Positions 1 to 64,000 of a stretch of 64,000 nucleotides of DNA are shown piece by piece. The notes beneath the pieces are model-generated. The model did not search any database. It saw only the letters and a program-made list of their open reading frames with translations, and had not been told where the DNA came from. The stretch covers positions 930,001 through 994,000 of the forward strand of contig JAOZHS010000001.1 in NCBI GenBank assembly GCA_026014745.1. The letters are read 5' to 3'. The translations under genes and the position numbers were made by a program. Each line of letters begins with the position of its first letter. Position 1 is the stretch's first letter. This stretch comes from Candidatus Bathyarchaeota archaeon. Its GTDB lineage: Archaea > Thermoproteota > Bathyarchaeia > Bathyarchaeales > Bathycorpusculaceae.

Positions 1-540
1 GCGTTCGTATTGCATGTCTACGAGTTGGCGGATGAGTTCTTGGCGTGTTAAGGGTGCGCCGACTTCGAGTTTGATGGACATGGTGCGGAAATCGTCGGGG
101 TTGCCTAAGCTGTAAATGCAGCTAATCGAAGCCACAATGATTGTGTCGTCGCGGCTAACTATGCTTGACACGGCGTGCATGCGCATCTTTTCGATTTCAT
201 CGTTTACCGTGGAGTCCTTCTCAATGTACATATCCTGCGCGGGCAGGTACGATTCAGGCTGATAGTAATCGTAAAAGGAGATGAAGAATTCAACTCTGTT
301 GTGTGGGAAGAGTTCTTTGAGTTCGCCATAAAGCTGCGCCGCCAAGGTTTTGTTGTGTGCCAAAATAAGGGTGGGTCTTTGCAGTTTTTGGATGACGTTT
401 GCCATAACGAAGGTTTTCCCTGAACCCGTGATGCCTAGAAGCGTCTGTTTGTCTTTTGTGGTGAAGTTGTGGGTTAATTTCTCGACGGCTTCCGCTTGTC
501 CTGGCGAGATTTTATATGGCGAGATAAGTTCAAACTGCAA
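1..540 (-). CDS. uvrB: Excinuclease ABC subunit B, N-terminal part (cut by window edge)
   Basis: Nucleotide excision repair helicase-like subunit that is loaded onto damaged DNA by UvrA and then recruits UvrC. Only the first 180 codons are inside the window and the frame runs off the left edge. Translating the minus strand gives a Walker A loop (GITGSGKTF) near residue 40, the NKTLAAQL helicase motif, and the damage-probing beta-hairpin region with FYDYYQPESYLP followed by STVNDEIEKMR, all characteristic of UvrB. The start is a TTG (538-540) preceded by GGGA, and an in-frame TAG lies four codons upstream, so the start cannot be much earlier. UvrB in archaea is patchy and usually regarded as acquired from bacteria. 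Identity is very secure. Confidence 0.95.
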   Translation of the reverse strand, partial: MQFELISPYKISPGQAEAVEKLTHNFTTKDKQTLLGITGSGKTFVMANVIQKLQRPTLILAHNKTLAAQLYGELKELFPHNRVEFFISFYDYYQPESYLPAQDMYIEKDSTVNDEIEKMRMHAVSSIVSRDDTIIVASISCIYSLGNPDDFRTMSIKLEVGAPLTRQELIRQLVDMQYER

Positions 541-752
541 TTTGCTTCCCTACAAACTTCAAAATGACCCCTCAATTTGGATTAATAAGTTTTGTCTAGC
601 AACAACGCAAAATCAGGGTTATGCAGTTTTGAGGAGAAAACGCTCTTCGGCGGGTAATGATAGCATGCGGACCTACCTCTCCCTTATTTTAAACTATAAA
701 TCAGCTTAAGATTCTGCAGGTTTTTCTGTCCCAAAAAAAGGGTAAGGTATAG

Positions 753-2555
753 TCAAATGGATGGTTGGGGTTTGTGTGTTTGGTTTTTTTGGTAAAGCAC
801 CAGACCCACACCCACAGCGAACCCTGCTCCTAGCACAGCAAAGACGCAGAGGGTAAACGTTAACTCTGAACCGCTCGGCGTTTCGTTTACTTTAGTCAAG
901 ATGTCGTTTGGAGTGGATAGGACATAGTTGTCTGCAGATTTCATCGGGATTGGGACGGGTTTTGTGAGGGGATAGCGGTCGGTGTTGTTAGCATAGATTG
1001 TGTAGGGGGTGTCGCTTATGCCGTTGTGGTCTTGGTCGCTAGGGGCATAGTCTATCCAGTAGTTGCCTTCAGCGCCGTAGTCGTAGTAGTTGGTGGATAG
1101 GGGTGGTGGAGGGAAAAAGTTGACGCCGCTGACATATGCCGCTAACAACTGCACCTTGCCTGAACCAACCGTTGCAGTTGTGGACAAAGTGGAGGTGCCG
1201 TTTTCTCCAGCGTCCACGACTTGGCGGTCGTTGTGGAGGAAATTGTTGCGGTAAATCGTGTTATATGAAGACGAAGAAAAGTAAAGCGCCATCCTGTTGC
1301 CCTCGAAGGTGTTTTGGGTTATGGTGCTGCCTGAACTCTCCGAGAAAGAGATTGCCACGCCATTGTTTTGGAAGGTGTTGTCTTTGATGGTTGTGGCTCC
1401 TTGGATGGTTAAGGCGTTGGCGTTGTCGGTAAATGTGTTTGTTGCTATCAAGTTGCCTTCTGAAGGTGTAAGCCCAATTTGGCCTACAGCTTGGCTGTTG
1501 CCTGTGAAGGTGTTGCCTGCTATGACGTTACTATCTGAGTTGGTTAATGTTAATCCGCGTGTTCTGGTGTTGGCGATGGTGTTGTCCACGATGCGGTTGT
1601 CCGAGGAATTGGTTAGGCGTATGCCGATTGCGGAGCCATCGATGTTGCTGTTGAGGATGTTTATGTTTGTGCAGGCTACGAGTTCTATGCCTGCGGTGCT
1701 GGGGTCAGAAAGGAAGACATTGCTTATGGTGACGTTGTGAGTTGAGAAGAGGTTAATGGATTTGGGGCTGGTGTCTTGGATGATGATGTTTTGGCAATTA
1801 GCCAAAACGATTGTGTCGCCATCAGTGGGCACCACTTGGTCTTGGATGTTGGTAAAGTAATAGATTGGTTTCCCGTCTACCGTGTTGGAGGTGTCAAGGT
1901 CGTTTAGGTAGGCACCGCCCGATAAGCCGCCGACGCCAAAGTCACAGTTGACTAAACGGTTATCCCGAAATAGACAGTCATCAGCTTGGCTCAAATCAAT
2001 GCCTAAGACACCATCGGTTAGAACGTTATTGGTTATGGTGTTGCCGCTGGTTGACTGCAGGGATAATCCGTAGAAAAAGTTGGTCAGAACATTGTTTTTG
2101 ACGACTATGCCCTGAGAGTGAAGGAAGTTTATGCCAATGGGACCAAACATAATCCCTTCGGGCGTTCCTGTTAAGATGTTTGACTCGATTACACAGTCAG
2201 ATGCATTAGTTAAGTCCACCATGTAGCCGCCATCAAGTTTCACTTGAGCATTCCGCAGGGTTACTCCTTGTCTTCCCTCAAGAACGATACCCCGACCATA
2301 TCGACCCGTAACTGTGAAACCTGCCCCATCAATCACGATGTCGTCTTTTTCCACGTAGAGGGGACCCAAAAAGTCATCCGTGAACATGTAGGTTTCTCCG
2401 TCTTGGCGGATGTTGCTGGTGCCTTGGATGGAGCCATCTTCTTTTATGTAGATGCCGCCTTGATTGCGTTGCGCCTCAGTTAAAGAGGCAAAGGGGCTAA
2501 TCAGAGATAGGCACAGAACAATCAGTATGAGACCTATGAGACCGTGGAGTTTCAT
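753..2555 (-). CDS. NosD-like right-handed beta-helix surface protein
   Basis: Predicted exported, membrane-anchored protein of 600 aa. Residues 1-28 form a signal peptide (MKLHGLIGLILIVLCLSLIS then a cleavable-looking ASLTEA). The body is a long series of parallel beta-helix repeats of the PbH1/NosD type, with recurring units such as NxITNNxL, NRIVDNTI and NTIYRNNF about 22-24 residues apart. Near residue 500 is the NYWIDYAPSDQDHNGISDTPY motif family that closes many archaeal NosD-like proteins. A C-terminal membrane helix (about 570-590) and a short basic tail anchor it. NosD proper takes part in copper insertion into N2O reductase, but archaeal surface proteins use the fold widely, so a binding or carbohydrate role is equally possible. 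Two palindromes lie just upstream of the start. Confidence 0.85.
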   Translation of the reverse strand: MKLHGLIGLILIVLCLSLISPFASLTEAQRNQGGIYIKEDGSIQGTSNIRQDGETYMFTDDFLGPLYVEKDDIVIDGAGFTVTGRYGRGIVLEGRQGVTLRNAQVKLDGGYMVDLTNASDCVIESNILTGTPEGIMFGPIGINFLHSQGIVVKNNVLTNFFYGLSLQSTSGNTITNNVLTDGVLGIDLSQADDCLFRDNRLVNCDFGVGGLSGGAYLNDLDTSNTVDGKPIYYFTNIQDQVVPTDGDTIVLANCQNIIIQDTSPKSINLFSTHNVTISNVFLSDPSTAGIELVACTNINILNSNIDGSAIGIRLTNSSDNRIVDNTIANTRTRGLTLTNSDSNVIAGNTFTGNSQAVGQIGLTPSEGNLIATNTFTDNANALTIQGATTIKDNTFQNNGVAISFSESSGSTITQNTFEGNRMALYFSSSSYNTIYRNNFLHNDRQVVDAGENGTSTLSTTATVGSGKVQLLAAYVSGVNFFPPPPLSTNYYDYGAEGNYWIDYAPSDQDHNGISDTPYTIYANNTDRYPLTKPVPIPMKSADNYVLSTPNDILTKVNETPSGSELTFTLCVFAVLGAGFAVGVGLVLYQKNQTHKPQPSI

Positions 2556-2590
2556 GATTTAGGGTCTGTTAAGACGAGATTTATGGGTTT

Positions 2591-2655
2591 CAGTCAAGGT
2601 TTCTTGACTAAAAATCGGTTTTGCTCATTTTGGTTTAGTCAAATTTTCTTGACTA
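2591..2655 (-). promoter_or_regulatory. Two copies of a 20-bp palindromic operator
   Basis: Two near-identical palindromes, 2591-2610 and 2636-2655, lie 36 and 81 bases upstream of the beta-helix gene start. On the minus strand both read AGTCAAGAAAnnTTGACT, with 7-bp arms around a 6-bp centre. The same element recurs upstream of the membrane-protein gene that starts at 28711. This looks like the binding site of a dimeric regulator; the regulator is not identified. Confidence 0.65.
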
Positions 2656-2689
2656 ACAAAAGAAAACATCAAAATAGAGTGTGGAGAGT

Positions 2690-2983
2690 TTATTCGACAG
2701 TTAATTTGCCGAATTTTCCAACGTTAAGTTGGATTTCGCTCTTGAAGCTGGTAATGTAGCCGTTTTCGATTTTAATTTTGTCGCCTACATTCACCAAGTC
2801 AATCTGCTCGTTCCATAATGTCAATTTTATGCTACCTGTTTCGTCGGCGACGACTGCGTCAACTATTCGGTAGGTTTCATCTTTGTATCGTGATTTAACT
2901 TCGCGGGCGTCACCTTTCTCGACGACTTGAGCTTCAACACTGACCCGCTTCATTCCATCTTGTAAATCCTTAATCGCGACCAT
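2690..2983 (-). CDS. OB-fold single-stranded nucleic acid-binding protein (RPA/SSB-like)
   Basis: 97-aa protein that is essentially one OB fold. The series VEAQVVEKGDAREVKSRY, VDAVVADETGSIKLTLWNEQ and VGDKIKIENGYITSF matches the strand pattern and the DxTGxIxLTLW motif of the short archaeal RPA/SSB family, which binds ssDNA during replication and repair. There is no zinc finger or long acidic tail, so it is shorter than crenarchaeal SSB (about 148 aa). ATG start with SD TAGGAG upstream. It lies upstream of and co-directional with the beta-helix gene, but the 134-bp gap with operator palindromes argues for separate transcription. Confidence 0.85.
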   Translation of the reverse strand: MVAIKDLQDGMKRVSVEAQVVEKGDAREVKSRYKDETYRIVDAVVADETGSIKLTLWNEQIDLVNVGDKIKIENGYITSFKSEIQLNVGKFGKLTVE

Positions 2984-3100
2984 TACTAATTCTGCTCCTA
3001 AGCTGTTCGCTTAACGGTTCTATCTTACAAAAATATAAATCTTGCCTACAAACAAGCGGCTAAACCAAAAAAACACAAAAAAAGGAAAAGAAGGGATGAA

Positions 3101-4390
3101 TTATGCGCCTACGCCAAGGAAAAGCAACGCGATAAGCGTTACGGCGACGCTGACGGCGCCTATGCCGATGCGTTTAACAGGCGAAAACTCTGGTTTTACC
3201 GTGCCTACCAGTATGACGGCAAGGATTGCCAGCCACACATAGGATAAAAAGAACATGGTAACGGTTATGCCTGAGAAGATGGCATTATTAGCTGAAGTAG
3301 TTGCGATGGCGGCTTGTGACGACGCAAACAGGGAGCTTCCTGCGCCTGAGGGATAGAATATCGCTCCGTAAGGTGTTAAGCTAAGTCCAGGCCACACGTC
3401 AAACGGATAATACATTGTGGGCAAAGTCAACGTGGCGATGAGGTTAATTGCGGCGCGTATAACCATGACAAAGAGTGCGAATCCTAAGGCAAGGAAAATC
3501 GGTTTCCATGTGATTTCGGTTTTCAGACCTTTAAAGAACACATAGAGCATCACCGTCATGAGGAACCATGTGAAGAGGAACTGTAGTGAGAATTGCTGCA
3601 GGAAGTTAAGAAGGAAGCCCGTGCTGTTAAGTTCAATGAGTGTTTTGTATTGACCGCCGAAGAATAGGGCACCGATGTTGACGCTTACGTTAGAGTCCGC
3701 GGGGTAAGTGAATTGGAACTTTACCGAGGTAATGTTGCTCCACATAGGAGAACCAGAAGCGGTCCAGCCGTCTGCGTTGGGGCCAACTTGTATCGTGTAA
3801 TTGTTCCATAATCCGTTTGCGGTCATGTTGGAGAGGGTGCCGGTTAAATCGTAAGTGTAATAGTTGGCGGTGTTTAGCGAGTAGAGGGTCACGGTGGCGC
3901 TTTGAGGCGCAGCATTGGGTGAAACCTGTTGCAGAATCATGGTTAGGTTAGTGAAGCCTGTGGAGCCGCTGCAATCAACGTTTACGTTGGCGTAGTTGGG
4001 TATGCTGCTTAACGCTGACGCGGCATTGAGGGTAGCCTCCACATTTCCGTTGCCGGTGATGGCGAGGCTGCTGTTTCCAAACAGCTCAGGAATCAACCCG
4101 TAACCCGCTTCATAAACGGTGTAGTTGAAGAACGCAGCGTAATTGTTACTGACCGAGGAGCCTGAACCAGTCGTCCACATGGTTGAATTCGTGAAAACGG
4201 AGGAGTAACCTAGCGGCGGAGAACTCTGCTCGATTTGCGTTTTAGAAATCTGCGAGTACTCGTAGCCGATTTGTAAACCGATGAAAAGCACCAAGATTAT
4301 GATGGCGCCCAAATATTTGGGGTTCGCTGTGATGCTTTTGAATGCTTTCTGCGGTGCATAAATAACTTTAATGATATCATCTAAACCCAT
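3101..4390 (-). CDS. Yip1-like multi-pass membrane protein with large extracytoplasmic insert
   Basis: 429 aa. The N-terminus (GLDDIIKVIYAPQKAFKSIT followed by a hydrophobic helix at about 27-45) resembles the start of archaeal and bacterial Yip1-domain proteins. Residues about 50-270 are hydrophilic and Ser/Thr/Asn-rich with a beta-sandwich look and are probably outside the cell. At least four hydrophobic helices follow (about 270-429). Function unknown; Yip1 proteins are implicated in membrane organisation in eukaryotes, but no role is established for this group. ATG start with SD GGGAAG. A 7-4-7 palindrome lies about 105 bases upstream. Confidence 0.7.
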   Translation of the reverse strand: MGLDDIIKVIYAPQKAFKSITANPKYLGAIIILVLFIGLQIGYEYSQISKTQIEQSSPPLGYSSVFTNSTMWTTGSGSSVSNNYAAFFNYTVYEAGYGLIPELFGNSSLAITGNGNVEATLNAASALSSIPNYANVNVDCSGSTGFTNLTMILQQVSPNAAPQSATVTLYSLNTANYYTYDLTGTLSNMTANGLWNNYTIQVGPNADGWTASGSPMWSNITSVKFQFTYPADSNVSVNIGALFFGGQYKTLIELNSTGFLLNFLQQFSLQFLFTWFLMTVMLYVFFKGLKTEITWKPIFLALGFALFVMVIRAAINLIATLTLPTMYYPFDVWPGLSLTPYGAIFYPSGAGSSLFASSQAAIATTSANNAIFSGITVTMFFLSYVWLAILAVILVGTVKPEFSPVKRIGIGAVSVAVTLIALLFLGVGA

Positions 4391-4493
4391 CTTTTCGCTT
4401 CCCTGTCATGTCAAAATTCACTGGGATTTATTAAGCATTTGCCCAAAACCCTTTCAGCGTTAAATTAATCTATGCCGCACCGTTTGGGCAGTA

Positions 4494-4511
4494 ACTTAAT
4501 ACATATTAAGT
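4494..4511. promoter_or_regulatory. Palindrome ACTTAAT-N4-ATTAAGT
   Basis: Perfect 7-bp arms around a 4-bp centre, about 105 bases upstream of the Yip1-like gene, in an A/T-rich gap with no gene. It could be an operator. A/T-rich palindromes arise easily by chance, so confidence is low. Confidence 0.3.
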
Positions 4512-4613
4512 CAGGTTAACGCAAATTTAAAAAACTTCCTATATGAACTTCTGTATCAAATGTGAAGAAAGCGGCACACCGCTAAATAGCTAACAAAAAT
4601 CGCCACAGGATAT

Positions 4614-4847
4614 TTATGGGCTTTTCTTTTTCCACGACGACGCATCACGCAAGTTCTGCACTGGAGAATCCTCCCCATAACCATCTGAAGTCTGCGCTTT
4701 TTCTTTGTAGTTTTGCTCTGCCAGTTTGGCTTTGCCTTCTTTGCTGCTGAGTTCGACGCTGTTGCCCAGTTTGTAGATGGTTCTTCCGAGGCGTCTTTCA
4801 CCCACAGTTCTTGTACATCGTCCCATAACCGAAAGATTTGCGGTCAA
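4614..4847 (-). CDS. Small hypothetical protein downstream of the CBS-domain gene
   Basis: 77-aa reading frame beginning at a TTG, 28 bases after the stop of the CBS protein and on the same strand. The product is basic and hydrophilic (MGRCTRTVGERRLGRTIYKLGN, then a charged helical stretch SSKEGKAKLAEQNYKEKAQ). I do not recognise a family. The protein-like sequence continues a few codons upstream of the TTG (ADAEEILAL), so the true start may be different or the frame may once have been longer. An overlapping frame (4556-4801) is less protein-like. Tentative. Confidence 0.4.
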   Translation of the reverse strand: MTANLSVMGRCTRTVGERRLGRTIYKLGNSVELSSKEGKAKLAEQNYKEKAQTSDGYGEDSPVQNLRDASSWKKKSP

Positions 4848-4875
4848 GGCTAAAATCTCTTCCGCATCAGCACCC

Positions 4876-5712
4876 TTATTTTGCGTAAGCTTCGACTAGG
4901 TCGCGTGCAGTGATGATGCCGACGAGTTTGTTGTCTTTGAGTATAGGTAAGCGTCGAATCTGCTTCATAGCCATAACCGTCGCCGCTTTATGTACACTTA
5001 TCCCTGAAAGTACCGTCACCAGTTGTGAAGTCGCGTAGGAACCCACGGTTGCCTCCATAGCGTCGGGGTTGACTAGAAACGCGTTGAGCAGGTCGCGTTC
5101 GGTGAATATGCCTGATAGTTTTTCGTTTTTGGTTATAATCACGCTTCCGATGCGTTTGTCGCCCATGGTTTTTACGACTTCACCGACTGATATTGTGTGT
5201 TCGACGGTTTCTACTTCCCGCGTCATGAAATCGTCTACGAGCGCCTCTGTTTCGGGTATTTCCGGTAAGCTACGGATTAAGTCTGAGGCGGTCACGATGC
5301 CCATGAGTTTGTTGCAGTCTTGCACGGTGAGGCGGCATTTCTTTTTTATCATCATCTGCGCGGCTTCTTTGATTTTGGCGTTTATGCACACGCTCACTAG
5401 GGGGTAGGACATGAGTTCTTCTACTGTGATGTCGTTGGGGTTTTTTCCTTGAGCTAAAATTTTTGTTAAGAGGTCCCTTTCGGTGATTATGCCCACGGGG
5501 GTTTCATATTTTTTGACAACCAAGCTGCCGATGTGTTTTAGCCCCATGACTTTTGCGGCTTGCCCCATGGATTCTTCGGGGGGTATGGTGTATACTTTAG
5601 GGGTCATTATTTCTTGGACTAGTTTGTAGCGTTCTAAGTCTTTTTTGTATTGGTCGTAGGCGCTGTCGAGGATGCTGGGGAACTCTTTTTTAGAGTCTCG
5701 CAATAATCCCAT
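4876..5712 (-). CDS. CBS-domain protein with four CBS motifs
   Basis: 278 aa containing four consecutive CBS motifs, i.e. two Bateman modules, at about residues 35-90, 98-152, 164-218 and 226-277. Each has the pattern (I)TxRDLL or (V)TASDLI: VGIITERDLLTKI, MGIVTASDLIRSL, SGIFTERDLLNAF, VGIITARDLVEAY. CBS pairs bind adenine nucleotides or SAM and usually regulate a partner domain; here there is none, so it probably acts as a stand-alone energy or ligand sensor. ATG start with strong SD GAGGAGG. The region upstream (5750-5770) is A/T-rich and contains AATATTAATATT. Confidence 0.9.
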   Translation of the reverse strand: MGLLRDSKKEFPSILDSAYDQYKKDLERYKLVQEIMTPKVYTIPPEESMGQAAKVMGLKHIGSLVVKKYETPVGIITERDLLTKILAQGKNPNDITVEELMSYPLVSVCINAKIKEAAQMMIKKKCRLTVQDCNKLMGIVTASDLIRSLPEIPETEALVDDFMTREVETVEHTISVGEVVKTMGDKRIGSVIITKNEKLSGIFTERDLLNAFLVNPDAMEATVGSYATSQLVTVLSGISVHKAATVMAMKQIRRLPILKDNKLVGIITARDLVEAYAK

Positions 5713-5830
5713 AAAACCTCCTCAAATATACTAAGAGGGGTCTGCCCTATTTAATATTAATATTAGTAAGGTAAAAATGCTTTTAGATTAAAACACTGAC
5801 TTGCATGCACTTTTAGCCTATCCCAAAACC

Positions 5831-6097
5831 CTATTTTTCCGTTTTAGGCTTAGGTTTGTTAGGGCTCTCTTCTTTATTTTGCTGGGTTAAGGGTTCAGCT
5901 ACACTTTTGAAGGTGTCCTCGCATATGGCGGGTTTCCAGGTGCATATGCCCTCGATTATCTCGTCGAGGTAGTGGGCTAATTCTTCATTTTTTACTTCTT
6001 TGGCGCAGTGGACTTTGTAGGCTATTTTTCTCTTTTTGCGGCTTACAGTTATCGAAATAAGAACTTTTTCCTCGTCTGGTTTAGCAGGCGGTTGCAT
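5831..6097 (-). CDS. Small hypothetical protein, Lys/Pro/Glu-rich tail
   Basis: 88 aa from the ATG at 6097. The frame stays open to a TTG at 6148, but a TATA-like box (GTATAAAAAAC, about 6127-6137) falls inside that extension, which favours the later start with a short leader. The core VLISITVSRKKRKIAYKVHCAKEVKNEELAHYLDEI resembles a small beta-alpha domain; the tail (KEESPNKPKPKTEK) is charged. No family recognised. It is divergent from the SRPBCC gene at 6241. Confidence 0.55.
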   Translation of the reverse strand: MQPPAKPDEEKVLISITVSRKKRKIAYKVHCAKEVKNEELAHYLDEIIEGICTWKPAICEDTFKSVAEPLTQQNKEESPNKPKPKTEK

Positions 6098-6140
6098 ATT
6101 GTTATGTTGTTTGGTTTCTACATTTAAGTTTTTTATACTG

Positions 6141-6229
6141 TTATTCAATACGCAAAATCTTGCTTAAAAAATTCCTCTTTGCCGTAATGGTAGAGGTACA
6201 GTTAAAAGACCCCTATGCTCATTGAATAA
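6141..6229. repeat. Inverted repeat TTATTCAAT ... ATTGAATAA
   Basis: Nine-base perfect arms at 6141-6149 and 6221-6229, 71 bases apart, flanking the space between two divergent genes. It may be a paired regulatory site or chance. Confidence 0.25.
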
Positions 6230-6240
6230 TTGGTGCCCGC

Positions 6241-6645
6241 TTGAAACTAGAAGTCACAACCATAAAACAAACCTTAATTATCCCAAAAGTGTCTCCCAAA
6301 CAAGTCTACGACGCTTACGTTGACCCCAAAAAACAATCCGAATTCACCGAAAGTAAAGCCACAGGCAAACCCTCAGTCGGCGGCAAATTCAGCGCATGGG
6401 ACGGCTACATCTTCGGCAAATACCTCGCTCTCGAAGACGGTAAACGTGTCGTTCAAGAATGGACCACTACCGATTGGGAGGAAGGCTATGGTCCCTCTAA
6501 GCTGGAGTTAACTTTCCGTGCAGTCCCCGAAGGAACCGAAATCACGCTGGTTCATTCTAACGTGCCTAAAATGCAGGAGTATGAGCTTGCCGAAGGCTGG
6601 ACAGAAAATTACTGGAACCTCCTCAAAGAGTACCTCAACCCATAA
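6241..6645 (+). CDS. SRPBCC / AHSA1-family protein
   Basis: 134 aa with the START-like helix-grip fold of the AHSA1 (activator of Hsp90 ATPase homologue) family. Diagnostic features are VSPKQVYDAYVDPKKQSEFT near the N-terminus, GGKFSAWDGYIFGKYLALEDGKRVVQEW in the middle, and GTEITLVHSNVP with a C-terminal helix ending GWTENYWNLLKEYL. These small proteins bind hydrophobic ligands or act as co-chaperones; the ligand cannot be told from sequence. TTG start. Downstream is a 517-bp gap. Confidence 0.85.
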   Translation: MKLEVTTIKQTLIIPKVSPKQVYDAYVDPKKQSEFTESKATGKPSVGGKFSAWDGYIFGKYLALEDGKRVVQEWTTTDWEEGYGPSKLELTFRAVPEGTEITLVHSNVPKMQEYELAEGWTENYWNLLKEYLNP

Positions 6646-7162
6646 CTTTACTTTTCAAATACATTTTTCTTCTTTGATTGGGAGACGAGTAAGCCATCGT
6701 TTGCGTGCCCTGATTATCTTTTAGGTGCCGCTTTGCCTATCAAAATCTAACTTTGTTACTTCCGAATTTTTTGTATGGGTCTTTATTGTTTAGCGTTTTT
6801 TGTGGTTTAAGCCTATTATGATTTGGGTAAAATCTGGCAATAATTGTGAAAAACTCCTTAATAATCCTAGAACTCCCAGTCTTTAGGAAATGGGGAAACA
6901 TGCCTGAACTCTCAGACTTAAGTCGCGTGGCTCTGACTTCCTTTCTCCTCAAATTGCATGCATATTCCTCGACGCACGTCGGCTTATTTCCTCTTTCCAC
7001 TCTGCAGTGGCGAGAAGCTGAAAGGGCCTTGGAATACCAATAATTGGTGTTCTTTCTGTTTCAGTTTCCTTTCGTTCCCGGGGCTCCAGCAAATCTCGCC
7101 ACGCATTTCCTTTTTTGACAACCTGTAGAAGCCCATAAATCTGTCCTAAAGGATAGTTTCCA
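6646..7162. other. Gene-poor gap
   Basis: No convincing gene. Several overlapping short frames exist (minus 6949-7203 and 6740-7000, plus 6846-7043), but none has a recognisable domain and they overlap one another. The two minus frames abut in a way that could reflect a decayed gene, but I cannot name one. Confidence 0.4.
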
Positions 7163-7792
7163 ATGCATGGATACTTCTTTATGCGGTCTTCTAAAACTTT
7201 CATCCTAGGCGTTTTTGGCGCTTTAGCCCCCCTTTTCTATCTGGTCGCGGTAATCGTCGGTGGGTATCTCTGGTCGGGTTACTCGCATTACAGCGAAACC
7301 GTAAGCACCTTGACCTCCGCTGGTGCACCTAATCAAAACATTATGGTGCCACTATTTGCCATCTACAACGTGTTCGTTTTGCTTCTATCTGTAGGGCTAT
7401 TTTTCGGGATTAGACGCGGTAAAGCCGTTTGGGGTGCAGTATTTTTAGCCATCGCAGCGATAGCTGGATTAGTGCTTTTCTGGTTCCCACAAGATTACCC
7501 CCAAGGACCCCCAACCACCTTCACAGGAACAATGCATGTAGTTATTGCATCCGTGACCGCCTTTACCTCCCTCGCTTCCGTGCTCATCTACGGCTTAACC
7601 TTGCGAAAAAACCCTGATTGGAAACGGTTCGGGCAATTCTGCCTTATCTGGTTTCCGATTGCATTGATCCTTGGCGGATTCGGAGCCGCCTCAATTATGA
7701 CGCCATATGCAGGTTTGGCAGAGCGTCTCTCGATAGGCTCAATCTTGCTCTGGATAGAAGTCGCCGCGCTCGTGTTAATCAAACATTCCTAA
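7163..7792 (+). CDS. DUF998 family six-helix membrane protein
   Basis: 209 aa, almost entirely hydrophobic, with about six membrane helices. The N-terminal GVFGALAPLFYLVAVIVGGYLWSGYSHYSETVSTLTSAGAPNQ is the DUF998 signature: the first helix, then the YSHxSxTVSxLxSxGAPN loop. DUF998 proteins are integral membrane proteins of unknown function found across bacteria and archaea. The ATG at 7163 is used; an ATG at 7181 would remove six residues without affecting the domain. No co-directional partner nearby. Confidence 0.85.
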   Translation: MHGYFFMRSSKTFILGVFGALAPLFYLVAVIVGGYLWSGYSHYSETVSTLTSAGAPNQNIMVPLFAIYNVFVLLLSVGLFFGIRRGKAVWGAVFLAIAAIAGLVLFWFPQDYPQGPPTTFTGTMHVVIASVTAFTSLASVLIYGLTLRKNPDWKRFGQFCLIWFPIALILGGFGAASIMTPYAGLAERLSIGSILLWIEVAALVLIKHS

Positions 7793-7848
7793 GCCCATTG
7801 CCGCAGGGGCTAAATACGTTTGTGTGTCTGATGGTTAAGTGGTCGATT

Positions 7849-8835
7849 CTAAAAAGTTGAGATGAATTCTCTTTGCATAGGCCACGGACAAAACATTCTG
7901 GCCATTCCAACGTTAATTTTTCTTATGTTAGGCAAGGAAACCATCTGGTCTTGCATTTCTAAGAAATGCTCAATATCGCGGATCATAAGAGTGTAGGTTA
8001 AGTCATGAAAACCGGCAGCCGTGATTATTCTATTCACATCGGGGGTCTGCGAGATTTTCTCGATATTTTCAGCAAGTGCCTCTTGAGAGAAAGATAACGT
8101 GAACGCTGCAAAGGCAAAGTACCCAATTTTGTTAGGGTCTATTTGAACAACCACTCTTAGGTCGCCGCTTTCTTTAAGCCTTTCATACCGTCTTACAATG
8201 GTTTCGGTTGACACACCAATCGGTTTTGCGATTTCGGCAAACGCTATGCGCCCATTAACTGCCAACTTGTCTATGATTGCCCTGTCGATTTCGTCGATTT
8301 CTACTCTTGGTTTCCTTTTAGAAAGGGCCGTTTCCCTTGAAACCGTTTTTTTTCTAACTGGGCATCTGTTAAAAACGGACAGGTTTTCAGGCATGTTCCT
8401 TGCTCCAGTCCAAATTGTCACTTCGGTATCGAGCACGAAGGGTTGCTTATGAATTAGTTTTTTCGTTTCGTCTAACTCTGTTATGTTGTTTAATGCTACT
8501 TCGGTTGAGACGGCTTGCTGAACTGTAAGGGGATATGCGTGGATAACGTGGGGAACTTCTTTTACTTTCTCCTGTACCTCAAACACCTTTCCTCTTTGAA
8601 CGTTAAGTAAGATGTTAGCGACGAAGCTGCCACCGTAGCATCGAGCGCTGTTTTGGGTAGTGAAGCCTAAGATTACCCCTCTGGCTTTTAGTTGTTTGAA
8701 TCTCTTGGCGATAACCTCTTTGGAGGTGTCGTTTTCTTGTGCAATTTCTGCAAATGTTTTCCTGCCATCGCTAAGCAAATCTGACAGAATTTGGAGATTT
8801 AATTCATCAATTTTAATGGCCATCTGTTCTAACAT
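7849..8835 (-). CDS. Lrp/AsnC-type regulator with two winged-helix units
   Basis: 328 aa, about twice the usual Lrp length. It holds two AsnC-type winged helix-turn-helix units: residues about 7-58 (DELNLQILSDLLSDGRKTFAEIAQ...) and about 178-228 (DEIDRAIIDKLAVNGRIAFAEIAKPIGVSTETIVRRYERLKESG). Each is followed by a RAM-like ligand and oligomerisation segment. A fused tandem could act as an internal pseudo-dimer. Lrp regulators in archaea respond to amino acids; the target may be the surface-protein gene beginning at 9155, divergent across a 319-bp gap, but this is inference. Confidence 0.85.
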   Translation of the reverse strand: MLEQMAIKIDELNLQILSDLLSDGRKTFAEIAQENDTSKEVIAKRFKQLKARGVILGFTTQNSARCYGGSFVANILLNVQRGKVFEVQEKVKEVPHVIHAYPLTVQQAVSTEVALNNITELDETKKLIHKQPFVLDTEVTIWTGARNMPENLSVFNRCPVRKKTVSRETALSKRKPRVEIDEIDRAIIDKLAVNGRIAFAEIAKPIGVSTETIVRRYERLKESGDLRVVVQIDPNKIGYFAFAAFTLSFSQEALAENIEKISQTPDVNRIITAAGFHDLTYTLMIRDIEHFLEMQDQMVSLPNIRKINVGMARMFCPWPMQREFISTF

Positions 8836-9075
8836 TCAAATTGTTTCCTAATTAATGTATTGTTGGCGCGACTTTATTTGAATAAATCATTTGTGGACTG
8901 TGCATTGTCTCAGACGTTTTGGTAAACTTTGTCTCAATAATTTTCCTCTTTTGATACGTTGCTTTTCTTCCGATTTTGATAACTGCCCTTTGAGCAGGCA
9001 AATAATCTTTTGTAGCGTAGCGGTCTTAAACGCTTTCTGAAGAGGGTTAACTCCTGAAAAATTAACACTTTTCTT

Positions 9076-9092
9076 ACTCACGATATGTGAGT
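9076..9092. promoter_or_regulatory. Palindrome ACTCAC-GATAT-GTGAGT
   Basis: Perfect 6-bp arms around a 5-bp centre, 63 bases upstream of the propeller gene at 9155, in the 319-bp gap (8836-9154) shared with the divergent Lrp gene. The position is right for an operator, possibly for that Lrp protein. The rest of the gap shows no convincing gene. Confidence 0.4.
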
Positions 9093-9154
9093 GAGTCTAA
9101 TATTTCCTTCAGAAACAATTCAGGTTCCACTCTTCAAAAGAGAGAGAAATCAAT

Positions 9155-11704
9155 ATGAAAATACAAAAAACTAAATGTAAACCTACAATTTTCGCTATTC
9201 TTTTGCTATTAGCTATTGCCATACCGCTTTTCGCTGTTACACCCAGTGCTAACGCTCATGACCCTGCATGGAAAATGCCCACATACGCCTACGTCAGTGC
9301 TGCACCCGACCCAATTGGAGTCGGTCAAACCGCTAACATAGTGTTCTGGATTGACAAAGTCATGCCAACCGCAGCCGGTTATGCCGGTGACCGCTGGTTC
9401 TTCTTCCTTGATATCAAGGCACCTGACAATACAACAACAACCAAGGGACCCTTCACTTCTGACCCTGTCGGTGGAAGCTTTTACGCCTTTACACCTGAAG
9501 AAACTGGCACTTACACATTCACTGCTCGTTTCGGACCCCAAGTAATTACTGGAAGCAACGGAACAGGCATATACAACTATAACATTGCCATTAACGATAC
9601 TTATCTGGCAAGCAGCGCAACAACGACCCTCACAGTGCAGGAAGAGCAGCTACCCGACCCAATCAACTACCCATTACCAACCGAATACTGGACACGTCCA
9701 ATTGATGGCCAAAATACTCCCTGGTACACGATTGCATCAAACTGGCTTGGTTCTCCCCAGATATACGGGAAATATCAGGCAGGCGGTAGTGCACCCAACA
9801 GCGCCCACATAATGTGGACAAAACCATATGCGTTCGGTGGTGTGGTCGGCGGAGACCCGTCACAAACAGGTATCGAAGCCGCAACATATTACGACGGAAC
9901 TGCATATGAAGGGGTATTCAATGGTCCGCTAATCATCCAAGGACGACTCTACTATGCTGTGCCGCTGAGTACCTCTAGAAGTGGCGGCGGATATGCCTGC
10001 GTAGATCTGCTTACTGGCGAAGAAATCTGGTGGCAGAATTACACGGTCAGCCCATCGTTTGGTCAACTATATGATTACGAGTCAATCAACCAGCACGGTG
10101 TCATCCGTAACGGCTACTTATGGGCATCTTCTGGTTCTTCAAACATTACAATGACAGCATATGACCCCATGACTGGTGCTTGGCTGTTCACTGAGACAAA
10201 CGTTCCTGCAGGCACTCTATCTTACGGTCCAAACGGAGAAATATTACGCTATGTCCTCAACGCAAGCGGCAAATGGTTGGCTCTTTGGAATAACACTGCA
10301 GCACACGGATTAACAGGTTCAACAGTCTCTACCGATTATACCAGTACTGGCTATAATCAGTGGCGACCTATAGGTAAGACAGTTAATGCTGGCGACGGCT
10401 ACACTTGGAACGTTTCAATACCCCAACTCATGACTGGCGCAACCATACAAGCAGTCATCAACGACGACATATTACTCGGCAGCAACGGCACACTTCCCAC
10501 CCCTGGCAGCAGTTGGAGTCCCTACACAGTTTGGGCAATAAGTCTAAAACCCGAAAGCAGAGGACAAATGCTATGGATGAAAAACTATGATGCACCCGCA
10601 GGCAACATCACCTTAAGCTTTGCACCTGTGTTCATGAGCGAATATGTAGACCCAACGTCTCGCGTATTCACTATGTTTGACAAAGAAGAAATCAAATGGC
10701 TTGGCTTCAGCATCGACAATGGCACAAAACTATGGGAAACTGAAACAGAAGCAGCTTTCAACTATTATGCTGATGTTGGCCTTACAAGATTTGCAGTTGC
10801 TGATGGTAAACTTTACTCTGCTGGATACGCAGGAGTACTTTACTGCTACGACCTTAAGACTGGCGCATACCTCTGGAACTATACTGCATTTGCCGGTTTG
10901 GATGCATCCTATCCAGGTTATCCACTTGGTATAGGCGCAATTGCTGACGGCAAAGTCTTCTTGTATACAACTGAGCACTCTGCCAATTCACCACACATGA
11001 AAGGCGTACAATTCCACTGCGTTAATGCCACTAGTGGCGACAAAATCTGGACCATCGATGGATATGGCACAAATAACGGCATAGCAATTGCAGATGGCTA
11101 CATGACATATCTGAACTTATACGATATGCAGATGTACACCATCGGCAAAGGCCCAAGCCAAACTGGCGTCACTGCCTCACCAAAAGTATCAGTTCAAGGC
11201 AGCAGCGTACTCATCGAAGGCACAGTAACAGACATCGCTGCAGGCACTACACAAAATGAGCAAGCTGGACGCTTTCCAAACGGTGTCCCCGCTGTCTCAG
11301 ACGAAAGTATGACCGCGTGGATGGACTACGTTTACATGCAGAAACCCATGCCAACTGATGTCACAGGTGTTGAAGTTCAATTAGCAGTCATCGACGGCAA
11401 CGGCAACTACCGCGAAATCGGCACAGCAACAAGCGATGCTAACGGCTGCTACAGCATGCCCTGGCTACCTGACATTCCAGGCAAATACACAGTAATCGCA
11501 ACCTTTGCTGGCTCTGAATCATACTACCCCTCACACGCACAAACCGCATTCAACGTAGACGAAGCAGTACCTACCACAGCTCCAACAGAAACTCCACAAT
11601 CAGTCGCAGACGCATACTTCGTTCCCGCAATTGCTGGTCTATTCGTCTTGGTTATCGTCGGTTTCATCGTTTTAGCTCTGCTGCTGCTCAGAAAACACGC
11701 ATAA
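9155..11704 (+). CDS. PQQ-type beta-propeller surface protein
   Basis: 849 aa, exported and anchored. Signal peptide at 1-35 (FAILLLLAIAIPLFAVTPSANA), then an Ig-like N-terminal domain (PTYAYVSAAPDPIGVGQTANIVFWID), then a PQQ/quinoprotein-like beta-propeller from about 170 to 670 with blade motifs such as YACVDLLTGEEIWWQNY, WLGFSIDNGTKLWETE and LYCYDLKTGAYLWNYT. A second Ig-like domain (about 680-800) precedes a Thr/Pro linker, a membrane helix and KHA tail. No catalytic residues of PQQ dehydrogenases can be assigned, so a structural or binding role is safest. It is clearly paralogous to the 901-aa protein at 53515. A T-rich stretch follows the stop. Confidence 0.85.
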   Translation: MKIQKTKCKPTIFAILLLLAIAIPLFAVTPSANAHDPAWKMPTYAYVSAAPDPIGVGQTANIVFWIDKVMPTAAGYAGDRWFFFLDIKAPDNTTTTKGPFTSDPVGGSFYAFTPEETGTYTFTARFGPQVITGSNGTGIYNYNIAINDTYLASSATTTLTVQEEQLPDPINYPLPTEYWTRPIDGQNTPWYTIASNWLGSPQIYGKYQAGGSAPNSAHIMWTKPYAFGGVVGGDPSQTGIEAATYYDGTAYEGVFNGPLIIQGRLYYAVPLSTSRSGGGYACVDLLTGEEIWWQNYTVSPSFGQLYDYESINQHGVIRNGYLWASSGSSNITMTAYDPMTGAWLFTETNVPAGTLSYGPNGEILRYVLNASGKWLALWNNTAAHGLTGSTVSTDYTSTGYNQWRPIGKTVNAGDGYTWNVSIPQLMTGATIQAVINDDILLGSNGTLPTPGSSWSPYTVWAISLKPESRGQMLWMKNYDAPAGNITLSFAPVFMSEYVDPTSRVFTMFDKEEIKWLGFSIDNGTKLWETETEAAFNYYADVGLTRFAVADGKLYSAGYAGVLYCYDLKTGAYLWNYTAFAGLDASYPGYPLGIGAIADGKVFLYTTEHSANSPHMKGVQFHCVNATSGDKIWTIDGYGTNNGIAIADGYMTYLNLYDMQMYTIGKGPSQTGVTASPKVSVQGSSVLIEGTVTDIAAGTTQNEQAGRFPNGVPAVSDESMTAWMDYVYMQKPMPTDVTGVEVQLAVIDGNGNYREIGTATSDANGCYSMPWLPDIPGKYTVIATFAGSESYYPSHAQTAFNVDEAVPTTAPTETPQSVADAYFVPAIAGLFVLVIVGFIVLALLLLRKHA

Positions 11705-11720
11705 ACTAAACCAAACAAAT

Positions 11721-11755
11721 CTTCCCTTTCTTTCTTTTTTTCAATAAAATTTTTT
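11721..11755 (+). terminator. T-rich archaeal-type terminator
   Basis: Successive T runs (CCCTTTCTTTCTTTTTTTC and a second TTTTTT) directly after the propeller gene stop, the usual archaeal intrinsic termination signal. Confidence 0.5.
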
Positions 11756-11805
11756 GTGATCTTTTAAAATCAGTATGCTTTGTGGCTGTTAGGAGATGCT
11801 ATTTA

Positions 11806-12105
11806 GTGCTGTCTCCCGAATCAATTATATACTCAATGCTCCCAGAATTAGTTGAAGAGTTAGCTGGAGAGAGGTCCGTGAAGAAGAAAGTCACGGTTAG
11901 ATTCATATTCGCAGCGGTACAGGGTATACTGACCATTGCAACTCTGTTTCTTGCGGTGCTTTTGTACTTCAACGTCTTAAGCATCCCTACCGCGTTAGGT
12001 ATACCTGCTGGAGCCTTGAACTTTTACATTGTTATGTTTACAATCTTTGGCGTGACTTTTCTGATTAGCGCATTATTCCTGCTTTATGATTGGTGGGAGA
12101 CATGA
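11806..12105 (+). CDS. Small two-helix membrane protein coupled to the APC permease
   Basis: 99 aa with a short cytoplasmic N-terminus (LPELVEELAGERSVKKK) and two hydrophobic helices (about 38-58 and 70-93), ending YDWWET. I chose the GTG at 11806 because AGGAG lies ten bases upstream; the frame stays open to a GTG at 11782 and also has an ATG at 11836. Its stop overlaps the start of the permease (ATGA at 12102-12105), which implies translational coupling and perhaps a role as an accessory subunit. No family recognised. Confidence 0.65.
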   Translation: MLSPESIIYSMLPELVEELAGERSVKKKVTVRFIFAAVQGILTIATLFLAVLLYFNVLSIPTALGIPAGALNFYIVMFTIFGVTFLISALFLLYDWWET

Positions 12106-13694
12106 TTACCGAAAGCCAAACCCGGAAAAAAACGTCCAAGCCCATCGGTTTATTTGACATAGTTATGGCTGGACTCAGCGGCGCGATAGGCTTCGAGATT
12201 TTCGTGCTCCTCGACTACGCCTACTTCCACCTAGCTGGACCCGACATGCTAATCGCTTTGGCATTAGGTGGACTCATAAACTTTCTAGTAATGCTCAGTT
12301 ACAGCGAGCTATCATCAGCCATGCCTAAAGCTGGAGGCGAATACACCTACATAAAAACCGCTTACGGCGGCTACGTCAGCTTTATCTTCGGATGTTTGCG
12401 ATGGCTCGCCAGCATCTTCGCCGCCTCTCTAGCTGCTGTGGCGTTTGTTTTGCAACTCTCCTATCTTTTCTCAGCTGTCTCGCCCCAACTTCAAACAGCT
12501 GTAATGGATCAAGCATGGCTTATTTCTCTTATCCTCGTTTTAGTAATGGGCATCCTCGAAGTAAGAGGCGTCAGACAAGTCGGTAACATCGTGGTTTTAG
12601 CCTTCATTTTGCTCTTTGCTGGTTTTATCATCGGCGGCTTTTTTGAAGGCATCAACACCATAAACCTTCAAGCGTCAACGTTGCCAACCGGCGTCTCAGG
12701 GATATTCGCCGCGATAGTCTACGTGTTTCCTATGTTTATTGGAACACGCGCTATAGTTGCCAATGCGCCCTCGTCAAAAAGTGAAAGAGACATCTCCCGT
12801 GGGCTTCTCCTTTCTGCCCTGATGATAATTCCCATCTACATCCTACTTGCCTTCGTCGCGGTAAGCACCGTATCTCCCCAAGATGCGCTAGCGCAAACTC
12901 CCCTTCTAACATTTGCAGCAGGCAAAGTATTCGGCAGTTACGGTAGCATAATCTTCGCCATAGCAGGCATGACAGCTTGTCTATCCGCAATCGGTACCTC
13001 GCTGTCAGTTCAATCCAGCATCGCCCGAGGTATGAGCCGAGACGGTTACTTCCCCAAAATCCTCCTCTCAATTCACTCAAAATTTGGAACCTACCACATT
13101 GCAGCCATAGTGGGCGTAGTTTTCATCATGTTCTTAAGCACTTTGGGCGCTGTGCCCTTCTTAGGCTACGCGGCTAGCTTTGGTTCCCTTTTGGTCTTTG
13201 CCCTTGTTAACCTCTCACTGATACGGCTAAGAAAAACAAAGCCCTACATGAACCGACCGTTTAAAACGCCTCTATATCCCTTTGTTCCCCTTCTGGGTTT
13301 GGTTATTTCTATCGCCTTAATGTTCGTTCCCATCCTGATAGGAGACGGAAACGCCATCGATGCTTTATTCTCCAGCCTTGGACTAACTGGCATAGTTATG
13401 GTAAGCTACTATCTGCGCATGGTGGGTCGCTACCGAGCGCAAATAGCTTTAGGCGGCATCGGCATCGGCGTAGGCTTCTTACTTGCGGTTTCTGCTGTGC
13501 TCAGCGTAGGCTCAGTCGTTGACTTCTTGCCCTTTTTGCCCAGCTACATTCAACTCGTGCTAGCCGTTGTCTTAATCATAACTGGCTTCTTCAACGTAAC
13601 CGCGCACATCAAAAGAAAAACAGAGAATTCTGAGGCACAGTCATCCGAGGGTTTACGAGACCGCCTCGCTAAACTCTTCAAATTCTCGACTTGA
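12102..13694 (+). CDS. APC superfamily amino acid permease
   Basis: 530 aa with about 12-13 membrane helices. The first helix carries the family motif GLSGAIGFEIFVLLDYAY, and PKAGGEYTYIKTAYGGYVSFIFG matches the APC consensus around helix 3. The product should be a proton- or sodium-coupled amino acid or polyamine transporter; the substrate cannot be read from sequence. Start ATG at 12102 overlaps the previous stop and has SD GGTGGGAG; a TTG at 12090 would add four residues. The 3' end overlaps the convergent coiled-coil gene by 42 bp. Confidence 0.85.
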   Translation: MITESQTRKKTSKPIGLFDIVMAGLSGAIGFEIFVLLDYAYFHLAGPDMLIALALGGLINFLVMLSYSELSSAMPKAGGEYTYIKTAYGGYVSFIFGCLRWLASIFAASLAAVAFVLQLSYLFSAVSPQLQTAVMDQAWLISLILVLVMGILEVRGVRQVGNIVVLAFILLFAGFIIGGFFEGINTINLQASTLPTGVSGIFAAIVYVFPMFIGTRAIVANAPSSKSERDISRGLLLSALMIIPIYILLAFVAVSTVSPQDALAQTPLLTFAAGKVFGSYGSIIFAIAGMTACLSAIGTSLSVQSSIARGMSRDGYFPKILLSIHSKFGTYHIAAIVGVVFIMFLSTLGAVPFLGYAASFGSLLVFALVNLSLIRLRKTKPYMNRPFKTPLYPFVPLLGLVISIALMFVPILIGDGNAIDALFSSLGLTGIVMVSYYLRMVGRYRAQIALGGIGIGVGFLLAVSAVLSVGSVVDFLPFLPSYIQLVLAVVLIITGFFNVTAHIKRKTENSEAQSSEGLRDRLAKLFKFST

Positions 13695-15269
13695 CAGCCA
13701 ATCCTGCTCTTTTAACTTACCCAAACCTTCCAAAATTGCCTCTTGGTTTTTTCCTTGGAGCATGTTGGTTTTGAGGCATGCCTCGAAAGTTTCACGGCTA
13801 AACACGACGTCCTCGTCAAGCAGCTTGATGAAGTTGTTGAGAATCAGAATGGTTTTTTTGTACCTCAGTTGGAAGAACTGTGAGATTTTTGTTTTCCCCA
13901 AACTTTTTAGACGCGCACTAAAACCGCCGCTGCTAACCACGGAGGGCGCAACGTATCCGTAGCGTTTTTGGGCTTTTGCTTGATAGCAGGCTAAATAGAG
14001 CGGCATGTAGATGAGGCTGTACTCTTGTCTTTTCTGTTTGACGCTTAACGCGTCGAACTCTATTACTATTCGCTCCCTGTTTTTAGCTAATTCATCGACT
14101 TTGACGATAATGTTTGACGTTAATTCTTCAATCTTCTCGATTTCATTCTGGTAAACCTTGACTTCCGCGTCTCTAGCAGCTTCAACCTCATACAAATCCC
14201 GTTTAGCTTCATTGATTTCAGAATCGTTTTTCTGCTTAAGCTGAAACAGCTCGTTTTTGCGGTCATCCTCAACGCTGAGGATTTCCTTTTTTAGCTGTTT
14301 TAGATTTGAATCCAACTCTGGACGTTTATCTTTGAGTTCACTGCGTTTCTCTTTCCATTTTCCTTCAGCAGTATCGTCCTTATTGATGGCGGCAGTTTTT
14401 ATTTCCGACTCCACCCGTTCAATATCTGCCTCTAAAAGCTCTTTGCTCTTCTCGAACTTGACAACTTCCGTCTGAAGAGCAGTTATCTTCACCCCATAAT
14501 TAGAGGAGATTTCTTTGACCTCGTTAGTGTAAGCCTTGTTTAACTTGGCCACACTATCATCCACGACAGCCTTGACCTTCTTGATTTTGGCACCGAACTT
14601 TTCCTCAGTTAACCTTATCTGTTCCCGTAAATCAAATTGCGCTTCTTGGCTTCTCAGGTTCAGTAGCTTAATTATTTCGCTTAGGTCGGCGATGTCTTCT
14701 AAAAACTTTAGCCTCTGATTTTCCACTTTTTCAAGCATATCGATAATCGCGTCTTTATCTTTAGAGGGCGAGACAAAAACAGCGTCCGTTACAGGTACAG
14801 TTTTTTGTTTTGCCTCTTTAGAATACTCAAGAAATTCCTCTGTGAACTCAGCGTCGTTGAGTAGTCCTTCTATTTCGAGTTTTTTTTCCTCGTTGGAGAT
14901 TTGGAAGTAGTTTTGGTTGTCTGAGAGAAAATTTAGATGTATATGATAATCTGTCTTTTTCCCGTTGAGATTGGTCTTGAATGATTTGAGGTCAGGTAGC
15001 ACCGAGTAGGGGATGATGTGGGCGGCAGCGTTTAATCCGTCTATGAGAAAGGTTAGCTCCCTGAAGGGAACCAGCCAAAAGGGATAGAAAACTTTTGATA
15101 CGAAAACAAGTTTTTCACCGCTTTGTTTTCTGAGAAATCCTCCCCCTTTTTCTCTGCTCATTTCTGCAAAACAGAATACTGCGGCTTTCTCAAGGTTCTC
15201 GTCTACGTCTTCATCTTCTCTTGATGAGATTGCGAAGGGCAGAATGTTCTTTTCATTTAAGTATGACAA
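13653..15269 (-). CDS. Large coiled-coil protein of unknown function
   Basis: 538 aa. The N-terminal third (1-170) is globular with mixed beta content, including KLVFVSKVFYPFWLVPFRELTFLIDGLN. Residues about 175-400 are a long charged heptad-rich coiled coil (for example SELKDKRPELDSNLKQLKKEI). The C-terminal 130 residues contain RYGYVAPSVVSSGGFSARLKSLG and a helical end. No signal peptide or membrane helix. I do not recognise the family; an SMC-like or cytoskeletal scaffold is conceivable but unsupported. It overlaps the APC permease tail to tail by 42 bp. Confidence 0.7.
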   Translation of the reverse strand: MSYLNEKNILPFAISSREDEDVDENLEKAAVFCFAEMSREKGGGFLRKQSGEKLVFVSKVFYPFWLVPFRELTFLIDGLNAAAHIIPYSVLPDLKSFKTNLNGKKTDYHIHLNFLSDNQNYFQISNEEKKLEIEGLLNDAEFTEEFLEYSKEAKQKTVPVTDAVFVSPSKDKDAIIDMLEKVENQRLKFLEDIADLSEIIKLLNLRSQEAQFDLREQIRLTEEKFGAKIKKVKAVVDDSVAKLNKAYTNEVKEISSNYGVKITALQTEVVKFEKSKELLEADIERVESEIKTAAINKDDTAEGKWKEKRSELKDKRPELDSNLKQLKKEILSVEDDRKNELFQLKQKNDSEINEAKRDLYEVEAARDAEVKVYQNEIEKIEELTSNIIVKVDELAKNRERIVIEFDALSVKQKRQEYSLIYMPLYLACYQAKAQKRYGYVAPSVVSSGGFSARLKSLGKTKISQFFQLRYKKTILILNNFIKLLDEDVVFSRETFEACLKTNMLQGKNQEAILEGLGKLKEQDWLSSREFEEFSEAVS

Positions 15270-15404
15270 AGCGCTAACCCGTAAGTGTTTCTAGCAGCTA
15301 GACCGAATTTAAAATTTACTGATAATTGTGGAAGGACGGTTTAGTACAAAAAAGTTTTAACTACCGCAATACTTACCAATAGCCGGCCACCTGAAGGGAA
15401 ATTT

Positions 15405-15737
15405 ATGTCATCTGAGGAAGAGAACCGGGAAGTTACGGTTAGAGCACCTTCAAAACCAGTTGTTTCTCCAGAAAAAAGAGAGGAGAAAACCACTCAGAAA
15501 GCGCTAGAAGAAGAACGCTTTGGAGTGCTACAGTTTCCCAAAAAAATCAGCCGCTACCTTGGATATGCCTGCACCGTGTTGGGTCTTGTACTTCTAGCCC
15601 TTTTTGCTATCGAAATAAGTAGCCAAACAGGCAGCTTAATATTTTCCGCGCAAAGCGGTTCAGCGGTCGTCGGCCTCTGGGTCTTCGTTGGACTGTTTAA
15701 CATAATTATCGGTTTTCTTTTTCTGGGGCGCGATTAG
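15405..15737 (+). CDS. Small two-helix membrane protein
   Basis: 110 aa: a charged cytoplasmic N-terminal segment of about 48 residues, then two hydrophobic helices (GYACTVLGLVLLALFAIEI and VVGLWVFVGLFNIIIGFLFLGRD). ATG start with SD GAAGGGAAA. Function unknown. It converges on, and overlaps by 78 bp, the next small membrane protein, with which it shares the last-helix pattern G-L-F-(N/D)-x3-G-x-L. Confidence 0.65.
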   Translation: MSSEEENREVTVRAPSKPVVSPEKREEKTTQKALEEERFGVLQFPKKISRYLGYACTVLGLVLLALFAIEISSQTGSLIFSAQSGSAVVGLWVFVGLFNIIIGFLFLGRD

Positions 15738-15962
15738 CCATCTCAATTTTTTGTCGTTGAAAGCCAAAAGTAACCCGCAGAAGACATCCAAAAAACCAAT
15801 GAACGCTACGGCAGCCAATAAAAATTGGTTTGTGAGTAAGCTGCTGAAATCAGCTGCACCTACGGCAATTAAAACCGCTATTACCAAGGTTACAAAACCA
15901 GCGAAGGCCACAAAGCCGCCCAAGGCGGTTTTTAACCGATTCTCAGTCGTTAGGGCAGACAA
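15660..15962 (-). CDS. Small two-helix membrane protein
   Basis: 100 aa with two hydrophobic helices (about 12-34 and 45-68) and a charged C-terminal tail (QKKKTDNYVKQSNEDPEADDR). TTG start with no clear SD. The last 78 bp overlap the 3' end of the opposing gene; the shared part encodes the hydrophilic tail here and the last helix there. Unknown function. Confidence 0.55.
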   Translation of the reverse strand: MSALTTENRLKTALGGFVAFAGFVTLVIAVLIAVGAADFSSLLTNQFLLAAVAFIGFLDVFCGLLLAFNDKKLRWLIAPQKKKTDNYVKQSNEDPEADDR

Positions 15963-16137
15963 TTTTTATCAATTTAGGTTAGCGTGTTGAGAGCAATAAC
16001 TCTTTTGCTAATCACTATAGCCGTAAGGCTTGTTATGGGACTTGACTCTCAATCAGAACTGTTGAAGAATGGGAAACAACTCTTCAATAGCGTCCTAAAT
16101 GTTGCTCGCTCATAGAGGCGTGTTGATGGCAGCTGAG

Positions 16138-16503
16138 TTATGCGACTATAAGTCTTGGGCCCGGAGTTTTTTCGGTGATAACTGGGCTTATTTTTTGGCA
16201 AATCATGAGCAGCGAGTTTTGAGTTACGTTCAGCAGGTTTCTTCCTTGTTCGGTTAGTTTGTATTCTTTTCGTGGTCTTTCGGAGTTCATGTTCCAGGCA
16301 CTTTCGATGTAGCCGCTCTTTTCTAGTTGCCCAAGAAGTGGATATATGGTGCTGGGGCCGAAGTAGATGCCGAAGTTTTTGCGGATAGTTGTGATTAGCT
16401 GGTAGCCGTGCATAGCGTTCTTCTCTAAGTATTGGAGGATAATCATGTCTAGGAGGCCTTTTGCAAGTTTTGATTGAGCTTTATTTACGTTTTTTGGGTT
16501 CAT
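16138..16503 (-). CDS. PadR family transcriptional regulator
   Basis: 121 aa winged-helix repressor. The PadR hallmarks are visible in order: LLDMIILQYLEKNAMHGYQLI, then FGIYFGPSTIYPLLGQLEKSGYIES and RKEYKLTEQGRNLL. PadR proteins respond to phenolics, antimicrobial compounds or other small ligands and usually repress their own gene or a neighbour. Two 18-bp direct repeats lie upstream (16595 and 16678). Remnants of the 3' part of this gene family occur at about 24937 and 31032. Confidence 0.9.
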   Translation of the reverse strand: MNPKNVNKAQSKLAKGLLDMIILQYLEKNAMHGYQLITTIRKNFGIYFGPSTIYPLLGQLEKSGYIESAWNMNSERPRKEYKLTEQGRNLLNVTQNSLLMICQKISPVITEKTPGPRLIVA

Positions 16504-16594
16504 TTTTGATCGTCACCGTTTGTTGTGTATCTTAATTCTCGCTAAATTAGTAAATAAAGGGTTTTACATACCCTAAGCATATTAAAAACGGATT

Positions 16595-16695
16595 TGTACA
16601 ACACAAATACACCTTACAACATGGAATACTACACAAAAACGAATACTGTGCCAAACAAAATAAGCCAAAAACAAAACTGTACAACATAAATACAC
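16595..16695. repeat. Pair of 18-bp direct repeats upstream of padR
   Basis: TGTACAACAcAAATACAC at 16595-16612 and TGTACAACAtAAATACAC at 16678-16695 differ at one base and are 83 bp apart. They lie 92 and 175 bp upstream of the padR start in an otherwise A-rich gap, and could be autoregulatory binding sites. Confidence 0.5.
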
Positions 16696-16769
16696 AAAAT
16701 TGGCGTGTCAAGGAAAAATTATGGCTGCAACGGGGTGGGCGCGGACCATTAAGCAGATGAAAACGGTGT

Positions 16770-17999
16770 TTATTTGTTGTTGCAGTACTCTTCAATTTTT
16801 TCCGCGGCTTTTTTGGCGAACGCTACCGCTTCAATGACTGTTTTGGGGCCAGTCACAATATCGCCTGCCGCAAATACTCCATCTTCTGATGTCCTGCCAA
16901 ACTCATCGACCTGTAGCAGTCCTCTCTGGGTGACTTTTGCACTGCCAACACTAACCACGTCTGCACCGGGACCCTGACCGATTGCGATGATAACTGAATC
17001 TGCCGGTAATTCAAACGCTGCTTGAAAGTCCTCCTTTAACGTTTCAGAACCGTCTTCAGCAACGATTTTGTCGACTTTTACGCACTTGACAGCGTTGTCC
17101 ATAATACGAATAACTTGGCAGTTATGCAGCATTTTTACGCCATCAATTTGTGCCATTTCAACTTCTGCTTTGTCTGCTCTGACCTCTTCAGGTCCTCTAT
17201 AGTTGAGGATGGTAACATCAGCATGCTGTTTTCTGATGGCGGTTCTTGCCGCATCCATGGCGACGTTTCCTGCACCAAGAATAACAACGTTCTTACCTAA
17301 TTTGTAGGCGTCAGGAGACCTCAAATAATCAATTGCAAAATGCACATGCCCCAAGGTTTCACCTAAAAGCCCAAAACGGTTAGGACGGGTTGTGCCCGTG
17401 CAAATAAATATTGCATCATAGCCGTCCAGAAACATGTCTTCAGTGGAGAAGTTTGTGCCTATTCGGGTGTTGGGGCGGAATTTAACATCTAAAGAATCAA
17501 GGATTTTTCGATAATACTCAAAGATGCTTCTGGGCAGCCTAAACTCTGGAATGCCATAACGCATTGCGCCGCCTATACTGTCCATCGCTTCAAACAAGGT
17601 TATAGAATAGCCCTTGATTGCCAAAATGATGCTCATTGTCATTCCAGCGGGGCCTGCGCCTACAACAGCGATTTTTTTGCCGTTTTTCTTGACTTGTGGC
17701 GGTTGGAAGGTTTCTAAGTAAAAACGAGAGACATATTGCTCTACTTTGTAGAATTCAATAGGCTGACCTTTTTTGCTCAATATGCAGTGTCCTTTACAGT
17801 TTCTGTCGTGGGGACAAACGATGGAGGTTATGGCGGATAGGGGGTTGTTGTTGAAAAGCAGTTCTCCTGCTTCTTCCAATTTGCCCTCCAGAAACATAGT
17901 CATTACCTGTGGGATAGGTGTCGCGACGGGGCAGCCCTTGGCGCATCCGGGCACTTTGCATTTTAGGCACCGTTGAGCTTCGGATTTTATGGTTGACAA
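16770..17999 (-). CDS. GltD-like NAD(P)H-dependent flavoprotein (glutamate synthase small-subunit family)
   Basis: 409 aa FAD- and NAD(P)-binding oxidoreductase of the GltD / NfnL / dihydropyrimidine-dehydrogenase N-terminal family. N-terminal cysteines for two [4Fe-4S] clusters are present (CLKCKVPGCAKGCP and CPHDRNCKGHC). The FAD site is VVGAGPAGM (about 112), the pyridine-nucleotide site ILGAGNVAMDAAR (about 246), and the family end motif is FAAGDIVTGPKTVIEAV. It is shorter than bacterial GltD (about 470 aa). No large GltB subunit is adjacent, so it may pass electrons between NAD(P)H and ferredoxin or a partner. It is the last gene of the operon, 23 bp after the STAS gene. Confidence 0.85.
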   Translation of the reverse strand: MSTIKSEAQRCLKCKVPGCAKGCPVATPIPQVMTMFLEGKLEEAGELLFNNNPLSAITSIVCPHDRNCKGHCILSKKGQPIEFYKVEQYVSRFYLETFQPPQVKKNGKKIAVVGAGPAGMTMSIILAIKGYSITLFEAMDSIGGAMRYGIPEFRLPRSIFEYYRKILDSLDVKFRPNTRIGTNFSTEDMFLDGYDAIFICTGTTRPNRFGLLGETLGHVHFAIDYLRSPDAYKLGKNVVILGAGNVAMDAARTAIRKQHADVTILNYRGPEEVRADKAEVEMAQIDGVKMLHNCQVIRIMDNAVKCVKVDKIVAEDGSETLKEDFQAAFELPADSVIIAIGQGPGADVVSVGSAKVTQRGLLQVDEFGRTSEDGVFAAGDIVTGPKTVIEAVAFAKKAAEKIEEYCNNK

Positions 18000-18022
18000 T
18001 CTCTTGGTTCTCCTCTATATTG

Positions 18023-18358
18023 TCACGGTTGCTTGAGGCTTTGCAAGGCTTCCTTTTCAGAACCAAAAATCTTAAAGATTTGCGTGAACCCCGATATCTC
18101 AAAAACCTCAAAAACATAAGGCTTCATTGATACGAGTAAAATCTGTCCGCCTGACCTTTGCAGGCTTTTAGCTGAAGAGAGAAGAACTCTCAAACCCGCG
18201 CTGGCTACATACTCGGTTTGGGAGAAATCGCAGATTATTTTTTTTGCTCCCTTAGCAATCAACTCTTTTAGTTCTGTCTCAACATCGTTAGCAGTGTAGG
18301 CGTCGAATCTGGGCACCATTACTGCTATGGTTATGTCTCCCTCTGTCCTAGTTTCCAC
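18023..18358 (-). CDS. STAS-domain protein, anti-sigma-factor antagonist type (RsbV/SpoIIAA-like)
   Basis: 111 aa single STAS domain. The conserved strand and loop reads ICDFSQTEYVASAGLRVLLS, with Ser53 at the position that the partner kinase phosphorylates in bacterial SpoIIAA and RsbV. In bacteria the unphosphorylated form binds the kinase and frees the kinase's target. Here it sits directly downstream of the kinase-like and phosphatase genes, which makes a partner-switching circuit likely. Confidence 0.9.
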   Translation of the reverse strand: METRTEGDITIAVMVPRFDAYTANDVETELKELIAKGAKKIICDFSQTEYVASAGLRVLLSSAKSLQRSGGQILLVSMKPYVFEVFEISGFTQIFKIFGSEKEALQSLKQP

Positions 18359-18376
18359 CGCTCTCTCTCCATAAGA

Positions 18377-18841
18377 TTATTTTTCTATATACTTGGCTAA
18401 TGTTAATAAATTCATATCATCGCGTCGAATGTAGCTGATTTCATCCATAAATTTCCTCATAAAAAATATTCCTAACCCGCCTTCTTTGCGCTCATCTAAA
18501 CTACTTTGGATGTCAGGCTTGGGCAGGGTCGTTGGATCAAAAGGTGCCCCCCAATCAGTAATGTTCAGCACAAGTTTTCCCTCAGTTTTTGATAGCATGC
18601 ATCGGATTACGATGATGCCCTCGTCTTTGTTGGGGTATGCATGTTCAATGATGTTTGTACAAGCCTCATCAACCGACAATTGAACCGCATATACAACTTT
18701 GGGGCTTTGGATATTGAAGTGTCGCATCGTTTCATCTATGAAAGCGCCAATTTTTGGAAGATTCTCAAGTTTACTCTCCACAGTAAGCTCAAAGCCTTCC
18801 GTGGCGTTACCGTTTTCAGTTTTTGGTTTTTCTTTCGGCAT
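18377..18841 (-). CDS. RsbW/SpoIIAB-like serine kinase (HATPase)
   Basis: 154 aa GHKL ATPase. N box: VDEACTNIIEHAYP; G1 box: ITDWGAPFDP; G2 box: EGGLGIFFMRKFMDE. This is the compact RsbW-type kinase that phosphorylates a STAS protein and holds an effector. I chose the ATG at 18841 because the frame extension to 18883 overlaps the phosphatase gene and adds an unrelated MTLHCLLLRGPDAA segment. Archaea have no sigma factors of the bacterial type, so the effector it sequesters must be something else. Confidence 0.9.
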   Translation of the reverse strand: MPKEKPKTENGNATEGFELTVESKLENLPKIGAFIDETMRHFNIQSPKVVYAVQLSVDEACTNIIEHAYPNKDEGIIVIRCMLSKTEGKLVLNITDWGAPFDPTTLPKPDIQSSLDERKEGGLGIFFMRKFMDEISYIRRDDMNLLTLAKYIEK

Positions 18842-18848
18842 AGCAGCG

Positions 18849-20444
18849 TCAGGTCCCCTTAATAATAAGCAATGTAATGTCATCGGCTTGCGGCGTATCC
18901 CCCGCGAATGCTCTTACCTCCGACAAGATCTGCTCAAGAATCCCCTTAGCCGATTGGTATGCATTTTTCTTTATAACTTCGATTAGCCGTTTTTCCCCAA
19001 ACAGTTCCTGTTTTGAATTAATTGATTCTGTCACGCCATCAGTGAACATGACAACAACGTCACCTTCCCCGATTTTTACGCTTCGAGATTTGTACTCCAT
19101 GTTTTCGATGGCTCCAAGTACAATTCCGGTTGGCATGAGTTTCTCGATTTCTCCGTTGAGACTTCGATGTACTAGTGGGGGATTGTGGCCAGCGTTAACG
19201 TATGTGAGGGAGCGGTCTTTCTCGTTTAGCAACCCAAAAAAGAGGGTTACAAACATGCCTGATTTTGAATCTTGGGCGATGATGTTGTTGGAATGGTAAA
19301 TTACCTTTGCAGGGTCATGATGCCAAAGCGCGTTCACTCGGACCGCGATTCTTGACAGCGCCATAAACAGCGCCGCAGGAACGCCTTTTCCAGAAACATC
19401 GGCAACAAGCAGCCCATGCATGCCCTCCTTGAGCGTCATGACTTCGTAGGGGATTACGTCAAAGAAGTCGCCTCCTACCTCCTTGGCCATAACTGTGCGG
19501 GCCGCAATATCGATGCCTCTTATTTGGGGGATTGCTTCGGGGAGAAAGCTTTTCTGTATTTCTGCAGCAATCTGGAGCTCGGCACTTGAGCGGGCAAGTC
19601 GCCCTTCCATTTCGCGGCGTTCGGTTATGTCGCGGATTGTCTCGATAGCGCCGATGACGTTGCCAGTGGTTGGGTCATAGAGTGGGCTGGCTTTTGCCCA
19701 GAAGTAGGCTCCGCCCATCCGAAAATCGGGAATGAAGACATCGACAACCAGCGTGTCTACATTGCGCTCAACGAGGTTATACTTCTTTTTTATTTCCTCT
19801 TCAGGCATGAAAACCAAATCAGCAAGCATGGGTCTGCGCATCTTGTAGAATGGTATGGCATATTCGTAATTTCCCTTCCCCAGCATGGCATCAGCGGGAA
19901 TGCTTGTGAGAATTTCCATCGCGCTGTTCCACGCAATGACTTTGCCCTCCAAATCTATAACAAACGTGGCGTCGGGAAGGAAACTAAGGATGTCTGCAAG
20001 GTTGCGGCGTGACCGAATAATTTCCTCTTCAGCTCGTTTTCGGTCGGTGATGTCTCGTATGGTTTCGATGGCACCGACGATTTCTCCCTGTGAATCATAG
20101 AGTGGGCTTGCCTTAGCCCAGAGATACGCGCCGCCGACTCGAAAGTCAGGGATATAAATCTCGACCACAAGAGCGTCGCCAAGCCGCTGTACTGTGTCAT
20201 ATTTTTTTTCTATCTCTGCTTCTGGCATGAAAATTAGATTTGCCAGCATGGGTCGGCGTTCTTTGTAGAAGGGAAGGGCATATTCGTAATCTGTTTTGCC
20301 GAGCATTTCGGTTCGGGGAACGCTGGTTAGCATCTCCATTGCGCTGTTCCACATGATTACTTTGCCGTTTAAGTCGATGACGAAGGTGGCGTCGGGTAAA
20401 AACTCGATTATTGCGTCGCGGAATTTGTGGCCGTCAGCGTTCAT
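18849..20444 (-). CDS. PAS-PAS-PP2C (SpoIIE/RsbU-type) serine phosphatase
   Basis: 531 aa. PAS 1 spans about residues 15-140 and PAS 2 about 155-281; the two are about 73% identical over 106 residues and offset by exactly 140 residues, so they arose by a recent tandem duplication. A PP2C-SpoIIE domain follows (about 310-530) with metal-binding motifs GGDFFDV, VADVSGKG, FTDGVTES and ADDITLL. The PAS units probably bind a small ligand or cofactor and gate dephosphorylation of the STAS protein encoded two genes downstream. First gene of a four-gene operon. No membrane helices, so cytoplasmic. Confidence 0.92.
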   Translation of the reverse strand: MNADGHKFRDAIIEFLPDATFVIDLNGKVIMWNSAMEMLTSVPRTEMLGKTDYEYALPFYKERRPMLANLIFMPEAEIEKKYDTVQRLGDALVVEIYIPDFRVGGAYLWAKASPLYDSQGEIVGAIETIRDITDRKRAEEEIIRSRRNLADILSFLPDATFVIDLEGKVIAWNSAMEILTSIPADAMLGKGNYEYAIPFYKMRRPMLADLVFMPEEEIKKKYNLVERNVDTLVVDVFIPDFRMGGAYFWAKASPLYDPTTGNVIGAIETIRDITERREMEGRLARSSAELQIAAEIQKSFLPEAIPQIRGIDIAARTVMAKEVGGDFFDVIPYEVMTLKEGMHGLLVADVSGKGVPAALFMALSRIAVRVNALWHHDPAKVIYHSNNIIAQDSKSGMFVTLFFGLLNEKDRSLTYVNAGHNPPLVHRSLNGEIEKLMPTGIVLGAIENMEYKSRSVKIGEGDVVVMFTDGVTESINSKQELFGEKRLIEVIKKNAYQSAKGILEQILSEVRAFAGDTPQADDITLLIIKGT

Positions 20445-20601
20445 GTGTCCACTCTGCCGAAATAGGTTAGGGTTTGCTGCTAATTAGCTTTTAGAGCAAG
20501 CATAACATCCGTTGGAATCTAAACTCGCTATTGTGAGGCATTCGTAGTGGCTTCACCGTTAAATGCTTGATTTGCCATATTACTTGCAGGGATGGACTGG
20601 T

Positions 20602-20949
20602 ATGAATCAAAACGTGAACGAATACATTGAAAAACAAACCTCGCCGCAAAAAGAAATCCTGCAAAGAGTCAGACAAATTTTTCTAGAAACCCTCCCGAAC
20701 CCTGAAGAAAAAATGAATTGGGGCGTCGTTACGTTTGGGGCTAAAAAATTCTATATTGCAGCGATGAAGAGTCGCGTTCACGTCGGTTTTGCTATCACTG
20801 GGTTGAGTGCTGATGAACTGCATTTGTTTGAAGGCAGCGGCCAGACAATGAGGCACATAAAAATTCCCACTATCGAGAGCATAGATGAGAAAAAGCTTGT
20901 GGAATTGATAAAGCTGGTAGATAGAAAAGCAGTCTGCAAGCCCTGCTAA
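20602..20949 (+). CDS. DUF1801 (YdhG-like) protein
   Basis: 115 aa from the ATG at 20602. The N-terminal VNEYIEKQTSPQKEILQRVRQIFLETLPNPEEKMNWGVVTFGAKKFYIAAMKSRVHVGF is the DUF1801/YdhG pattern, and SGQTMRHIKIPTIESIDEKKLVELIKLV closes it. These proteins are compared with iron-chaperone frataxin-like folds, but a function is not established. The frame is open to 20563, which would add an unrelated 13 residues. Confidence 0.8.
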   Translation: MNQNVNEYIEKQTSPQKEILQRVRQIFLETLPNPEEKMNWGVVTFGAKKFYIAAMKSRVHVGFAITGLSADELHLFEGSGQTMRHIKIPTIESIDEKKLVELIKLVDRKAVCKPC

Positions 20950-21040
20950 AATGGTCGGTATGCCGATTCTGCTTTCTTACTTGGACAAAGCGCTAATTAG
21001 CCTTAAATGTAACATGCGCTAACTATCGACATGATAAATT

Positions 21041-22540
21041 ATGGCCTTTCCAAAAAAGTTCCTCTGGGGGGTTTCTAACAGCGGCTTCCAATTTGAAATG
21101 GGCGATTTATCTGGAAAAAATATTGATCCAAACACGGACTGGTATGTTTGGGTTCATGACCCCTCGAACATTCGAAAGGGCATTGTTAGTGGCGATTTGC
21201 CTGAGAAGGGCGGGGACTATTGGAGTCTATATAAGCAAGACCACGCTATCGCCAAACAACTTGGTTTAAACGCTTACCGAATAGGTGTTGAATGGAGTAG
21301 AATATTTCCCAAAAGCACCTCAGCCGTAAAAGTTGAGGTAGAGCGAGCATCAGATGGAAACATTGCCCAGATAGAGGTTGACGACTCTGCTTTAGAAAAA
21401 CTTGAAAAACTCGCCGACCAATCTGCTCTAAGTCATTATCGCGCTGTAATTGAAGATTTACATGCCAAGGGCTTCGAGGTTTTTTTGTGCTTGAACCACT
21501 TTACTTTGCCTCTGTGGATTCATGACCCTATTACCGTTCGCAGGACTCGACTGCGTGTTGGCGCTAAGGGCTGGGTGGACGAGAATACGGTAGTTGAGTT
21601 CACAAAATATGCGGCTTACATGGCTTGGAAGCTGGGTGGTTTAGTCAAGCATTGGGCTACTTTTAATGAGCCTATGGTGGCGGCTGAAGGGGGTTACATG
21701 ATATCTGAATCTGGATTCCCCCCTGGGCTACGTACTGCTTTTAGGGCTTATAGAAAGGTCGCTATGCACCTTGTGGTTGCTCACGCCCGCGCATACGATG
21801 TTATTAAGAAATTCTGCAATAACGCGAATGTTGGTTTGATAAATAATGTTATTCCAGTTATGCCTTTGTCCCCCCAAAAAAAATCTGACCTAAAAGCGGC
21901 TGAGTATTTGAACATGGTTCATAACCGATTATTTATCCAAGCAATTTCCAAGGGTTGGCTAGATGAAAACCTCAATGAAGTAAAAGAGAAAGGCGAAATC
22001 GAAGCATATCTGGGGAATAGGCTTGATTGGTTAGGCATAAATTATTACAGCAGACTTGTCGTAAAAGGCAGAGAGTTTATGCTGGCAAAATATGTTGCTG
22101 GAACAACTGTAATTCCCTCAGTTGTTCAGGGGTTCGGTTTTGCTTCTCAACCCTATTCCAAGTCGACTGACGGGTTATTGACCTCTGCTGCTGGCTGGGA
22201 ATTGTACCCCGAAGGTTTGCTTAATGCTCTAAGAGCAATGAAAGAATTTGGAAAACCCCTTTATGTAACTGAAAATGGAATCTCAGATGCCAATGATGTG
22301 CTAAGACCCAGTTTTTTGGTTGAGCACTTAAAAGTTTTAGATAAAGCCATTAATGAGGAGAAAATTGATGTTCGCGGTTACTTTCACTGGGCTTTAACTG
22401 ACAATTACGAGTGGGCAAAGGGGTTTGGTCAGAAGTTCGGGTTATATTCGGTTGACAGTGAAACTAAACTTCGGACAAGCAGAAAAAGCGCAGAGGTTTT
22501 TAAAAAAATAGTTGCAGGAGACAAGCGACTGCTTCAGTAG
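21041..22540 (+). CDS. GH1 beta-glycosidase, archaeal type
   Basis: 499 aa (beta/alpha)8-barrel glycoside hydrolase of family 1. FPKKFLWGVSNSGFQFEMG is the N-terminal signature, the acid/base glutamate is in TFNEP and the nucleophile in YVTENG. Length and insertions (for example NTDWYVWVHDPSNI) match the archaeal LacS/beta-glycosidase branch rather than bacterial 6-phospho enzymes. It would release beta-linked glucose or galactose from oligosaccharides in the cytoplasm; no signal peptide is present. ATG start. No sugar transporter or regulator is adjacent. Confidence 0.95.
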   Translation: MAFPKKFLWGVSNSGFQFEMGDLSGKNIDPNTDWYVWVHDPSNIRKGIVSGDLPEKGGDYWSLYKQDHAIAKQLGLNAYRIGVEWSRIFPKSTSAVKVEVERASDGNIAQIEVDDSALEKLEKLADQSALSHYRAVIEDLHAKGFEVFLCLNHFTLPLWIHDPITVRRTRLRVGAKGWVDENTVVEFTKYAAYMAWKLGGLVKHWATFNEPMVAAEGGYMISESGFPPGLRTAFRAYRKVAMHLVVAHARAYDVIKKFCNNANVGLINNVIPVMPLSPQKKSDLKAAEYLNMVHNRLFIQAISKGWLDENLNEVKEKGEIEAYLGNRLDWLGINYYSRLVVKGREFMLAKYVAGTTVIPSVVQGFGFASQPYSKSTDGLLTSAAGWELYPEGLLNALRAMKEFGKPLYVTENGISDANDVLRPSFLVEHLKVLDKAINEEKIDVRGYFHWALTDNYEWAKGFGQKFGLYSVDSETKLRTSRKSAEVFKKIVAGDKRLLQ

Positions 22541-22781
22541 ATGACGCGTATTGACGACTTTTCAGAAAATTCTTTTTATTGGTTGATTTTGTATTATGCT
22601 GATTTATTGTTTTTTTGTTGTTTTCAACGGATTGATTGTTTCTCTCGCTTTTGAGCGTAGTAGTTGCATGCGAGCGACAACAAACTGATTAATAGTCCTG
22701 AGCCCCAAGTTACCAGTGAACGGATTTATAAAATCTGTTGGCAAACTTTTTTTTGAAATCTGTTCAAATGAGGGCAGAAAA

Positions 22782-24878
22782 ATGGGCTTAAAAAACAAAT
22801 TATCGATTGTTTTAGTAGTTTCTATGTTGCTATCAATATTCGCTATCCTTGATGTAAATCCTGTCAATGCACAACCCGTAGACCAACCTACACTTGATCC
22901 TTCTTCAATCCCTAAATACGTCAACCAACTTGTCAGTCCACCCGTATATGTACCAACATATTTCTACGACTGTAAGACGCATAAGTTGACTCAACAATAC
23001 TTCGTTGACATGACGCAGTTTCAAGAGCAGATACTTCCCACAACTGATGCTTCTGGAAACCCAACGGGTTTTGCTCAAACCACCGTTTGGGGTTATGGTG
23101 GCATAGCAAAAGATGCAGTTACCGGCAAATACTTGGGTTACTTCCGCTATTCTCCTGGACCGACCTTTGAGGCTACACGTGGTGTACCCGCACAGGTAAC
23201 CTGGATTAATAAGATTACAACGCCAGCAATGTTTCCTGTAGACCCTACATTACACTGGGCAAATCCTAACAACATTCCAATGATGGAAGCAATTACGCAG
23301 GCAGGGATGGGTCTGGCACCGCCTTATCCCCCTGGATATAACGGCTACCCCATCCCCGTAGACAGCGTCATAACAAATCCTGACGGTTGGAACGCACAGT
23401 CACCCGTTCCCTTGGTAACACATGTTCATGGCGCAGCTGTGAGGTCAGATTCTGATGGCGGACCCGAAGAATGGTTCACTGCAAACGGCATCCACGGAGT
23501 TGACTACAGCACCACCAAACCTACTCTACCTAACGCAGCCGTTTACTACTACCCCAACGAGCAACAACCCGCAACCATATGGTATCATGACCATGCATTA
23601 GGCGTAACCCGTCTAAACGTAATGTCAGGTTTAGCCGGCTTCTACTTAATCCGCGACCCCTGTGACCCAGTAGCCAACAAATTACCCACCGGCAAATATG
23701 AAATTCCCTTAGCAATCCAAGACCGCTCATTTAACACAGACGGTTCAATGTGGTTCCCAAGCGACGGTAACAACCCAAATGTGCATCCTTATTGGGTGCC
23801 TGAATTCTTCGGCAATACCATAATGGTGAATGGAAAAGTGTGGCCAAACCTTGATGTTGACCGCGGCCAATATCGCTTTAGAATTCTTGACGGTTCAAAC
23901 GCTCGATTCTACAACATAAGCTTAACCGATATAGGAACTGGGCAAACAATACCCTTCACTCAAATTGGCACTGACGGAGGCTACCTCAAATCAGCAGCAC
24001 CCCTAACTTCTCTGTTAATTGCTCCCGGCGAAAGAGCTGACATTCTCATTGACTTCTCAAAGATGAAAGCAGGAACCAAAATTATAATGAACAACACCGC
24101 TGTTGCGCCTTACCCAAGTGGAGACCCTGTGGATGAAAACACTGGACAAATAATGCAGTTCACCGTAGGCAGCCATTGTGGCTTTAAAGCTAAAGCGCTT
24201 CCCCAAACCCTTGACCCGACTCTAAAAGGAGCATATCCAACTCTAATAGCAGATAGCCCCAGCAGAACTTTACCATTCTTTGAACAAGTAAGTGCAACTG
24301 ATGGGCCATTAGGCTTATTTTTAAATGGTCAAAAATACTCCGGTGTCTTAACTGAGACTCCAGTTGTAGGTTCTACTGAGGACTGGTGGCTCGTTAACCC
24401 AACAATGGATACCCACCCCATTCATGTTCATCTGGTACAGTTCCAACTAGTCTACCGCATACCCTTTAATGCAATACAATATGAAACAGATTGGATAAAC
24501 CTCAATGGTCAACCTCCAGTGCCCGAGAATGTCGTACCGCAGACGTTGCCTGTTGACTCGTACCTTACGGGTCCACCTGAATATCCTTCTGCAAATGAAC
24601 AAGGCTGGAAAGACACCATACAGACACCCCCTGGCTATGTTACTGTTATACGCATCCGATGGGCGCCGCAAGATGCTCTCGTAACTGGACCCTGCGCACC
24701 TAAACCAGGCGTAAACTTATACTGTTTTGACCCGACCTATGGACCTGGATATGTTTGGCACTGCCACATTCTAGATCACGAAGACAACGAAATGATGCGC
24801 CCCTATCAGGTTACCGGCGCAACACCAATCTGCAACCCAACGTACCCAAAAATTAACCATTGGAAAATCTTTAGATAG
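22782..24878 (+). CDS. Secreted multicopper oxidase (CotA/laccase-like)
   Basis: 698 aa. Signal peptide (LSIVLVVSMLLSIFAILDVNPVNA), then three cupredoxin domains. The copper-binding motifs are complete: THVHG and IWYHDHALG in domain 1, HPIHVHLVQFQ and YVWHCHILDHEDNEMMRPY in domain 3. The pattern resembles CotA and bilirubin-oxidase-type enzymes, which oxidise phenols, bilirubin or metal ions with O2. I use the ATG at 22782, which has SD GAGGGC and begins the signal peptide; the frame is open to 22716. A T-rich terminator follows. An O2-using enzyme is unexpected beside ferredoxin-based metabolism. Confidence 0.93.
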   Translation: MGLKNKLSIVLVVSMLLSIFAILDVNPVNAQPVDQPTLDPSSIPKYVNQLVSPPVYVPTYFYDCKTHKLTQQYFVDMTQFQEQILPTTDASGNPTGFAQTTVWGYGGIAKDAVTGKYLGYFRYSPGPTFEATRGVPAQVTWINKITTPAMFPVDPTLHWANPNNIPMMEAITQAGMGLAPPYPPGYNGYPIPVDSVITNPDGWNAQSPVPLVTHVHGAAVRSDSDGGPEEWFTANGIHGVDYSTTKPTLPNAAVYYYPNEQQPATIWYHDHALGVTRLNVMSGLAGFYLIRDPCDPVANKLPTGKYEIPLAIQDRSFNTDGSMWFPSDGNNPNVHPYWVPEFFGNTIMVNGKVWPNLDVDRGQYRFRILDGSNARFYNISLTDIGTGQTIPFTQIGTDGGYLKSAAPLTSLLIAPGERADILIDFSKMKAGTKIIMNNTAVAPYPSGDPVDENTGQIMQFTVGSHCGFKAKALPQTLDPTLKGAYPTLIADSPSRTLPFFEQVSATDGPLGLFLNGQKYSGVLTETPVVGSTEDWWLVNPTMDTHPIHVHLVQFQLVYRIPFNAIQYETDWINLNGQPPVPENVVPQTLPVDSYLTGPPEYPSANEQGWKDTIQTPPGYVTVIRIRWAPQDALVTGPCAPKPGVNLYCFDPTYGPGYVWHCHILDHEDNEMMRPYQVTGATPICNPTYPKINHWKIFR

Positions 24879-24903
24879 CACTTGATGAAAGAACTCAAAT
24901 TAC

Positions 24904-24920
24904 CCTTTTTCTTTTTTTTT
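24904..24920 (+). terminator. T-run terminator after multicopper oxidase
   Basis: CCCTTTTTC followed by ten T, 25 bases after the stop codon; typical archaeal poly-T termination signal. Confidence 0.5.
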
Positions 24921-24936
24921 AAAAAAAACGTTTTCC

Positions 24937-25001
24937 AACAGTCAAAGTTTTCTTTACGTTCAACAGGTTTTTCCTTGTTGGTCGAGTTTGTATCCTTTGA
25001 G
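24937..25001 (-). pseudogene. Decayed 3' fragment of a padR gene
   Basis: On the minus strand this stretch matches the last third of the padR gene at 16201-16265: the padR part encoding KLTEQGRNLLNV aligns base by base with substitutions and a one-base deletion (GGAAAAACC against GGAAGAAACC), which shifts the frame into a stop. There is no intact PadR frame here. It is probably the end of a lost paralogue. Confidence 0.55.
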
Positions 25002-25088
25002 TGTCGACCTAACCAGAAGTATTTTTTCTCTGAGGTTTTTTAGTGCCATTTTTTTTGACAATCATTAGATATTTTTTGTTTATCCTGA

Positions 25089-26066
25089 TTAAATTGTGAG
25101 TTTAACCCAAACAGGGTCATGGTCGCTTCCATCGCCGCTATGATTTTTTCGTCTATTAACCCACGCTTCAGTCTGTTTGGTTGCTAAGGCGGGGCTTAGC
25201 CAAATCTGGTCGTACAGTTCATACTGTGCGGGTTTGCCTGTTGCTTTATAGCGGTGGCTCCACGCGGTGGTTGCTGGAGGTGGCGTGTCTGCTTTTGCTG
25301 GACGTGTTTCAGTGGGGTTTGTCAAAGCATTGGTGAGGTTTAATTCTGTGTCGCCTGTGAAGGGTTTAAGGCAGGCTGAGTCTGCTGGATCATTCATATC
25401 CCCCAGTATGATAAATGCGCTGTTGGGACGGGTTCTTGCTTTAACGATTTCTCTGACTGTTTCAGCTTGTTGTGTGCGCCGCAGATCGTTTTTCTGCTTC
25501 TCGACATCGCTCTCTAAGCTATCGCCTGCGTAGTGGCTTTTTAGATGATTATTGAACAGTTTGAATAGCACTTTTGAGCGTGAAGGTGAAAGGATGTCTA
25601 CTTCTAACATGTCTCGGCTAAAAACTGCGCCTTCGGGGTCGCTCGGGTGGACGGCGTGTTTCCATGAGGTTATTCCTCCGATGGGGAGCTTTGAGAGGAC
25701 AGCAATGTCAATTAGGCGGGGGTCGTTGCCTTCAACGAGTATGCAGTAGGGATATTTGTTTTCATTAAGGTATTGCCGATTAAACTCGTAGAGTGTGTCA
25801 AGGTCCTCGACTTCTTGGAGTGCCAGTACGTCTATGTTCATGTCTTTTATTCGTTGAGCAACCTTTTCGGTGTCTGCTTGGTTTTTTTGTTTAACTAAAC
25901 TACCCATGTAGGTTCTTAGTCGGAAGGTATCGGCTAAACCAAATTCGTATTTTAGTTGACCGTTTAGGGTGCCGCCGTCTAAGTTGAGAATTTCATTAAT
26001 GCTTGCTTTGAAATTGTATTGAGAAAACAGGTTTCTTAAGTTGAAGGTTCCTACAGTTAATTGCAT
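25089..26066 (-). CDS. Endonuclease/exonuclease/phosphatase (EEP) family enzyme
   Basis: 325 aa metal-dependent hydrolase of the EEP (DNase I-like) superfamily. The motifs appear in order: TFNLRNLF, VLALQEVEDL, FNNHLKSHYAGD, FIILGDMNDPADS and DGSDHDPVWV, giving the catalytic Glu, Asp-Asn pair and Asp-His. No signal peptide, so intracellular. Such proteins range from DNA nucleases to phosphodiesterases; substrate not assignable. ATG at 26066 with GAAG eight bases upstream; a GTG at 26075 would add three residues. Confidence 0.9.
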   Translation of the reverse strand: MQLTVGTFNLRNLFSQYNFKASINEILNLDGGTLNGQLKYEFGLADTFRLRTYMGSLVKQKNQADTEKVAQRIKDMNIDVLALQEVEDLDTLYEFNRQYLNENKYPYCILVEGNDPRLIDIAVLSKLPIGGITSWKHAVHPSDPEGAVFSRDMLEVDILSPSRSKVLFKLFNNHLKSHYAGDSLESDVEKQKNDLRRTQQAETVREIVKARTRPNSAFIILGDMNDPADSACLKPFTGDTELNLTNALTNPTETRPAKADTPPPATTAWSHRYKATGKPAQYELYDQIWLSPALATKQTEAWVNRRKNHSGDGSDHDPVWVKLTI

Positions 26067-26270
26067 ACGAAACACTTCTCTTTATCTATAGAATTAAGCG
26101 CTTGCTTAAGACTTTATAGTTCTCAATACCTGCAATGTTGCAGAAGGCTGGTGAGTTTCACATAGGTTAAAAAATTGCCCGTATGGTAGTTCATAAGATA
26201 GTGGACGCATTAAATGTTATTAATGGCGGGTATTATAATGAAATAACCATTTACTGACGGAGACTGAATC

Positions 26271-27032
26271 ATGGAATTTTTTGACCTTATGGCTATCTCA
26301 CACCGCTATATGGAAATCCTCAACCCTTCTACATCAGATAAAATCATCCAACTCGGCAAACTGCTCAAGTTGAAAAAAGGCAGTCGAGTTATCGACTTCG
26401 GTTGTGGTTGTGCTGAAGCTCTCACTCTCTGGGCTGAGAAATTCGGTATCACCGGTATTGGCATAGATATATCCGGAGATTTCTGCGAACGGGCCAAAGA
26501 AAAGCTGGCCAAAAGAGGGCTGTCTGGCCAAATCGAAATCGTATGCTCCCCCGCGGCTGACTACGTGTTCAAAGAGGGGACTTTCGATGCCGCAACATGT
26601 ATTGGGTCAACTTTTGCTTTTGGCGACTTCCAGCAGACAATCCGAGCGATGAAACGTTCCGTACATAAGAATGGACGCCTCGGCATCGGTGAAACTCATT
26701 GGCTTAGCAATCAGGTGCATCCGGAATATGCCCAAAAACAGACAACTACCCACACAGAACCAGAACTGGCGCAATTTACCCGAAACGAAGGCTTTGAACT
26801 CGAATACATCATCCGTTCCAGCCGCGATGACTGGGACAGATACGTTTCGGATGGTTGGTATGGACTGATACGTTGGCTTGAAGAAAATCCCAACCACCCT
26901 GATTATGAGCAGGTATTCAAATTCTTCCGTACTGATCAGGATGATTATTTGCAGTTCCAAAGTCAATATATGGGTTGGGCTATGTACTGCCTCGCCCCTT
27001 TGAAATCTCATCTGTCAGGCAGTCAAGTATAA
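26271..27032 (+). CDS. Class I SAM-dependent methyltransferase
   Basis: 253 aa Rossmann-fold methyltransferase. Motif I is VIDFGCGCAEALTLWAEKFG (residues about 42-60), followed by GIDISGDFCERAKEKL and DAATCIGSTFAFGDF. The long C-terminal part with SDGWYGLIRWLEENPNHPDYEQVFKF is typical of a bacterial subgroup of unknown substrate. A hairpin followed by a T run, resembling a bacterial terminator, lies just after the stop. This hints at recent transfer from bacteria, which is inference. Confidence 0.88.
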   Translation: MEFFDLMAISHRYMEILNPSTSDKIIQLGKLLKLKKGSRVIDFGCGCAEALTLWAEKFGITGIGIDISGDFCERAKEKLAKRGLSGQIEIVCSPAADYVFKEGTFDAATCIGSTFAFGDFQQTIRAMKRSVHKNGRLGIGETHWLSNQVHPEYAQKQTTTHTEPELAQFTRNEGFELEYIIRSSRDDWDRYVSDGWYGLIRWLEENPNHPDYEQVFKFFRTDQDDYLQFQSQYMGWAMYCLAPLKSHLSGSQV

Positions 27033-27041
27033 TATGAAATT

Positions 27042-27075
27042 CCTGCGCCACCCTTTTGGGCAGGTTTCCTTTTTT
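27042..27075 (+). terminator. Hairpin plus T-run terminator
   Basis: CCTG...CCC-TTTT-GGGCAGG forms a stem with a 5-base bulge, directly followed by a T-rich run ending in six T. It is nine bases after the methyltransferase stop. Confidence 0.5.
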
Positions 27076-27160
27076 CAGCTTGAATATGTTTGCGAATGGA
27101 CGACGCAAACATATTCAAAAAACGCCAAATAATCAATCGAAAAACTGTTGGGTTCGGTTA

Positions 27161-27250
27161 TGGAGCTGGGATGGGGATTGAACTCACAGTCTTTCCTGAA
27201 AGAGAACCTCTGCTAAGAGGAAGAGCTTGGCTAATTATTTTTTGCCAGCT
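27161..27250 (-). pseudogene. tRNA-like relic, class II (Leu/Ser-like) shape
   Basis: On the minus strand, 90 bases beginning GCTGGC and ending CCCAGCTCCA, so the acceptor arms pair at 6 of 7 positions and a CCA follows. A T-loop-like GAGTTCAATC, a CCTCT-TAGC-AGAGG hairpin and a TCTTTC-AG-GAAAGA variable-arm-like hairpin are present. The D arm is not recognisable and one base is missing between T arm and acceptor, so it is unlikely to be functional. Confidence 0.45.
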
Positions 27251-27256
27251 TCTTTT

Positions 27257-27775
27257 CTATCGCCTATCAGGAACTTTAGTAATTATATGTTGACAATCAA
27301 CATGCAACGGAACTGTTGGGTACATAGCAGTTCTCAGGTTATAATTCTTGTAAATGTTGTCTTGGATATCCTTTATCTTGTGTTTCTTTCCAGCGATTAG
27401 CCTTAAGCAATCTTCACTTTGTTCAAAGTTATTGTGTGGTACATAACAGTATGTTTCGCCGATAGAAAGCAAATAGTCACCATATCCTAACGTGAAAATT
27501 TTGCTGCTTTCAGCTTTTAATGCCCTTAGTTGCCAACCCTTAGTTTGTCTATAGGATACGGGTGGGTTAATTTCAGAGCAACAACGACGAGTAGCAAAGT
27601 CTAAGTCTATTCTCTTTGAAAAGAAATCCCTCAAGATCCCTCTGAAATTCTCTTTGCATTTAGGCGTTAAACAGCCCACAAACTCGAATCGCTCATTATC
27701 TAACCTTTCCAAGATAAACGTTAGACTCTGCTTATTTACCGCCAAAGGCATATCAAAGAAGCTTCGTACACTCAT
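27257..27775 (-). CDS. Hypothetical protein
   Basis: 172 aa from the ATG at 27775; an upstream start at 27787 is possible. No membrane helix or signal. It is basic with many aromatics and several Cys (for example FVGCLTPKCKENF, ATRRCCSEINPPVSY, LSIGETYCYVPHNNF). The sequence is protein-like throughout, but I do not recognise a family. It lies in the accessory stretch between two tRNA-like relics. Confidence 0.5.
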   Translation of the reverse strand: MSVRSFFDMPLAVNKQSLTFILERLDNERFEFVGCLTPKCKENFRGILRDFFSKRIDLDFATRRCCSEINPPVSYRQTKGWQLRALKAESSKIFTLGYGDYLLSIGETYCYVPHNNFEQSEDCLRLIAGKKHKIKDIQDNIYKNYNLRTAMYPTVPLHVDCQHIITKVPDRR

Positions 27776-27947
27776 TGTACATCCCACGGATGAGTCGTTG
27801 TGATTCGTTTTTAAGTTTATCTTTGGAGCCTTACGATAAAGTTATAGGACTTTTTGGAACTGGTTTCTACATAGGGCTTGAGTAGTCGATGATGTTTAGA
27901 ATGCTTTGTTGGTCATTACTTATCCGGTTAGCCGAGGCATTCTATTT

Positions 27948-28106
27948 TTAGCGGCTCATTAATTGCTGAATTCTTAGAGGGGCAGGGAGAACTCTATCTC
28001 GGGAAAAAGTCATTGATTCAAAGCTATTCATTTTTTCTCTTACGTTTAGCGCCATTAAGATTATGCCGATTAGAGCAAAAAAGAAGCCATAGGAAAGATT
28101 GCTCAT
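27948..28106 (-). CDS. Small single-helix membrane protein, coupled to upstream gene
   Basis: 52 aa. The ATG at 28106 overlaps the stop of the 202-aa membrane protein gene (ATGA), a typical coupled arrangement. Residues about 5-22 form one hydrophobic helix (YGFFFALIGIILMALNV) followed by a basic/polar cytoplasmic tail (REKMNSFES ... LPAPLRIQQLMSR). Together with the upstream four-helix protein it may form a membrane complex. The overlap and the helix support it; no homologue is known to me. Confidence 0.5.
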   Translation of the reverse strand: MSNLSYGFFFALIGIILMALNVREKMNSFESMTFSRDRVLPAPLRIQQLMSR

Positions 28107-28711
28107 GTATTGAAGCTGTGTGTTGGGAAAAAAGATTGTATCAACATATGATGTAGCTCATAGGTTATAACATAAGGTTCCTGTTGAAAGCCTGAACCAG
28201 AACCAAATAAACCAAAGTAGGTGTTCCCGAAATTGCCCGAAAGTACGTTTAAGTCTTGAAACAAGTTATCTTGTTTGCCTATGGACCGAGCAGAATTAAG
28301 ACTGAATTCAAGCCCAAGCAAGAAAACAGAAATTCCAATTACTGCGAATACAAAACCTATGTTAAAAAACCGCTTTTTTAACCCATGTTGTACCTTTGTA
28401 ACCAATAGGCTAAATGTTGACAGTAAAACGCCTATTGCTATTAGTGAAAACGCGCTCCACCCAAACCAGTACTGTTCCCCATAAACAAGGTAGGAACTTT
28501 TGATATCCGATTCGTTTAGGGCTGGAATACAGCGAGAGCCACCTTCTACCCACAATAAATTAGCTGTTACACCCACCGTATACCCAACATAATTATATCC
28601 AGAACGACTAGCAATTAGAGAAGCACTCATAGTCCACCAAGGCAGAAATAGGCTTGTTAAGCAGAGTAGTATTCCACCAAGCGATAGAAGAGTCTTCGCT
28701 TTGTTGCTCAT
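28103..28711 (-). CDS. Four-helix membrane protein of unknown function
   Basis: 202 aa with four hydrophobic segments (about 8-28, 78-100, 112-134 and a weaker one), and an extracytoplasmic loop with Cys and Trp (LLWVEGGSRCIPALNES). ATG start. The promoter region carries the same AGTCAAGAAAnnTTGACT palindrome as the beta-helix gene at 753-2555, so the two genes are probably co-regulated. A 52-aa single-helix protein overlaps its stop. Confidence 0.65.
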   Translation of the reverse strand: MSNKAKTLLSLGGILLCLTSLFLPWWTMSASLIASRSGYNYVGYTVGVTANLLWVEGGSRCIPALNESDIKSSYLVYGEQYWFGWSAFSLIAIGVLLSTFSLLVTKVQHGLKKRFFNIGFVFAVIGISVFLLGLEFSLNSARSIGKQDNLFQDLNVLSGNFGNTYFGLFGSGSGFQQEPYVITYELHHMLIQSFFPTHSFNT

Positions 28712-28756
28712 ATCTGATTGTTACGAGATATTAACGTTAAAAGGATATTCGTACAG

Positions 28757-28792
28757 ATTTCTTGACTGCGATTAGTCAACTTTTCTTGACCT
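28757..28792 (-). promoter_or_regulatory. Operator palindrome shared with the beta-helix gene
   Basis: On the minus strand the full site (28773-28792) reads AGGTCAAGAAAAGTTGACTA, followed by a second half-site CAGTCAAGAAATC (about 28757-28769). It lies about 61 bases upstream of the start at 28711. It matches the two 20-bp palindromes at 2591 and 2636 in arms and in the central GAAA. Confidence 0.6.
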
Positions 28793-28901
28793 AACAAACA
28801 GATGTACAGTATATACTTGCTTGGTAAAAGGTCTAACTACAATTTTCCTTTTTAGCCTTGATTTTAGCTTCTTTCAACTGCCATAATCTATATGCGCAGT
28901 T

Positions 28902-28988
28902 GTGGAGTTGGGGATGGGAATAGAATCCCAACCAGTTGTTGGCATCGTCAATTCTGCTTTCTTCTACGCAGCTATACCTTCTTTTTTT
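28902..28988 (-). repeat. tRNA-like relic, left copy of a direct repeat pair
   Basis: About 80% alike to 31216-31302. On the minus strand it has GTAGCT-like D-arm start, a CTGC...GCAG hairpin, a T-loop-like GGGATTCTATTCCC and a terminal CCCCAACTCCA. The 5' acceptor half does not pair with the 3' half, so it is not a functional tRNA. It forms the left flank of the toroid surface-protein gene. The rest of the 28712-29122 gap holds the operator above and no gene. Confidence 0.5.
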
Positions 28989-29122
28989 CGCATACTTTTC
29001 ACATATAAAAAAAGAAATAATATTGCCACAAATAGTTGCAAACAATTAAATTTAAAAGCAAATCAGCATATAACAACAAATGCTCCACTTGAAATTAAAA
29101 ATAAGTGTAATGAGCGAGATTT

Positions 29123-30919
29123 ATGAAACGGACAAAAGTAATTTCAGTAATAGCTTTGCTGTTTATACTATGGCTTTTCTCATCGACAATTACACCCACT
29201 GCAACTGCTGCCTCCCAAACTGACATCAATAATTCAATATCTAAAGGGCTAGCGTACCTAGCAACTAGGCAATCAGCAACAGGTCAAATTGGAAGTTCCT
29301 ACCCAACAGTTTGCACAGCCATGGCCGTTCTCGCATTTGAAAACGCGGGATATTATGCAGGCGACGGATCCACTTATGCAAACAACGTAAAAAAAGGGTT
29401 TGAATACATTTTTACGAAAGCGCACACGGTAGCGATAGGTCTTCAAACTGCAGGGAATCCAGATACAAATGGTAATGGAATTGGAATATATTTTGAAACA
29501 TCCAACACAATCTATCAGACCCCAATGGTGTTAATGGCAATAGTGGGTTCTCAAACACCAGATGCCGTGGCTACAACTGGGCCAGCTAATGTACTAGGAC
29601 GAACGTATCATGACATCGTGCAAGACATAGTTGATTGGTTAGCTTGGGGTCAAACAGATGCAAGCGCAGGCAACTACAGGGGTGGCTGGAGATATACCGC
29701 TAATTATGGTTCTTCTGATAACTCAAATACCCAATGGTCTATGCTTGGACTTATGACTGCCGAACTATGGGGAATACAGGCACCCGAATTTGTAAAAACA
29801 GAACTTGCTTACTGGATTACCGCGACACAAAGCATGACTGGTACAAGTGTTAGCAACTTCTTCTACGGCGCTTTTGACTATTACCAAGGTGCAAATTTCC
29901 ATTCAATAGCCGAGACAGCCACAGGCATGCTCGAATTGACATATATTGGTGCATCAAAGACAGACCCCCGAATGGTTGCAGCTCAAGGATACATAAACCG
30001 TGATTGGGCAACAAGCAGCAGTTGGAGAGTAAACATTGGAAACCTATATGCTATGTATGCAGTAATGAAGGCCGCTCGACTATCAATACCAACACCAATT
30101 ACCTTTCTGACACAATATGATAACACACTCGGAGTCGAATGGTACAATGGCACAGGACAATACGCCGACCAGCTTATTTCACACCAGAACACAGCGGGAT
30201 ACTGGGATCAATGGGGTAGCAATCCTGAAACTTTACCCCGAGAATTAAGCACTTCTTTTGCCACACTTATACTGCAGTTCGTACCCGTAGTGGTAACCTA
30301 TGATTTAACAATAACGATAACTGATCCTCCACCACCAGTTCCAGTTGCAGGGGCATTAGTAACAATCGAAGGACCAGAAACGCGATCAGGTTATACAGAT
30401 AGCAATGGGAAAATAACATTTTACAATGTCCAAGCTGGAACCTATCAAGTTACTGTCACTGCACCAGGGTATATATCGCCGGAACCTCAGACGCTTTCAT
30501 TGACAAGTGATGTGACTTTTACTTTTGACTTAGCGCCTCAGATGGCAACAGGTGCAACCGTATGGACCACAGACGCAATGGAGAATCCAAAAAGCACGTT
30601 TAATCTTGGTGAAGACGTCTATATTTACTGGACATCTACGCCTGCAGAGGCTCATATTGACCTCAAAGTTGTAGAAGAATCTACAGGTAATGTAGTATTC
30701 GGTCCAGTTCTAAATCAACCTACAGAAAATTCCCCCCTTAGTTTTAAACCTGCAGCACCCGGAGCTTATACTATACTAGTAAATGGAGAGGCCGCGGCTA
30801 CAATAATAACTGGCGAATTCTTTGTTGTACCGGAAAGTATCGTGGGATCGTTAATGGTGATGCTGTCAGCGTTTGCAGCATTAACAATGATGAAAATAGC
30901 AAAGCACAAGCATAACTAA
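29123..30919 (+). CDS. Surface protein with alpha/alpha-toroid (prenyltransferase/squalene-oxidase repeat) domain
   Basis: 598 aa. Signal peptide at 1-30 (VISVIALLFILWLFSSTITPTATA). Residues about 35-380 form a helical toroid of the prenyltransferase/squalene-cyclase repeat type, beginning ISKGLAYLATRQSATGQIGSSYPTVCTAMAVLAFENAGYY. A carboxypeptidase regulatory-like beta domain follows (about 388-465, PVPVAGALVTIEGPETRSGYTDSNGKITFYNVQAGTYQVTV), then an Ig-like domain, a C-terminal membrane helix and KIAKHKHN tail. The cyclase DCTAE-type catalytic motif is not visible, so it is unlikely to be a triterpene cyclase; a binding role on the cell surface is more likely. The gene is flanked by two tRNA-like repeats. 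Confidence 0.8.
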   Translation: MKRTKVISVIALLFILWLFSSTITPTATAASQTDINNSISKGLAYLATRQSATGQIGSSYPTVCTAMAVLAFENAGYYAGDGSTYANNVKKGFEYIFTKAHTVAIGLQTAGNPDTNGNGIGIYFETSNTIYQTPMVLMAIVGSQTPDAVATTGPANVLGRTYHDIVQDIVDWLAWGQTDASAGNYRGGWRYTANYGSSDNSNTQWSMLGLMTAELWGIQAPEFVKTELAYWITATQSMTGTSVSNFFYGAFDYYQGANFHSIAETATGMLELTYIGASKTDPRMVAAQGYINRDWATSSSWRVNIGNLYAMYAVMKAARLSIPTPITFLTQYDNTLGVEWYNGTGQYADQLISHQNTAGYWDQWGSNPETLPRELSTSFATLILQFVPVVVTYDLTITITDPPPPVPVAGALVTIEGPETRSGYTDSNGKITFYNVQAGTYQVTVTAPGYISPEPQTLSLTSDVTFTFDLAPQMATGATVWTTDAMENPKSTFNLGEDVYIYWTSTPAEAHIDLKVVEESTGNVVFGPVLNQPTENSPLSFKPAAPGAYTILVNGEAAATIITGEFFVVPESIVGSLMVMLSAFAALTMMKIAKHKHN

Positions 30920-30923
30920 GCAA

Positions 30924-30945
30924 TCTCTTCTTTTTTTATTTTTGT
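30924..30945 (+). terminator. T-rich terminator
   Basis: CTCTTCTTTTTTTATTTTTG directly after the toroid-protein stop; archaeal-type T-run signal. Confidence 0.45.
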
Positions 30946-31031
30946 TGAATTAGTGGACCTTTTCACTTTAAAGCGTCCTTCGATTGGGATCATGCCAAAT
31001 AGCGTAAATCTTTTTGGGGTGTTTTTTATGT

Positions 31032-31104
31032 GCTAATATATTTGGTAATTATTATGAGCAAGTTTTTGGTTGCGTTTAGCAGGTTTTTTCTTGTTCGTCA
31101 ACTC
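31032..31104 (-). pseudogene. Decayed 3' fragment of a padR gene
   Basis: Aligns with padR positions 16188-16256 over about 70 bases on the same strand (for example GCAGGTTTtTTCTTGTTCG against GCAGGTTTCTTCCTTGTTCG, and ATGAGCA shared). Indels destroy the frame. Together with the fragment at 24937 this is a second lost padR paralogue end. Confidence 0.5.
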
Positions 31105-31215
31105 ACCCATCAGCATCACACATGAGAAACACAGCCACGCTCGCATGTTCAAATTCTAAATTAAACACTCTTTAGAATACGCAAGTAAAATCGCCAAAAG
31201 TATATGGGTTTATCC

Positions 31216-31302
31216 GTGGAGCGGGGGTTTGGAATTGAATCCCAACCAAGTTGTCGACATCGCCAATTCTGCTTATTCTACGCAGCTACTTCTCTTTTTT
31301 TA
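31216..31302 (-). repeat. tRNA-like relic, right copy of a direct repeat pair
   Basis: Matches 28902-28988 in the same orientation, including CCAATTCTGCTT and TCTACGCAGCTA. Minus-strand end is CCCCCGCTCCA with a GGGATTCAATTCC T-loop-like part. Acceptor arms do not pair. It lies about 300 bases after the toroid gene. Apart from this and the padR remnant, the 30920-31338 gap holds nothing recognisable. Confidence 0.5.
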
Positions 31303-31338
31303 AGTTAAGTGTTTAGCGCGCGCTGAGGTAGGTAGGTT

Positions 31339-32988
31339 CTATGCCTTCAGTTTCTCATCAACAAGCCTCTTGAATTCGGCTTCGTTATCAACCTTGAAGA
31401 TCCGTTTGGGCTTTTGGCGCCCCATCGCTCGACCCTCCTTTAGGCGGCGCTTTACTTCGCGGTCTACGATGTTGTAAGCCTCGGGGTGCGTGACTATGAC
31501 CTCAATGAGTTCTTTGTGAATTACGCCGTTTTTGGCGGTCGCTGGGTCGTCGAGTATAAATTGCCTTCCGGTATCTACTGCGTAATATTCCACAAAGGTT
31601 TTGGTAAGCGATGTGTGTATTTCTGCTTTAAAGGCTAGCATATCCTGCACTGGGGCTTCTGGGATTACTAAGAAGATGAATCTGCCGGGGCTGCCGCGGA
31701 TGTGGTAGAGTTCCCACCAGCGTATGTTCTGGATTTTGAAGAGTGCGTCGTTTATTTGCCGTGAGTAGACTTTGAAGCCAAAAAAGTTGCCGTTTTGGTC
31801 TCCTGAATCGTAATCCACAGAGTCTGTTGATCTTCCAAGGGACATAATCGCGGGCAGTGTTATGTCAAGTGTGGTGGTTTCGAGTTTGACTGTAAACTTG
31901 AAGGCGGGGTCCATGATTTCAATCATGTCGCCAGTCGGGTACCTTATCAAGGGCAAGCATTCACCGGGGCGGGTTAAGATGAGTTCGCCGCGCATGCCCT
32001 TTTTCCATTCGTACCATGGAGTGGTTTTGGGTATGTAGGTTGGATCCTGTTTAGCTTTAAGGACTTCTTCTGGATTTGCCAGTTCGGGGATGGAGTAGCG
32101 TAGGAAGAAGCTGAGCCAGTTATGCTCGGTTGAAACCTGTATTGCCTGCACCCACTGCTCGGTAGCGCCGAACACGTCATGCATCTCCATCTTCGGATAA
32201 ACCTCATGTATCTTGGGGATGTAGGGTGCGAGTGCTTCAGCGTGTGAGAAGCCCAATCTGGTCTCTGAGAGGGTTTTTGCGAGGTTCTGGTAGTCGATGC
32301 CCCGCATCAGATACTTGCGGATAAGCCATGGCAAACCTGGTATCTTGACTTTGTCCTTCACCATCTTTTGCACTATCTTCTCGAACTCTTCGGGGTGGTG
32401 TGCTATCTTGTTAATGACGAGGTAAAGCCAGGTGACGCCTACCGTGACGTCGATCCGTTCCAACTTTGATGCGTTCCGTAACGCTTTGATGACGTCGATT
32501 TCGTTGGCAAGAGTTGAAATTAAGCCGGGTAAATCATATTTTTTGAGGACAAGTCCAAAGAGAGTGTCACCGCCGGTTGAGGTGAAAACAAAGGCGCTGT
32601 CTGTGACTCGTACGCCGCTTAGGTATAGGAGTTGCATGAACCCCTGTGCGATGATGTCTTCGTCTGCTTCGCCATAGTAGACTTTTTTTTGTTTGCCGGT
32701 GGAGCCTGAGGTGTACCAGAATATTGCGGGTTTTTTGAGCAGCACCTTCTCGGTTCCAAGCTTATCGAAGAGTACCTGAATCTGGTCAAAAGACGTCATT
32801 GGAAGCTTGCTTAGCTGTGAGAGGTCGGTGATATGCTCTATCTTGGAGTATGCGGGTGAGCGGCTTGCTGTAGACGTGATCTGGTCTAGCATCTGTGAGT
32901 GGAGCTTTTTTAATTCAGCGTAGGATAAAGTGAAGTCCCGTACAATTGATGATTCAATCTCTTCTATTAGCGCTTTGTTTGCAGGCAT
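31339..32988 (-). CDS. Phenylacetate-CoA ligase-like adenylate-forming enzyme
   Basis: 549 aa from the ATG at 32988; a TTG at 33015 would add nine residues. Adenylation-family motifs: WYTSGSTGKQKKVYYG (P-loop), DVFGATEQWVQ, and LIRYPTGDMIEI near the hinge, all as in PaaK-like ligases. It is about 110 residues longer than the canonical PaaK at 40028 and has a distinct C-terminal part with GVIHKELIEVIVTHPEAYNIVDREVKRRL. It may activate a different aromatic or fatty acid. Not in the liv operon but nearby on the same strand; a TATA-like ATTAATA lies upstream. Confidence 0.82.
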   Translation of the reverse strand: MPANKALIEEIESSIVRDFTLSYAELKKLHSQMLDQITSTASRSPAYSKIEHITDLSQLSKLPMTSFDQIQVLFDKLGTEKVLLKKPAIFWYTSGSTGKQKKVYYGEADEDIIAQGFMQLLYLSGVRVTDSAFVFTSTGGDTLFGLVLKKYDLPGLISTLANEIDVIKALRNASKLERIDVTVGVTWLYLVINKIAHHPEEFEKIVQKMVKDKVKIPGLPWLIRKYLMRGIDYQNLAKTLSETRLGFSHAEALAPYIPKIHEVYPKMEMHDVFGATEQWVQAIQVSTEHNWLSFFLRYSIPELANPEEVLKAKQDPTYIPKTTPWYEWKKGMRGELILTRPGECLPLIRYPTGDMIEIMDPAFKFTVKLETTTLDITLPAIMSLGRSTDSVDYDSGDQNGNFFGFKVYSRQINDALFKIQNIRWWELYHIRGSPGRFIFLVIPEAPVQDMLAFKAEIHTSLTKTFVEYYAVDTGRQFILDDPATAKNGVIHKELIEVIVTHPEAYNIVDREVKRRLKEGRAMGRQKPKRIFKVDNEAEFKRLVDEKLKA

Positions 32989-33215
32989 ATGCGATAAACT
33001 CAAGGTGTGAGGCAATTAATTCGAAATTAGAGTATTAATAGTTAGCTCCGCAAAATATTGGCTGTAGTAAGTATTGCTATTTGTTCAAGCGCGGTAAAAC
33101 TACCTTTAAAATGGGAACACACGAGGCAAGTTTTATTTTTTGCTGTAATGAGGCTGATTAGCACTCTTAAAAAAGCAGAAAAAGTTTAGCACTTGAGACT
33201 GGGGCTGTGTAACGT

Positions 33216-33291
33216 TGGAGCTGGGGATGGGAATTGAACCCATATATAGCAGCTCTGCAGGCTACCGCCTGAGCCATTCGGCCACCCCAGC
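33216..33291 (-). tRNA. tRNA-Cys (GCA)
   Basis: Complete cloverleaf on the minus strand: acceptor GCTGGGG pairs with CCCCAGC at all seven positions, discriminator T (U73, the Cys identity base) and encoded CCA. The anticodon arm is GTAGC-CTGCAGA-GCTGC, giving anticodon GCA. The T arm is ATGGG-TTCAATT-CCCAT. No intron. It is 76 bases with CCA. The remaining bases of the 32989-33377 gap show no gene. Confidence 0.95.
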
Positions 33292-33377
33292 ATTGTGGAA
33301 CTAGGATGAAGTCTAACATAAAAGTATTATTGGCATCCCAAAAGAATCTCCCAAGTCTATATAGCGGTTGGCTCTGC

Positions 33378-33740
33378 CTACTTTTTGAACGCTAAACCCG
33401 TGAATAACGCGATTGTTTTGTCGTCTTTTTTAACGATGACTTGGTAGAGCCCTGTGGTTTTGCCGTCACTTACTCGGTTTGCCTCAGCCGTTAAGGTGTC
33501 GCCTTCAGCGGAGGGTTTTAGGTAGTTTATACTCACCTGCACTGCCACCGCCACGTTTTCGCCAAAGTTGCATGCCTGAGCAAACGCGTAATCCGCCAAC
33601 GAAAACACTACGCCGCCATGTGTGAACCCCAATGAGTTGGTATGGTTTTTTTCTACTTTCATCGAGACTTTAGCGTAGCCGTCTTGGGCGTCAAGGAGTT
33701 TTATGCCTAATGCCTCGGCGAAGTGGTCCACGTTTTTCAT
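33378..33740 (-). CDS. paaI: PaaI-type hotdog thioesterase
   Basis: 120 aa hotdog-fold acyl-CoA thioesterase. The signature HGGVVFSLADYAFAQACNF contains the family HGG and the acidic residue of the active site; VAVQVSINYLKPSAEGDTLTAEA completes the fold. PaaI hydrolyses hydroxyphenylacetyl-CoA and similar thioesters and prevents CoA from being trapped. It is the last gene of the liv/ior cluster and its start overlaps the livM stop by four bases. Its presence supports aryl-CoA intermediates in this pathway. Confidence 0.9.
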   Translation of the reverse strand: MKNVDHFAEALGIKLLDAQDGYAKVSMKVEKNHTNSLGFTHGGVVFSLADYAFAQACNFGENVAVAVQVSINYLKPSAEGDTLTAEANRVSDGKTTGLYQVIVKKDDKTIALFTGLAFKK

Positions 33741-34831
33741 TGGGTTTTTGCCTCTTTGGGTTGAGGTTTGGATTCAAGTTGGTTGTAGAGTTTTCGGAGC
33801 AGCGAAATTAAGCCTTTAGGCGCAAAAATCACGATGAGCAGTAAGATGACGCCGATGACTATCCAGCTTAGGGGTGGACCCACGTTGCTGACGTCTGGGA
33901 AGAATGGACCTAAGGCGCCGTTAACGTTATTGACTACGCCGGGTAACGCCAAGGTCTGCTGGATGGAAACCAGAAATATTGAGCCAAGGATGGGTCCAGC
34001 GACGGTTCCTAACCCGCCGATGACACTCATGATTAGTGGCAAAAACGAGTTGGCGGGCGAAAATACAGAGTTGTCGATGAGGCGTATGAAGTAGGCGTAT
34101 AATCCGCCTGCGATTCCCGCAAAAAATGTGCTGATGACAAAGGCTATGAGTTTGTATTTGGCGGTGTTTATGCCAATCATTTTTGCTTCGGCTTCGTTTC
34201 CGTGGATGGCTTTGAATGCTAATCCCACGCGTGATTGGGTTATTAGAAACATAACTGAGACGGAGGTTAATGCGAAGGCGACGACTAACACGTAGAAGGG
34301 AAAGCCTTTAGGAACCAAGGTGACGGTGCTAAAACCGTTTATACCCCGTGTGACTGCGTCGAACTGGCTGGATAATGTTGCCGCTATCACGGAGAAACCA
34401 AACGTCACCATAGCCAAATACCACGCCTTCAAGCGCACACAAGCTAACCCAATCAACAAGCCTACTCCTGCAGAAAGAAACCCGCCAAGCACCAACGACA
34501 AAATCAGGATTGTCACTGACAAGGCTCCTACTGGCATCTGTGTTGTGCCGAGCATGGAAAGAGATGCGGTTGAGACAGCGCTGCCGATGATGGCTGCTGC
34601 GAAGCCGCCGATGCCTAAAAAGAGGGCATGCCCAAGAGAGCCCTGCCCTGAACTGGCTAGGAAGTTCCAGCTTGATGCGTAAATTGCAAAGATGGTTATT
34701 AGGGTAAGGACGGTTAAGAAGAAGTTGTCTTGGATAAAGAGGGGCAGCAGAACAAGCACTGCGAAAAAGCCTAACATGTAGAGGAAGCTTCGGGACCGCA
34801 GAAACGTCATTAGCGTCTGTTTTAGTTTCAT
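33737..34831 (-). CDS. livM: Branched-chain amino acid ABC transporter permease LivM
   Basis: 364 aa inner-membrane permease with about 9-10 helices. GQGSLGHALFLGIGGFAAAIIGS and the conserved loop AFKAIHGNEAEAKMIGINTAKYKL (the EAA-like coupling helix) identify LivM. The start is set at the ATG 34831, two bases after the livH stop region and with SD GGGAG; the upstream open frame overlaps livH. It pairs with LivH, LivG and LivF to import hydrophobic amino acids or related acids. Confidence 0.93.
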   Translation of the reverse strand: MKLKQTLMTFLRSRSFLYMLGFFAVLVLLPLFIQDNFFLTVLTLITIFAIYASSWNFLASSGQGSLGHALFLGIGGFAAAIIGSAVSTASLSMLGTTQMPVGALSVTILILSLVLGGFLSAGVGLLIGLACVRLKAWYLAMVTFGFSVIAATLSSQFDAVTRGINGFSTVTLVPKGFPFYVLVVAFALTSVSVMFLITQSRVGLAFKAIHGNEAEAKMIGINTAKYKLIAFVISTFFAGIAGGLYAYFIRLIDNSVFSPANSFLPLIMSVIGGLGTVAGPILGSIFLVSIQQTLALPGVVNNVNGALGPFFPDVSNVGPPLSWIVIGVILLLIVIFAPKGLISLLRKLYNQLESKPQPKEAKTQ

Positions 34832-34832
34832 G

Positions 34833-35711
34833 TTATTCTCCCTTTTCCCCAAATATTCCATTTGGTCTAATTACCAAAACCACAATCAGCAATGCAAAGG
34901 CAACAGCGCTTCCCCAGATACCGCCGAAGAACAATGTGGCTAACTGTTCCGTGATGCCGTAGAGTAATCCGCCGACGATGGCGCCTTTGATGCTTCCTAA
35001 ACCGCCCATAATGATGATTGCAAACGCGATGATGGTGGGCATGGCGCCAACCTGATAGTCAAAGGAGAAGATGATTCCGTAAAGTCCGCCTGCGACGGCT
35101 GCGAGTGCAGCGCCGATGGCAAAGGTGAACATGTAGATTTTTTCTACGTTTATGCCCATGAGCATGGCGGTGGTGTTTCTTTGGCTGGTAGCTCGCATGG
35201 CTAAACCGATTTTTGTTTTCTGCATCAGCAACCCAAATGCTGCTAACGTAGCAATTACCACTACAACCGCAACTACGCGGTCGTAGGTTATGGATATGTT
35301 TGGTAAGTTGACGCTTAGTCCATAGAAGGGGCTGACAACCTGTTTGGAGTTGGCGCTCCATAGAAGCATGGCGACGTTTTCAAAAATGTAAATCAATCCT
35401 AAACTCACAAATATCTCGTTAAGTTTGTCAGTGCCTAAAACCCGTCGGAAAGTGAACCTTTCTACCCCAACCCCTAAAATAGCCACTGCCAGCATCGATA
35501 TCAAAATCGCCACATACGCGTTGACGCCTAAAGAAACAGAGATGGTCCACGTTAAGAACGCGCCAATCATAAGTAACTGTCCGTGGGCGAAATTAACAAG
35601 TTTCATGACGCCGAAAATTATGTTGAGTCCAGTCGCCAAAAGAATATAGACGCAGCCAATGGCGACACCCCACACTAACGTTAACAGTATTGTCGGTGCC
35701 GTGATGTCCAT
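34833..35711 (-). CDS. livH: Branched-chain amino acid ABC transporter permease LivH
   Basis: 292 aa with about eight helices. LATGLNIIFGVMKLVNFAHGQLLMIGAF near the N-terminus and RATSQRNTTAMLMGINVEKIYMFTFAIGAALAAVAGGLYG are LivH hallmarks. I set the start at ATG 35711 because a GAGGAG SD lies upstream within the longer open frame (which runs to a GTG at 35753). Part of the same cluster as the other Liv subunits. Confidence 0.93.
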   Translation of the reverse strand: MDITAPTILLTLVWGVAIGCVYILLATGLNIIFGVMKLVNFAHGQLLMIGAFLTWTISVSLGVNAYVAILISMLAVAILGVGVERFTFRRVLGTDKLNEIFVSLGLIYIFENVAMLLWSANSKQVVSPFYGLSVNLPNISITYDRVVAVVVVIATLAAFGLLMQKTKIGLAMRATSQRNTTAMLMGINVEKIYMFTFAIGAALAAVAGGLYGIIFSFDYQVGAMPTIIAFAIIIMGGLGSIKGAIVGGLLYGITEQLATLFFGGIWGSAVAFALLIVVLVIRPNGIFGEKGE

Positions 35712-35817
35712 TACTAGTTTTTTCTCCTCTCGTTTAAGCGGCGCAGTTGACACTAATTCACATGTTAACTATTTAAAATGTGCGAGAAATAAAAGAAAAG
35801 AGAGAGTGAATAACTCA

Positions 35818-37185
35818 CTACTGACCGGCTTGGTAACCGTCTGGCAGAACAAAGTCTGTCTGCTTGAGGTTACTTGCGCCTGATGGAGCCCAAACAATCT
35901 GCGATTTCAACTGGCTGGTAGATGAGTCATATTGAAGTTGCTCTATGAAGGTTATCGGGTCGATTTCGTGGTAGTTTACGCCTGTGCTGAATTGTATTTT
36001 GCCGGTGGTTGTTTGGATAAGCATCTGGGCCATGTCGGTGTTTTCTATGGCTGTCCGCACTGCAACTTTGTCAATTGTTCCTGCACGTTCGATGGCGTCT
36101 TTAGCGATGTAGAATGCGTCATAGGTGTCTGCACCCATCATACCCGGCATCACACCGTAGAGTTCGTTGAACTTTTCAGAGTAAGTTCCTACTATGGTGG
36201 AATACGAGGGTGACATGAAGGGGTCAAGTTTTGATTCCATCAGTTGTCCGTCGCCGACGCTTCCCAGAAGGTCATAGAATGCAGGGTCTTGGTTGTTTTC
36301 AACCACAATATAGACTGTCTTTAAGCCCACATCGTTCCATCCCTGTTTGATTATGAGGGGTGAGCGGTCGGGGTTGTCAACTACGAACACTGCATCAGGA
36401 TGCGTTGAAGCAACTGCGGTGAGGTCGGTTTGGAAGTTCTGAGTTGATGTGTCATAGCTTCGGTCTGATACCAGCGTTATTGGCAGGTTTTCTTGCTGTA
36501 TCCAATATTTGGTGGCTTCGGCAACACCCTTACCAAAGGCGTCATTTCGGTACAAAAGCGCTAAGCTGAAGTTACGGTCGGGGGCAACCATGGGCTTCAT
36601 TTCGTTAGCGAAAAAGTCCACAACGGTTTTGCTGTAGTGATAGGTGGTGGTGCAGTAGTGGAATATGTAACTCATACCTTCCTCATCGGTGACTCTGTCA
36701 GAGGAGTCTGCTGGGAGGCCGCCGTAGTTGCCTTGAGGTCCTCTGCGGGTAACCAACTGGTTGGATGCGCCGGTGATTATGTAGGGCACTTTGTTGTCGA
36801 TGGCTATTTTTTCGTTTGCTAATGTGCCTGCGCTGCCGTATCCGCCGATGAGCAAGTCTACTTGGTCGGTTTCAACTGCTCTGGTGACGGGCGTGACAGC
36901 GTTAGTTGGAGCGTCATTTTGTGTATCCGCGATTACTAAGGTAAAGTTGACTCTAGTGTTCCATTCTGAGACATAGACGCCGCCGGCATTGTTGATTTCA
37001 TCTATCGCCATGTTAGCTGCACGTTCCATGTCTTGTCCGATGGGGGAACCGGAAATGGGGGCAACTAAGCCGACTTTGATGTTTCTTGCTTCTGCCGAGG
37101 GAGCTTTCGGTACAAATTGCCAAGCTGCGAAGGCTGCAACGACTATTATAACTACTACTATCAGGGCTAAGATTTTCTTTTGCAA
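35818..37185 (-). CDS. livJ: Branched-chain amino acid-type ABC transporter substrate-binding protein LivJ
   Basis: 455 aa. N-terminal membrane anchor (ILALIVVVIIVVAAFAAW), then the two-lobed type I periplasmic-binding fold: IKVGLVAPISGSPIGQDMERAANMAIDEINNAGG, DLLIGGYGSAGTLANEKIAIDNKVPYI, and GMMGADTYDAFYIAKDAIERAG. The start is TTG at 37185, eight bases after AGAGGATG; the open frame reaches 37269 but that part overlaps iorB and lacks a signal. It captures the substrate outside the cell. The ligand could be leucine-type or aromatic amino acids, or aryl acids. Confidence 0.92.
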   Translation of the reverse strand: MQKKILALIVVVIIVVAAFAAWQFVPKAPSAEARNIKVGLVAPISGSPIGQDMERAANMAIDEINNAGGVYVSEWNTRVNFTLVIADTQNDAPTNAVTPVTRAVETDQVDLLIGGYGSAGTLANEKIAIDNKVPYIITGASNQLVTRRGPQGNYGGLPADSSDRVTDEEGMSYIFHYCTTTYHYSKTVVDFFANEMKPMVAPDRNFSLALLYRNDAFGKGVAEATKYWIQQENLPITLVSDRSYDTSTQNFQTDLTAVASTHPDAVFVVDNPDRSPLIIKQGWNDVGLKTVYIVVENNQDPAFYDLLGSVGDGQLMESKLDPFMSPSYSTIVGTYSEKFNELYGVMPGMMGADTYDAFYIAKDAIERAGTIDKVAVRTAIENTDMAQMLIQTTTGKIQFSTGVNYHEIDPITFIEQLQYDSSTSQLKSQIVWAPSGASNLKQTDFVLPDGYQAGQ

Positions 37186-37240
37186 TTTTTCATCCTCTTT
37201 CTTTGTGTCTTTGCTATATCCGCAAAAAATGTTTATAAAA

Positions 37241-37828
37241 TTAACTCTTAAGCACGCTTTGCCGGCCAAGCTGGAACGCTTTAAGGTTGAGGCTGATGTA
37301 TTTTTCCTTAAGTTTGCCTGCTATGGCTTGCTCAAACGATTTTACCTTCACTGGAATTTCTGGCAAAGCCGACAACGCCCCCAAAAGAACCGTGTTAACA
37401 ACCAACGTGTTGCCAAGAGATTTGGCGATGCCTATGCCGTCTACTTCATGAACCAGTGCCTTTTCATTTAGCAACGTTAGCAGTTCCTGTTTGCTTTTGG
37501 GTTTTACACCTCGGGGCAAACAGCTGGGCTGAATAAGCTTCTCGTTAACGATGACTGTGCCGCCGTTCTTTAGCATAGGCAGAGAACGGGTGGTCTCTAA
37601 GATTTCGAATCCCACAATTGCATCGGCTTTTCCTGTTTCAATCAGGGGTGACTCGACTTTTTCGCCAATTCGAGCAAACGCCACGATGGATCCTCCTCTT
37701 TGAGCCATACCGTGAATTTCAGCTTTAGCCACATCAAACCCCTCAAGCATAGCCGCTTCACAGTAGATATCACTCAACACTACAACCCCTTGACCTCCAA
37801 CTCCGCTAAAGACTAAATCTAGCTTCAC
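37241..37828 (-). CDS. iorB: Indolepyruvate:ferredoxin oxidoreductase, beta (gamma-domain) subunit
   Basis: 195 aa. FSGVGGQGVVVLSDIYCEAAMLEGFDVAKAEIHGMAQRGGSIVAFARIG is the conserved core of IorB, the subunit that forms the CoA-binding and pyruvate-oxidoreductase gamma-type domain. With IorA it oxidatively decarboxylates arylpyruvates (from Trp, Phe, Tyr) to aryl-acetyl-CoA with reduction of ferredoxin. Its ATG overlaps the iorA stop by four bases, so the two are translationally coupled. Standard length. Confidence 0.95.
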   Translation of the reverse strand: MKLDLVFSGVGGQGVVVLSDIYCEAAMLEGFDVAKAEIHGMAQRGGSIVAFARIGEKVESPLIETGKADAIVGFEILETTRSLPMLKNGGTVIVNEKLIQPSCLPRGVKPKSKQELLTLLNEKALVHEVDGIGIAKSLGNTLVVNTVLLGALSALPEIPVKVKSFEQAIAGKLKEKYISLNLKAFQLGRQSVLKS

Positions 37829-40017
37829 TGGTCTTTCCTCCCGATTGCGTCATATGGACACACAGCTTCGCATACTCCGCATCCCGCGCAAAGTGTGGTG
37901 TCAATTTCTGCTTTTCCATCCTTTTGTGAAATGGCTGGGCAACCGAAGGATTTTGTGCAGACTTCACAGCCGCTGCAATCCGTCTGGACTTCTCGTGGCT
38001 TACCCCGCTCGATTAGTAGGGGGCACGGACGCTTAGAAATCAGCACGGCTGGTCCTTGGTAATCGATGATTTCTCTTAGCGCTGCGGTTGTGGTTTTTAT
38101 GTCATAGGGGTCTACTGTGATGACTTTTTCTACGCCTACAGCGCGGGCGATGTCCTCTATGTTTATTATTTTTGTTTCTGTGCCAGTCACGGTTTTTCCT
38201 GAACCCGGTGTTGGTTGGTGCCCCGTCATAGCTACAACCGTGTTGTCGAGGACGACTACGCAGACGTTGGCTTTGTTGTAGACGATGTTTAGCAACCCTG
38301 GCATTCCTCCATGGAAGAAGGTTGAGTCGCCAATAACTGAGAAAACTTTGTCCCTCACGCCGGCGTGGACCATTCCTGCCGCCTGCGAGATTCCTGCGCC
38401 CATGCACAGGCAGCTTTGAACCGCGGTGACTGGAGGCAATACGCCTAGCGTGTAGCAGCCGATGTCGCCTGTAACGATTTTGTCATCTGATTTCGGCTTT
38501 AAGCTAAGTGCGCTCTCTGGGCAGGCTGGGATGCATTTGGGGTCGCCTCCGCATACATCGCAGATAAGCGGTTTATGAGTTGTGGGATGTAGTGTTAATG
38601 CGCCGTACTGGCATGCTTCTACGCACCAGTTGCAGCCTTTGCATTTGGCTTCGTCAACTTTGATTGTGCCCGTCTGCTTGGACTGTGAGAGGGCTTCTTC
38701 GGGGCAGGCGGCGACGCAGGGCGCGTTTTGGCATGATTTGCATGTTACTGCGGTATTGTTTATCAGGTTCACTCGTACCGTGCGTATCCTTGATTTGTGA
38801 GGGTTAAATGCGCCCTCTTTTTCAAAGGAGCAGGCGTATTCACAGATTTCGCAGCCTACGCATTTTTGGTCGTCGCATTGTATTGACTGGTTAACCATGT
38901 TTAGGGCATAGTAGAATGCTCTGTGTGGGCATCCTGGGCATAGCGCTGGGGGGCGAGGGGGTAAATCGATTTTTTGGGGCGTTTCGGGTTTATCGGTTAA
39001 TTCCAGTTTGGCGAAGGCTGCTCTGACTAAGTCAGGGGTTAACTCGCCTATCTCCTCTAAACCTAACTCTGCTTTGCCTATTACGTCGAGTTTTAGGCGC
39101 AGCAGGTTTTCTTCTATGTAGGGTCTGAGTTCTTCGATTACTATAAGTTTCTTGACTTTGGATGCGAACGTTTTGATGAGGTCCGCGGGGAAGGGGTGGA
39201 CGAAGCCCAGTTTGAGCCACGAGAACTTTTTGGTGTCTAAAACAGAGCGAGCATAATAGTAGCCGACTCCACTGCCCACGATGCCTATCTCGCAGTTATT
39301 CTCTTCCATTATGTTAAACTGAGAAGTCTCGGCAAGCTTTTTTGCCTCTACTAATTTGCCTTCCAGAACTCTGTGTTGGCGGATGGCATTCGATGGAACC
39401 ATGACCCATTTGGAGCCTTTCTTGTCAAAGTCAGCTTTTCTGCAGAGCTTTTGTATGTGACCCAGCTTCACGCGTGCTTTGCCGTGGGCAACTCGGGTTG
39501 TTAGTCGCAGGATGATGGGGAGGTGTAGTCGTTCGCTGATTTCGTAGGCTTCCCTGGCCATGTCCAGTGCTTCTTGTGGACTGCCAGCGTCAAGCAGTGG
39601 CAGTTTGGAGTGGATGGCGAAGTAGCGGGTGTCTTGTTCGTTTTGGCTGCTGTGTAAGGCGGGGTCGTCAGCGACTGCTATGACCATTCCGCCTTCGACG
39701 CCCGTGTACGCCAACGTCATCACGGCGTCTGCTGCCACGTTTAGTCCAACATGCTTCATGCTGCTAATGGTGCGTAAACCCGTCATCGAAGCACCAACCG
39801 CGACTTCAACGGCAACGATTTCGTTTATGCTCCATTCTGCGTAGATGTTAAAATCTTTAGAAACTTCAGCAATGGCTTCCAAAATTTCAGTGGAAGGCGT
39901 GCCTGGGTAAGCAGCGGCAACCTTCACGGATGCTTCTACTGCTCCACGTGCAACTGCCTCATCGCCGTTAAGCAAGGCGTAACTGCCAGGCTTATCAGCT
40001 GCAATCTTGGAAGTCAT
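37825..40017 (-). CDS. iorA: Indolepyruvate:ferredoxin oxidoreductase alpha subunit with inserted four-cluster ferredoxin
   Basis: 730 aa, about 100 longer than usual IorA. The pyrimidine-binding domain (about 12-180) begins LLNGDEAVARGAVEASVKVAAAYPGTPSTEI; a transketolase-C-like domain follows (about 240-345). The TPP domain starts with LCPGCPHRAFYYALN (360-373) but is then interrupted by about 135 residues with 16 cysteines (386-396, 426-438, 459-469, 486-499) in the pattern of a HybA/DmsB-type four-cluster ferredoxin; it resumes at TGDIGCYTLG (516-525) and GDSTFFHGGMPGLLN (563-577). The normal C-terminal two-cluster domain is also present (CSGCEVC, CAGCGVCEAVCP). The insert would give about six [4Fe-4S] clusters and may connect to another electron acceptor. 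ATG start with SD GGATG. Confidence 0.93.
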   Translation of the reverse strand: MTSKIAADKPGSYALLNGDEAVARGAVEASVKVAAAYPGTPSTEILEAIAEVSKDFNIYAEWSINEIVAVEVAVGASMTGLRTISSMKHVGLNVAADAVMTLAYTGVEGGMVIAVADDPALHSSQNEQDTRYFAIHSKLPLLDAGSPQEALDMAREAYEISERLHLPIILRLTTRVAHGKARVKLGHIQKLCRKADFDKKGSKWVMVPSNAIRQHRVLEGKLVEAKKLAETSQFNIMEENNCEIGIVGSGVGYYYARSVLDTKKFSWLKLGFVHPFPADLIKTFASKVKKLIVIEELRPYIEENLLRLKLDVIGKAELGLEEIGELTPDLVRAAFAKLELTDKPETPQKIDLPPRPPALCPGCPHRAFYYALNMVNQSIQCDDQKCVGCEICEYACSFEKEGAFNPHKSRIRTVRVNLINNTAVTCKSCQNAPCVAACPEEALSQSKQTGTIKVDEAKCKGCNWCVEACQYGALTLHPTTHKPLICDVCGGDPKCIPACPESALSLKPKSDDKIVTGDIGCYTLGVLPPVTAVQSCLCMGAGISQAAGMVHAGVRDKVFSVIGDSTFFHGGMPGLLNIVYNKANVCVVVLDNTVVAMTGHQPTPGSGKTVTGTETKIINIEDIARAVGVEKVITVDPYDIKTTTAALREIIDYQGPAVLISKRPCPLLIERGKPREVQTDCSGCEVCTKSFGCPAISQKDGKAEIDTTLCAGCGVCEAVCPYDAIGRKDQ

Positions 40018-40027
40018 CGTTCATCCT

Positions 40028-41344
40028 TTACATTTTACCCTTGCGTAAATCCAAAACCCTCTTAGCTTTGCCCTCGGTCCGCGGCAACTCGCCAGGGTTA
40101 ACGATTTCTACATCCGCACTTATTCCAGTAACTATGTGAATACGTTTTTGAATTTCGCCCTTGAGGTGGTTTTTATCAACTGCGGGGTCCTTTGAGGCTT
40201 TGTCGCATAATTCAACTTTAACTGCAAACGTGTCAAGTGCGCCTGGTCGGTCGACCACTATGAGGTATTGAGTGGCTAATTCACTAAAGCACATGACAGC
40301 GTACTCTATTTGTGAAGGGAAAACGTTGACGCCTCTAATGATGAGCATATCATCGCTTCTGCCACTGATGCGCTTCATGCGGGTGTGGGTTCTGCCACAT
40401 TTACATGTTTCAGTAAATAACTTGGATATGTCTCTGGTTCTGTAGCGCAGCATTGGCAAACCCTTCTTGGTGAGGGTCGTGAAGACTAATTCGCCTTCTT
40501 CACCATCAGGCAAAGACTCGCCAGTGTCGGGGTTGATAGTTTCTACAATGAAATGGTCTTCCCAAATATGCAGCCCCGCATGTTCTTCGCATTCGATGGA
40601 GACGCCTGGACCGCAAAGTTCGGTTAAACCGTAAATGTCAAACGCCTTGATGCTCATTTCATGCTCGATGCGCTCGCGGATTTTATCTGACCACGGTTCA
40701 GCGCCGAACATGCCCAGTCTGAGTTTAAGGTCTCTTTTTGGCACGACTCCTTCCTGTGCCATGGTTTCGGCAAGGTAAACAGCGAAGCTAGGCGTGCAGG
40801 AAAGGATGGTGGCGTCTAAATCTTTCATGAGTTTGATTTGCCTCTGAGTCATGCCGCCGCTTGCTGGTATAATTTTTGCACCCACTTTTTGGGCGCCGTA
40901 ATGGAATCCGAAGCCGCCTGTGAATAAGCCGTAGCCGTAGGAGATATGCATGGTGTCTTCGCGTCTGCCGCCGACTGTGTAGATGCAGCGTGCCATAAGT
41001 TCCTGCCATATTTCGAGGTCGCCTTTGGTGTAGGCGCCTACGATTGGGTTGCCTGTGGTTCCGCTGGATGCGTGGATTTCGACGATTTCATTTGATGGAA
41101 CCGTCACCATGCCGAATGGGTAGTTGTCACGTAAATCGCTTTTAACTGTGAAAGGAATTTTCTTGAGGTCGTCAAGAGTTTGGATGTTGCCTGGTTTTAA
41201 GCCGGCTTCATCGAATTTTTTGTGATAAAAACTGCTATGCTCGTAACAATGATGGACTTGTTCTTTGAGTTTTTTCAGTTGATGCTCTTTGATGTTTTGT
41301 CTGGGCATAGTTTCGATTTTTTCGTTCCAGTATTTGCCATCCAT
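40028..41344 (-). CDS. paaK: Phenylacetate-CoA ligase
   Basis: 438 aa, the standard PaaK length. Motifs: IHASSGTTGNPIVGAYTKGD (ATP/AMP P-loop), FDIYGLTELCGPGVSIECEEHAG, MLRYRTRDISKLF and RISGRSDDMLIIRGVNVFPSQIE. It makes aryl-acetyl-CoA from free aryl acetate, ATP and CoA. Within the liv/ior cluster it could either activate imported aryl acids or, with the ADP-forming synthetase, balance the CoA-ester pool. ATG start with GGGG upstream; iorA begins ten bases after its stop. Confidence 0.93.
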   Translation of the reverse strand: MDGKYWNEKIETMPRQNIKEHQLKKLKEQVHHCYEHSSFYHKKFDEAGLKPGNIQTLDDLKKIPFTVKSDLRDNYPFGMVTVPSNEIVEIHASSGTTGNPIVGAYTKGDLEIWQELMARCIYTVGGRREDTMHISYGYGLFTGGFGFHYGAQKVGAKIIPASGGMTQRQIKLMKDLDATILSCTPSFAVYLAETMAQEGVVPKRDLKLRLGMFGAEPWSDKIRERIEHEMSIKAFDIYGLTELCGPGVSIECEEHAGLHIWEDHFIVETINPDTGESLPDGEEGELVFTTLTKKGLPMLRYRTRDISKLFTETCKCGRTHTRMKRISGRSDDMLIIRGVNVFPSQIEYAVMCFSELATQYLIVVDRPGALDTFAVKVELCDKASKDPAVDKNHLKGEIQKRIHIVTGISADVEIVNPGELPRTEGKAKRVLDLRKGKM

Positions 41345-41366
41345 GCTTATTTTGCCCCTCTCTGGC

Positions 41367-42071
41367 TTATAGGCCTAGATACACTTCTTTTATGTGACTA
41401 TTAGATAAAAGTTCCCTACTCTTTCCTTCCAATATTATCTTTCCTTCTTCAAGAACATAGCCGCGGGTTGCCACGTTTAAGCTGTCATGGATGTTCTGTT
41501 CCACCAAAAGCACCGTTACGCCTTCCTCGTTTATGGTGCGGACAGTGTCAAGGACTTTTTCAACGATAATCGGCGCCAACCCCAAAGAGGGTTCATCCAA
41601 AATTAGCAGTTGCGGATTAGACATTAAACTGCGGCATATAACCAGCATCTGTTGCTCACCGCCGCTGAGTGTCTGCGCCGCTGCTTTCTCTTTCTTTTTG
41701 AGCACGGGGAAGATTTCGAGAACTTTCTCTTTGGTTTCTTTAACTTTCACCTTGTCTTTGATGGCGTAAGCGCCTAGTAAGAGGTTTTCTTCCACGGTCA
41801 TGCGGGGAAAGATTTCTCTACCCTCGGGAATCATGGTGACGCCTTTTTTGACGATTTGATGCGTGGGTAAACCCGAGATGTTTTCTCCTTTGAATTTGAC
41901 TGTGCCCGTTTGGGGTTTTAAGAAGCCCATGATTGCTTTAACCAAAGTGGTTTTGCCGGCGCCGTTGGGTCCGATGATGCTGACTATTTCTTTTTCTTCT
42001 ACCTTAAAGTTGACGTCGCGCAGAATCTGAACCATGCCATAAGCTGCGGATAAATTCTCAATTTCCAACAT
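41367..42071 (-). CDS. livF: Branched-chain amino acid ABC transporter ATPase LivF
   Basis: 234 aa ATPase. Walker A IIGPNGAGKTTL, Q-loop region, signature LSGGEQQML, Walker B LLILDEPSLGLAP and the LivF-specific IPEGREIFPRMTVEENLLLGAY. It energises the LivHM permease with LivG. ATG start directly after the livG stop. Confidence 0.95.
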   Translation of the reverse strand: MLEIENLSAAYGMVQILRDVNFKVEEKEIVSIIGPNGAGKTTLVKAIMGFLKPQTGTVKFKGENISGLPTHQIVKKGVTMIPEGREIFPRMTVEENLLLGAYAIKDKVKVKETKEKVLEIFPVLKKKEKAAAQTLSGGEQQMLVICRSLMSNPQLLILDEPSLGLAPIIVEKVLDTVRTINEEGVTVLLVEQNIHDSLNVATRGYVLEEGKIILEGKSRELLSNSHIKEVYLGL

Positions 42072-42072
42072 T

Positions 42073-42813
42073 TTACTCGTCTTCTCCGAACAAAAACCGT
42101 TTTCCCAAGTAAACGTTCACTACATTCTCGTCTTTGCAGACTTGTTTGGGGGTGCCTTCGCAGATTTTTTCGCCATGATGCAGCACAATCACGCGAGTGC
42201 ATAAACCCATGATGACCCTCATGACGTGTTCTACCATAAGGACCGTGACGCCTTGCTTGTTGATTTGTTTGATCAGCGCGATTGCTTGGTCGCATTCCCT
42301 AGGCGTCAACCCCGTGAGCAACTCGTCTAGCAAAAGCAGCTTAGGGCTGGTTGCCAAAGCTTTAGCTAACTGAATGCGCCGCAATTCGACTACGTTTAGG
42401 TTTTTTGCAGTGACATCAAACTTTTCGCTTTCTAAACCCACAAACTCTAGTAGTTCCCTTGCTCGCAGCACGGCGTCTTTTTTGTCAACAGATTTCTTCT
42501 CATTAAAGAGTACACTGGTTAACACGTTTTGTTCAGCGGTCATTTCAGGAAAGGATTGGACTGTTTGAGCAGTTTTGGTGACGCCTTTGGCGCAGATTTT
42601 GAAGGGCGGCAATTTGGAGATTTCTTCGTTTAAGAAGAGGATTTGTCCCGAATCTGGTTTGTAGACGCCGCTTATGAGGTTTAGTAATGTGGATTTGCCT
42701 GACCCGTTGGGTCCAACTAACCCAGCGATTTCACCGCTGTTTATGGTTAAGTTTACGTTTTTTAGGGCTTGAAGTCCACCAAAGCGTTTAGAGACTTCGA
42801 CGCAATTGAGCAA
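42073..42813 (-). CDS. livG: Branched-chain amino acid ABC transporter ATPase LivG
   Basis: 246 aa. Walker A LVGPNGSGKSTLLNLISG and the LivG-type GVTKTAQTVQSFPEMTAEQNVL are clear. The signature loop is unusual (LNVVELRRIQLAKAL in place of LSYGQQRRLE) and Walker B reads LLLLDELLTGLTP, a known variant with Leu where Pro is common. First gene of the cluster. I set the start at TTG 42813, nine bases after GGAG, because a TATA-like box at 42854-42861 places transcription start inside the longer open frame (TTG 42840). Confidence 0.92.
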   Translation of the reverse strand: MLNCVEVSKRFGGLQALKNVNLTINSGEIAGLVGPNGSGKSTLLNLISGVYKPDSGQILFLNEEISKLPPFKICAKGVTKTAQTVQSFPEMTAEQNVLTSVLFNEKKSVDKKDAVLRARELLEFVGLESEKFDVTAKNLNVVELRRIQLAKALATSPKLLLLDELLTGLTPRECDQAIALIKQINKQGVTVLMVEHVMRVIMGLCTRVIVLHHGEKICEGTPKQVCKDENVVNVYLGKRFLFGEDE

Positions 42814-42853
42814 AGTTTCCGTCTCCCGAATAGCAAGCAATTATTCAAGTCCA

Positions 42854-42861
42854 CATATAAA
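42854..42861 (-). promoter_or_regulatory. TATA box of the liv-paaK-ior cluster
   Basis: On the minus strand TTTATATG lies about 40 bases before the chosen livG start, with GGAG in between. The nine genes from livG to paaI follow on this strand with overlaps or short gaps (longest about 106 bp, before livH), so this is the best candidate for the main promoter; a further promoter between iorB and livJ or livJ and livH is not excluded. Confidence 0.5.
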
Positions 42862-42935
42862 GGTTGGTAAAAAACAGCGTTTTGATGGTGCATTTTGGTT
42901 AAAGTTAAATATCAATTGGGGTTACTCTGATATGG

Positions 42936-43391
42936 GTGTCCTGTGTGCCTGTCCCTCAAGTCAGTGTATTCCTTGACAATCGACCCGGCTCCCTCTTTGA
43001 AGCCATGTCGCAGCTAGACAAAAACAAAATCAAAATTTATGCGCTTTCCATTGCCGACGCAGGCGAATTCGGCTTAATCCGCCTTATAACTGAAGATCCA
43101 CAAAAAACCGCGAAATTCTTGGAGGCTGCCGATTTCAATCTTGCAAAATCCAAGAAAAACACTGAAGTCACTGCATTATTCGTTTCTAAACAGGACAGTT
43201 TATCTAAAATCACCAAAATTTTATGTGATGGGGGCATAAACATTGAATATGCTTATTCCTCTGCGGTGCATGTGGATGGAAAAGTGGCCTTGATTTTGCG
43301 ACCAAGCAACGTGGAGACCGCTGAGCATCTACTAGCTGATAACGGCGTGGTTGTGTTGTCGCTGGATCAAATTGCCCAGAATTTCCTGTAA
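42936..43391 (+). CDS. Tandem ACT-domain protein
   Basis: 151 aa made of two ACT domains: residues about 6-70 (VSVFLDNRPGSLFEAMSQLDKNKIKIYALSIADAGEFGLIRLI) and about 75-145 (TEVTALFVSKQDSLSKITKILCDGGINIEYAYSSAVHVDGKVALILR). ACT pairs bind amino acids and regulate enzymes or transcription. Next to an amino acid importer and IorAB it is a likely sensor of the transported amino acid. GTG start about 28 bases after a TATA-like TTAAATATC, consistent with a leaderless message; a GTG at 42945 is possible. Divergent from livG. Confidence 0.85.
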   Translation: MSCVPVPQVSVFLDNRPGSLFEAMSQLDKNKIKIYALSIADAGEFGLIRLITEDPQKTAKFLEAADFNLAKSKKNTEVTALFVSKQDSLSKITKILCDGGINIEYAYSSAVHVDGKVALILRPSNVETAEHLLADNGVVVLSLDQIAQNFL

Positions 43392-43499
43392 TTGTTCTGT
43401 CTGTTCTTTGTTCGCCAAGCAGGTAAATCTATATAGCGTGCTTTTAGTCATTAAAATGTGCTTATACGTTAGAAAAATAAGTATTATCGGACAATAAGC

Positions 43500-43512
43500 T
43501 TTAATTTATACA
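43500..43512 (+). promoter_or_regulatory. TATA-like promoter of the acyl-CoA synthetase gene
   Basis: CTTTAATTTATAC is about 35-45 bases before the ATG at 43545, with AGAAGG between, a normal archaeal arrangement. Confidence 0.4.
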
Positions 43513-43544
43513 GATTGCACGACGTAAAAGCAGAAGGTCACAGC

Positions 43545-46382
43545 ATGGTCACTACAAACCTTGACAAGATTTTCAATCCAAAAAGTGTAGCTATCATTGG
43601 AGCCAGTGACGTAGAAGGTTCAGTAGGTTACGCTATCGTCAAAAACTTCACTCAAAGCGGCTACACTGGAAAAATATATTTCGTCAACATAAAAAAGCCA
43701 GAGATACTAGGGGTAAAAACATACCCATCAGTCGATCAAATTCCCGATCCCGTGGATTTAGCATTGATTGCCACACCCGCCAAAACCGTCCCCACAGTTA
43801 TGGAGGAATGCGGCAAAGCCAACGTTAAAGGCGTCATCATTGTTTCAGCGGGTTTCAAAGAAATTGGTGCTGAAGGCAAAGCCCTCGAAGAGAAAGTTGG
43901 AGAAGTCGCCAAGAAATATGGCATCCGTGTCGTTGGACCTAACTGCATAGGTGTTCTGCGCCCCAGAATCAACCTCAACGCCACATTCCTTGACAAGATG
44001 CCCAAACCCGGCAACGTCGCGTTTCTCTCTCAAAGCGGCGCTTTGGGTTCAGCAATCCTTGACTGGGCAATTCATGAAAACATCGGGTTTAGTAACTTCG
44101 TTTCCGTTGGCTCCATGATTGATGTGGACTTCGGTGACCTTATCGACTATTTTGGCGGCGACCCAAAAACCAAAAGCATCCTCATGTATGTTGAAGGCAT
44201 AACTGAAGCTCGCAAATTCATGAGCGCCGCCCGCCACTTTGCACGAACTAAACCCATCATTGTTGTTAAAAGCGGCAAATTCTCAGAAAGCGCAAAAGCA
44301 GCAGCATCCCACACAGGTTCACTGTCAGGTTCAGACGACATCTACGACGCCGCGTTTAAACGCGCAGGTGTAGTACGTGTTAATGATATTGCTGACCTCT
44401 TTAACGCGGCTGAAGTTTTAGGCACCCAACCCCTGCCAAAAGGACCCCGACTCGCCATAATCACTAATGCAGGCGGACCCGGAGTCATGGCAACCGACGC
44501 CCTCATAGGCTTTGGTGGACAAATCGCTAAAATCAGCCAAAAATCCATCGATTCCCTCAACGCTGTGCTTCCACCGTTCTGGAGTCACGGCAACCCAATC
44601 GACGTTTTGGGTGACGCAAAAGCAGACCGCTACAAAGCAGCCCTAGACGCCGCCCTTAAAGACGACAACGTGGACGGAATCTTGGTTATTTTCACTCAGC
44701 AAGCTGTTTCTGAATCAGTGGAAATCGCCAAAAACATCGTGGAATTGGTACGCAGCCAAGCCTATCAGAACAAGACCATCGTTACATCATTTATGGGCTA
44801 TGGCGCCGTGCAGGAAGCCAACAACATCTTAAACGCCAACAACATCCCCACCTACAGCACACCTGAACAGGCTATCAAAACCTACATGTACATGTATGAT
44901 TACTCGCGAAACATTGACTTACTCTACCAAACCCCCGAAGAGCTACCCGTAGATGAGTCTCCGCCTAAACGCCCCATCATGGCAATCCTTCGTAACGCTG
45001 CGTTTGAAGACCGCGAAATCCTCACTGAGGACGAAGCTAAAAAAATCCTCAAATACTACAATTTCCCCGTCATCAAAACCGAAGTCGCCAACAACGTCGA
45101 CGAAGCAGTTGCATTCGCACAGAGCATGGGTTTCCCTGTTGTGCTAAAGATTCTCTCGCCCCAAATCATCCACAAATCTGATGCGGGAGGAGTAATCCTA
45201 AACATTAACACTCCAACAGAAGTCCGCGAAGCCTTCGAACTGCTCATCCAACGCGCCACCGCATACAACCCCAACGCCCAAATCATCGGCGTAACCGTAC
45301 AACCCATGGTTGAAAAGAAAGGTTACGAAATCATCCTCGGCGGCAAATCAGACCCCGTCTTTGGTCCCGTCGTCCTCTTTGGTATGGGCGGCGTCGGTGT
45401 AGAACTATTCAAAGACTACGCTATTGGTCTGCCCCCTCTAAACACCACTCTAATCCATCGCATGCTTGAAGAAACCAAAGTTTACCGCCTCCTCAAAGGC
45501 TACCGTGGCTCCGCACCCGTTGACCTAAAACGCCTCGACGAAACCATCTTGACTTTCTCGCGGTTGCTGGTTGATTTCCCGCAAATCAAAGAAATCGACA
45601 TCAACCCCATGCTTATCAGCGAAAAAGAAGCATGCATCCTTGACGCCCGCATAGTTGTGGACAAAGAAAAAATCTGCCGCAAATTTGAGCGCCACGAGCA
45701 CATGGTTGTTAGTCCGTATCCAAAAAAATACGAGATCCTGTGGCTCCTCAAAAACGGTCAGGAAACTTTGCTGAGACCTATTAAACCGGAAGATGAACCA
45801 ATGTGGCTAGAATGGTTCCAGAGCCTCTCTGAAGAATCCATCCGATACCGATTCTTCCAGATGTTAAAAGATACACCCCACGAAGTCCGTGTACGCTACT
45901 GCAACGTAGACTATGACCGAGAGGTCGCTTTAGTTGCGGAGATGGTTGAGAATGGCAAACGCAAAATCCTCGGTGTTAGCCGCCTCAGCATAGAATCCGA
46001 TGGTAAACACGGCGAAATGGCTTTCATTGTATCTGACTACTGGCAAGGCTTAGGTTTAGGAACTAAAATAGTTGACTATACACTTGACATTGCAAAAGAG
46101 AAAGGCGTCGAAAGCGTCTATGCCATTATGCTCCAAGACAACTACCGCGCATTGAGCCTCACCAAAAAGATGGGCTTTAACCTCGAATACTTAAGCGACG
46201 GAACCGTTAAAGGCATCTTAGACCTCAAAAACGAAGACGTAGACACCCGCTGCCTCCGACAACAAAAACAAGCCGAACCCGTCAAAGAAAAGAAATCTGT
46301 TCCGCAGCCCCCAGTTCAAGAGGCTCCTGTTTCCGCCGACAAACCTGTCGCGCATAAACAAGCCGAAAAAACCCCCGCCTAA
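43545..46382 (+). CDS. ADP-forming acyl-CoA synthetase (alpha-beta fusion) with C-terminal GNAT acetyltransferase
   Basis: 945 aa. CoA-binding and ligase domains (about 1-455) contain SVAIIGASDVEGSVGYA and the phospho-histidine loop AAASHTGSLSGSDDIYDAA (His near 256). An ATP-grasp beta part (about 480-710) contains IIHKSDAGGVILN (second His near 543). A GNAT domain follows (about 730-890: LRPIKPEDEPMWLEWF, HGEMAFIVSDYWQGLGLGTKIVDYTLDIA). A Pro/Lys/Glu tail ends it. The layout is that of the Pat protein acetyltransferase, but unlike Salmonella Pat both catalytic His are kept, so it can probably make ATP from acyl-CoA as well as acetylate proteins. ATG at 43545; the open frame starts at TTG 43515. 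Confidence 0.92.
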   Translation: MVTTNLDKIFNPKSVAIIGASDVEGSVGYAIVKNFTQSGYTGKIYFVNIKKPEILGVKTYPSVDQIPDPVDLALIATPAKTVPTVMEECGKANVKGVIIVSAGFKEIGAEGKALEEKVGEVAKKYGIRVVGPNCIGVLRPRINLNATFLDKMPKPGNVAFLSQSGALGSAILDWAIHENIGFSNFVSVGSMIDVDFGDLIDYFGGDPKTKSILMYVEGITEARKFMSAARHFARTKPIIVVKSGKFSESAKAAASHTGSLSGSDDIYDAAFKRAGVVRVNDIADLFNAAEVLGTQPLPKGPRLAIITNAGGPGVMATDALIGFGGQIAKISQKSIDSLNAVLPPFWSHGNPIDVLGDAKADRYKAALDAALKDDNVDGILVIFTQQAVSESVEIAKNIVELVRSQAYQNKTIVTSFMGYGAVQEANNILNANNIPTYSTPEQAIKTYMYMYDYSRNIDLLYQTPEELPVDESPPKRPIMAILRNAAFEDREILTEDEAKKILKYYNFPVIKTEVANNVDEAVAFAQSMGFPVVLKILSPQIIHKSDAGGVILNINTPTEVREAFELLIQRATAYNPNAQIIGVTVQPMVEKKGYEIILGGKSDPVFGPVVLFGMGGVGVELFKDYAIGLPPLNTTLIHRMLEETKVYRLLKGYRGSAPVDLKRLDETILTFSRLLVDFPQIKEIDINPMLISEKEACILDARIVVDKEKICRKFERHEHMVVSPYPKKYEILWLLKNGQETLLRPIKPEDEPMWLEWFQSLSEESIRYRFFQMLKDTPHEVRVRYCNVDYDREVALVAEMVENGKRKILGVSRLSIESDGKHGEMAFIVSDYWQGLGLGTKIVDYTLDIAKEKGVESVYAIMLQDNYRALSLTKKMGFNLEYLSDGTVKGILDLKNEDVDTRCLRQQKQAEPVKEKKSVPQPPVQEAPVSADKPVAHKQAEKTPA

Positions 46383-46384
46383 AT

Positions 46385-46412
46385 CTTTCTTCTTTTCTTT
46401 TTGTTTTTTATT
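46385..46412 (+). terminator. T-rich terminator
   Basis: CTTTCTTCTTTTCTTTTTG followed by six T, immediately after the synthetase stop. Confidence 0.5.
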
Positions 46413-46506
46413 TATAGCTCTTATTTAGCCCATTTTGGCGCAAAGAACATAGCCTCTTGTGTTTTCTGCATAATTTTAAATTTTCAAGCCGCTCTAAGTG
46501 GTATGC

Positions 46507-47943
46507 ATGCGAAGGCTCCTTTGCTGTATGCTCATCGCCACAGTGTTAGTCAGCAGTCTCCTTGTTGTTGCCACGGTTGAGGGCGCTACAACTGTTGGCG
46601 GCACCTTAGCCTCTGACGCTACATGGACTAAGGCGGGCAGCCCCTACCTGCTTGTCAGCTCCCTCTCGGTCCCTCAGGGAGTAACCTTAACCATTGAAGC
46701 AGGGGTAACAGTAGACATCTATTATAATAACCTAAATGTGGCAGGTACTCTTCGGGCGATAGGCACAAAGGATGAACCAGTAATTTTCTCTTCAGGCGCA
46801 AGCGCTTGGAGCACTCCCCGAGTATACTTCCAATCAGGCAGCGCCCCCTGGAATGCTTCAACGGGTTCTGGATGCAAAATCGATTACGCTGTGTTTAACG
46901 GCGCAGCTCTATACGTTACTAGTTGCTCTCCAAAGATTAGCAACAGCTACTTCACTAATCTTCAAACTTCTCTTTATAACAACAATGGTTCACCCTTAAT
47001 TGTAAACAACGCTTTTGACGTCACCAACTATGCTATATACGCTTACGGGGGTTCCCCTGTTATTTTAAAAAACTTCATCAAAGCTTCTACGGGCATCTAC
47101 GCTGGAAGCAACACCTACATATCAGGCAACAACATAACAGGCTGCTCAAACGGCATAGTATTATCAGGTTATAACATTACTGTGGAGCAGAACCTCTTAA
47201 CCGTGAACAGTTATGGCATTGCGGCTGGGCAGCTCACGTGTCTTATTCGAAACAACACAATTGCCCAAAACACAATCGGCATCAACGGCGGCGGGGAAAT
47301 CGTCAACAACACCATAGCTAACAATGGACAAGGCATACGTTTGCTTGTCAGTGGATCGACTGTAACTCAAAACAACATCTACAGCAACACCCAATACAAT
47401 TTCAACTTAGTCCTTCCTGACAGCATTACTGTCTCCGATAACTGGTGGGGAACCACCGATGCCGCAGCCATCAACGCATCCATCTATGACTACAAAAATA
47501 ACCCTATCTTGGGAAACGTAACCTTCACCCCTTACCTAACCCAACGAGTGACGACTGCGCCCGCCCCAGAAAGCCTAAACTGGGTGCCTAACCCCACCCC
47601 AACCTCCATTCCAACCCCCAATCCCACATCATACCCCGTTGCAACGCCCCAGCCGACAACTCCGCCCGAATCCAACAACAATCAGCAAGCAGCCGCCCCC
47701 GCCTCAACCCCTAAACCGACCCCTGAACCCACCGCGACACCTACACCGAAGCCGACGCCAGCTCCAACCGCGACGCATGGGTCAGCCTTAACTTTGGGCG
47801 ATACCTTACAAGATCAACTATTAACGCAACTAAACCTCGTAGAGATGGCAAAGTTGGTGTTGTTTGGGTTGGGTTTATTGTGGGTTGCTGTGCTTTCCGT
47901 TGCGGCGGTTAGGGCGGTCGCCAAAAAATATGTCCACTTTTAA
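46507..47943 (+). CDS. Beta-helix surface protein with Pro/Thr stalk (copy 1)
   Basis: 478 aa. Signal peptide (LLCCMLIATVLVSSLLVVATVEG), then TWTKAGSPYLLVSSLSVPQGVTLTIEAGVTVDI, the N-terminal cap common in archaeal surface beta-helices, and PbH1 repeats (NNITGCSNGIVLSGYNITVEQN, NNTIAQNTIGINGGGEIVNNTI). DNWWGTTDAAAINASIYDYKNN ends the helix. A stalk rich in Pro/Thr (PTPEPTATPTPKPTPAPTAT) and a membrane helix with a VAKKYVHF tail follow. ATG 46507 is used; a GTG at 46498 is possible. Paralogue of the next gene. Confidence 0.82.
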   Translation: MRRLLCCMLIATVLVSSLLVVATVEGATTVGGTLASDATWTKAGSPYLLVSSLSVPQGVTLTIEAGVTVDIYYNNLNVAGTLRAIGTKDEPVIFSSGASAWSTPRVYFQSGSAPWNASTGSGCKIDYAVFNGAALYVTSCSPKISNSYFTNLQTSLYNNNGSPLIVNNAFDVTNYAIYAYGGSPVILKNFIKASTGIYAGSNTYISGNNITGCSNGIVLSGYNITVEQNLLTVNSYGIAAGQLTCLIRNNTIAQNTIGINGGGEIVNNTIANNGQGIRLLVSGSTVTQNNIYSNTQYNFNLVLPDSITVSDNWWGTTDAAAINASIYDYKNNPILGNVTFTPYLTQRVTTAPAPESLNWVPNPTPTSIPTPNPTSYPVATPQPTTPPESNNNQQAAAPASTPKPTPEPTATPTPKPTPAPTATHGSALTLGDTLQDQLLTQLNLVEMAKLVLFGLGLLWVAVLSVAAVRAVAKKYVHF

Positions 47944-48034
47944 CTTTTTCAGGTTGGTTGCTTAGCAGGGTACGGTAAATGAATGTTCGTAAATTATATA
48001 ACAGCAGAACAACGCTGTTCTTAGGGGTACAATT

Positions 48035-49375
48035 ATGCAAAAGCTTGCCTGTGTTGCGCTGATTCTGTTAATAGGGTTTAGTGGCGTGTTTTTTGTTGTT
48101 TCTCCAGTTCGTGGCGAAACTCAGAAAAGCGGTTTAATCACCTCGGATACCACATGGACCGCGGCTGGTAGCCCCTACAGGTTAACTGGACCCGTAGGCG
48201 TGGCAACTGGCGTCACTTTAACAATCGAGCCCGGCGTAACCGTAGACTTCGGAAAATTCTACATGCAAATAAATGGCACCCTAAACGCTCAGGGAACCGC
48301 CGACAACAAAATAATCTTAACATCCTTTTCTGGACGAGACTACACTGGCGCTCCACAGAACATTCAATTTATGCCCCTGAGCACCCCATGGAATAAGCAA
48401 ACGGGCTCTGGCTGCATAATTTCAAACGCCCAAATCAGCATAGTTTCAATTGTAATCAAGGATTGCTCGCCCAAAATAAGCAGTTGTAGCTTATCCGAGC
48501 CCTTAGGCTACACCATAGACATCACCGGGGGGTCAGCGTCTATCACCCAGAACACAATTGACCTCACCGTCGGTGGCGGCATATCCGTAAGTAAAGGGAC
48601 ACCGACAATTTCAGATAACCAAATTACAGGTACATATTACCAGACGGGCATAACGGCAGGCGGCGTCCCAATCTTCAATAACAATACGCTAATCAACCTT
48701 TGGACCGGCATCTCTGCATCGGGCCAAACATATTTTGAAGGCAATATTGTTTCTAACTGTGCCAATATAGGCATAGAATGCTTAAGCTCCACGGTAGCAA
48801 TCTCGCGTAACCAAATTTCCAACAATAAGATCGGTGTTTCTGGAAGCGCAATCATCCAAAATAACGCCATAACAAACAACACCATTGCAATCAAAAACCC
48901 AACCTCTCAGGGCACCATAAACGAAAACAACATCGTTGGCAACACGCAAGGCATAGTTCTTGACAGCGCAGATGACGTCTATGCCGCCCATAACTGGTGG
49001 GGCACAACCGACTCAAACGCGATTCGCCAGACAAATTGGGACTACAAAAACGACTACAACCTTGGCATCGTTACCATTGACCCCGTTTCGACGGCGCCTA
49101 ACCCTGACGCACCAGTCCCCCAAGACGACACCCCCGCAACAACTCCCAAGTCAACAACCACCCAACCCCCCGCAACCACAACGGAGCCCCCCCAAGACCA
49201 AAACACCCAACATGCCTCGCCCACGCCCCTCGGCGACCAATCCTCCAATGCCGCCAGCTCCTTGCCATTTGACCCTCTTGAGGCAGTTGTGATTGTTGTG
49301 GTGGTTTTAGCGATTGTGACTGTTGCGTTTTCCCTTTTCCGAGTTTATCGACGTGTAGATAAACCCAAAGAGTAA
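48035..49375 (+). CDS. Beta-helix surface protein with Pro/Thr stalk (copy 2)
   Basis: 446 aa with the same plan as its upstream neighbour: signal peptide (ACVALILLIGFSGVFFVVSPVRG), TWTAAGSPYRLTGPVGVATGVTLTIEPGVTVDF, PbH1 repeats (NNKIGVSGSAIIQNNAITNNTIAIKN), HNWWGTTDSNAIRQTNWDYKND, a Pro/Thr/Gln stalk and a C-terminal membrane helix with basic tail RVYRRVDKPKE. The two arose by tandem duplication. Ligand unknown; such proteins are likely S-layer-associated or carbohydrate-binding. ATG start. Confidence 0.82.
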   Translation: MQKLACVALILLIGFSGVFFVVSPVRGETQKSGLITSDTTWTAAGSPYRLTGPVGVATGVTLTIEPGVTVDFGKFYMQINGTLNAQGTADNKIILTSFSGRDYTGAPQNIQFMPLSTPWNKQTGSGCIISNAQISIVSIVIKDCSPKISSCSLSEPLGYTIDITGGSASITQNTIDLTVGGGISVSKGTPTISDNQITGTYYQTGITAGGVPIFNNNTLINLWTGISASGQTYFEGNIVSNCANIGIECLSSTVAISRNQISNNKIGVSGSAIIQNNAITNNTIAIKNPTSQGTINENNIVGNTQGIVLDSADDVYAAHNWWGTTDSNAIRQTNWDYKNDYNLGIVTIDPVSTAPNPDAPVPQDDTPATTPKSTTTQPPATTTEPPQDQNTQHASPTPLGDQSSNAASSLPFDPLEAVVIVVVVLAIVTVAFSLFRVYRRVDKPKE

Positions 49376-49544
49376 CAACCAACCTATTTGGCGTCTATTT
49401 GGATCCTATTAGTGGTTCTATGCAGAAACCTAAGAGGGGTAGGTCACTATTGACCCAAAACCAGCCCAAAAACATGTTGAAAACCAGTAGACTAGCTAAT
49501 TTATGGGCGCCTTTTGAGGAACACTTTTCTTAGAGGATATTGAG

Positions 49545-50015
49545 TCAGGTTATGGCTGGTTCTTCTAGACGCTTAGGTTTTGTTTCAGTTTCAAAAAGGC
49601 GCTTAATTTTTTCAGGCATATTCCCCGCGACTTTCTGCATTTCCCCACTGCCTATGCGGCGGTTAAGCACTCCAATAACGGCGGTGGTTACTGCTTCGGC
49701 GTCGATTAAGTTGCGTCTTTTGGGGTCATAATTTTGTTGCACATAGTCGTAGAATTCTTCAGGGTTCTTTATGTGCAGGGGTTTGTCTTTGAGGTCATAG
49801 CCATCCAGCATCATCCCCTTTAGTATCACTGGTAAATTAGAACTTAGATGCACAACTTCTTCCATGGGCAAGCGGTCGCGGATGGCATGTAACACGGCTT
49901 TGATGGCTTTGTAGGCTTCGTCTCGGCTATCCCACTCCAACTCCGTTTGAACATCAACAATCCACTGAACCGCGATTTGGATACTGCGGTCCAGAGATAA
50001 AATATTTGTTGACAA
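49545..50015 (-). CDS. DUF2267 protein
   Basis: 156 aa. The core AVQWIVDVQTELEWDSRDEAYKAIKAVLHAIRDRLPMEEVVHLSSNLPVILKGMMLDGYD is the DUF2267 helical signature (duplicated four-helix units); its second half has EAVTTAVIGVLNRRIGSGEMQKVAGNMPEKIKRLF. Function unknown, but DUF2267 genes in bacteria often sit with phosphoribosyltransferase and dienelactone-hydrolase-like genes, as here. I use TTG 50015 with GAAGGTGA upstream; a TATA box (CATATAAAAAG, about 50088-50098) makes the open-frame start at 50087 unlikely. Confidence 0.8.
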   Translation of the reverse strand: MSTNILSLDRSIQIAVQWIVDVQTELEWDSRDEAYKAIKAVLHAIRDRLPMEEVVHLSSNLPVILKGMMLDGYDLKDKPLHIKNPEEFYDYVQQNYDPKRRNLIDAEAVTTAVIGVLNRRIGSGEMQKVAGNMPEKIKRLFETETKPKRLEEPAIT

Positions 50016-50138
50016 AACGTCACCTTCACTTGCGCAATGCGCCACGGTAATCTTAAACGTTTGTTGGCGCCCCGTGTAGTCAACCACTTTTTATATGTAG
50101 ATTCCCCATTAAAATACACAAGTTTTGGGGAAGATTGA

Positions 50139-50810
50139 ATGCAGTATTTTTCTGACCGCACAGACGCTGGCAAACGGTTAGTCAGAGCATTGGCTGATTA
50201 TTATTTTAAAGATGGGTTGGTGCTGGCTATTCCGCGGGGCGGCGTCGTGGTAGGGTTTGAGATTGCACAGGCGTTTCGGTTGCCCCTTGACGTGATTATT
50301 CCACATAAGCTTGGTGCACCCGACAACGAGGAGCTGGCGATTGGAGCCGTGGCAGAGGACGGTACCATGTTTTTGGATGACAACCTAATCACCTACATGG
50401 GTGTATCGCGCGAGTATATCCATCAAGAAAGCGAGCGGCAACGCCAAGAAATTGCTCGTCGGCTCGAGATTTATCGGCAGGATTCTGCTCCTTTTGATTT
50501 GCGGGGTCGCGATGTAGTTATCGCGGATGATGGCATCGCAACAGGTGCCACCATGAAGGCAGCGTTAGCGTCGGTGAAGAAACGAGGCGCCTCAACCGTA
50601 ACTGTGGCTGTTCCAGTTGGGCCTCCGTCAACCATAAATGCGCTCAAAAAACAAGCCGACCTCGTAGTATGCCCCTATATGCCCGACGATTTCCATGCCA
50701 TCGGGCAATTCTACGGAGACTTTGAGCAAGTCACCGACCTAGAAGTAATCCAACTGCTCAAAGATGCCCGTCAAAACTTCACGAGCAAACATGGAGTTGT
50801 GGTTCTATGA
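50139..50810 (+). CDS. Phosphoribosyltransferase family protein
   Basis: 223 aa with the PRTase type I fold. The PRPP loop is VVIADDGIATGATMKAAL (about 126-143), the N-terminal half has VLAIPRGGVVVGFEIAQAFRLPLDVIIPHKLGAPDNEELAIGAVAEDG, a signature of the stand-alone PRTases usually found next to alpha/beta hydrolases. Substrate unknown. ATG with SD GGGGAAG and a TATA box (TTTTATATG) 45 bases upstream shared with the divergent DUF2267 gene. Overlaps the hydrolase start by four bases. Confidence 0.88.
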   Translation: MQYFSDRTDAGKRLVRALADYYFKDGLVLAIPRGGVVVGFEIAQAFRLPLDVIIPHKLGAPDNEELAIGAVAEDGTMFLDDNLITYMGVSREYIHQESERQRQEIARRLEIYRQDSAPFDLRGRDVVIADDGIATGATMKAALASVKKRGASTVTVAVPVGPPSTINALKKQADLVVCPYMPDDFHAIGQFYGDFEQVTDLEVIQLLKDARQNFTSKHGVVVL

Positions 50811-51490
50811 TGAAACAAGAAATTACCCTAAGAATCCCCGTTGGAGACATCGAAGTTCAAGGGAACTTAACCTTGCCTCCCGACGCGTTTTGTGTTGTGG
50901 TGTTTGTGCATGGCAGCGGCAGCAGCAGGTTTAGCCCCCGCAATCAATATGTCGCCACACAATTCAACAAACAAAAAATTGGAACCCTGCTCTTTGACCT
51001 TCTTACCCCTGAAGAGGAAGAAGTTGACGTGACAACTGCCGAGTATCGCTTCGACATTGATTTGTTGACGGAGCGGCTCATGGGTGTGACTCGGTGGCTG
51101 CGCGAAGACCCCTTGACCCAGCATTATAAGCTTGGCTATTTCGGTGCCAGCACGGGGGCTGCAGCTGCGTTAATTGCGTCAGCGAAACTTGAGGAGGATG
51201 TAGCGGCGGTGGTGTCGCGTGGAGGACGCCCTGATTTGGCGGGGGAGTATCTTTCAAGTGTTATAGCTCCGACGCTTTTGATAGTGGGCGGGTTAGACAC
51301 GGGAGTTATCGCCCTAAACAAAAGCGCTATGGCTCAGATGAACGCTGAAAAGCGGCTCGTTATCATTACGGGGGCTACGCATCTTTTTGAGGAACCAGGA
51401 AAACTTGAAGAAGTCGCCCGCTACGCAGCCGACTGGTTCAAGCGTTACCTGTCCTTAGCCTATGCCCCAGAGGTACCTGAACAAAAATAG
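50807..51490 (+). CDS. Alpha/beta hydrolase (dienelactone hydrolase-like)
   Basis: 227 aa. Oxyanion-hole region VVFVHGSGSSRFSPRN, nucleophile elbow GASTGAAAAL (Ser in G-x-S-x-G), a possible acid in LLIVGGLDTGV and His in ITGATHLFEEPG. It belongs to the dienelactone-hydrolase-like group that is regularly fused or coupled to phosphoribosyltransferases. Its ATG overlaps the upstream stop (ATGA), so the two products are made together. Cytoplasmic. Confidence 0.9.
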   Translation: MMKQEITLRIPVGDIEVQGNLTLPPDAFCVVVFVHGSGSSRFSPRNQYVATQFNKQKIGTLLFDLLTPEEEEVDVTTAEYRFDIDLLTERLMGVTRWLREDPLTQHYKLGYFGASTGAAAALIASAKLEEDVAAVVSRGGRPDLAGEYLSSVIAPTLLIVGGLDTGVIALNKSAMAQMNAEKRLVIITGATHLFEEPGKLEEVARYAADWFKRYLSLAYAPEVPEQK

Positions 51491-51505
51491 GCGAGTTTGG
51501 GGGTT

Positions 51506-52225
51506 TTATCTAAACCCCACAGAGAGCCGAACTCCCTTATTGGCGAAATAGCCAAACGGCATCTTCACTTTGTCGCCATACACCTGTTTAAGCAGATTAG
51601 TGAAGTCGCTGTTCTCATCCATGCGGAACTCAAACGTCCCAGTGTTTGTTTTAACTTTTAATTCAAATTCATGCTGGTTTGTGTTTAAGTCTTTGAGGTG
51701 AAGCTTTAACTCGTTTATCATGTTGTTGTAGACTTGGAAGTTCCCTGGGGTTTCAGCTAAAATCGCTTCAGGCGCCATATTCAAGTATTTTTTTGCATAA
51801 CCAAAGGATGCTTTAAGTTGGTCTGACCATTGCCCCCAGAAACCTTTCCCATCCGATTTAGCTTGGTCTCTGGCTTGCTGCACAGCTGCCGTTAACATCG
51901 CCGGAGTCATTTGAGCAAAAATGAAGCGTTGCGTCGTTACCACGCCAGTGTAGGAGTCATATCTGCCTAGCGATTTGTGTTTTCGGAGCACAATTACGCC
52001 GACTATGCCTTCACCCGTAGCTTGAGGTGCGCGTGCCACTGGTGTTGGTGCCGATTGAGGCTTTGCCTGCATGGATGGCGGCGGCGGAGGAGGCGGCATA
52101 TAATTTACATTCGCCGTTTGGGGAGATGCAGGTTGACTTACGGTTTGGCGTCTTGAGGCGCCGCATTTGCCACAAAAATTCGCTTGAGTGTCAAGTGGTG
52201 AACCACAATTTTCACAGTAAGGCAT
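51506..52225 (-). CDS. Zinc-ribbon protein with PH-like C-terminal domain
   Basis: 239 aa. The N-terminal MPYCENCGSPLDTQANFCGKCGASRR is a zinc ribbon with four Cys. A Pro/Gln/Ala-rich linker (about 30-75) with a PPPPPPP run follows. The C-terminal domain (about 80-239) begins GIVGVIVLRKHKSLGRYDSYTGVVTTQRFIFAQM, which resembles PH-like beta-barrels of zinc-ribbon-PH proteins; FELKVKTNTGTFEFRMDENSDFTNLLKQV closes it. Function unknown. ATG at 52225; an upstream start at 52234 adds three residues. Confidence 0.75.
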   Translation of the reverse strand: MPYCENCGSPLDTQANFCGKCGASRRQTVSQPASPQTANVNYMPPPPPPPSMQAKPQSAPTPVARAPQATGEGIVGVIVLRKHKSLGRYDSYTGVVTTQRFIFAQMTPAMLTAAVQQARDQAKSDGKGFWGQWSDQLKASFGYAKKYLNMAPEAILAETPGNFQVYNNMINELKLHLKDLNTNQHEFELKVKTNTGTFEFRMDENSDFTNLLKQVYGDKVKMPFGYFANKGVRLSVGFR

Positions 52226-52354
52226 ACAAATCACCCCTATAATTCTGTGAATTCACATAAAAATTTTCCTCCGACTCGGGAAGCCTTTACCAGTAATTTT
52301 TAAATCCCAAAAAAACAACATATATCTTAGAAGAATTTTTGGAAGGTGCTTTTT

Positions 52355-52528
52355 TTGGTTAAACAAAAAGGTGACCAGTACGAATGTGGAGAATGCGGTC
52401 TTGTTGTTATTGTTGAAGACCCCTGCGGATGCGACGAAACATGCGAACTCATCTGCTGTAATGAACCCATGAAACCAGTCAAGTCATCAGCAAAAAAACC
52501 TAAGGCGGCAGCAAAAAAAGAAGCTTAA
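52355..52528 (+). CDS. Desulforedoxin-like small metal protein with extra cysteines
   Basis: 57 aa. YECGECGLVVIVEDP...CCNEPMKP matches the desulforedoxin / desulfoferrodoxin N-terminal rubredoxin-like site (C-x2-C ... C-C). Between them a short insertion CGCDETC brings three extra cysteines, giving seven in all. The tail is Lys/Ala-rich. It probably holds iron or zinc; a role in electron transfer or superoxide handling is possible. TTG start at 52355 is six bases after GGAAGGTG. TATA-like TATATCTTAG upstream. Confidence 0.75.
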   Translation: MVKQKGDQYECGECGLVVIVEDPCGCDETCELICCNEPMKPVKSSAKKPKAAAKKEA

Positions 52529-52569
52529 CCGCAAAAACACAGCAATCTGCTAATCTTCTCTCTTTTTGT

Positions 52570-53316
52570 TTATGTTTTTATCTCCTCAACCAACTTTTTA
52601 ACCTGCTCAATGATGTATTTGTTTATTTTTTGGCCTATTTCTCTGGTTGCCACCGTGGGGTCGCCATTGACGCCGCTTGGGAAATACAGTTCAGGATGTG
52701 CAACAACCTCAAATCTGGGCCACTTCGCAACGGACGCTACGCCTTTGGTTTTGACTAGTTCAGGTTTAATATACATAACCCGCGCGGTCTCCAAGGTGCC
52801 TGCGTGTCCATCTGTTTTTGAGGTATACTGCTCAGTTAATTCTTGAGCAAAATCATAATCCGACAGCACCATTATCCGCACCTTTTTTTCAGTGGCGTCA
52901 TTTTTGACGACGACATCTTGTGCTGCCATCCGTAACGCAACCATATGCGAATTCCCTGCATGACCACTCAACACAATTATGCGTAGAAATCCGTGGCGCA
53001 CCAACTCGAAGAGAATTTCGCGGACAAACCGATAGAACGTATCGAACTCTATTGTTAGGGTGCCTGCAAAGTTGCGTCCCGCGTTGCAGATGCCGTAACG
53101 GAGAGGTGGTGCGATGAGGCAACCTGTTTCTTGGGCGACTTTTAAGGCGACATATTCGGGTTGGATGCTGTCTGTGCATAGCGGTAAGTGTTCTCCGTGT
53201 TCTTCGACGCTGCCTACTGGTAGAATTATTACGGTGCCTTCTTTGGCGGCTTGCGCGGCTTCTATGGTGCTTAATTCGTCAAGCCACATGCAGTGGGGTT
53301 TTTTTGTTATTGCCAT
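52570..53316 (-). CDS. Creatininase family amidohydrolase
   Basis: 248 aa. Metal-binding motifs are complete: LPVGSVEEHGEHLPLCTDSI (Glu-His and Asp), VLSGHAGNSH and KTDGHAGTLETARVM. The family includes creatininase and the archaeal F420/riboflavin enzyme ArfB (2-amino-5-formylamino-6-ribosylaminopyrimidinone deformylase). The ArfB role is attractive in an archaeon but sequence alone does not separate the two. No operon partner. Confidence 0.88.
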   Translation of the reverse strand: MAITKKPHCMWLDELSTIEAAQAAKEGTVIILPVGSVEEHGEHLPLCTDSIQPEYVALKVAQETGCLIAPPLRYGICNAGRNFAGTLTIEFDTFYRFVREILFELVRHGFLRIIVLSGHAGNSHMVALRMAAQDVVVKNDATEKKVRIMVLSDYDFAQELTEQYTSKTDGHAGTLETARVMYIKPELVKTKGVASVAKWPRFEVVAHPELYFPSGVNGDPTVATREIGQKINKYIIEQVKKLVEEIKT

Positions 53317-53514
53317 AGAGTGTTGTAAGGAGCGGTTGTTTTTCTGTATTGCGGAAAACTCTGGATTTTTGGGGAAAATACGCGATTTTTAACGTTTAAG
53401 CCAACCCCTTTGAAGTAAATTATTTATTCTAGCCTACGCTTACTTCCTTTATAGGTAAAGGGTGACTCAACCGAGTTAGCCTTTCCTAAAAATTTTTGTA
53501 GGAAAAGAAAAAAC

Positions 53515-56220
53515 ATGATTTTTTCAGGAATCTTTTCTAAAAAGAAATCAATAACTGCATCTTTTGCAATGATTATGATACTGACAATCGCCCTCACCCT
53601 TATCACGTTGCCCAACGCCATTGCCCATGACCCGCCTCAGACAATCAAAACCTACGCATACGTGACCGCTACACCCAGCCCCGTAGGGGTAGGCCAACAA
53701 GTCACTGTCGTTTTTTGGCTTAACTGGCCCCCTCCGACTGCGGCAGGCTCCACTGGAGACCGCTGGGAAGGCATGACCATACAAATAACTGACCCCGCTG
53801 GGCAAGTAGAAAATTATGGACCCTTCGTATCTGACTCCGTCGGCTCCTCATTTATGATCTACACACCCTCAACGACAGGCGAATACCAAGTCTACTTTAA
53901 CTTCCCCGGACAAGTCCTTGAACGCGCAGGCTACACTGGCTTACCTGGATCAAACAGTGACTACATAAACGACACATTTGCCCCCAGCTCAGCAAACACC
54001 ACTTTCACAGTACAAGAAAACCCAGTTCCCCTATGGACACAGCCCCCTCTACCCGTCAGCTATTGGACCCGCCCCATCGACACCATGAACACCAACTGGT
54101 ACGTGCTTGGCTCTCAGTGGCTAGGCCAAAGTGAACAAGGCTACAACTACCTCCGCTATCAAGGCGCAGGAAGAGCCCCCGACACCGCCCACGTCATGTG
54201 GACTAAACCTATCTCGTTTGGTGGCATAGTTGGCGGAACAAATCTTGGTAACCCTGACATCAACTTCTACTCTGGTACAGCTTATCAGATAAAATTCCCC
54301 AACCCTCTAATTATCTATGGACGACTCTACTACACCATTCCCTTAGCTAACAGTCCCTCAGGCGGTGGATACGCATGCGTGGATTTACGATCTGGTGAAA
54401 CCCTTTGGGAAAAAGACTTCGGTGTTACAGTGAGTTCTGTTTTTGGTCCCTCAGGAAACGTGCCCTCTTTTGGTCAACTCTATGATTTCGAATCAGTCAA
54501 CCAACACGGCGTTAACCCCAACGGCTACCTATGGATAGTTAACACAGCCATCACCGGAGTTGGCATCACCAACCCCGCTCCACAAGCAACCACCACCAAT
54601 GGCAGCTATACCAGCGCTGTCACAAGCTCAAATGCTGTAGTCTCTACTACGGGTTGGATAGCAATCGACCCATTGACTGGCGGAACATTGTTTAACGAAA
54701 CTGATGTACCTTCAGGCACAAGATTCTTTGGGCCAGCCGGCGAAATTCTCATCATGAACATTGGACGAGCCAACACCAACGCTGCCTACACATACATGTG
54801 GCAATGGAACAACACCAAGCTACCGGGAAATGATGTTGCAGGCGGAATCACCCAATGGTTACCTGGCAGAACCAACTGGAACATGAGCAAATCCTACGAC
54901 TTCAACATAACCCTCTCTCAGCCGCTACCCGCCGGACAAAACACAGCTATAATTCAGGTGCTACCCGGAGACTTGGTATTTGGCAGAAGCAGCGCTCTAC
55001 AATTCGCAGGTTCAACCGGCGGCGCATTCGGCACACCCGACCCCTTCACGCTATGGGCAGTTAACCTTAACGCGACAAGAGGCAACGTCGGTCAAGTGAT
55101 GTGGATCAAAAACTACACTGGATCAGCCAACAACACCATCCTAATTGGACCTCGTGACCAAAAAACCAACGTCTTCACCATGTACAACAAAGAACTGGTG
55201 CAATGGAGCGGTTACAGCCTATTAACTGGCGAATACCTCTGGGGACCCACTGAGCCCGAAAACGCCTTCAACTTTTACGGCGGAACCACTGGACTCACAG
55301 CGCCCTACGCAGCAGGCAACGGTACGCTATACTCAGCAGGTTACGGCGGCATAGTCTACGCCTACGACTTCGCAACAGGCAACGTGCTATTCACCTACGG
55401 TAATGACCCCAACGACCCAAACAATAACACTCGAACAGCTAACACCGCTTATGGAGGGTATCCCTATCAGGTTGCAGCCGTTGCAGACGGAAAAGTCTAC
55501 TTGATAAGTAGTGAACACTCTCTTAACGCGCCTCCCTTCTTAGGCGCTGAGACTCGATGCATAAATGCCTATACTGGCGAAGAAATCTGGAAGATGCTTG
55601 GCATGTGTAACTGGCAAGAAATCGCTGTTGCAGACGGCTACTTCGTTTACCTTAACCTCAATGATTTGCGGATTTACTGTGTGGGACCTGGACCAAGCGC
55701 TACTTCCGTTTCAGCTTCTGTCTCCACCCTCAATCTTGGTGGAAGCGTGCTGATTACGGGAACGGTCACTGACCAATCACCTAACACCGCCCTCAAAGGC
55801 ACCGCAGCCATCTCCGACGCTGACCAAGGCGTATGGATGGACTACATGGTTATGCAAAACGTCGCAAAACCCACAGACGCAACAGGCGTACCAGTCTCCT
55901 TAGACGCATTAGACCCTAACGGCAACTTCATCCACATCGGGGACGTAACCAGCGATTCAAGCGGACTCTTCAAGATACTTTGGACACCCGAGGTACCAGG
56001 AGAATACACAGTAATGGCAACTTTTGCAGGTTCTGGTGCTTATGGACCTTCATCTGCAGAAACCGCTGTCGGCGTAGTTGAAGCACAAGCTACCGTAGCT
56101 CCTACATATCCGCCCTCAACTGATACAACAATGGCCATCACTTACTCAACCATCGCAATCATAGTCGTCATCATCATCTGTGCAGTGGTTCTAGGCTTAG
56201 TTCTCAGAAAACGACCTTAA
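53515..56220 (+). CDS. PQQ-type beta-propeller surface protein (paralogue of the 9155 gene)
   Basis: 901 aa. Signal peptide (FAMIMILTIALTLITLPNAIA), N-terminal Ig-like domain (KTYAYVTATPSPVGVGQQVTVVFWL), propeller blades (YACVDLRSGETLWEKDFG, YSLLTGEYLWGPTEPE, VYAYDFATGNVLFTYGN), Ig-like domain (about 735-845), Thr/Pro linker, membrane helix and LRKRP tail. Domain order and many short blocks (for example PSFGQLYDFESVNQHGV and TAYAVDPx types) match the 849-aa protein at 9155, though they are 44 kb apart. Anchored in the cell envelope; ligand unknown. Confidence 0.85.
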   Translation: MIFSGIFSKKKSITASFAMIMILTIALTLITLPNAIAHDPPQTIKTYAYVTATPSPVGVGQQVTVVFWLNWPPPTAAGSTGDRWEGMTIQITDPAGQVENYGPFVSDSVGSSFMIYTPSTTGEYQVYFNFPGQVLERAGYTGLPGSNSDYINDTFAPSSANTTFTVQENPVPLWTQPPLPVSYWTRPIDTMNTNWYVLGSQWLGQSEQGYNYLRYQGAGRAPDTAHVMWTKPISFGGIVGGTNLGNPDINFYSGTAYQIKFPNPLIIYGRLYYTIPLANSPSGGGYACVDLRSGETLWEKDFGVTVSSVFGPSGNVPSFGQLYDFESVNQHGVNPNGYLWIVNTAITGVGITNPAPQATTTNGSYTSAVTSSNAVVSTTGWIAIDPLTGGTLFNETDVPSGTRFFGPAGEILIMNIGRANTNAAYTYMWQWNNTKLPGNDVAGGITQWLPGRTNWNMSKSYDFNITLSQPLPAGQNTAIIQVLPGDLVFGRSSALQFAGSTGGAFGTPDPFTLWAVNLNATRGNVGQVMWIKNYTGSANNTILIGPRDQKTNVFTMYNKELVQWSGYSLLTGEYLWGPTEPENAFNFYGGTTGLTAPYAAGNGTLYSAGYGGIVYAYDFATGNVLFTYGNDPNDPNNNTRTANTAYGGYPYQVAAVADGKVYLISSEHSLNAPPFLGAETRCINAYTGEEIWKMLGMCNWQEIAVADGYFVYLNLNDLRIYCVGPGPSATSVSASVSTLNLGGSVLITGTVTDQSPNTALKGTAAISDADQGVWMDYMVMQNVAKPTDATGVPVSLDALDPNGNFIHIGDVTSDSSGLFKILWTPEVPGEYTVMATFAGSGAYGPSSAETAVGVVEAQATVAPTYPPSTDTTMAITYSTIAIIVVIIICAVVLGLVLRKRP

Positions 56221-56256
56221 TTTCCCAAAAAAGGGAAATATCCCTTTTCCTTTTTT
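56221..56256 (+). terminator. Hairpin plus T-run terminator
   Basis: TTTCCC-AAAAAA-GGGAAA stem directly after the stop, followed by CCCTTTTCCTTTTTT. It lies between two convergent genes and may serve both. Confidence 0.55.
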
Positions 56257-56272
56257 AGTAAAAAAACAAGTT

Positions 56273-57106
56273 TTATGCTTTTTTGGTTGTGGCGTCCCGT
56301 ACTTCATAGCTTATGTTAGCTGGATTTTTCAGGTTGACATTTTCTATCTCTTGCGTCATGCGGTTACTCATTCTGCCGACAACAAGTACCAACACGTTAA
56401 GTCCTCTTGACGCGGCTATTGCTGCTGAGCGGCTGATACCAAACTCTATGTCTGCTTTAAGTCCTATCTTGTTAAGGACTGCTCTACCCACAGCACCCAT
56501 TACGCCAACACGGTCGGGCTTAAACTCATCATAGAACCTTTTAACCTTGGCTAAATCTACCGCTCGTGAGCCCCCTCTGCGTATGCTGGGTAGTTTTATG
56601 ATGAGTATTTTTCCTTCTTTTACGCTTAGTTTGCCCTGTAAACTTGTTAATCCTAAATCTTCCCCGGGCATCGCGTCCTCCATCGCTATGCCTTTTGCTT
56701 CTGTGCTTTCTGGAGGTACGGTGTATATGACGCCGCCTTTCATGATTAACCCAACTTCGTCTCCTGCCTTTACGGGTTGAGTGGCTAGGGCGGGTAGGGA
56801 ATGGTCTACTTTCATTTCGTTTTTGGTGGCGTTGACGTATCTTTCTAAGCCTTTTAGGTCCTCTTGTAGCGTTGCGATTGCTTTTTCTGTGAGCCGGTAG
56901 TCTACGCGTTCAGAGCTGTATTCGAGAAGGCCTTCTCTGGCTAGTTTTTTGAAGTATTTTGATACGGCTTGGATGGTGATTCCGAGGGTTTCGCTTATGT
57001 CTTTTTGTTTTACGTGGGGCTGGTTGCGCATGATTTCTAGTAGTATTTGGAATTTTGTGAATTCTCCTTTGTTTTGGAGGATGATTGTTTGTTGGCGCTT
57101 GGTCAT
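56273..57106 (-). CDS. Winged-helix regulator with C-terminal sensor domain, divergent from cbiM
   Basis: 277 aa. The N-terminal 70 residues are a winged helix (KFQILLEIMRNQPHVKQKDISETLGITIQAVSKYFKKLAREGLLEY). The C-terminal part (about 115-277) contains GDEVGLIMKGGVIYTVPP, LPSIRRGGSRAVDLAKVKRFYDEFKPDRVGVMGAVGRAVLNKIG and ISRSAAIAASRGLNVLVLVVGRMSNRM. I know it as an archaeal regulator architecture (DUF7839-like) without a described ligand. Divergent transcription from the CbiMNQ fusion, with palindromes between, makes it the likely cobalt- or corrinoid-responsive regulator of this region. Confidence 0.8.
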   Translation of the reverse strand: MTKRQQTIILQNKGEFTKFQILLEIMRNQPHVKQKDISETLGITIQAVSKYFKKLAREGLLEYSSERVDYRLTEKAIATLQEDLKGLERYVNATKNEMKVDHSLPALATQPVKAGDEVGLIMKGGVIYTVPPESTEAKGIAMEDAMPGEDLGLTSLQGKLSVKEGKILIIKLPSIRRGGSRAVDLAKVKRFYDEFKPDRVGVMGAVGRAVLNKIGLKADIEFGISRSAAIAASRGLNVLVLVVGRMSNRMTQEIENVNLKNPANISYEVRDATTKKA

Positions 57107-57121
57107 TAATTCAACCTTGAG

Positions 57122-57175
57122 TTAACTGTAGTTAAAATAAAATTTATAAGCTTGGTGGTTGGTTGACTTATCCAA
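57122..57175 (+). promoter_or_regulatory. cbiM promoter with two palindromes
   Basis: TTAACT-GT-AGTTAA (57122-57135), a TATA box TTTATAA (57143-57149) seven bases later, and TTGGTTGACTTATCCAA (57159-57175) as a second imperfect palindrome over the likely start of transcription. The chelatase promoter at 60060 has the same three elements. Confidence 0.65.
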
Positions 57176-57196
57176 TCAAGGGGAATCCAAAACAAT

Positions 57197-58990
57197 ATGC
57201 ACATTATGGAGGGGTTCCTGCCGAGTCCATGGTGGGAAATATGGTTCGCAATATCAATACCCATCATAGCATACGGCATCTATCAACTCAACAAAATCGT
57301 GAAAAAGGAACCCGACGCCAAACCCTTACTGGCATTGATGGGTGCATTTATATTCGTAATATCTGCACTCAAGTTGCCTTCAGTATTTGGAAGTAGCTCC
57401 CACCCAACAGGCTCAGGATTAGCAGCTATAATTTTTGGACCCGCCATAGCTTCAGTTCTCTCCCTGATTGCCCTAGTTTTCCAAGCCACACTGCTTGCAC
57501 ATGGGGGCTTAACCACCCTTGGCGCAAATGTCTTCTCTATGGGCATAATGGGGCCCTTTGTAGCATACCTAACTTGGATAGTATGCAAAAAAACCAGAGT
57601 GCCGACACCGGCAGCGGTCTTTCTCGCCGTATCCCTAAGTGACCTCTTCACCTACGTAACCACCTCGGCGCAACTTGCGCTTGCTTTTCCTTCCCAAGGC
57701 TTTGCAGGCGCATTTGTCAAGTTTGCAGGTATCTTCGCTGTTACCCAGATTCCATTGGCCATAGGTGAAGGTGTGTTAGCAGTTTTCGTTTTTGATTTCT
57801 TAACAAAATATAAAGGGAAAATTCTGTCAACTTTAAAAGTAATTCGTGCACCCCTTGCAGGTATCCCTGAGAAAGAATTTCGGCTAAAAAAGAAACATTA
57901 TGCCATCCTCATCACGGTGTTACTGGTTCTATTTACAACACCCTTTCTTATTGCTACAACCAACTTTGCCGGCACTGATGACGCAGCGGCTGACATTATA
58001 ACCGCAACAGGCTATCAACCATGGTTTAACCCCATTTTGAATATTCCAGAATCATATATCGAGCCGCTTCTTGGAGTACAAGCGCTCATCGGCGCATCCA
58101 TAATGGCATATATTATCATCCGGACAAAAAGAAAAGCCAGTACTCTTAAACCAATGCCTCATACGGGGCATCGGCACAGCCACAAGCATGATGAAGGTCA
58201 CGCTAACATATCCGCGCAAATCGACAGTTACGCCTATACCAATCAATTATCAAATGTTAGTCCAACAACAAAAATCTTCTTCGCTTGCTCTATGCTGATT
58301 TTAAGTGTTATATCCGGTTCACCTATTGTTGGCATCACGGTTGCAATAATCGCCACATTAATGATTATTGCAGTCGCCCAGATTCCTTGGCGATTCTATC
58401 TAGACCTGCTTCTTTATCCATTTGTCTTTGTAGCGGTTAGTTGCATAATCATCGCTCTCTTCTTTGGCGGCGGGGAACCTTTGACGCAGATTTCTTTCCC
58501 GTGGTTCAATTGGGTAATCTACAATAACGGGATAACCATGGCACTATTGACCTTCTTCCGAGTCTTGGGCGCAATATCGGCACTATTCTTTTTGGTTTTG
58601 ACCACAACCATGAATGACCTTTTCATAAGCCTAAGAAAAATCCACATCCCCAAGGTCCTCATAGAAATCAGTCTTCTCATTTACCGCTACATATTCGTCT
58701 TCATGGAGGTTTCCTCAAAAATGACAACTGCCCAAAAGCTACGGCTCGGTCAAACAGGTTATCTTAAGCGTATCCGCCAAACCGGGCTTCTCGTCGCAAA
58801 CCTTTTCATAAGAACCCTTGAGCAGGGTGAACGGACAATTGTGGCTATGAACGCTCGCGGTTACGACGGCAACATACGTTTGCTTGAAGACCAGCCTAAA
58901 CCAAACTGGGTAACAATCGCAGGCATCATTTTGTTTGACGTGATGCTCGCTTTGATTGCATTAAACATAATAAACATATGGAGTCTATAG
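57197..58990 (+). CDS. CbiM-CbiN-CbiQ fusion, cobalt ECF transporter membrane component
   Basis: 597 aa. Residues 1-215 are CbiM with the metal-binding N-terminus MHIMEGFLP (His2) and SSSHPTGSG (His69). About 230-310 is CbiN-like (NFAGTDDAAADIITATGYQPWFNPI ... EPLLGVQALIGASIMAY). A His-rich linker (HTGHRHSHKHDEGH, 322-335, six His) leads to CbiQ (about 340-597), which has ARG-containing coupling helices (TIVAMNARGYDG). The fusion would supply the whole membrane part of a Co2+ (or Ni2+) importer that works with CbiO. ATG start; the first protein of the operon. Confidence 0.92.
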   Translation: MHIMEGFLPSPWWEIWFAISIPIIAYGIYQLNKIVKKEPDAKPLLALMGAFIFVISALKLPSVFGSSSHPTGSGLAAIIFGPAIASVLSLIALVFQATLLAHGGLTTLGANVFSMGIMGPFVAYLTWIVCKKTRVPTPAAVFLAVSLSDLFTYVTTSAQLALAFPSQGFAGAFVKFAGIFAVTQIPLAIGEGVLAVFVFDFLTKYKGKILSTLKVIRAPLAGIPEKEFRLKKKHYAILITVLLVLFTTPFLIATTNFAGTDDAAADIITATGYQPWFNPILNIPESYIEPLLGVQALIGASIMAYIIIRTKRKASTLKPMPHTGHRHSHKHDEGHANISAQIDSYAYTNQLSNVSPTTKIFFACSMLILSVISGSPIVGITVAIIATLMIIAVAQIPWRFYLDLLLYPFVFVAVSCIIIALFFGGGEPLTQISFPWFNWVIYNNGITMALLTFFRVLGAISALFFLVLTTTMNDLFISLRKIHIPKVLIEISLLIYRYIFVFMEVSSKMTTAQKLRLGQTGYLKRIRQTGLLVANLFIRTLEQGERTIVAMNARGYDGNIRLLEDQPKPNWVTIAGIILFDVMLALIALNIINIWSL

Positions 58991-58992
58991 GA

Positions 58993-59853
58993 ATGTTATT
59001 TAAAATTGAAAATCTGACTCACGAATACTCCGACGGCACAATAGCCTTAGATGATGTATCTTTAAACTTTGACAAAGCGGAACGCATTGCGCTCTTGGGC
59101 ATTAACGGTTCAGGGAAAACTACTCTGCTCAACCACTTAAACGGCATCCTAAAACCCACCAGCGGCAGAATTCTCTTCAACGGCAACCCCATCCAATACG
59201 ACGCAAAATCGCTACTGCAACTCCGTAAACGTGTCGGTTTTGTTTTTCAAGACCCTAACGATCAACTGTTTGCCTCTACCGTGAAACAAGATGTTGCTTT
59301 CGGTCCGTTAAATCTGGGTTACACTCCTGAGCACGTCAAGGCGCTGATAGATGAGGCGCTTGCGACTGTCGGCATGACTGAATTCGCCGACAAACCCCCG
59401 CATTTTCTTAGTGCAGGTCAAAAGAAACGTGTTGCGTTAGCGGGAGTTCTTGCTATGCAGCCCGAAGTTATCATCATGGATGAACCAACCTCAAGCCTTG
59501 ACCCCATAGCCGCCAGCGACATCTTGCATTTGCTGCTTCATCTCAATAAAGCAAACGGAATCACATTGCTGTTAGCCACACATGATGTAGATGTGGTTCC
59601 CTTGTTTGCAAATAGGCTCGTCATTTTAGATAAAGGCAAAGTAGTCTCCGAGGGTACCCCTAAGGAGAGTTTCTCAAAAACTGAATTAATTCGAAAAGCA
59701 AAATTGCGTTCTCCACGCATAGCTCACCTCTTTGAGGTCCTTAAAAAAGAGAACAATTTGCCTGTGGGTGACGAGTTGCCGCTAACTATTAGTGAGGCAA
59801 GAAAAGAGATACTTCGTCTTATCGATGTAGCCGTTAAGGAATCTAAAAAGTAG
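58993..59853 (+). CDS. cbiO: Cobalt ECF transporter ATPase CbiO
   Basis: 286 aa ATPase of an ECF transporter. Walker A LLGINGSGKTTLLNHL, FVFQDPNDQLFASTVKQDVAFGPLNLG (the ECF-type Q-loop), signature FLSAGQKKRVALAGVLAM, Walker B VIIMDEPTSSLDP. It drives the CbiMNQ fusion. I chose the ATG at 58993 because GGAG lies nine bases upstream; the ATG at 58978 is also in frame and overlaps the previous stop by 13 bases. The signature has Ala in place of Gly (LSAGQ), as found in some ECF ATPases. Confidence 0.93.
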   Translation: MLFKIENLTHEYSDGTIALDDVSLNFDKAERIALLGINGSGKTTLLNHLNGILKPTSGRILFNGNPIQYDAKSLLQLRKRVGFVFQDPNDQLFASTVKQDVAFGPLNLGYTPEHVKALIDEALATVGMTEFADKPPHFLSAGQKKRVALAGVLAMQPEVIIMDEPTSSLDPIAASDILHLLLHLNKANGITLLLATHDVDVVPLFANRLVILDKGKVVSEGTPKESFSKTELIRKAKLRSPRIAHLFEVLKKENNLPVGDELPLTISEARKEILRLIDVAVKESKK

Positions 59854-60059
59854 CGGTCTCCTTTTGCTTACTTTTCGGGGTGATGGATGTACTCTCAGAG
59901 GTTCTGCCCCATTACTTTTTAAATTATGGATAGGTTAAGTGCTTGCGGTTTTCTGGGTTGGCTGTTTTGGCGCGCCTGTTTTAGGTTGCTTGCGCTCTTT
60001 GGATTTTGGGTTTTTTGATGTTGGTTGTATTTAGTAAACCTTGGTTGATAAACCAGCTA

Positions 60060-60110
60060 TTAACTTTTGTTAAGCCAAAGTTTATAACGCTACTTGGATA
60101 GAACATCCAA
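60060..60110 (+). promoter_or_regulatory. Chelatase promoter with palindromes matching the cbiM promoter
   Basis: TTAAC-TTTT-GTTAA (60060-60073), TATA box TTTATAA (60081-60087) with the same seven-base gap as at cbiM, and the perfect palindrome TTGGAT-AGAAC-ATCCAA (60094-60110). The rest of the 59854-60129 gap shows no gene. Confidence 0.65.
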
Positions 60111-60129
60111 CCGGAGAGGCAAATAAGCG

Positions 60130-62121
60130 ATGCAATCCAAAAACAAAACCGTCTACCCCTTCAGCGCAATAGTCGGCCAAGAAAAAATGAAACTTGCACT
60201 AATCCTCAATGTGATCAACCCAAAAATCGGTGGCGTACTTCTCCGAGGCGAAAAAGGAACCGGCAAATCCCTAACCGTAAGAGCCCTAGCCAACTTACTC
60301 CCCGAAATCGAAGTTGTATCCAACTGCCCCTTCCGCTGCGACCCCCAAAACCCCAAAGACATGTGCGAAACCTGCAACACAAAAAAAGCAAACGCAGAAA
60401 AACTCCCCCTAACCAAACGCTGTGTCTCAGTCGTAGAATTACCCGTCGGAGCCACAGAAGACCGCCTCGTCGGCACCATAGACATAGAAAAAGCCATCAA
60501 AACCGGCGAAAAACACTTCGACCCAGGCATCCTCGCACAAGCCAACCGCAACATCCTCTACATAGACGAAGTCAACCTCCTAGACGACCACCTCGTCGAC
60601 GTTTTACTGGATGCCGCGGCGATGGGCGTAAATTTTGTGGAACGCGAAGGCGTCTCTTTCAGTCATCCCTCCCAGTTCGTTTTGATTGGAACCATGAATC
60701 CTGAAGAAGGCGAACTGCGACCTCAACTTCTCGACCGATTCGCTCTCTCAGTTGAAGTCAAGGGCGTCCCCTACAAGGAAGCACGCGCAGAAATCGTCCG
60801 CAAACGAATCGCTTTCGAAAGCAACCCAGCTGGTTTTGTTGTTTCCCAAGCCCAAAATCAAGAGCAGATACGGCAAAAAATCATAGCCGCCACCAAGCTC
60901 CTGCCCAAAGTGAAACTCAGTTCTCAATTGCTCGATTTAATTATCCAAATCTGCACAGACTTTGCCGTTGATGGGCACCGCGCGGACATTAACATGTACA
61001 AAACTGCCTGCACAATCGCTGCCTACCATGGACGCGTAGACGTCGCCGAAGAGGACGTTAAAGAAGCCGCTGAATTTGTGCTTCCTCACCGCCAACGACG
61101 CCAACCCTTCGAGGAGCCACAGCTAGAACAGCAACAGCTTCAAGAAAGCATCGAGAAATGGGAAAAAAACAAGCAACTCCTTCCAAATCCAGAAGACTCC
61201 CAAGCCCCCGACGAGCCCCCACAAGAACAAGAAACCCCCCAAAAAGAACAGGTGTTTCAAGCCGATTTACCCTACGCCGTCAAGCCGTTTGCGACTCCCA
61301 TACTTGACGAGCTCCAACGAAGCGGCAGCGGACGGCGATCCAAAACCTTAAGCTCCAAAAGAGGCCGCTACGTAGACAACATAATTCCGAACGGAAAAAT
61401 TGAAGATTTAGCCTTCGACGCAACCCTACGCGCCGCGGCGTCTCACCAGAAAATTCGCAAACAAGACTGTAATCGCCAAGATGCTTTGTTGATTGAGCAT
61501 TGTGATTTACGTCAGAAAGTCCGAGAAAGCAAAGTTGGCAATTTGATTGTCTTTATTGTTGATGCAAGCGGCTCGATGGCTGCTGAGGAACGTATGAGCG
61601 CCACCAAAGGCGCGATTCTTTCGCTTCTGCTGGATGCCTATCAGCGGCGAGACCGCGTTGGTATGGTTGCGTTTCGGCGAGATTCTGCAGAGCTGGTTTT
61701 GCCTCCCACAAATAGTGTCGATTTAGCCCAACGATATTTGGCGAATTTGCCAACTGGCGGTAGAACACCCATGGCTCATGGATTGAAACTCGGTATGGAC
61801 ACCATCAAAAACTATGTCCGAAACGACAAAGAAGCGGTTCCATTGTTGGTGTTGGTTTCTGATGGGCGAGCAAACGTTAGCCTCCACGGCGGCGACCCCG
61901 TTGAAGAAGCAATGTCTGTGGCAAGGGAAATCGCTTCTGCTGGCATACAATCCCTCTCCTTAGATACTGAACAGGAATTCCTAACCTTTGGTGTTGTAAA
62001 ACAAATCTCCCTGGCAATGGGCGGACGCTTTCTGAAATTAGAAGAATTAAGCGCTGCCCCGATTGCCTCTGCGGTTAGGACAAAATTGTTTCCTGATCCA
62101 AGGATAACGATAAACAATTAG
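60130..62121 (+). CDS. Fused ChlI/ChlD-type metal chelatase (AAA+ plus VWA)
   Basis: 663 aa. The AAA+ part (1-330) begins [16 protein letters not shown], with Walker A GEKGTGKS (40-47), a four-Cys insert (66, 70, 79, 82) and Walker [12 protein letters not shown] Gln/Glu/Pro-rich linker follows (about 335-400). The VWA domain (about 475-655) has MIDAS motif VDASGSM and [10 protein letters not shown]. Such fused motor subunits work with CobN-type large subunits to insert Co2+ into corrinoids (or Ni2+ / Mg2+ into other tetrapyrroles). The large subunit is not in the window. Position beside cobalt and corrinoid transport genes favours cobalt. Confidence 0.9.
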
Positions 62122-62138
62122 GGCGGGAGGTGAAAAAA

Positions 62139-63233
62139 ATGAAAAAAACAACCATAATCGCAACCGTTGCCATCATCTGCATAGTGCTTATTGCCTCAGT
62201 TTATGGTGTTTACAACGCCTACTATGCGTCTCCATCCAATTCTAACCCCTCGGCAAATAGCGTGACCGTCACTGACGGCGCAGGAAACACCATGAATATT
62301 TCGCTTCCTGTGACCCGCATTGCTGCCCTTGACCAGAGCGTAGCTGAAGTCTTATGCGCCATGGGCGTCGAAGATTTAATCGTTGCTCGAACGGACAGTT
62401 GCACAATGCCGCCCTCATTGCTAAACGTTACCTCTTATGGCGAAAACGACTATGCCCCCAACGTTGAGGGACTAATCGCGGCGGACCCTGATGTAATATT
62501 TGCAAGTTCAATGTTGCCATATAACCCCACAGTATACCAGCAAATTCTAGATGCCGGTATCCCCGTTTACATCGTTGACACCACAACTCCTGAACCCGTC
62601 AACCCCTCAAACATGACTAAAGATGAACTCTACGCATTACCCACGCAGATAGATACAACATGTGGCTTAATGCAGAACTTCACCAAGATTGTTGGTCACC
62701 AAGAAAACGTCGATGCTTACGTGGCTTGGGCGCAGAACTACAACCAGATCGTTAAAGACCGCATATACAACCTAGAGCCTGACCAAAGAGCCAAAGTCTT
62801 CATGGAATTCTATTCTTACCCCTACCAAACCTTCGTAACAGCATCTATCTACCAATCAGGGGGGGTCAACATAGCTGAAAACCAATCCATCTACTCCCCC
62901 ACTCTAAACCCCGAATTTGTTGTTGAACAAAACCCCGACGTAATCATCGAAATGATCAGCAGCCCAACAAACGACTTAGCGGACTTCAAAGCAGCACTAA
63001 ACGACATAATGAGCCGAACAGCCACTAAAGGCACCAACGCAGTCAAGGAGGGTCACGTTTACATCTGTGACTTCTGCGCCAGAAACGGTGCCCGAAGCGT
63101 AGTTGGCTACGTTTATTGGGCCAAATGGATACAGCCAGACCTCTTCACCGACTTAGACCCCTCTGCCATCAATGCCGAGCTTAACCAAAAATTCTTCGGA
63201 ACTGACATAAACGGGACGTTTGCCTATCCATGA
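62139..63233 (+). CDS. BtuF/FhuD-type substrate-binding protein
   Basis: 364 aa, membrane-anchored by an N-terminal helix (TIIATVAIICIVLIASVYGVY). The binding domain is of the helical-backbone metal-receptor type: VTVTDGAGNTMNISLPVTRIAALDQSVAEVLCAMGVEDLIVART, then NVEGLIAADPDVIFAS and NPDVIIEM. Ligand may be cobalamin, a corrinoid precursor or another metal chelate. ATG at 62139 with GGAGG; the GTG at 62130 is in frame. It follows the chelatase by 17 bases and overlaps the permease by four. Confidence 0.88.
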   Translation: MKKTTIIATVAIICIVLIASVYGVYNAYYASPSNSNPSANSVTVTDGAGNTMNISLPVTRIAALDQSVAEVLCAMGVEDLIVARTDSCTMPPSLLNVTSYGENDYAPNVEGLIAADPDVIFASSMLPYNPTVYQQILDAGIPVYIVDTTTPEPVNPSNMTKDELYALPTQIDTTCGLMQNFTKIVGHQENVDAYVAWAQNYNQIVKDRIYNLEPDQRAKVFMEFYSYPYQTFVTASIYQSGGVNIAENQSIYSPTLNPEFVVEQNPDVIIEMISSPTNDLADFKAALNDIMSRTATKGTNAVKEGHVYICDFCARNGARSVVGYVYWAKWIQPDLFTDLDPSAINAELNQKFFGTDINGTFAYP

Positions 63234-64000
63234 CCATAACCACAGCCGCGGACGTTAAAGAACTCTACAATACAGGCAAAAGAAAAAAACTCATTGTCAT
63301 TTTCTCTCTTTTTGTTATTTTAATAATAACCGCCTTATTTTCAATTAGTTTAGGCGCTGCCTCCCCCAGTTTTGGTTCAGCAGTGCAGGTCATCTTCTCA
63401 AAAGCGCTTCCTTTCCTCAATATCAATCCTGGAACAGACCTTGAACAAACAATCATCTGGTCCATACGATTACCCCGAATAATTTTAGCAATAATTGCCG
63501 GGGCAGGACTAGCAGCTGCAGGCGCTACAATGCAGGGTATCCTACGCAACCCCTTGGTGTCTTCCTATATTTTGGGGATTTCTTCCGCTGCAGGTTTCGG
63601 CGCAGCATTAGCAATAGTCTTCGGATTTAGCCTTGTCGGCTTCTATGGACAATACCTTGTAATCGGTAACGCCTTCATTTTTTGTTTACTTGCCATGGTC
63701 ATAGTTTACCTTATCGCACGAGTACGCGGCATGAGCACCGAAACCGTGATCTTAGCAGGAGTCGCTGTTGGGTTCCTTTTTTCGGCGCTCCTTTCTCTTG
63801 TTCAGTATATTTCGCCCAAACAAAACGCCATACAAGCCATCACTTTTTGGCTTATGGGTGGTCTCTATAATGCGAACTGGGAAAGCATTCTTGTCTGTGC
63901 ACCTATAGTTGCGGTTGCAATAATTGTGATGATTTTCCAATCTTGGAACATCAACATCATGAGCATGGGTGAAGAAGTCGCTGTAAGCCTCGGCGTAAAC
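63230..64000 (+). CDS. BtuC/FecCD-type permease (cut by window edge)
   Basis: First 257 codons of an ABC permease. RLPRIILAIIAGAGLAAAGATMQGILRNPLVSSYILGISSAAGFGAALAI is the FecCD/BtuC signature; at least six hydrophobic helices are visible, and FWLMGGLYNANWES is also typical. Its ATG overlaps the stop of the binding protein (ATGA). With that protein and an ATPase beyond the edge it would import a corrinoid or similar metal complex. Confidence 0.92.
   Translation, partial: MTITTAADVKELYNTGKRKKLIVIFSLFVILIITALFSISLGAASPSFGSAVQVIFSKALPFLNINPGTDLEQTIIWSIRLPRIILAIIAGAGLAAAGATMQGILRNPLVSSYILGISSAAGFGAALAIVFGFSLVGFYGQYLVIGNAFIFCLLAMVIVYLIARVRGMSTETVILAGVAVGFLFSALLSLVQYISPKQNAIQAITFWLMGGLYNANWESILVCAPIVAVAIIVMIFQSWNINIMSMGEEVAVSLGVN

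Follow-up and report, generated by a model that had tools for sequence, protein, structure and literature searches.

An archaeal IorA with a predicted four-cluster ferredoxin, apparently captured from a tungsten enzyme, inside its thiamine domain

The window analysed here is a stretch of 64,000 nucleotides from a Candidatus Bathyarchaeota archaeon (contig JAOZHS010000001.1, positions 930,001 to 994,000). It contains the genes for both subunits of an indolepyruvate-type oxidoreductase, IorAB, together with a CoA ligase, a Liv-type importer, a thioesterase and a divergent neighbour:

37825..40017 (-): iorA carrying the insert, 730-aa alpha subunit of indolepyruvate/arylpyruvate:ferredoxin oxidoreductase; TIGR03336
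37241..37828 (-): iorB, subunit beta; PF01558, E=2.5e-38; beside fused iorA in 30/30 loci examined
40028..41344 (-): paaK-type phenylacetate--CoA ligase, 10 bases upstream of iorA; TIGR02155 562.3 bits, below the cut-off of 646.3
41367..42840 (-): Liv-type ABC transporter ATPases LivF and LivG; domain/family matches, conserved context
33737..37269 (-): LivK, LivH and LivM, the binding protein and permeases of a Liv-type ABC transporter; domain/family matches, conserved context
33378..33740 (-): 4HBT (hot-dog) thioesterase, PF03061, the conserved final gene of the cluster
43515..46382 (+): ADP-forming acyl-CoA synthetase-like protein with a GNAT domain, divergent neighbour; PF13549/PF13607/PF13380, TIGR02717 over its cut-off

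Most loci of fused iorA genes, i.e., those encoding an IorA with the insert described below, have the gene order LivG-LivF-paaK-iorA-iorB-LivK-LivH-LivM-thioesterase. Directly upstream of iorA lies paaK in nearly all of the 30 fused loci examined, and the unit paaK-iorA-iorB is mostly kept even where the transporter is missing. Ordinary archaeal iorAB genes mostly occur without this operon context. The acyl-CoA synthetase-like gene stands beside several fused loci; its product in the window (43515-46382) combines CoA-binding, ligase and ATP-grasp parts with a GNAT acetyltransferase domain added at the C-terminus.

The assignment to IorA, made earlier in a sequence-only reading of this DNA, is borne out by a whole-protein score of 705.9 bits against TIGR03336 (cut-off 650.9), and a domain search finds POR_N, TPP_enzyme_C and Fer4. 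TIGR03336 aligns in two pieces that flank the insert, for which the model has no counterpart, and the adjacent iorB overlaps iorA by 4 bases. The usual C-terminal ferredoxin has been kept, as had also been claimed: eight cysteines (681, 684, 687, 693, 710, 713, 716, 720) are present, along with Fer4 matches. The relevant parts of the protein lie as follows:

38929..38940 (-): CPGC with C360 and C363, the first two predicted ligands to the TPP-proximal [4Fe-4S] cluster; profile alignment to CxGC of StOFOR beta (5b46_B/5b48_B)
38482..38886 (-): insert, aa 378-512, predicted WorS-type four-cluster double-ferredoxin domain; absent from ordinary IorAs, matches solved four-cluster subunits
38830..38862 (-): insert Cys group 1, C386, 389, 392, 396; invariant 41/41
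38704..38742 (-): insert Cys group 2, C426, 429, 434, 438; invariant 41/41
38611..38643 (-): insert Cys group 3, C459, 462, 465, 469; invariant 41/41
38521..38562 (-): insert Cys group 4, C486, 489, 495, 499; invariant 41/41
38455..38457 (-): C521 in GDIGC, predicted third ligand to the proximal cluster; pairs with GIGC in the StOFOR beta alignment
38023..38025 (-): C665 in RPCPLL, predicted fourth ligand to the proximal cluster; pairs with the StOFOR beta PC motif
37858..37977 (-): C-terminal 2x[4Fe-4S] ferredoxin, C681-C720; Fer4 matches, conserved Cys

Translation of 37825-40017 (-) gives, between CPGCPHR and GDIGCYTLG, sixteen cysteines in four groups at exactly the positions listed in the sequence-only reading. 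About 133 extra residues separate C360-P-G-C363-PHR from GDIGC521YTLG inside the TPP domain. The same two motifs lie some 20-35 residues apart in the ordinary IorAs compared, in agreement with the closeness that had been asserted for them, and the insert is absent from all of these proteins (28/28 archaeal and 17/17 bacterial). Its interpretation as a four-cluster ferredoxin is upheld by all 16 cysteines, which align with four-cluster subunits of solved structure, the Aromatoleum AOR subunit AorA among them. When the TPP domains of ordinary IorAs are aligned as a profile to the beta subunit of Sulfolobus OFOR (5b46_B, 5b48_B), C360, C363, C521 and C665 fall on the CxGC, GIGC and PC motifs; C665 is invariant in the fused and ordinary IorAs compared. 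Judged from this alignment, the insert falls between the predicted proximal-cluster ligands 2 and 3 in sequence order, and its insertion point corresponds to the helix-strand loop after CPGC, at about StOFOR beta residues 32-36. The 730-residue protein is most likely an oxidoreductase for arylpyruvates, and seven [4Fe-4S] clusters are predicted in it. AlphaFold2, run on a shallow alignment of 7 sequences, gave a pLDDT of 43.4 for the whole protein and of 37.0 for the insert alone, both too low for the models to be of use.

The full-length fused form is encoded, each time in one uninterrupted frame, by 41 of 257 genomes of the same class, the window's genome included; the other copies are 64-82% identical to the window's. 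These carriers span eight genera of two families: 28/32 genomes of the window's genus, among them Candidatus Bathycorpusculum termitum (L013, with the same gene coordinates as G107), and members of g3, g4, g17, g24, g31, g32 and g39. All 16 insert cysteines are invariant in the 41 intact proteins, and cysteine accounts for 17 of the insert's 28 invariant positions. The dN/dS of the insert (Nei-Gojobori, close pairs) is about 0.03-0.11, similar to that of the flanking core domains, which indicates purifying selection on the insert as on the core. Chance or a chimera is ruled out by the uninterrupted frame in 41 genomes, the invariant cysteines and the low dN/dS. That the domain is an artefact of misassembly or a decaying, non-functional insertion is hardly credible, even though one copy, otherwise seemingly intact, lacks 78 insert codons in frame (L012 = G087:C54): the genome G087 also has an intact copy (G087:C46), and the class survey, with selection and invariant cysteines across 41 genomes, refutes this reading.

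The deleted copy deserves a description of its own. It lies at L012:9060-9300, on contig PLTA01000047.1, which is evidently identical with G087:C54. The 78 codons are missing from mid-insert; group 4 is complete, and three cysteines of group 1 remain. Its core dN/dS is still low, and it lacks C536, a residue otherwise invariant in the fused form. The shortening may be genuine, may come from a contaminating contig, or may have arisen when the assembly collapsed similar Cys motifs onto each other.

To search for the same insertion among Bathyarchaeial and other archaeal homologues had been proposed as a check, and besides the class survey a sample of the phylum was searched for it: among 398 genomes drawn evenly across the phylum, the fused form is restricted to Bathyarchaeia, and the other IorAs among the matches listed break at the insert and have frames of ordinary length. 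In Bacillota, sampled as 398 genomes of the phylum centred on a Peptostreptococcaceae genome, IorA (E <= 1e-70) occurs in 243/398 genomes and none of the matches listed crosses the insert. Beyond these two phyla, the coverage consisted of a short-pattern scan of 84,980 species, which is sensitive to close relatives alone. Scans of viral contigs returned one nearly complete ordinary IorA and one fragment, with no match to the insert. One IMG/VR contig (L085:3150-5213) carries an IorA gene in which unrelated sequence replaces the ferredoxin domain, beside an apparent IS30-type transposase, and is probably host DNA or a disrupted gene. An IorA with a captured four-cluster ferredoxin is apparently undescribed, as had been supposed, since no description of this architecture was found in the open-access literature searched. 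Termite-gut Bathyarchaeia are reported to encode Ior, in passages that do not mention an insert (PMC7886697).

The best solved relatives of the insert, which it matches over its length, are 9mqx_E, 6x6u_B, 6x1o_B and 8c0z_C, mostly four-cluster subunits of tungsten enzymes. The earlier comparison with HybA, NrfC and DmsB had identified the right superfamily, but not the specific parent, which identity and tree place in Bathyarchaeial WorS; the corresponding family models stay under their cut-offs (DmsB 72.9 vs 214.1 bits, NrfC 53.9 vs 377.6). Identity to Bathyarchaeial AOR small subunits amounts to 47-62%. The window's genome itself encodes free-standing homologues of the insert at 57, 55, 50 and 47% identity, three of the four directly downstream of AOR large-subunit genes, and 23/25 free-standing Bathyarchaeial homologues examined adjoin such a gene. 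In a tree of 41 inserts and these 25 proteins, the inserts come together as a single group (bootstrap/SH-aLRT 89/78; present in 90% of the bootstrap trees, with the bootstrap not fully settled), and beside it are WorS sequences, including those of genus g39. Because the inserts group beside Bathyarchaeial WorS, with 23/25 of these adjoining AOR genes, we conclude that the insert is a captured WorS, the four-cluster small subunit of Bathyarchaeial tungsten aldehyde oxidoreductases. Judging from the same sequences, the insertion into IorA happened once, in an ancestor within Bathyarchaeia. C381 was considered as a mark of the fused form and rejected, as a Cys is also found there in 4/24 WorS (L098 and L103 among them); it was probably inherited from the WorS parent. 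An orphan WorS-like four-cluster ferredoxin of 212 aa, with a longer C-terminal tail and no adjoining AOR gene, is encoded at L066:7969-8607 (G000:C1 ~44 kb); the genes beside it look like those of a histone-deacetylase family protein and an arginyl-tRNA synthetase.

The WorS parentage also speaks for an alternative in which the insert acts as a docking adaptor for the AOR large subunit WorL and electronically couples arylpyruvate oxidation to arylacetaldehyde oxidation or aryl-acid reduction. The window's genome has three AORs, and OFORs can release aldehydes by non-oxidative decarboxylation, as reported for StOFOR1 (PMC5020499). However, two arginines of WorS, at 427 (24/24) and 440 (22/24), are variable in the inserts, which share many other non-Cys residues conserved in WorS; this suggests that a WorS-specific contact was lost and makes AOR docking less likely. 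Furthermore, none of the 30 fused loci examined showed an AOR gene next to iorA, and the window's operon has none. We regard AOR docking as quite improbable.

The core of the protein has a history of its own. With the insert columns removed, a tree with 28 archaeal IorAs separates the fused proteins from these as a single clade (100/100). After the addition of 17 Bacillota-type IorAs, a 100/98 split sets this clade and the bacterial sequences apart from 23 archaeal ones, in a tree that is unrooted and of limited sampling. The simplest reading of these trees would be a bacterial-type IorA core that later received an archaeal WorS. The codons for C536, C586 and T603 (window 38209-38412) specify residues that fused IorAs keep with little or no variation and that few or no ordinary IorAs have, C536 being also found in some bacterial IorAs; they may mark an altered substrate range or wiring. 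A second, divergent IorA type with CAGCPHR and a change of Cys 684 to Pro (L057, L058, L059) is encoded alongside the fused one by the genomes G073, G151 and G076, and one of its C-terminal clusters may be altered. No second IorA was found in the window's genome.

We propose, with a probability of roughly 0.6, that the fused protein is an IorAB alpha subunit in which the once-inserted WorS polyferredoxin forms a second electron-transfer arm of an arylpyruvate:ferredoxin oxidoreductase, most likely a catabolic one. The insert is read as such an arm because AorA holds four [4Fe-4S] clusters that conduct electrons; in the Aromatoleum AOR, electrons travel between the tungsten site and FAD, in the direction of FAD, over cofactors <15 Å apart (PMC10413684). 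As in AorA, the insert would be expected to bind four [4Fe-4S] clusters. It would then stand beside the proximal cluster and the C-terminal ferredoxin, giving seven clusters per alpha subunit, and would present a second docking surface at which an external carrier or partner receives the electrons of aryl-2-oxoacid oxidation. Somewhat more tentatively, the two output arms (C-terminal ferredoxin and WorS polyferredoxin) could turn the enzyme into a seven-cluster hub, in which the electrons of one thiamine site are split between, or pooled with, a second redox partner. Electron bifurcation inside the enzyme is unlikely, as no flavin domain appears in the iorA product among the domain and NCBIfam-type profile matches of the window's proteins. 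The earlier suggestion of a flavoprotein or membrane complex as second acceptor finds no backing either: no conserved neighbour of these kinds, or other redox partner, lies near fused iorA in the 30 loci examined, and IorA itself lacks a flavin domain. At L079:2390-7195, an apparent [NiFe] hydrogenase operon with NuoE/NuoF-like subunits diverges from the adjoining paaK-iorA; L050, with similar gene sizes and order, probably has the same operon, which is not conserved at other loci.

The position of the insertion bears on this proposal. In StOFOR, the Cys12-Cys15 loop is reported to ligate the proximal cluster, and four loops to surround it (PMC5020499); none of the four matches the insertion point. 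For this reason, the insert clusters may lack direct wiring to the proximal cluster. Between CPGC and the insertion point lies a helix of ~13 residues, estimated to span roughly 20 Å, so that the module would have to fold back for direct contact. This distance from the loops lining the cluster is in line with a mainly structural role, be it as an oligomerisation or oxygen-shielding domain whose clusters carry no essential current, or as a nanowire-forming module, and AorA subunits do build filaments in the Aromatoleum AOR (PMC10413684). Yet those filaments require AorA's own C-terminal helix (PMC10413684), and the insert passes straight into the IorA sequence without a free C-terminal tail. 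The nanowire variant was dropped, as nothing in the insert corresponds to AorA's polymerisation helix, and since the invariant positions are mostly Cys rather than surface residues, a structural role altogether appears improbable.

For the second-arm enzyme, the operon suggests a pathway: with PaaK, the thioesterase and the Liv-type importer, IorAB would most likely serve aromatic amino-acid catabolism, from arylpyruvate to arylacetyl-CoA, by a reaction that is reversible. Related Bathyarchaeia have been read independently as amino-acid oxidisers that use Ior (PMC7886697). The operon could also run in reverse: PaaK would activate imported aryl acids, and IorAB would turn them by reductive carboxylation into arylpyruvates from which amino acids are made, with the insert supplying low-potential electrons. 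Methanogens are known to have an aryl-acid route that uses IOR. PaaK belongs to the AMP-forming ligases, its gene is probably co-transcribed with iorA (10-base gap), and the Liv-type importer flanks paaK-iorA. Nevertheless, the window's genome has a prephenate dehydratase, so that phenylalanine needs no aryl-acid scavenging; and because PaaK also adjoins an ordinary archaeal iorA (L126), it is uninformative on the insert specifically. We consider the catabolic direction more likely, and the reverse one rather unlikely.

The fused protein resembles IorAB (TIGR03336) in its order of POR_N, domain II, TPP domain and C-terminal 2x[4Fe-4S] ferredoxin, in its proximal-cluster cysteines and in its IorB partner. 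It differs in the 133-residue four-cluster insert and in forming a separate clade with invariant residues of its own, e.g., C586 and T603. With WorS and AorA (PDB 8c0z, 6x1o/6x6u and probably 9mqx) the insert shares all 16 cysteines and their spacing, with up to 57-62% identity to Bathyarchaeial WorS. Unlike WorS it is embedded in IorA rather than being a separate subunit, has no AOR gene beside it and has lost Arg 427/440 and the free tail. A further likeness is to PadI of phenylglyoxylate dehydrogenase, an aryl-2-oxoacid oxidoreductase with the same type of four-cluster ferredoxin; its model NF045766 is the best NCBIfam match to the insert (82.7 bits against a cut-off of 700). In PadI the ferredoxin opens a separate 443-residue subunit and precedes an NAD-linked flavoprotein part, whereas in the fused IorA it lies within the TPP domain with no flavin or NAD part after it. 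Finally, the TPP site, the proximal cluster and the ferredoxin pocket or domain recur in the 2-oxoacid:ferredoxin oxidoreductases DaPFOR and MtOOR (with domain V) and StOFOR (without it), for none of which PMC5020499 describes a four-cluster domain inside domain VI.

Altogether, these comparisons point to a redox module that moved between unrelated metalloenzymes, from a tungsten enzyme into the catalytic domain of a thiamine enzyme, and that selection kept across an archaeal group. A plain IorA annotation, as given by TIGR03336, hides this insert. If the second arm works, it would change the view of how the electrons of aromatic amino-acid oxidation exit IorA.

Follow-up and report, generated by a model that had tools for sequence, protein, structure and literature searches.

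The promoters of a cobalt transporter gene (cbiM) and of a chelatase operon in a Candidatus Bathyarchaeota archaeon each carry two different palindromes, one on either side of the TATA box, which raises the question of whether these elements mark a shared cobalt regulon and which proteins would read them. The window, i.e. the whole 64,000-nucleotide stretch of DNA that was analysed, contains the following features, with the first palindrome referred to as motif 1 and the second as motif 2.

56273..57106, minus strand: regulator gene, 277 aa, MarR-like winged helix with a C-terminal DUF7839 (PF25211) domain (PF25211 E=1.5e-19, MarR_2 E=1.9e-8)
57110..57116, plus strand: upstream half-site TTCAACC, its AAC lying 11 bp ahead of that in the motif 1 core
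57122-57135, no strand: motif 1 core of the regulator/cbiM promoter, TTAACTGTAGTTAA
57143-57149, plus strand: TATA box of cbiM, TTTATAA, 7 bp past the motif 1 core
57159-57175, no strand: motif 2 at cbiM, TTGGTTGACTTATCCAA, 9 bp past the TATA box
57197..58990, plus strand: cbiM-cbiN-cbiQ fusion, cobalt ECF transporter, 597 aa (TIGR00123, TIGR02454, CbiN domain)
58978..59853, plus strand: cbiO, cobalt transporter ATPase (TIGR01166 249.3 bits, cut-off 211.8)
60035..60048, no strand: second motif 1 palindrome, TAAACCTTGGTTGA, ahead of the chelatase promoter core by exactly 25 bp
60060-60073, no strand: motif 1 core of the chelatase promoter, TTAACTTTTGTTAA
60081-60087, plus strand: TATA box of the chelatase operon, TTTATAA, 7 bp past the motif 1 core
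60094-60110, no strand: motif 2 of the chelatase promoter, TTGGATAGAACATCCAA, 6 bp past the TATA box
60130..62121, plus strand: opening gene of the chelatase operon, encoding a putative cobaltochelatase with fused ChlI/ChlD-type subunit (TIGR02442 807.1 bits, cut-off 779.45)
62130..63233, plus strand: corrinoid/siderophore-type substrate-binding protein (PF01497 E=4.9e-26)
63230..64000, plus strand: BtuC/FecCD-type permease, running past the window end

The transporter was identified as a CbiMNQO cobalt ECF system, with the CbiM, CbiQ and CbiO models all scoring over their cut-offs (for the fusion protein, TIGR00123 at 283.8 bits against 184.15 and TIGR02454 at 168.6 against 111.8). Beyond the window, the permease is followed by genes for an ATPase, CobN and CbiZ, and the CobN model TIGR02257 (1037.7 bits, cut-off 822.05), taken with the ChlID score over the TIGR02442 cut-off, identifies a CobN-ChlID cobaltochelatase. 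The earlier note had described the two promoters as identical in architecture. The same parts do recur in the same order, with the first palindrome exactly 7 bp ahead of TTTATAA and a TTGGnT-N5-ATCCAA palindrome 3′ of the TATA box in both, but the gap between the TATA box and motif 2 differs (9 versus 6 bp), making the promoters equivalent rather than identical; similarly, the TTAAC/GTTAA palindrome is present in both, with an N4 spacer in each rather than the N4/N2 pair that had been given. Within the window, TTAAC-N4-GTTAA and TTGG-N-T-N5-ATCCAA each have two matches, at these two promoters only. The complement of the cbiM TATA box (CTTATAAAT) may serve as the TATA box of the divergent regulator gene, and the TTCAACC half-site also lies just 5′ of the start codon of that gene.

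Palindromes occurring by chance in AT-rich promoters, regular to the eye only, would be in keeping with how common short palindromes are and with the location of most whole-genome copies of either palindrome alone within reading frames. The whole-genome counts were 11 against 5 in the reversed control for TTAACN4GTTAA and 11 against 2 for TTGGNTN5ANCCAA. Such an origin is, however, strongly disfavoured and can be regarded as negligible in probability given the comparison with reversed controls, a shuffle test and the set of genes involved. The composite TTAACN4GTTAAN7TTWATA, allowing at most one mismatch, had 116 matches against 13 in the reversed control across genomes G000-G032, and 8 against 10 in 28 other genomes. 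Among 46 exact composite matches, the first downstream gene was a cobalt or corrinoid gene in 36, and a further four had such a gene only on the other side, including the phosphodiesterase (PDE)/hydrolase site of the window's own genome; another four were otherwise intergenic (one at a NicO permease, two at secreted metallophosphoesterases and one remaining) and two were coding. The genes under motif 1 comprise cbiM, those of the chelatase operon and of corrinoid-binding proteins, the regulator gene and a phosphodiesterase/hydrolase pair, for the PDE of which there was no solved relative at E<=0.001. A search for motif 2 together with a TATA box across 151 genomes gave 21 matches against one in the control, 14 of which were judged to lie beside B12 or cobalt genes. 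Motif 2 was present at 24/28 cbiM promoters (shuffle mean 0.92), 12/15 corrinoid-binding protein (SBP) promoters (shuffle mean 0.74) and 5/14 ChlID chelatase promoters (shuffle mean 0.30), and both motifs were retained at cbiM in other genera. Further matches at cobalt and B12 genes were therefore found in this and related genomes, and the shared cobalt/corrinoid regulon that had been proposed from the two promoters stands.

Motif 1 proved to be larger than first described, consisting of a TNAAC-N4-GTTNA core with half-sites 11 bp outside on both sides. Its extent was assessed in 67 regulon promoters, i.e. the 116 composite matches minus 19 coding, 18 other intergenic and 12 in which the only cobalt gene lay on the opposite side; as the search pattern fixed TTAAC, GTTAA and TTWATA, only the remaining columns constitute independent evidence. 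Across these promoters, the upstream half-site TCAAC lies 11 bp 5′ of the core (AAC there in 63/67), ACNAA is conserved after the core, and the inner outlying half-site is merged with the TATA box (GTT at +11 in 40/67). Motif 1 covers the TFB-contact region and TATA box of cbiM and approaches the expected start of the regulator gene, suggesting that cbiM and the regulator gene are repressed through it. Activation was also considered, in which the DUF7839 protein would recruit TBP/TFB under cobalt or corrinoid shortage. The position of motif 1 immediately 5′ of the TATA box would suit an activator, although the search pattern itself requires that position, as would the additional copy 25 bp further upstream in chelatase promoters, where an exact TNAACN4GTTNA precedes the core in 9/14 cases compared with 1/28 cbiM promoters. 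Conversely, overlap of the innermost half-site with the TATA box, together with the spacing to the expected start of the regulator gene, would fit repression better, leaving activation as a possible but rather doubtful alternative.

The most likely candidate reader of motif 1 is the 277-aa DUF7839 protein encoded divergently from cbiM, as had been proposed from the position of its gene. The protein scored 70.5 bits against PF25211 (curated cut-off 27) and 34.8 against MarR_2 (cut-off 27), and MarR folds were the top fold comparison over residues 1-99 of a structure model built from 25 sequences (mean pLDDT 84.9, pTM 0.53; a 12-sequence model was poor, with a mean pLDDT of 68.7). A cobalt or corrinoid gene was present in the flank of the DUF7839 gene at 40/43 named loci, and in G195, outside the window's class, the regulator is still located beside CbiMNQO. 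The domain is also found in Methanocaldococcus jannaschii, Haloferax volcanii and Methanosarcina acetivorans. Across G000-G032 and the 28 other genomes, 29 had both motif 1 and the regulator, two the motif only, three the regulator without a strict motif and 27 neither (Fisher 6.8e-13, from a table that counts G054 as neither and ignores relatedness). Because these genomes are relatives of one another, the co-occurrence does not count as independent evidence. There were also exceptions in both directions: G054, a 95% complete MAG, carries the two motifs at several of its cobalt promoters, yet no DUF7839 was found; G021 (85% complete) has a motif 1 chelatase promoter, yet no regulator was found; and G034, G048 and G057 have the regulator with no strict composite match, variants being seen for G034 and G048. 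Among the 29 genomes in which no regulator was found, a close CbiM (74%) occurs in G054 only, the others having none or one at <=33% identity. The comparative tests, in which motif 1 tracks DUF7839, are consistent with this protein acting at motif 1, and its own gene is probably autoregulated. As to the signal, His31 is the sole conserved His (24/25 sequences) and there is no conserved Cys, such that Co2+ is not an obvious ligand; an Asp/Glu metal site may be present.

Motif 2 has a distribution of its own. It was absent from the PDE promoters having motif 1 (0/8), and occurs without motif 1 at cobD, where 15 of 30 loci had it immediately 5′ of the TATA box; at the other cobD loci it was degenerate or absent (5/30), or the upstream stretch was apparently coding or had no such site (10/30). 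It is also found at B12 loci in G033 and G038, in neither of which was DUF7839 found, and in G258 and G270, both outside the DUF7839 search. Its TTGGAT and ATCCAA arms were exact in 18 of the 20 stretches examined, among the matches listed, and are separated by either N1 or N5, two spacer classes that would be unusual for one rigid dimer. One copy in the window's own genome (C2:298648) was initially considered a diphthine synthase promoter; this was dropped, the site being the divergent cobD-cbiB promoter, and the gene across from cobD-cbiB may be a further target.

A loop that varies in length (N1/N5) and arms that change in pairs, from TTGGAT/ATCCAA to CTGGAT/ATCCAG, are features that might be expected of an RNA hairpin at the mRNA 5′ end, acting as an attenuator or stability element rather than a protein operator. 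At cobD, however, the palindrome is upstream of the TATA box and is therefore a DNA element rather than part of the mRNA, and at locus L147 of G015 it begins 2-3 bp past the TATA hexamer and would likewise not be transcribed, making a hairpin highly improbable. Another arrangement, in which DUF7839 alone reads both motifs, e.g. via different oligomers, would account for their presence in the same promoters, conserved together at cbiM across genera, and for G008, in which a weak partial regulator match accompanies the lack of motif 1 and a degraded motif 2 at cobD. This is nonetheless unlikely: the half-sites are unlike (TNAAC versus TTGGAT), motif 1 occurs alone at PDE promoters, and motif 2 occurs alone at cobD and at the B12 loci of G033 and G038. 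The occurrence of motif 2 without motif 1, and in genomes with no DUF7839 found, indicates that it probably has a separate regulator. DUF4443 proteins are candidates, but in the window's own genus this is weakly supported, where the single DUF4443 copy (C2:819101, 33% identical) has an apparent SAM synthetase gene nearby and no identified B12 gene as a neighbour.

Taken together, it is probable, judging from sequence comparison, that Bathyarchaeia possess a cobalt/corrinoid acquisition regulon with two operators per promoter. The comparison itself shows the sites, how they are conserved, which genes they accompany and that they occur jointly with the regulator. We infer that the DUF7839 protein would bind motif 1, with its core and half-sites fused with the TATA box, and would repress cbiM and its own gene once the supply of cobalt or corrinoid is adequate. 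Motif 2, between the TATA box and the predicted start, would be a second operator at which another protein would block polymerase at the start, and the same protein would also control B12 genes such as cobD, cobN and btuF-like genes. The dual control suggested in the earlier note, by two different sites flanking one TATA box, thus appears supported by the comparative tests. A more tentative extension, for which the odds seem clearly unfavourable, would make the archaeal DUF7839 proteins sensors of corrinoid, not of Co2+, that turn off cobalt/corrinoid uptake. On this reading, motif 2 would be recognised by another winged-helix family, one carrying a DUF4443 ligand domain, which would link these same promoters to the synthesis of B12; and the enzymes under motif 1 (phosphodiesterase, alpha/beta hydrolase and secreted metallophosphoesterases) would make up a new route of corrinoid scavenging that dismantles the nucleotide loop.

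The regulator resembles MarR-family and other winged-helix metal or ligand repressors (AdcR, ZitR, SloR) in having an N-terminal winged helix followed by a long helix, a palindromic candidate operator by or over the core promoter, and neighbouring target genes. It differs in its large C-terminal DUF7839 domain with no obvious metal site (one conserved His, no conserved Cys), and in a candidate operator that merges with an archaeal TATA box. The SorC-type regulator CggR (8r3g_A) gave the only whole-model alignment, spanning the wHTH and C-terminal domain, among the matches listed (Z 11.9, 170 aligned, 15% sequence identity), but at a very large rmsd (17.8 A) that reflects a non-matching overall arrangement. 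The ligands of CggR are sugar phosphates; no Pfam match to a SorC-type sugar-binding domain was reported for the regulator, and the alignment of the predicted model hints at a small-molecule-binding C-terminal domain. RbkR is described as an archaeal riboflavin kinase/regulator with an N-terminal HTH that is both gene regulator and enzyme (PMC8305020). The features shared with the present candidate would be the N-terminal HTH and a role in regulating vitamin genes of archaea. The C-terminal domain, pathway and operators of the two are presumably unrelated. The cobalamin riboswitch and NikR control the same classes of cobalt and nickel target genes, whereas the elements proposed here are DNA palindromes and winged-helix proteins.

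No published account of this regulon was found in a partial literature search. If correct, these results would provide a function for the uncharacterised DUF7839 regulator domain, and the motif 1 gene list would point to uncharacterised enzymes for corrinoid salvage. The two operators around one TATA box would make a TBP/TFB block and a polymerase block separately testable within a single promoter, and the regulon would show how cobalt and B12 supply is controlled in a widespread group of uncultured archaea.

The cobalt transport locus contains cbiM, cbiN and cbiQ as a single fused gene followed by cbiO, with the regulator gene divergent from it. At the second locus the gene order from the chelatase is ChlI/D-type chelatase, substrate-binding protein, FecCD-type permease, ATPase, CobN and CbiZ, and the chelatase gene looks like the first of an operon. 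The presence of CbiZ and of uptake genes suggests corrinoid salvage; for haloarchaea, too, a late cobaltochelatase was proposed to act in salvage (PMC8305020). Directly beyond the regulator gene is a surface-type protein of 901 aa that matches PQQ/filamin weakly (53515-56220); the corrinoid region of a related genome, G018 (L130), encodes a protein of 868 aa matching PQQ_2. The relevant features, in window positions, are as follows.

56273-57106: regulator gene, divergent from cbiM, MarR-type winged helix plus DUF7839 domain
57122-57135: cbiM promoter, palindrome 1, TTAACTGTAGTTAA, 7 bp before TATA
57143-57149: cbiM promoter, TATA box, TTTATAA, 9 bp before palindrome 2
57159-57175: cbiM promoter, palindrome 2, TTGGTTGACTTATCCAA
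60035-60048: chelatase promoter, second motif 1 palindrome, TAAACCTTGGTTGA, exactly 25 bp upstream of the core
60060-60073: chelatase promoter, palindrome 1, TTAACTTTTGTTAA, 7 bp before TATA
60081-60087: chelatase promoter, TATA box, TTTATAA, 6 bp before palindrome 2
60094-60110: chelatase promoter, palindrome 2, TTGGATAGAACATCCAA

The architecture described in an earlier note, i.e. two palindromes around TTTATAA with a 7-bp gap after the first, is present at both promoters, except that the spacer of palindrome 1 (motif 1) is N4 in both rather than N4/N2. A pattern search of the 64-kb window found no further copies of either palindrome in this form. Genome-wide (2.7 Mb), the palindromes by themselves were only two- to six-fold over the reversed control and the remaining copies were mostly coding, such that single palindromes alone are unconvincing.

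The motif 1 composite (TTAACN4GTTAAN7TTWATA, at most one mismatch) was assessed by count in 61 genomes, with the reversed pattern as control, giving 116 matches versus 13 in genomes G000-G032 and 8 versus 10 in the other 28. All 116 matches were mapped and classed by neighbouring genes. A cobalt gene was downstream of 36 of the 46 exact matches, with 4 having one on the other side only, 4 otherwise intergenic and 2 coding; for the 70 one-mismatch matches the respective counts were 31, 8, 14 and 17. The first gene in the 67 motif 1 promoters was cbiM (28), a binding protein (15), the chelatase (14), a type I phosphodiesterase (8) or the regulator (2). Of the 4 otherwise intergenic exact matches, one, together with a motif 2-like palindrome, was upstream of a NicO Co/Ni permease (L105:3604-4683), and those at L082 and L123 each preceded a secreted metallophosphoesterase. 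At L111:4273-4908 a NicO-type permease has the regulator on one side and a cbiM-type operon on the other. The proteins at L082, L123, L099 and L094 are large, look secreted and combine laminin-G with metallophosphoesterase domains; motif 1 is immediately upstream in the first three, and in L094 it stands before the binding-protein gene that precedes this protein. At L157:6648-8618 (G002) a motif 1 promoter is followed, as its second gene, by one encoding a protein with the transcobalamin-like domain DUF4430.

Exact composites in the organism's own genome were found at cbiM, at the chelatase, inside one reading frame, and between a phosphodiesterase and an alpha/beta hydrolase (C2:554312). The latter two genes (PF01663, 442 aa; and 296 aa) have a common motif 1 promoter (L005:2702-5247; contig C2, about 553200-555750). 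In eight other genomes the phosphodiesterase gene comes first behind motif 1, and at L254, L270 and L293 the regulator locus includes a homologue of the hydrolase. Both are candidate corrinoid-salvage enzymes; for comparison, CbiR, a phosphodiesterase initiating cobamide remodelling, was discovered partly via proximity to cobamide genes (PMC7733943).

Columns left free by the search pattern were strongly conserved across the 67 promoters. In 63 promoters the AAC of an upstream TCAAC(C/T) precedes that of the core by exactly 11 bp, TT after TTAAC and ACNAA after GTTAA are also strongly conserved, and GTT is repeated 11 bp on, within the TATA box, in 40. The constant 7-bp gap may thus reflect a TATA box bearing the next half-site one helical turn away. 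In 9/14 chelatase promoters (exact) versus 1/28 cbiM promoters, a complete second palindrome stands exactly 25 bp upstream.

The divergent winged-helix gene, which encodes a MarR-type protein with a DUF7839 domain, had been put forward as the candidate regulator. In 40 of 43 named loci, many from MAGs that are also among the G genomes, it is flanked by a cobalt or corrinoid gene; two exceptions are cut by a contig end and the third is a 33% identical homologue. Most of these named relatives are MAGs of Ca. Bathyarchaeota, several of them Ca. Bathycorpusculum, and in G195, outside the class, the regulator still adjoins cbiMNQO. Of 61 relatives, 33 gave a match to the regulator, of which 32 were counted after leaving out a weak, partial match in G008. 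Motif 1 and the regulator occur together in 29 genomes, motif 1 without a found regulator in G021 and G054, and the regulator without strict motif 1 in G034, G048 and G057, with variants seen in G034 and G048. Among the 29 genomes without a found regulator, a close CbiM (74%) occurred only in G054; eight others had weak matches (at most 33% identity), and neither motif was present in the eight weak-match loci scanned (L281-L287, L289). As the genomes are related, this co-occurrence is support rather than proof.

Motif 2 (TTGGAT-N-ATCCAA between TATA and start, at least 10/12 positions) was scored against 100 dinucleotide shuffles. It was present in 24/28 cbiM (shuffle mean 0.92), 12/15 binding-protein (0.74), 5/14 chelatase (0.30), 0/8 phosphodiesterase (0.09) and 0/2 regulator (0) promoters, with spacers mainly of 1 and 5 bp. 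In a TATA-free search (TTGGATN{1,5}ATCCAA), 20 stretches were inspected among the matches listed, 18 with a match; clearly non-coding copies were at cbiM, chelatase, CobN, FecCD or cobD genes, and nearly all remaining copies were within reading frames. At cobD the palindrome, TTGGTTGGAGCATCCAACCAA in the own genome, is just upstream of TATA with motif 1 absent (15/30 loci). Across 151 genomes of the class, motif 2 with TTTATA after it was matched 21 times versus 1 in the control. By our reading, 14 of the 21 adjoin B12/cobalt genes (cobD, cbiB/cobN, FecCD, btuF-like, cbiZ, cbiM), 3 are one orthologous locus beside a purS-like gene (read from sequence), and the other 4 are either coding or unexplained. 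That orthologous locus (L301, L302, L315; three related genomes) has motif 2 and TATA between the purS-like gene and a 385-aa frame, outside the B12 gene set. Small Cys-rich, possibly metal-binding proteins occur near motif 2 at L311:2682-3025 and L312:1070-1510, one directly behind cobD.

In G038, motif 2 separates a btuF-like gene from a cobD-cbiB cluster; this genome yielded no regulator match and no close CbiM, so motif 2 seems independent of DUF7839. One lead for its reader, from gene neighbourhood, is a DUF4443 protein: a winged-helix protein with this domain follows DUF7839 in G048 and G057 (G048: L169:3316-4041), and in G033 and G342 a DUF4443 protein is divergent from btuF-like/FecCD genes, separated from them by motif 2 and one small frame (L308, L318). 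Presence alone says little, as DUF4443 proteins occur in 22/22 genera.

Judged from spacing, motif 1 at cbiM would cover the TFB-contact region and TATA edge and lie close to where the divergent regulator gene is expected to start, and motif 2 would be placed where polymerase must load. These predicted positions fit the dual block proposed in the earlier note. By our estimate repression is the probable mode, with activation rather unlikely. The regulator structure model (mean pLDDT 84.9, pTM 0.53) has a MarR-like winged helix, a long helix and a C-terminal portion that combines strands and helices; for residues 1-99 the fold comparison is headed by MarR folds, and SloR and AdcR are among weak sequence matches. 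The protein has one conserved His and no conserved Cys, so that Co2+ is no more likely to be its ligand than a corrinoid or another organic molecule.

Regulons controlled by a locally encoded winged-helix repressor are already a known kind. A literature search of partial coverage found no earlier account of DUF7839 in cobalt/corrinoid control; within that coverage, this assignment is apparently new, as are the half-site array merged into TATA, the predicted independent second operator, and the set of enzymes listed as candidates for corrinoid salvage.
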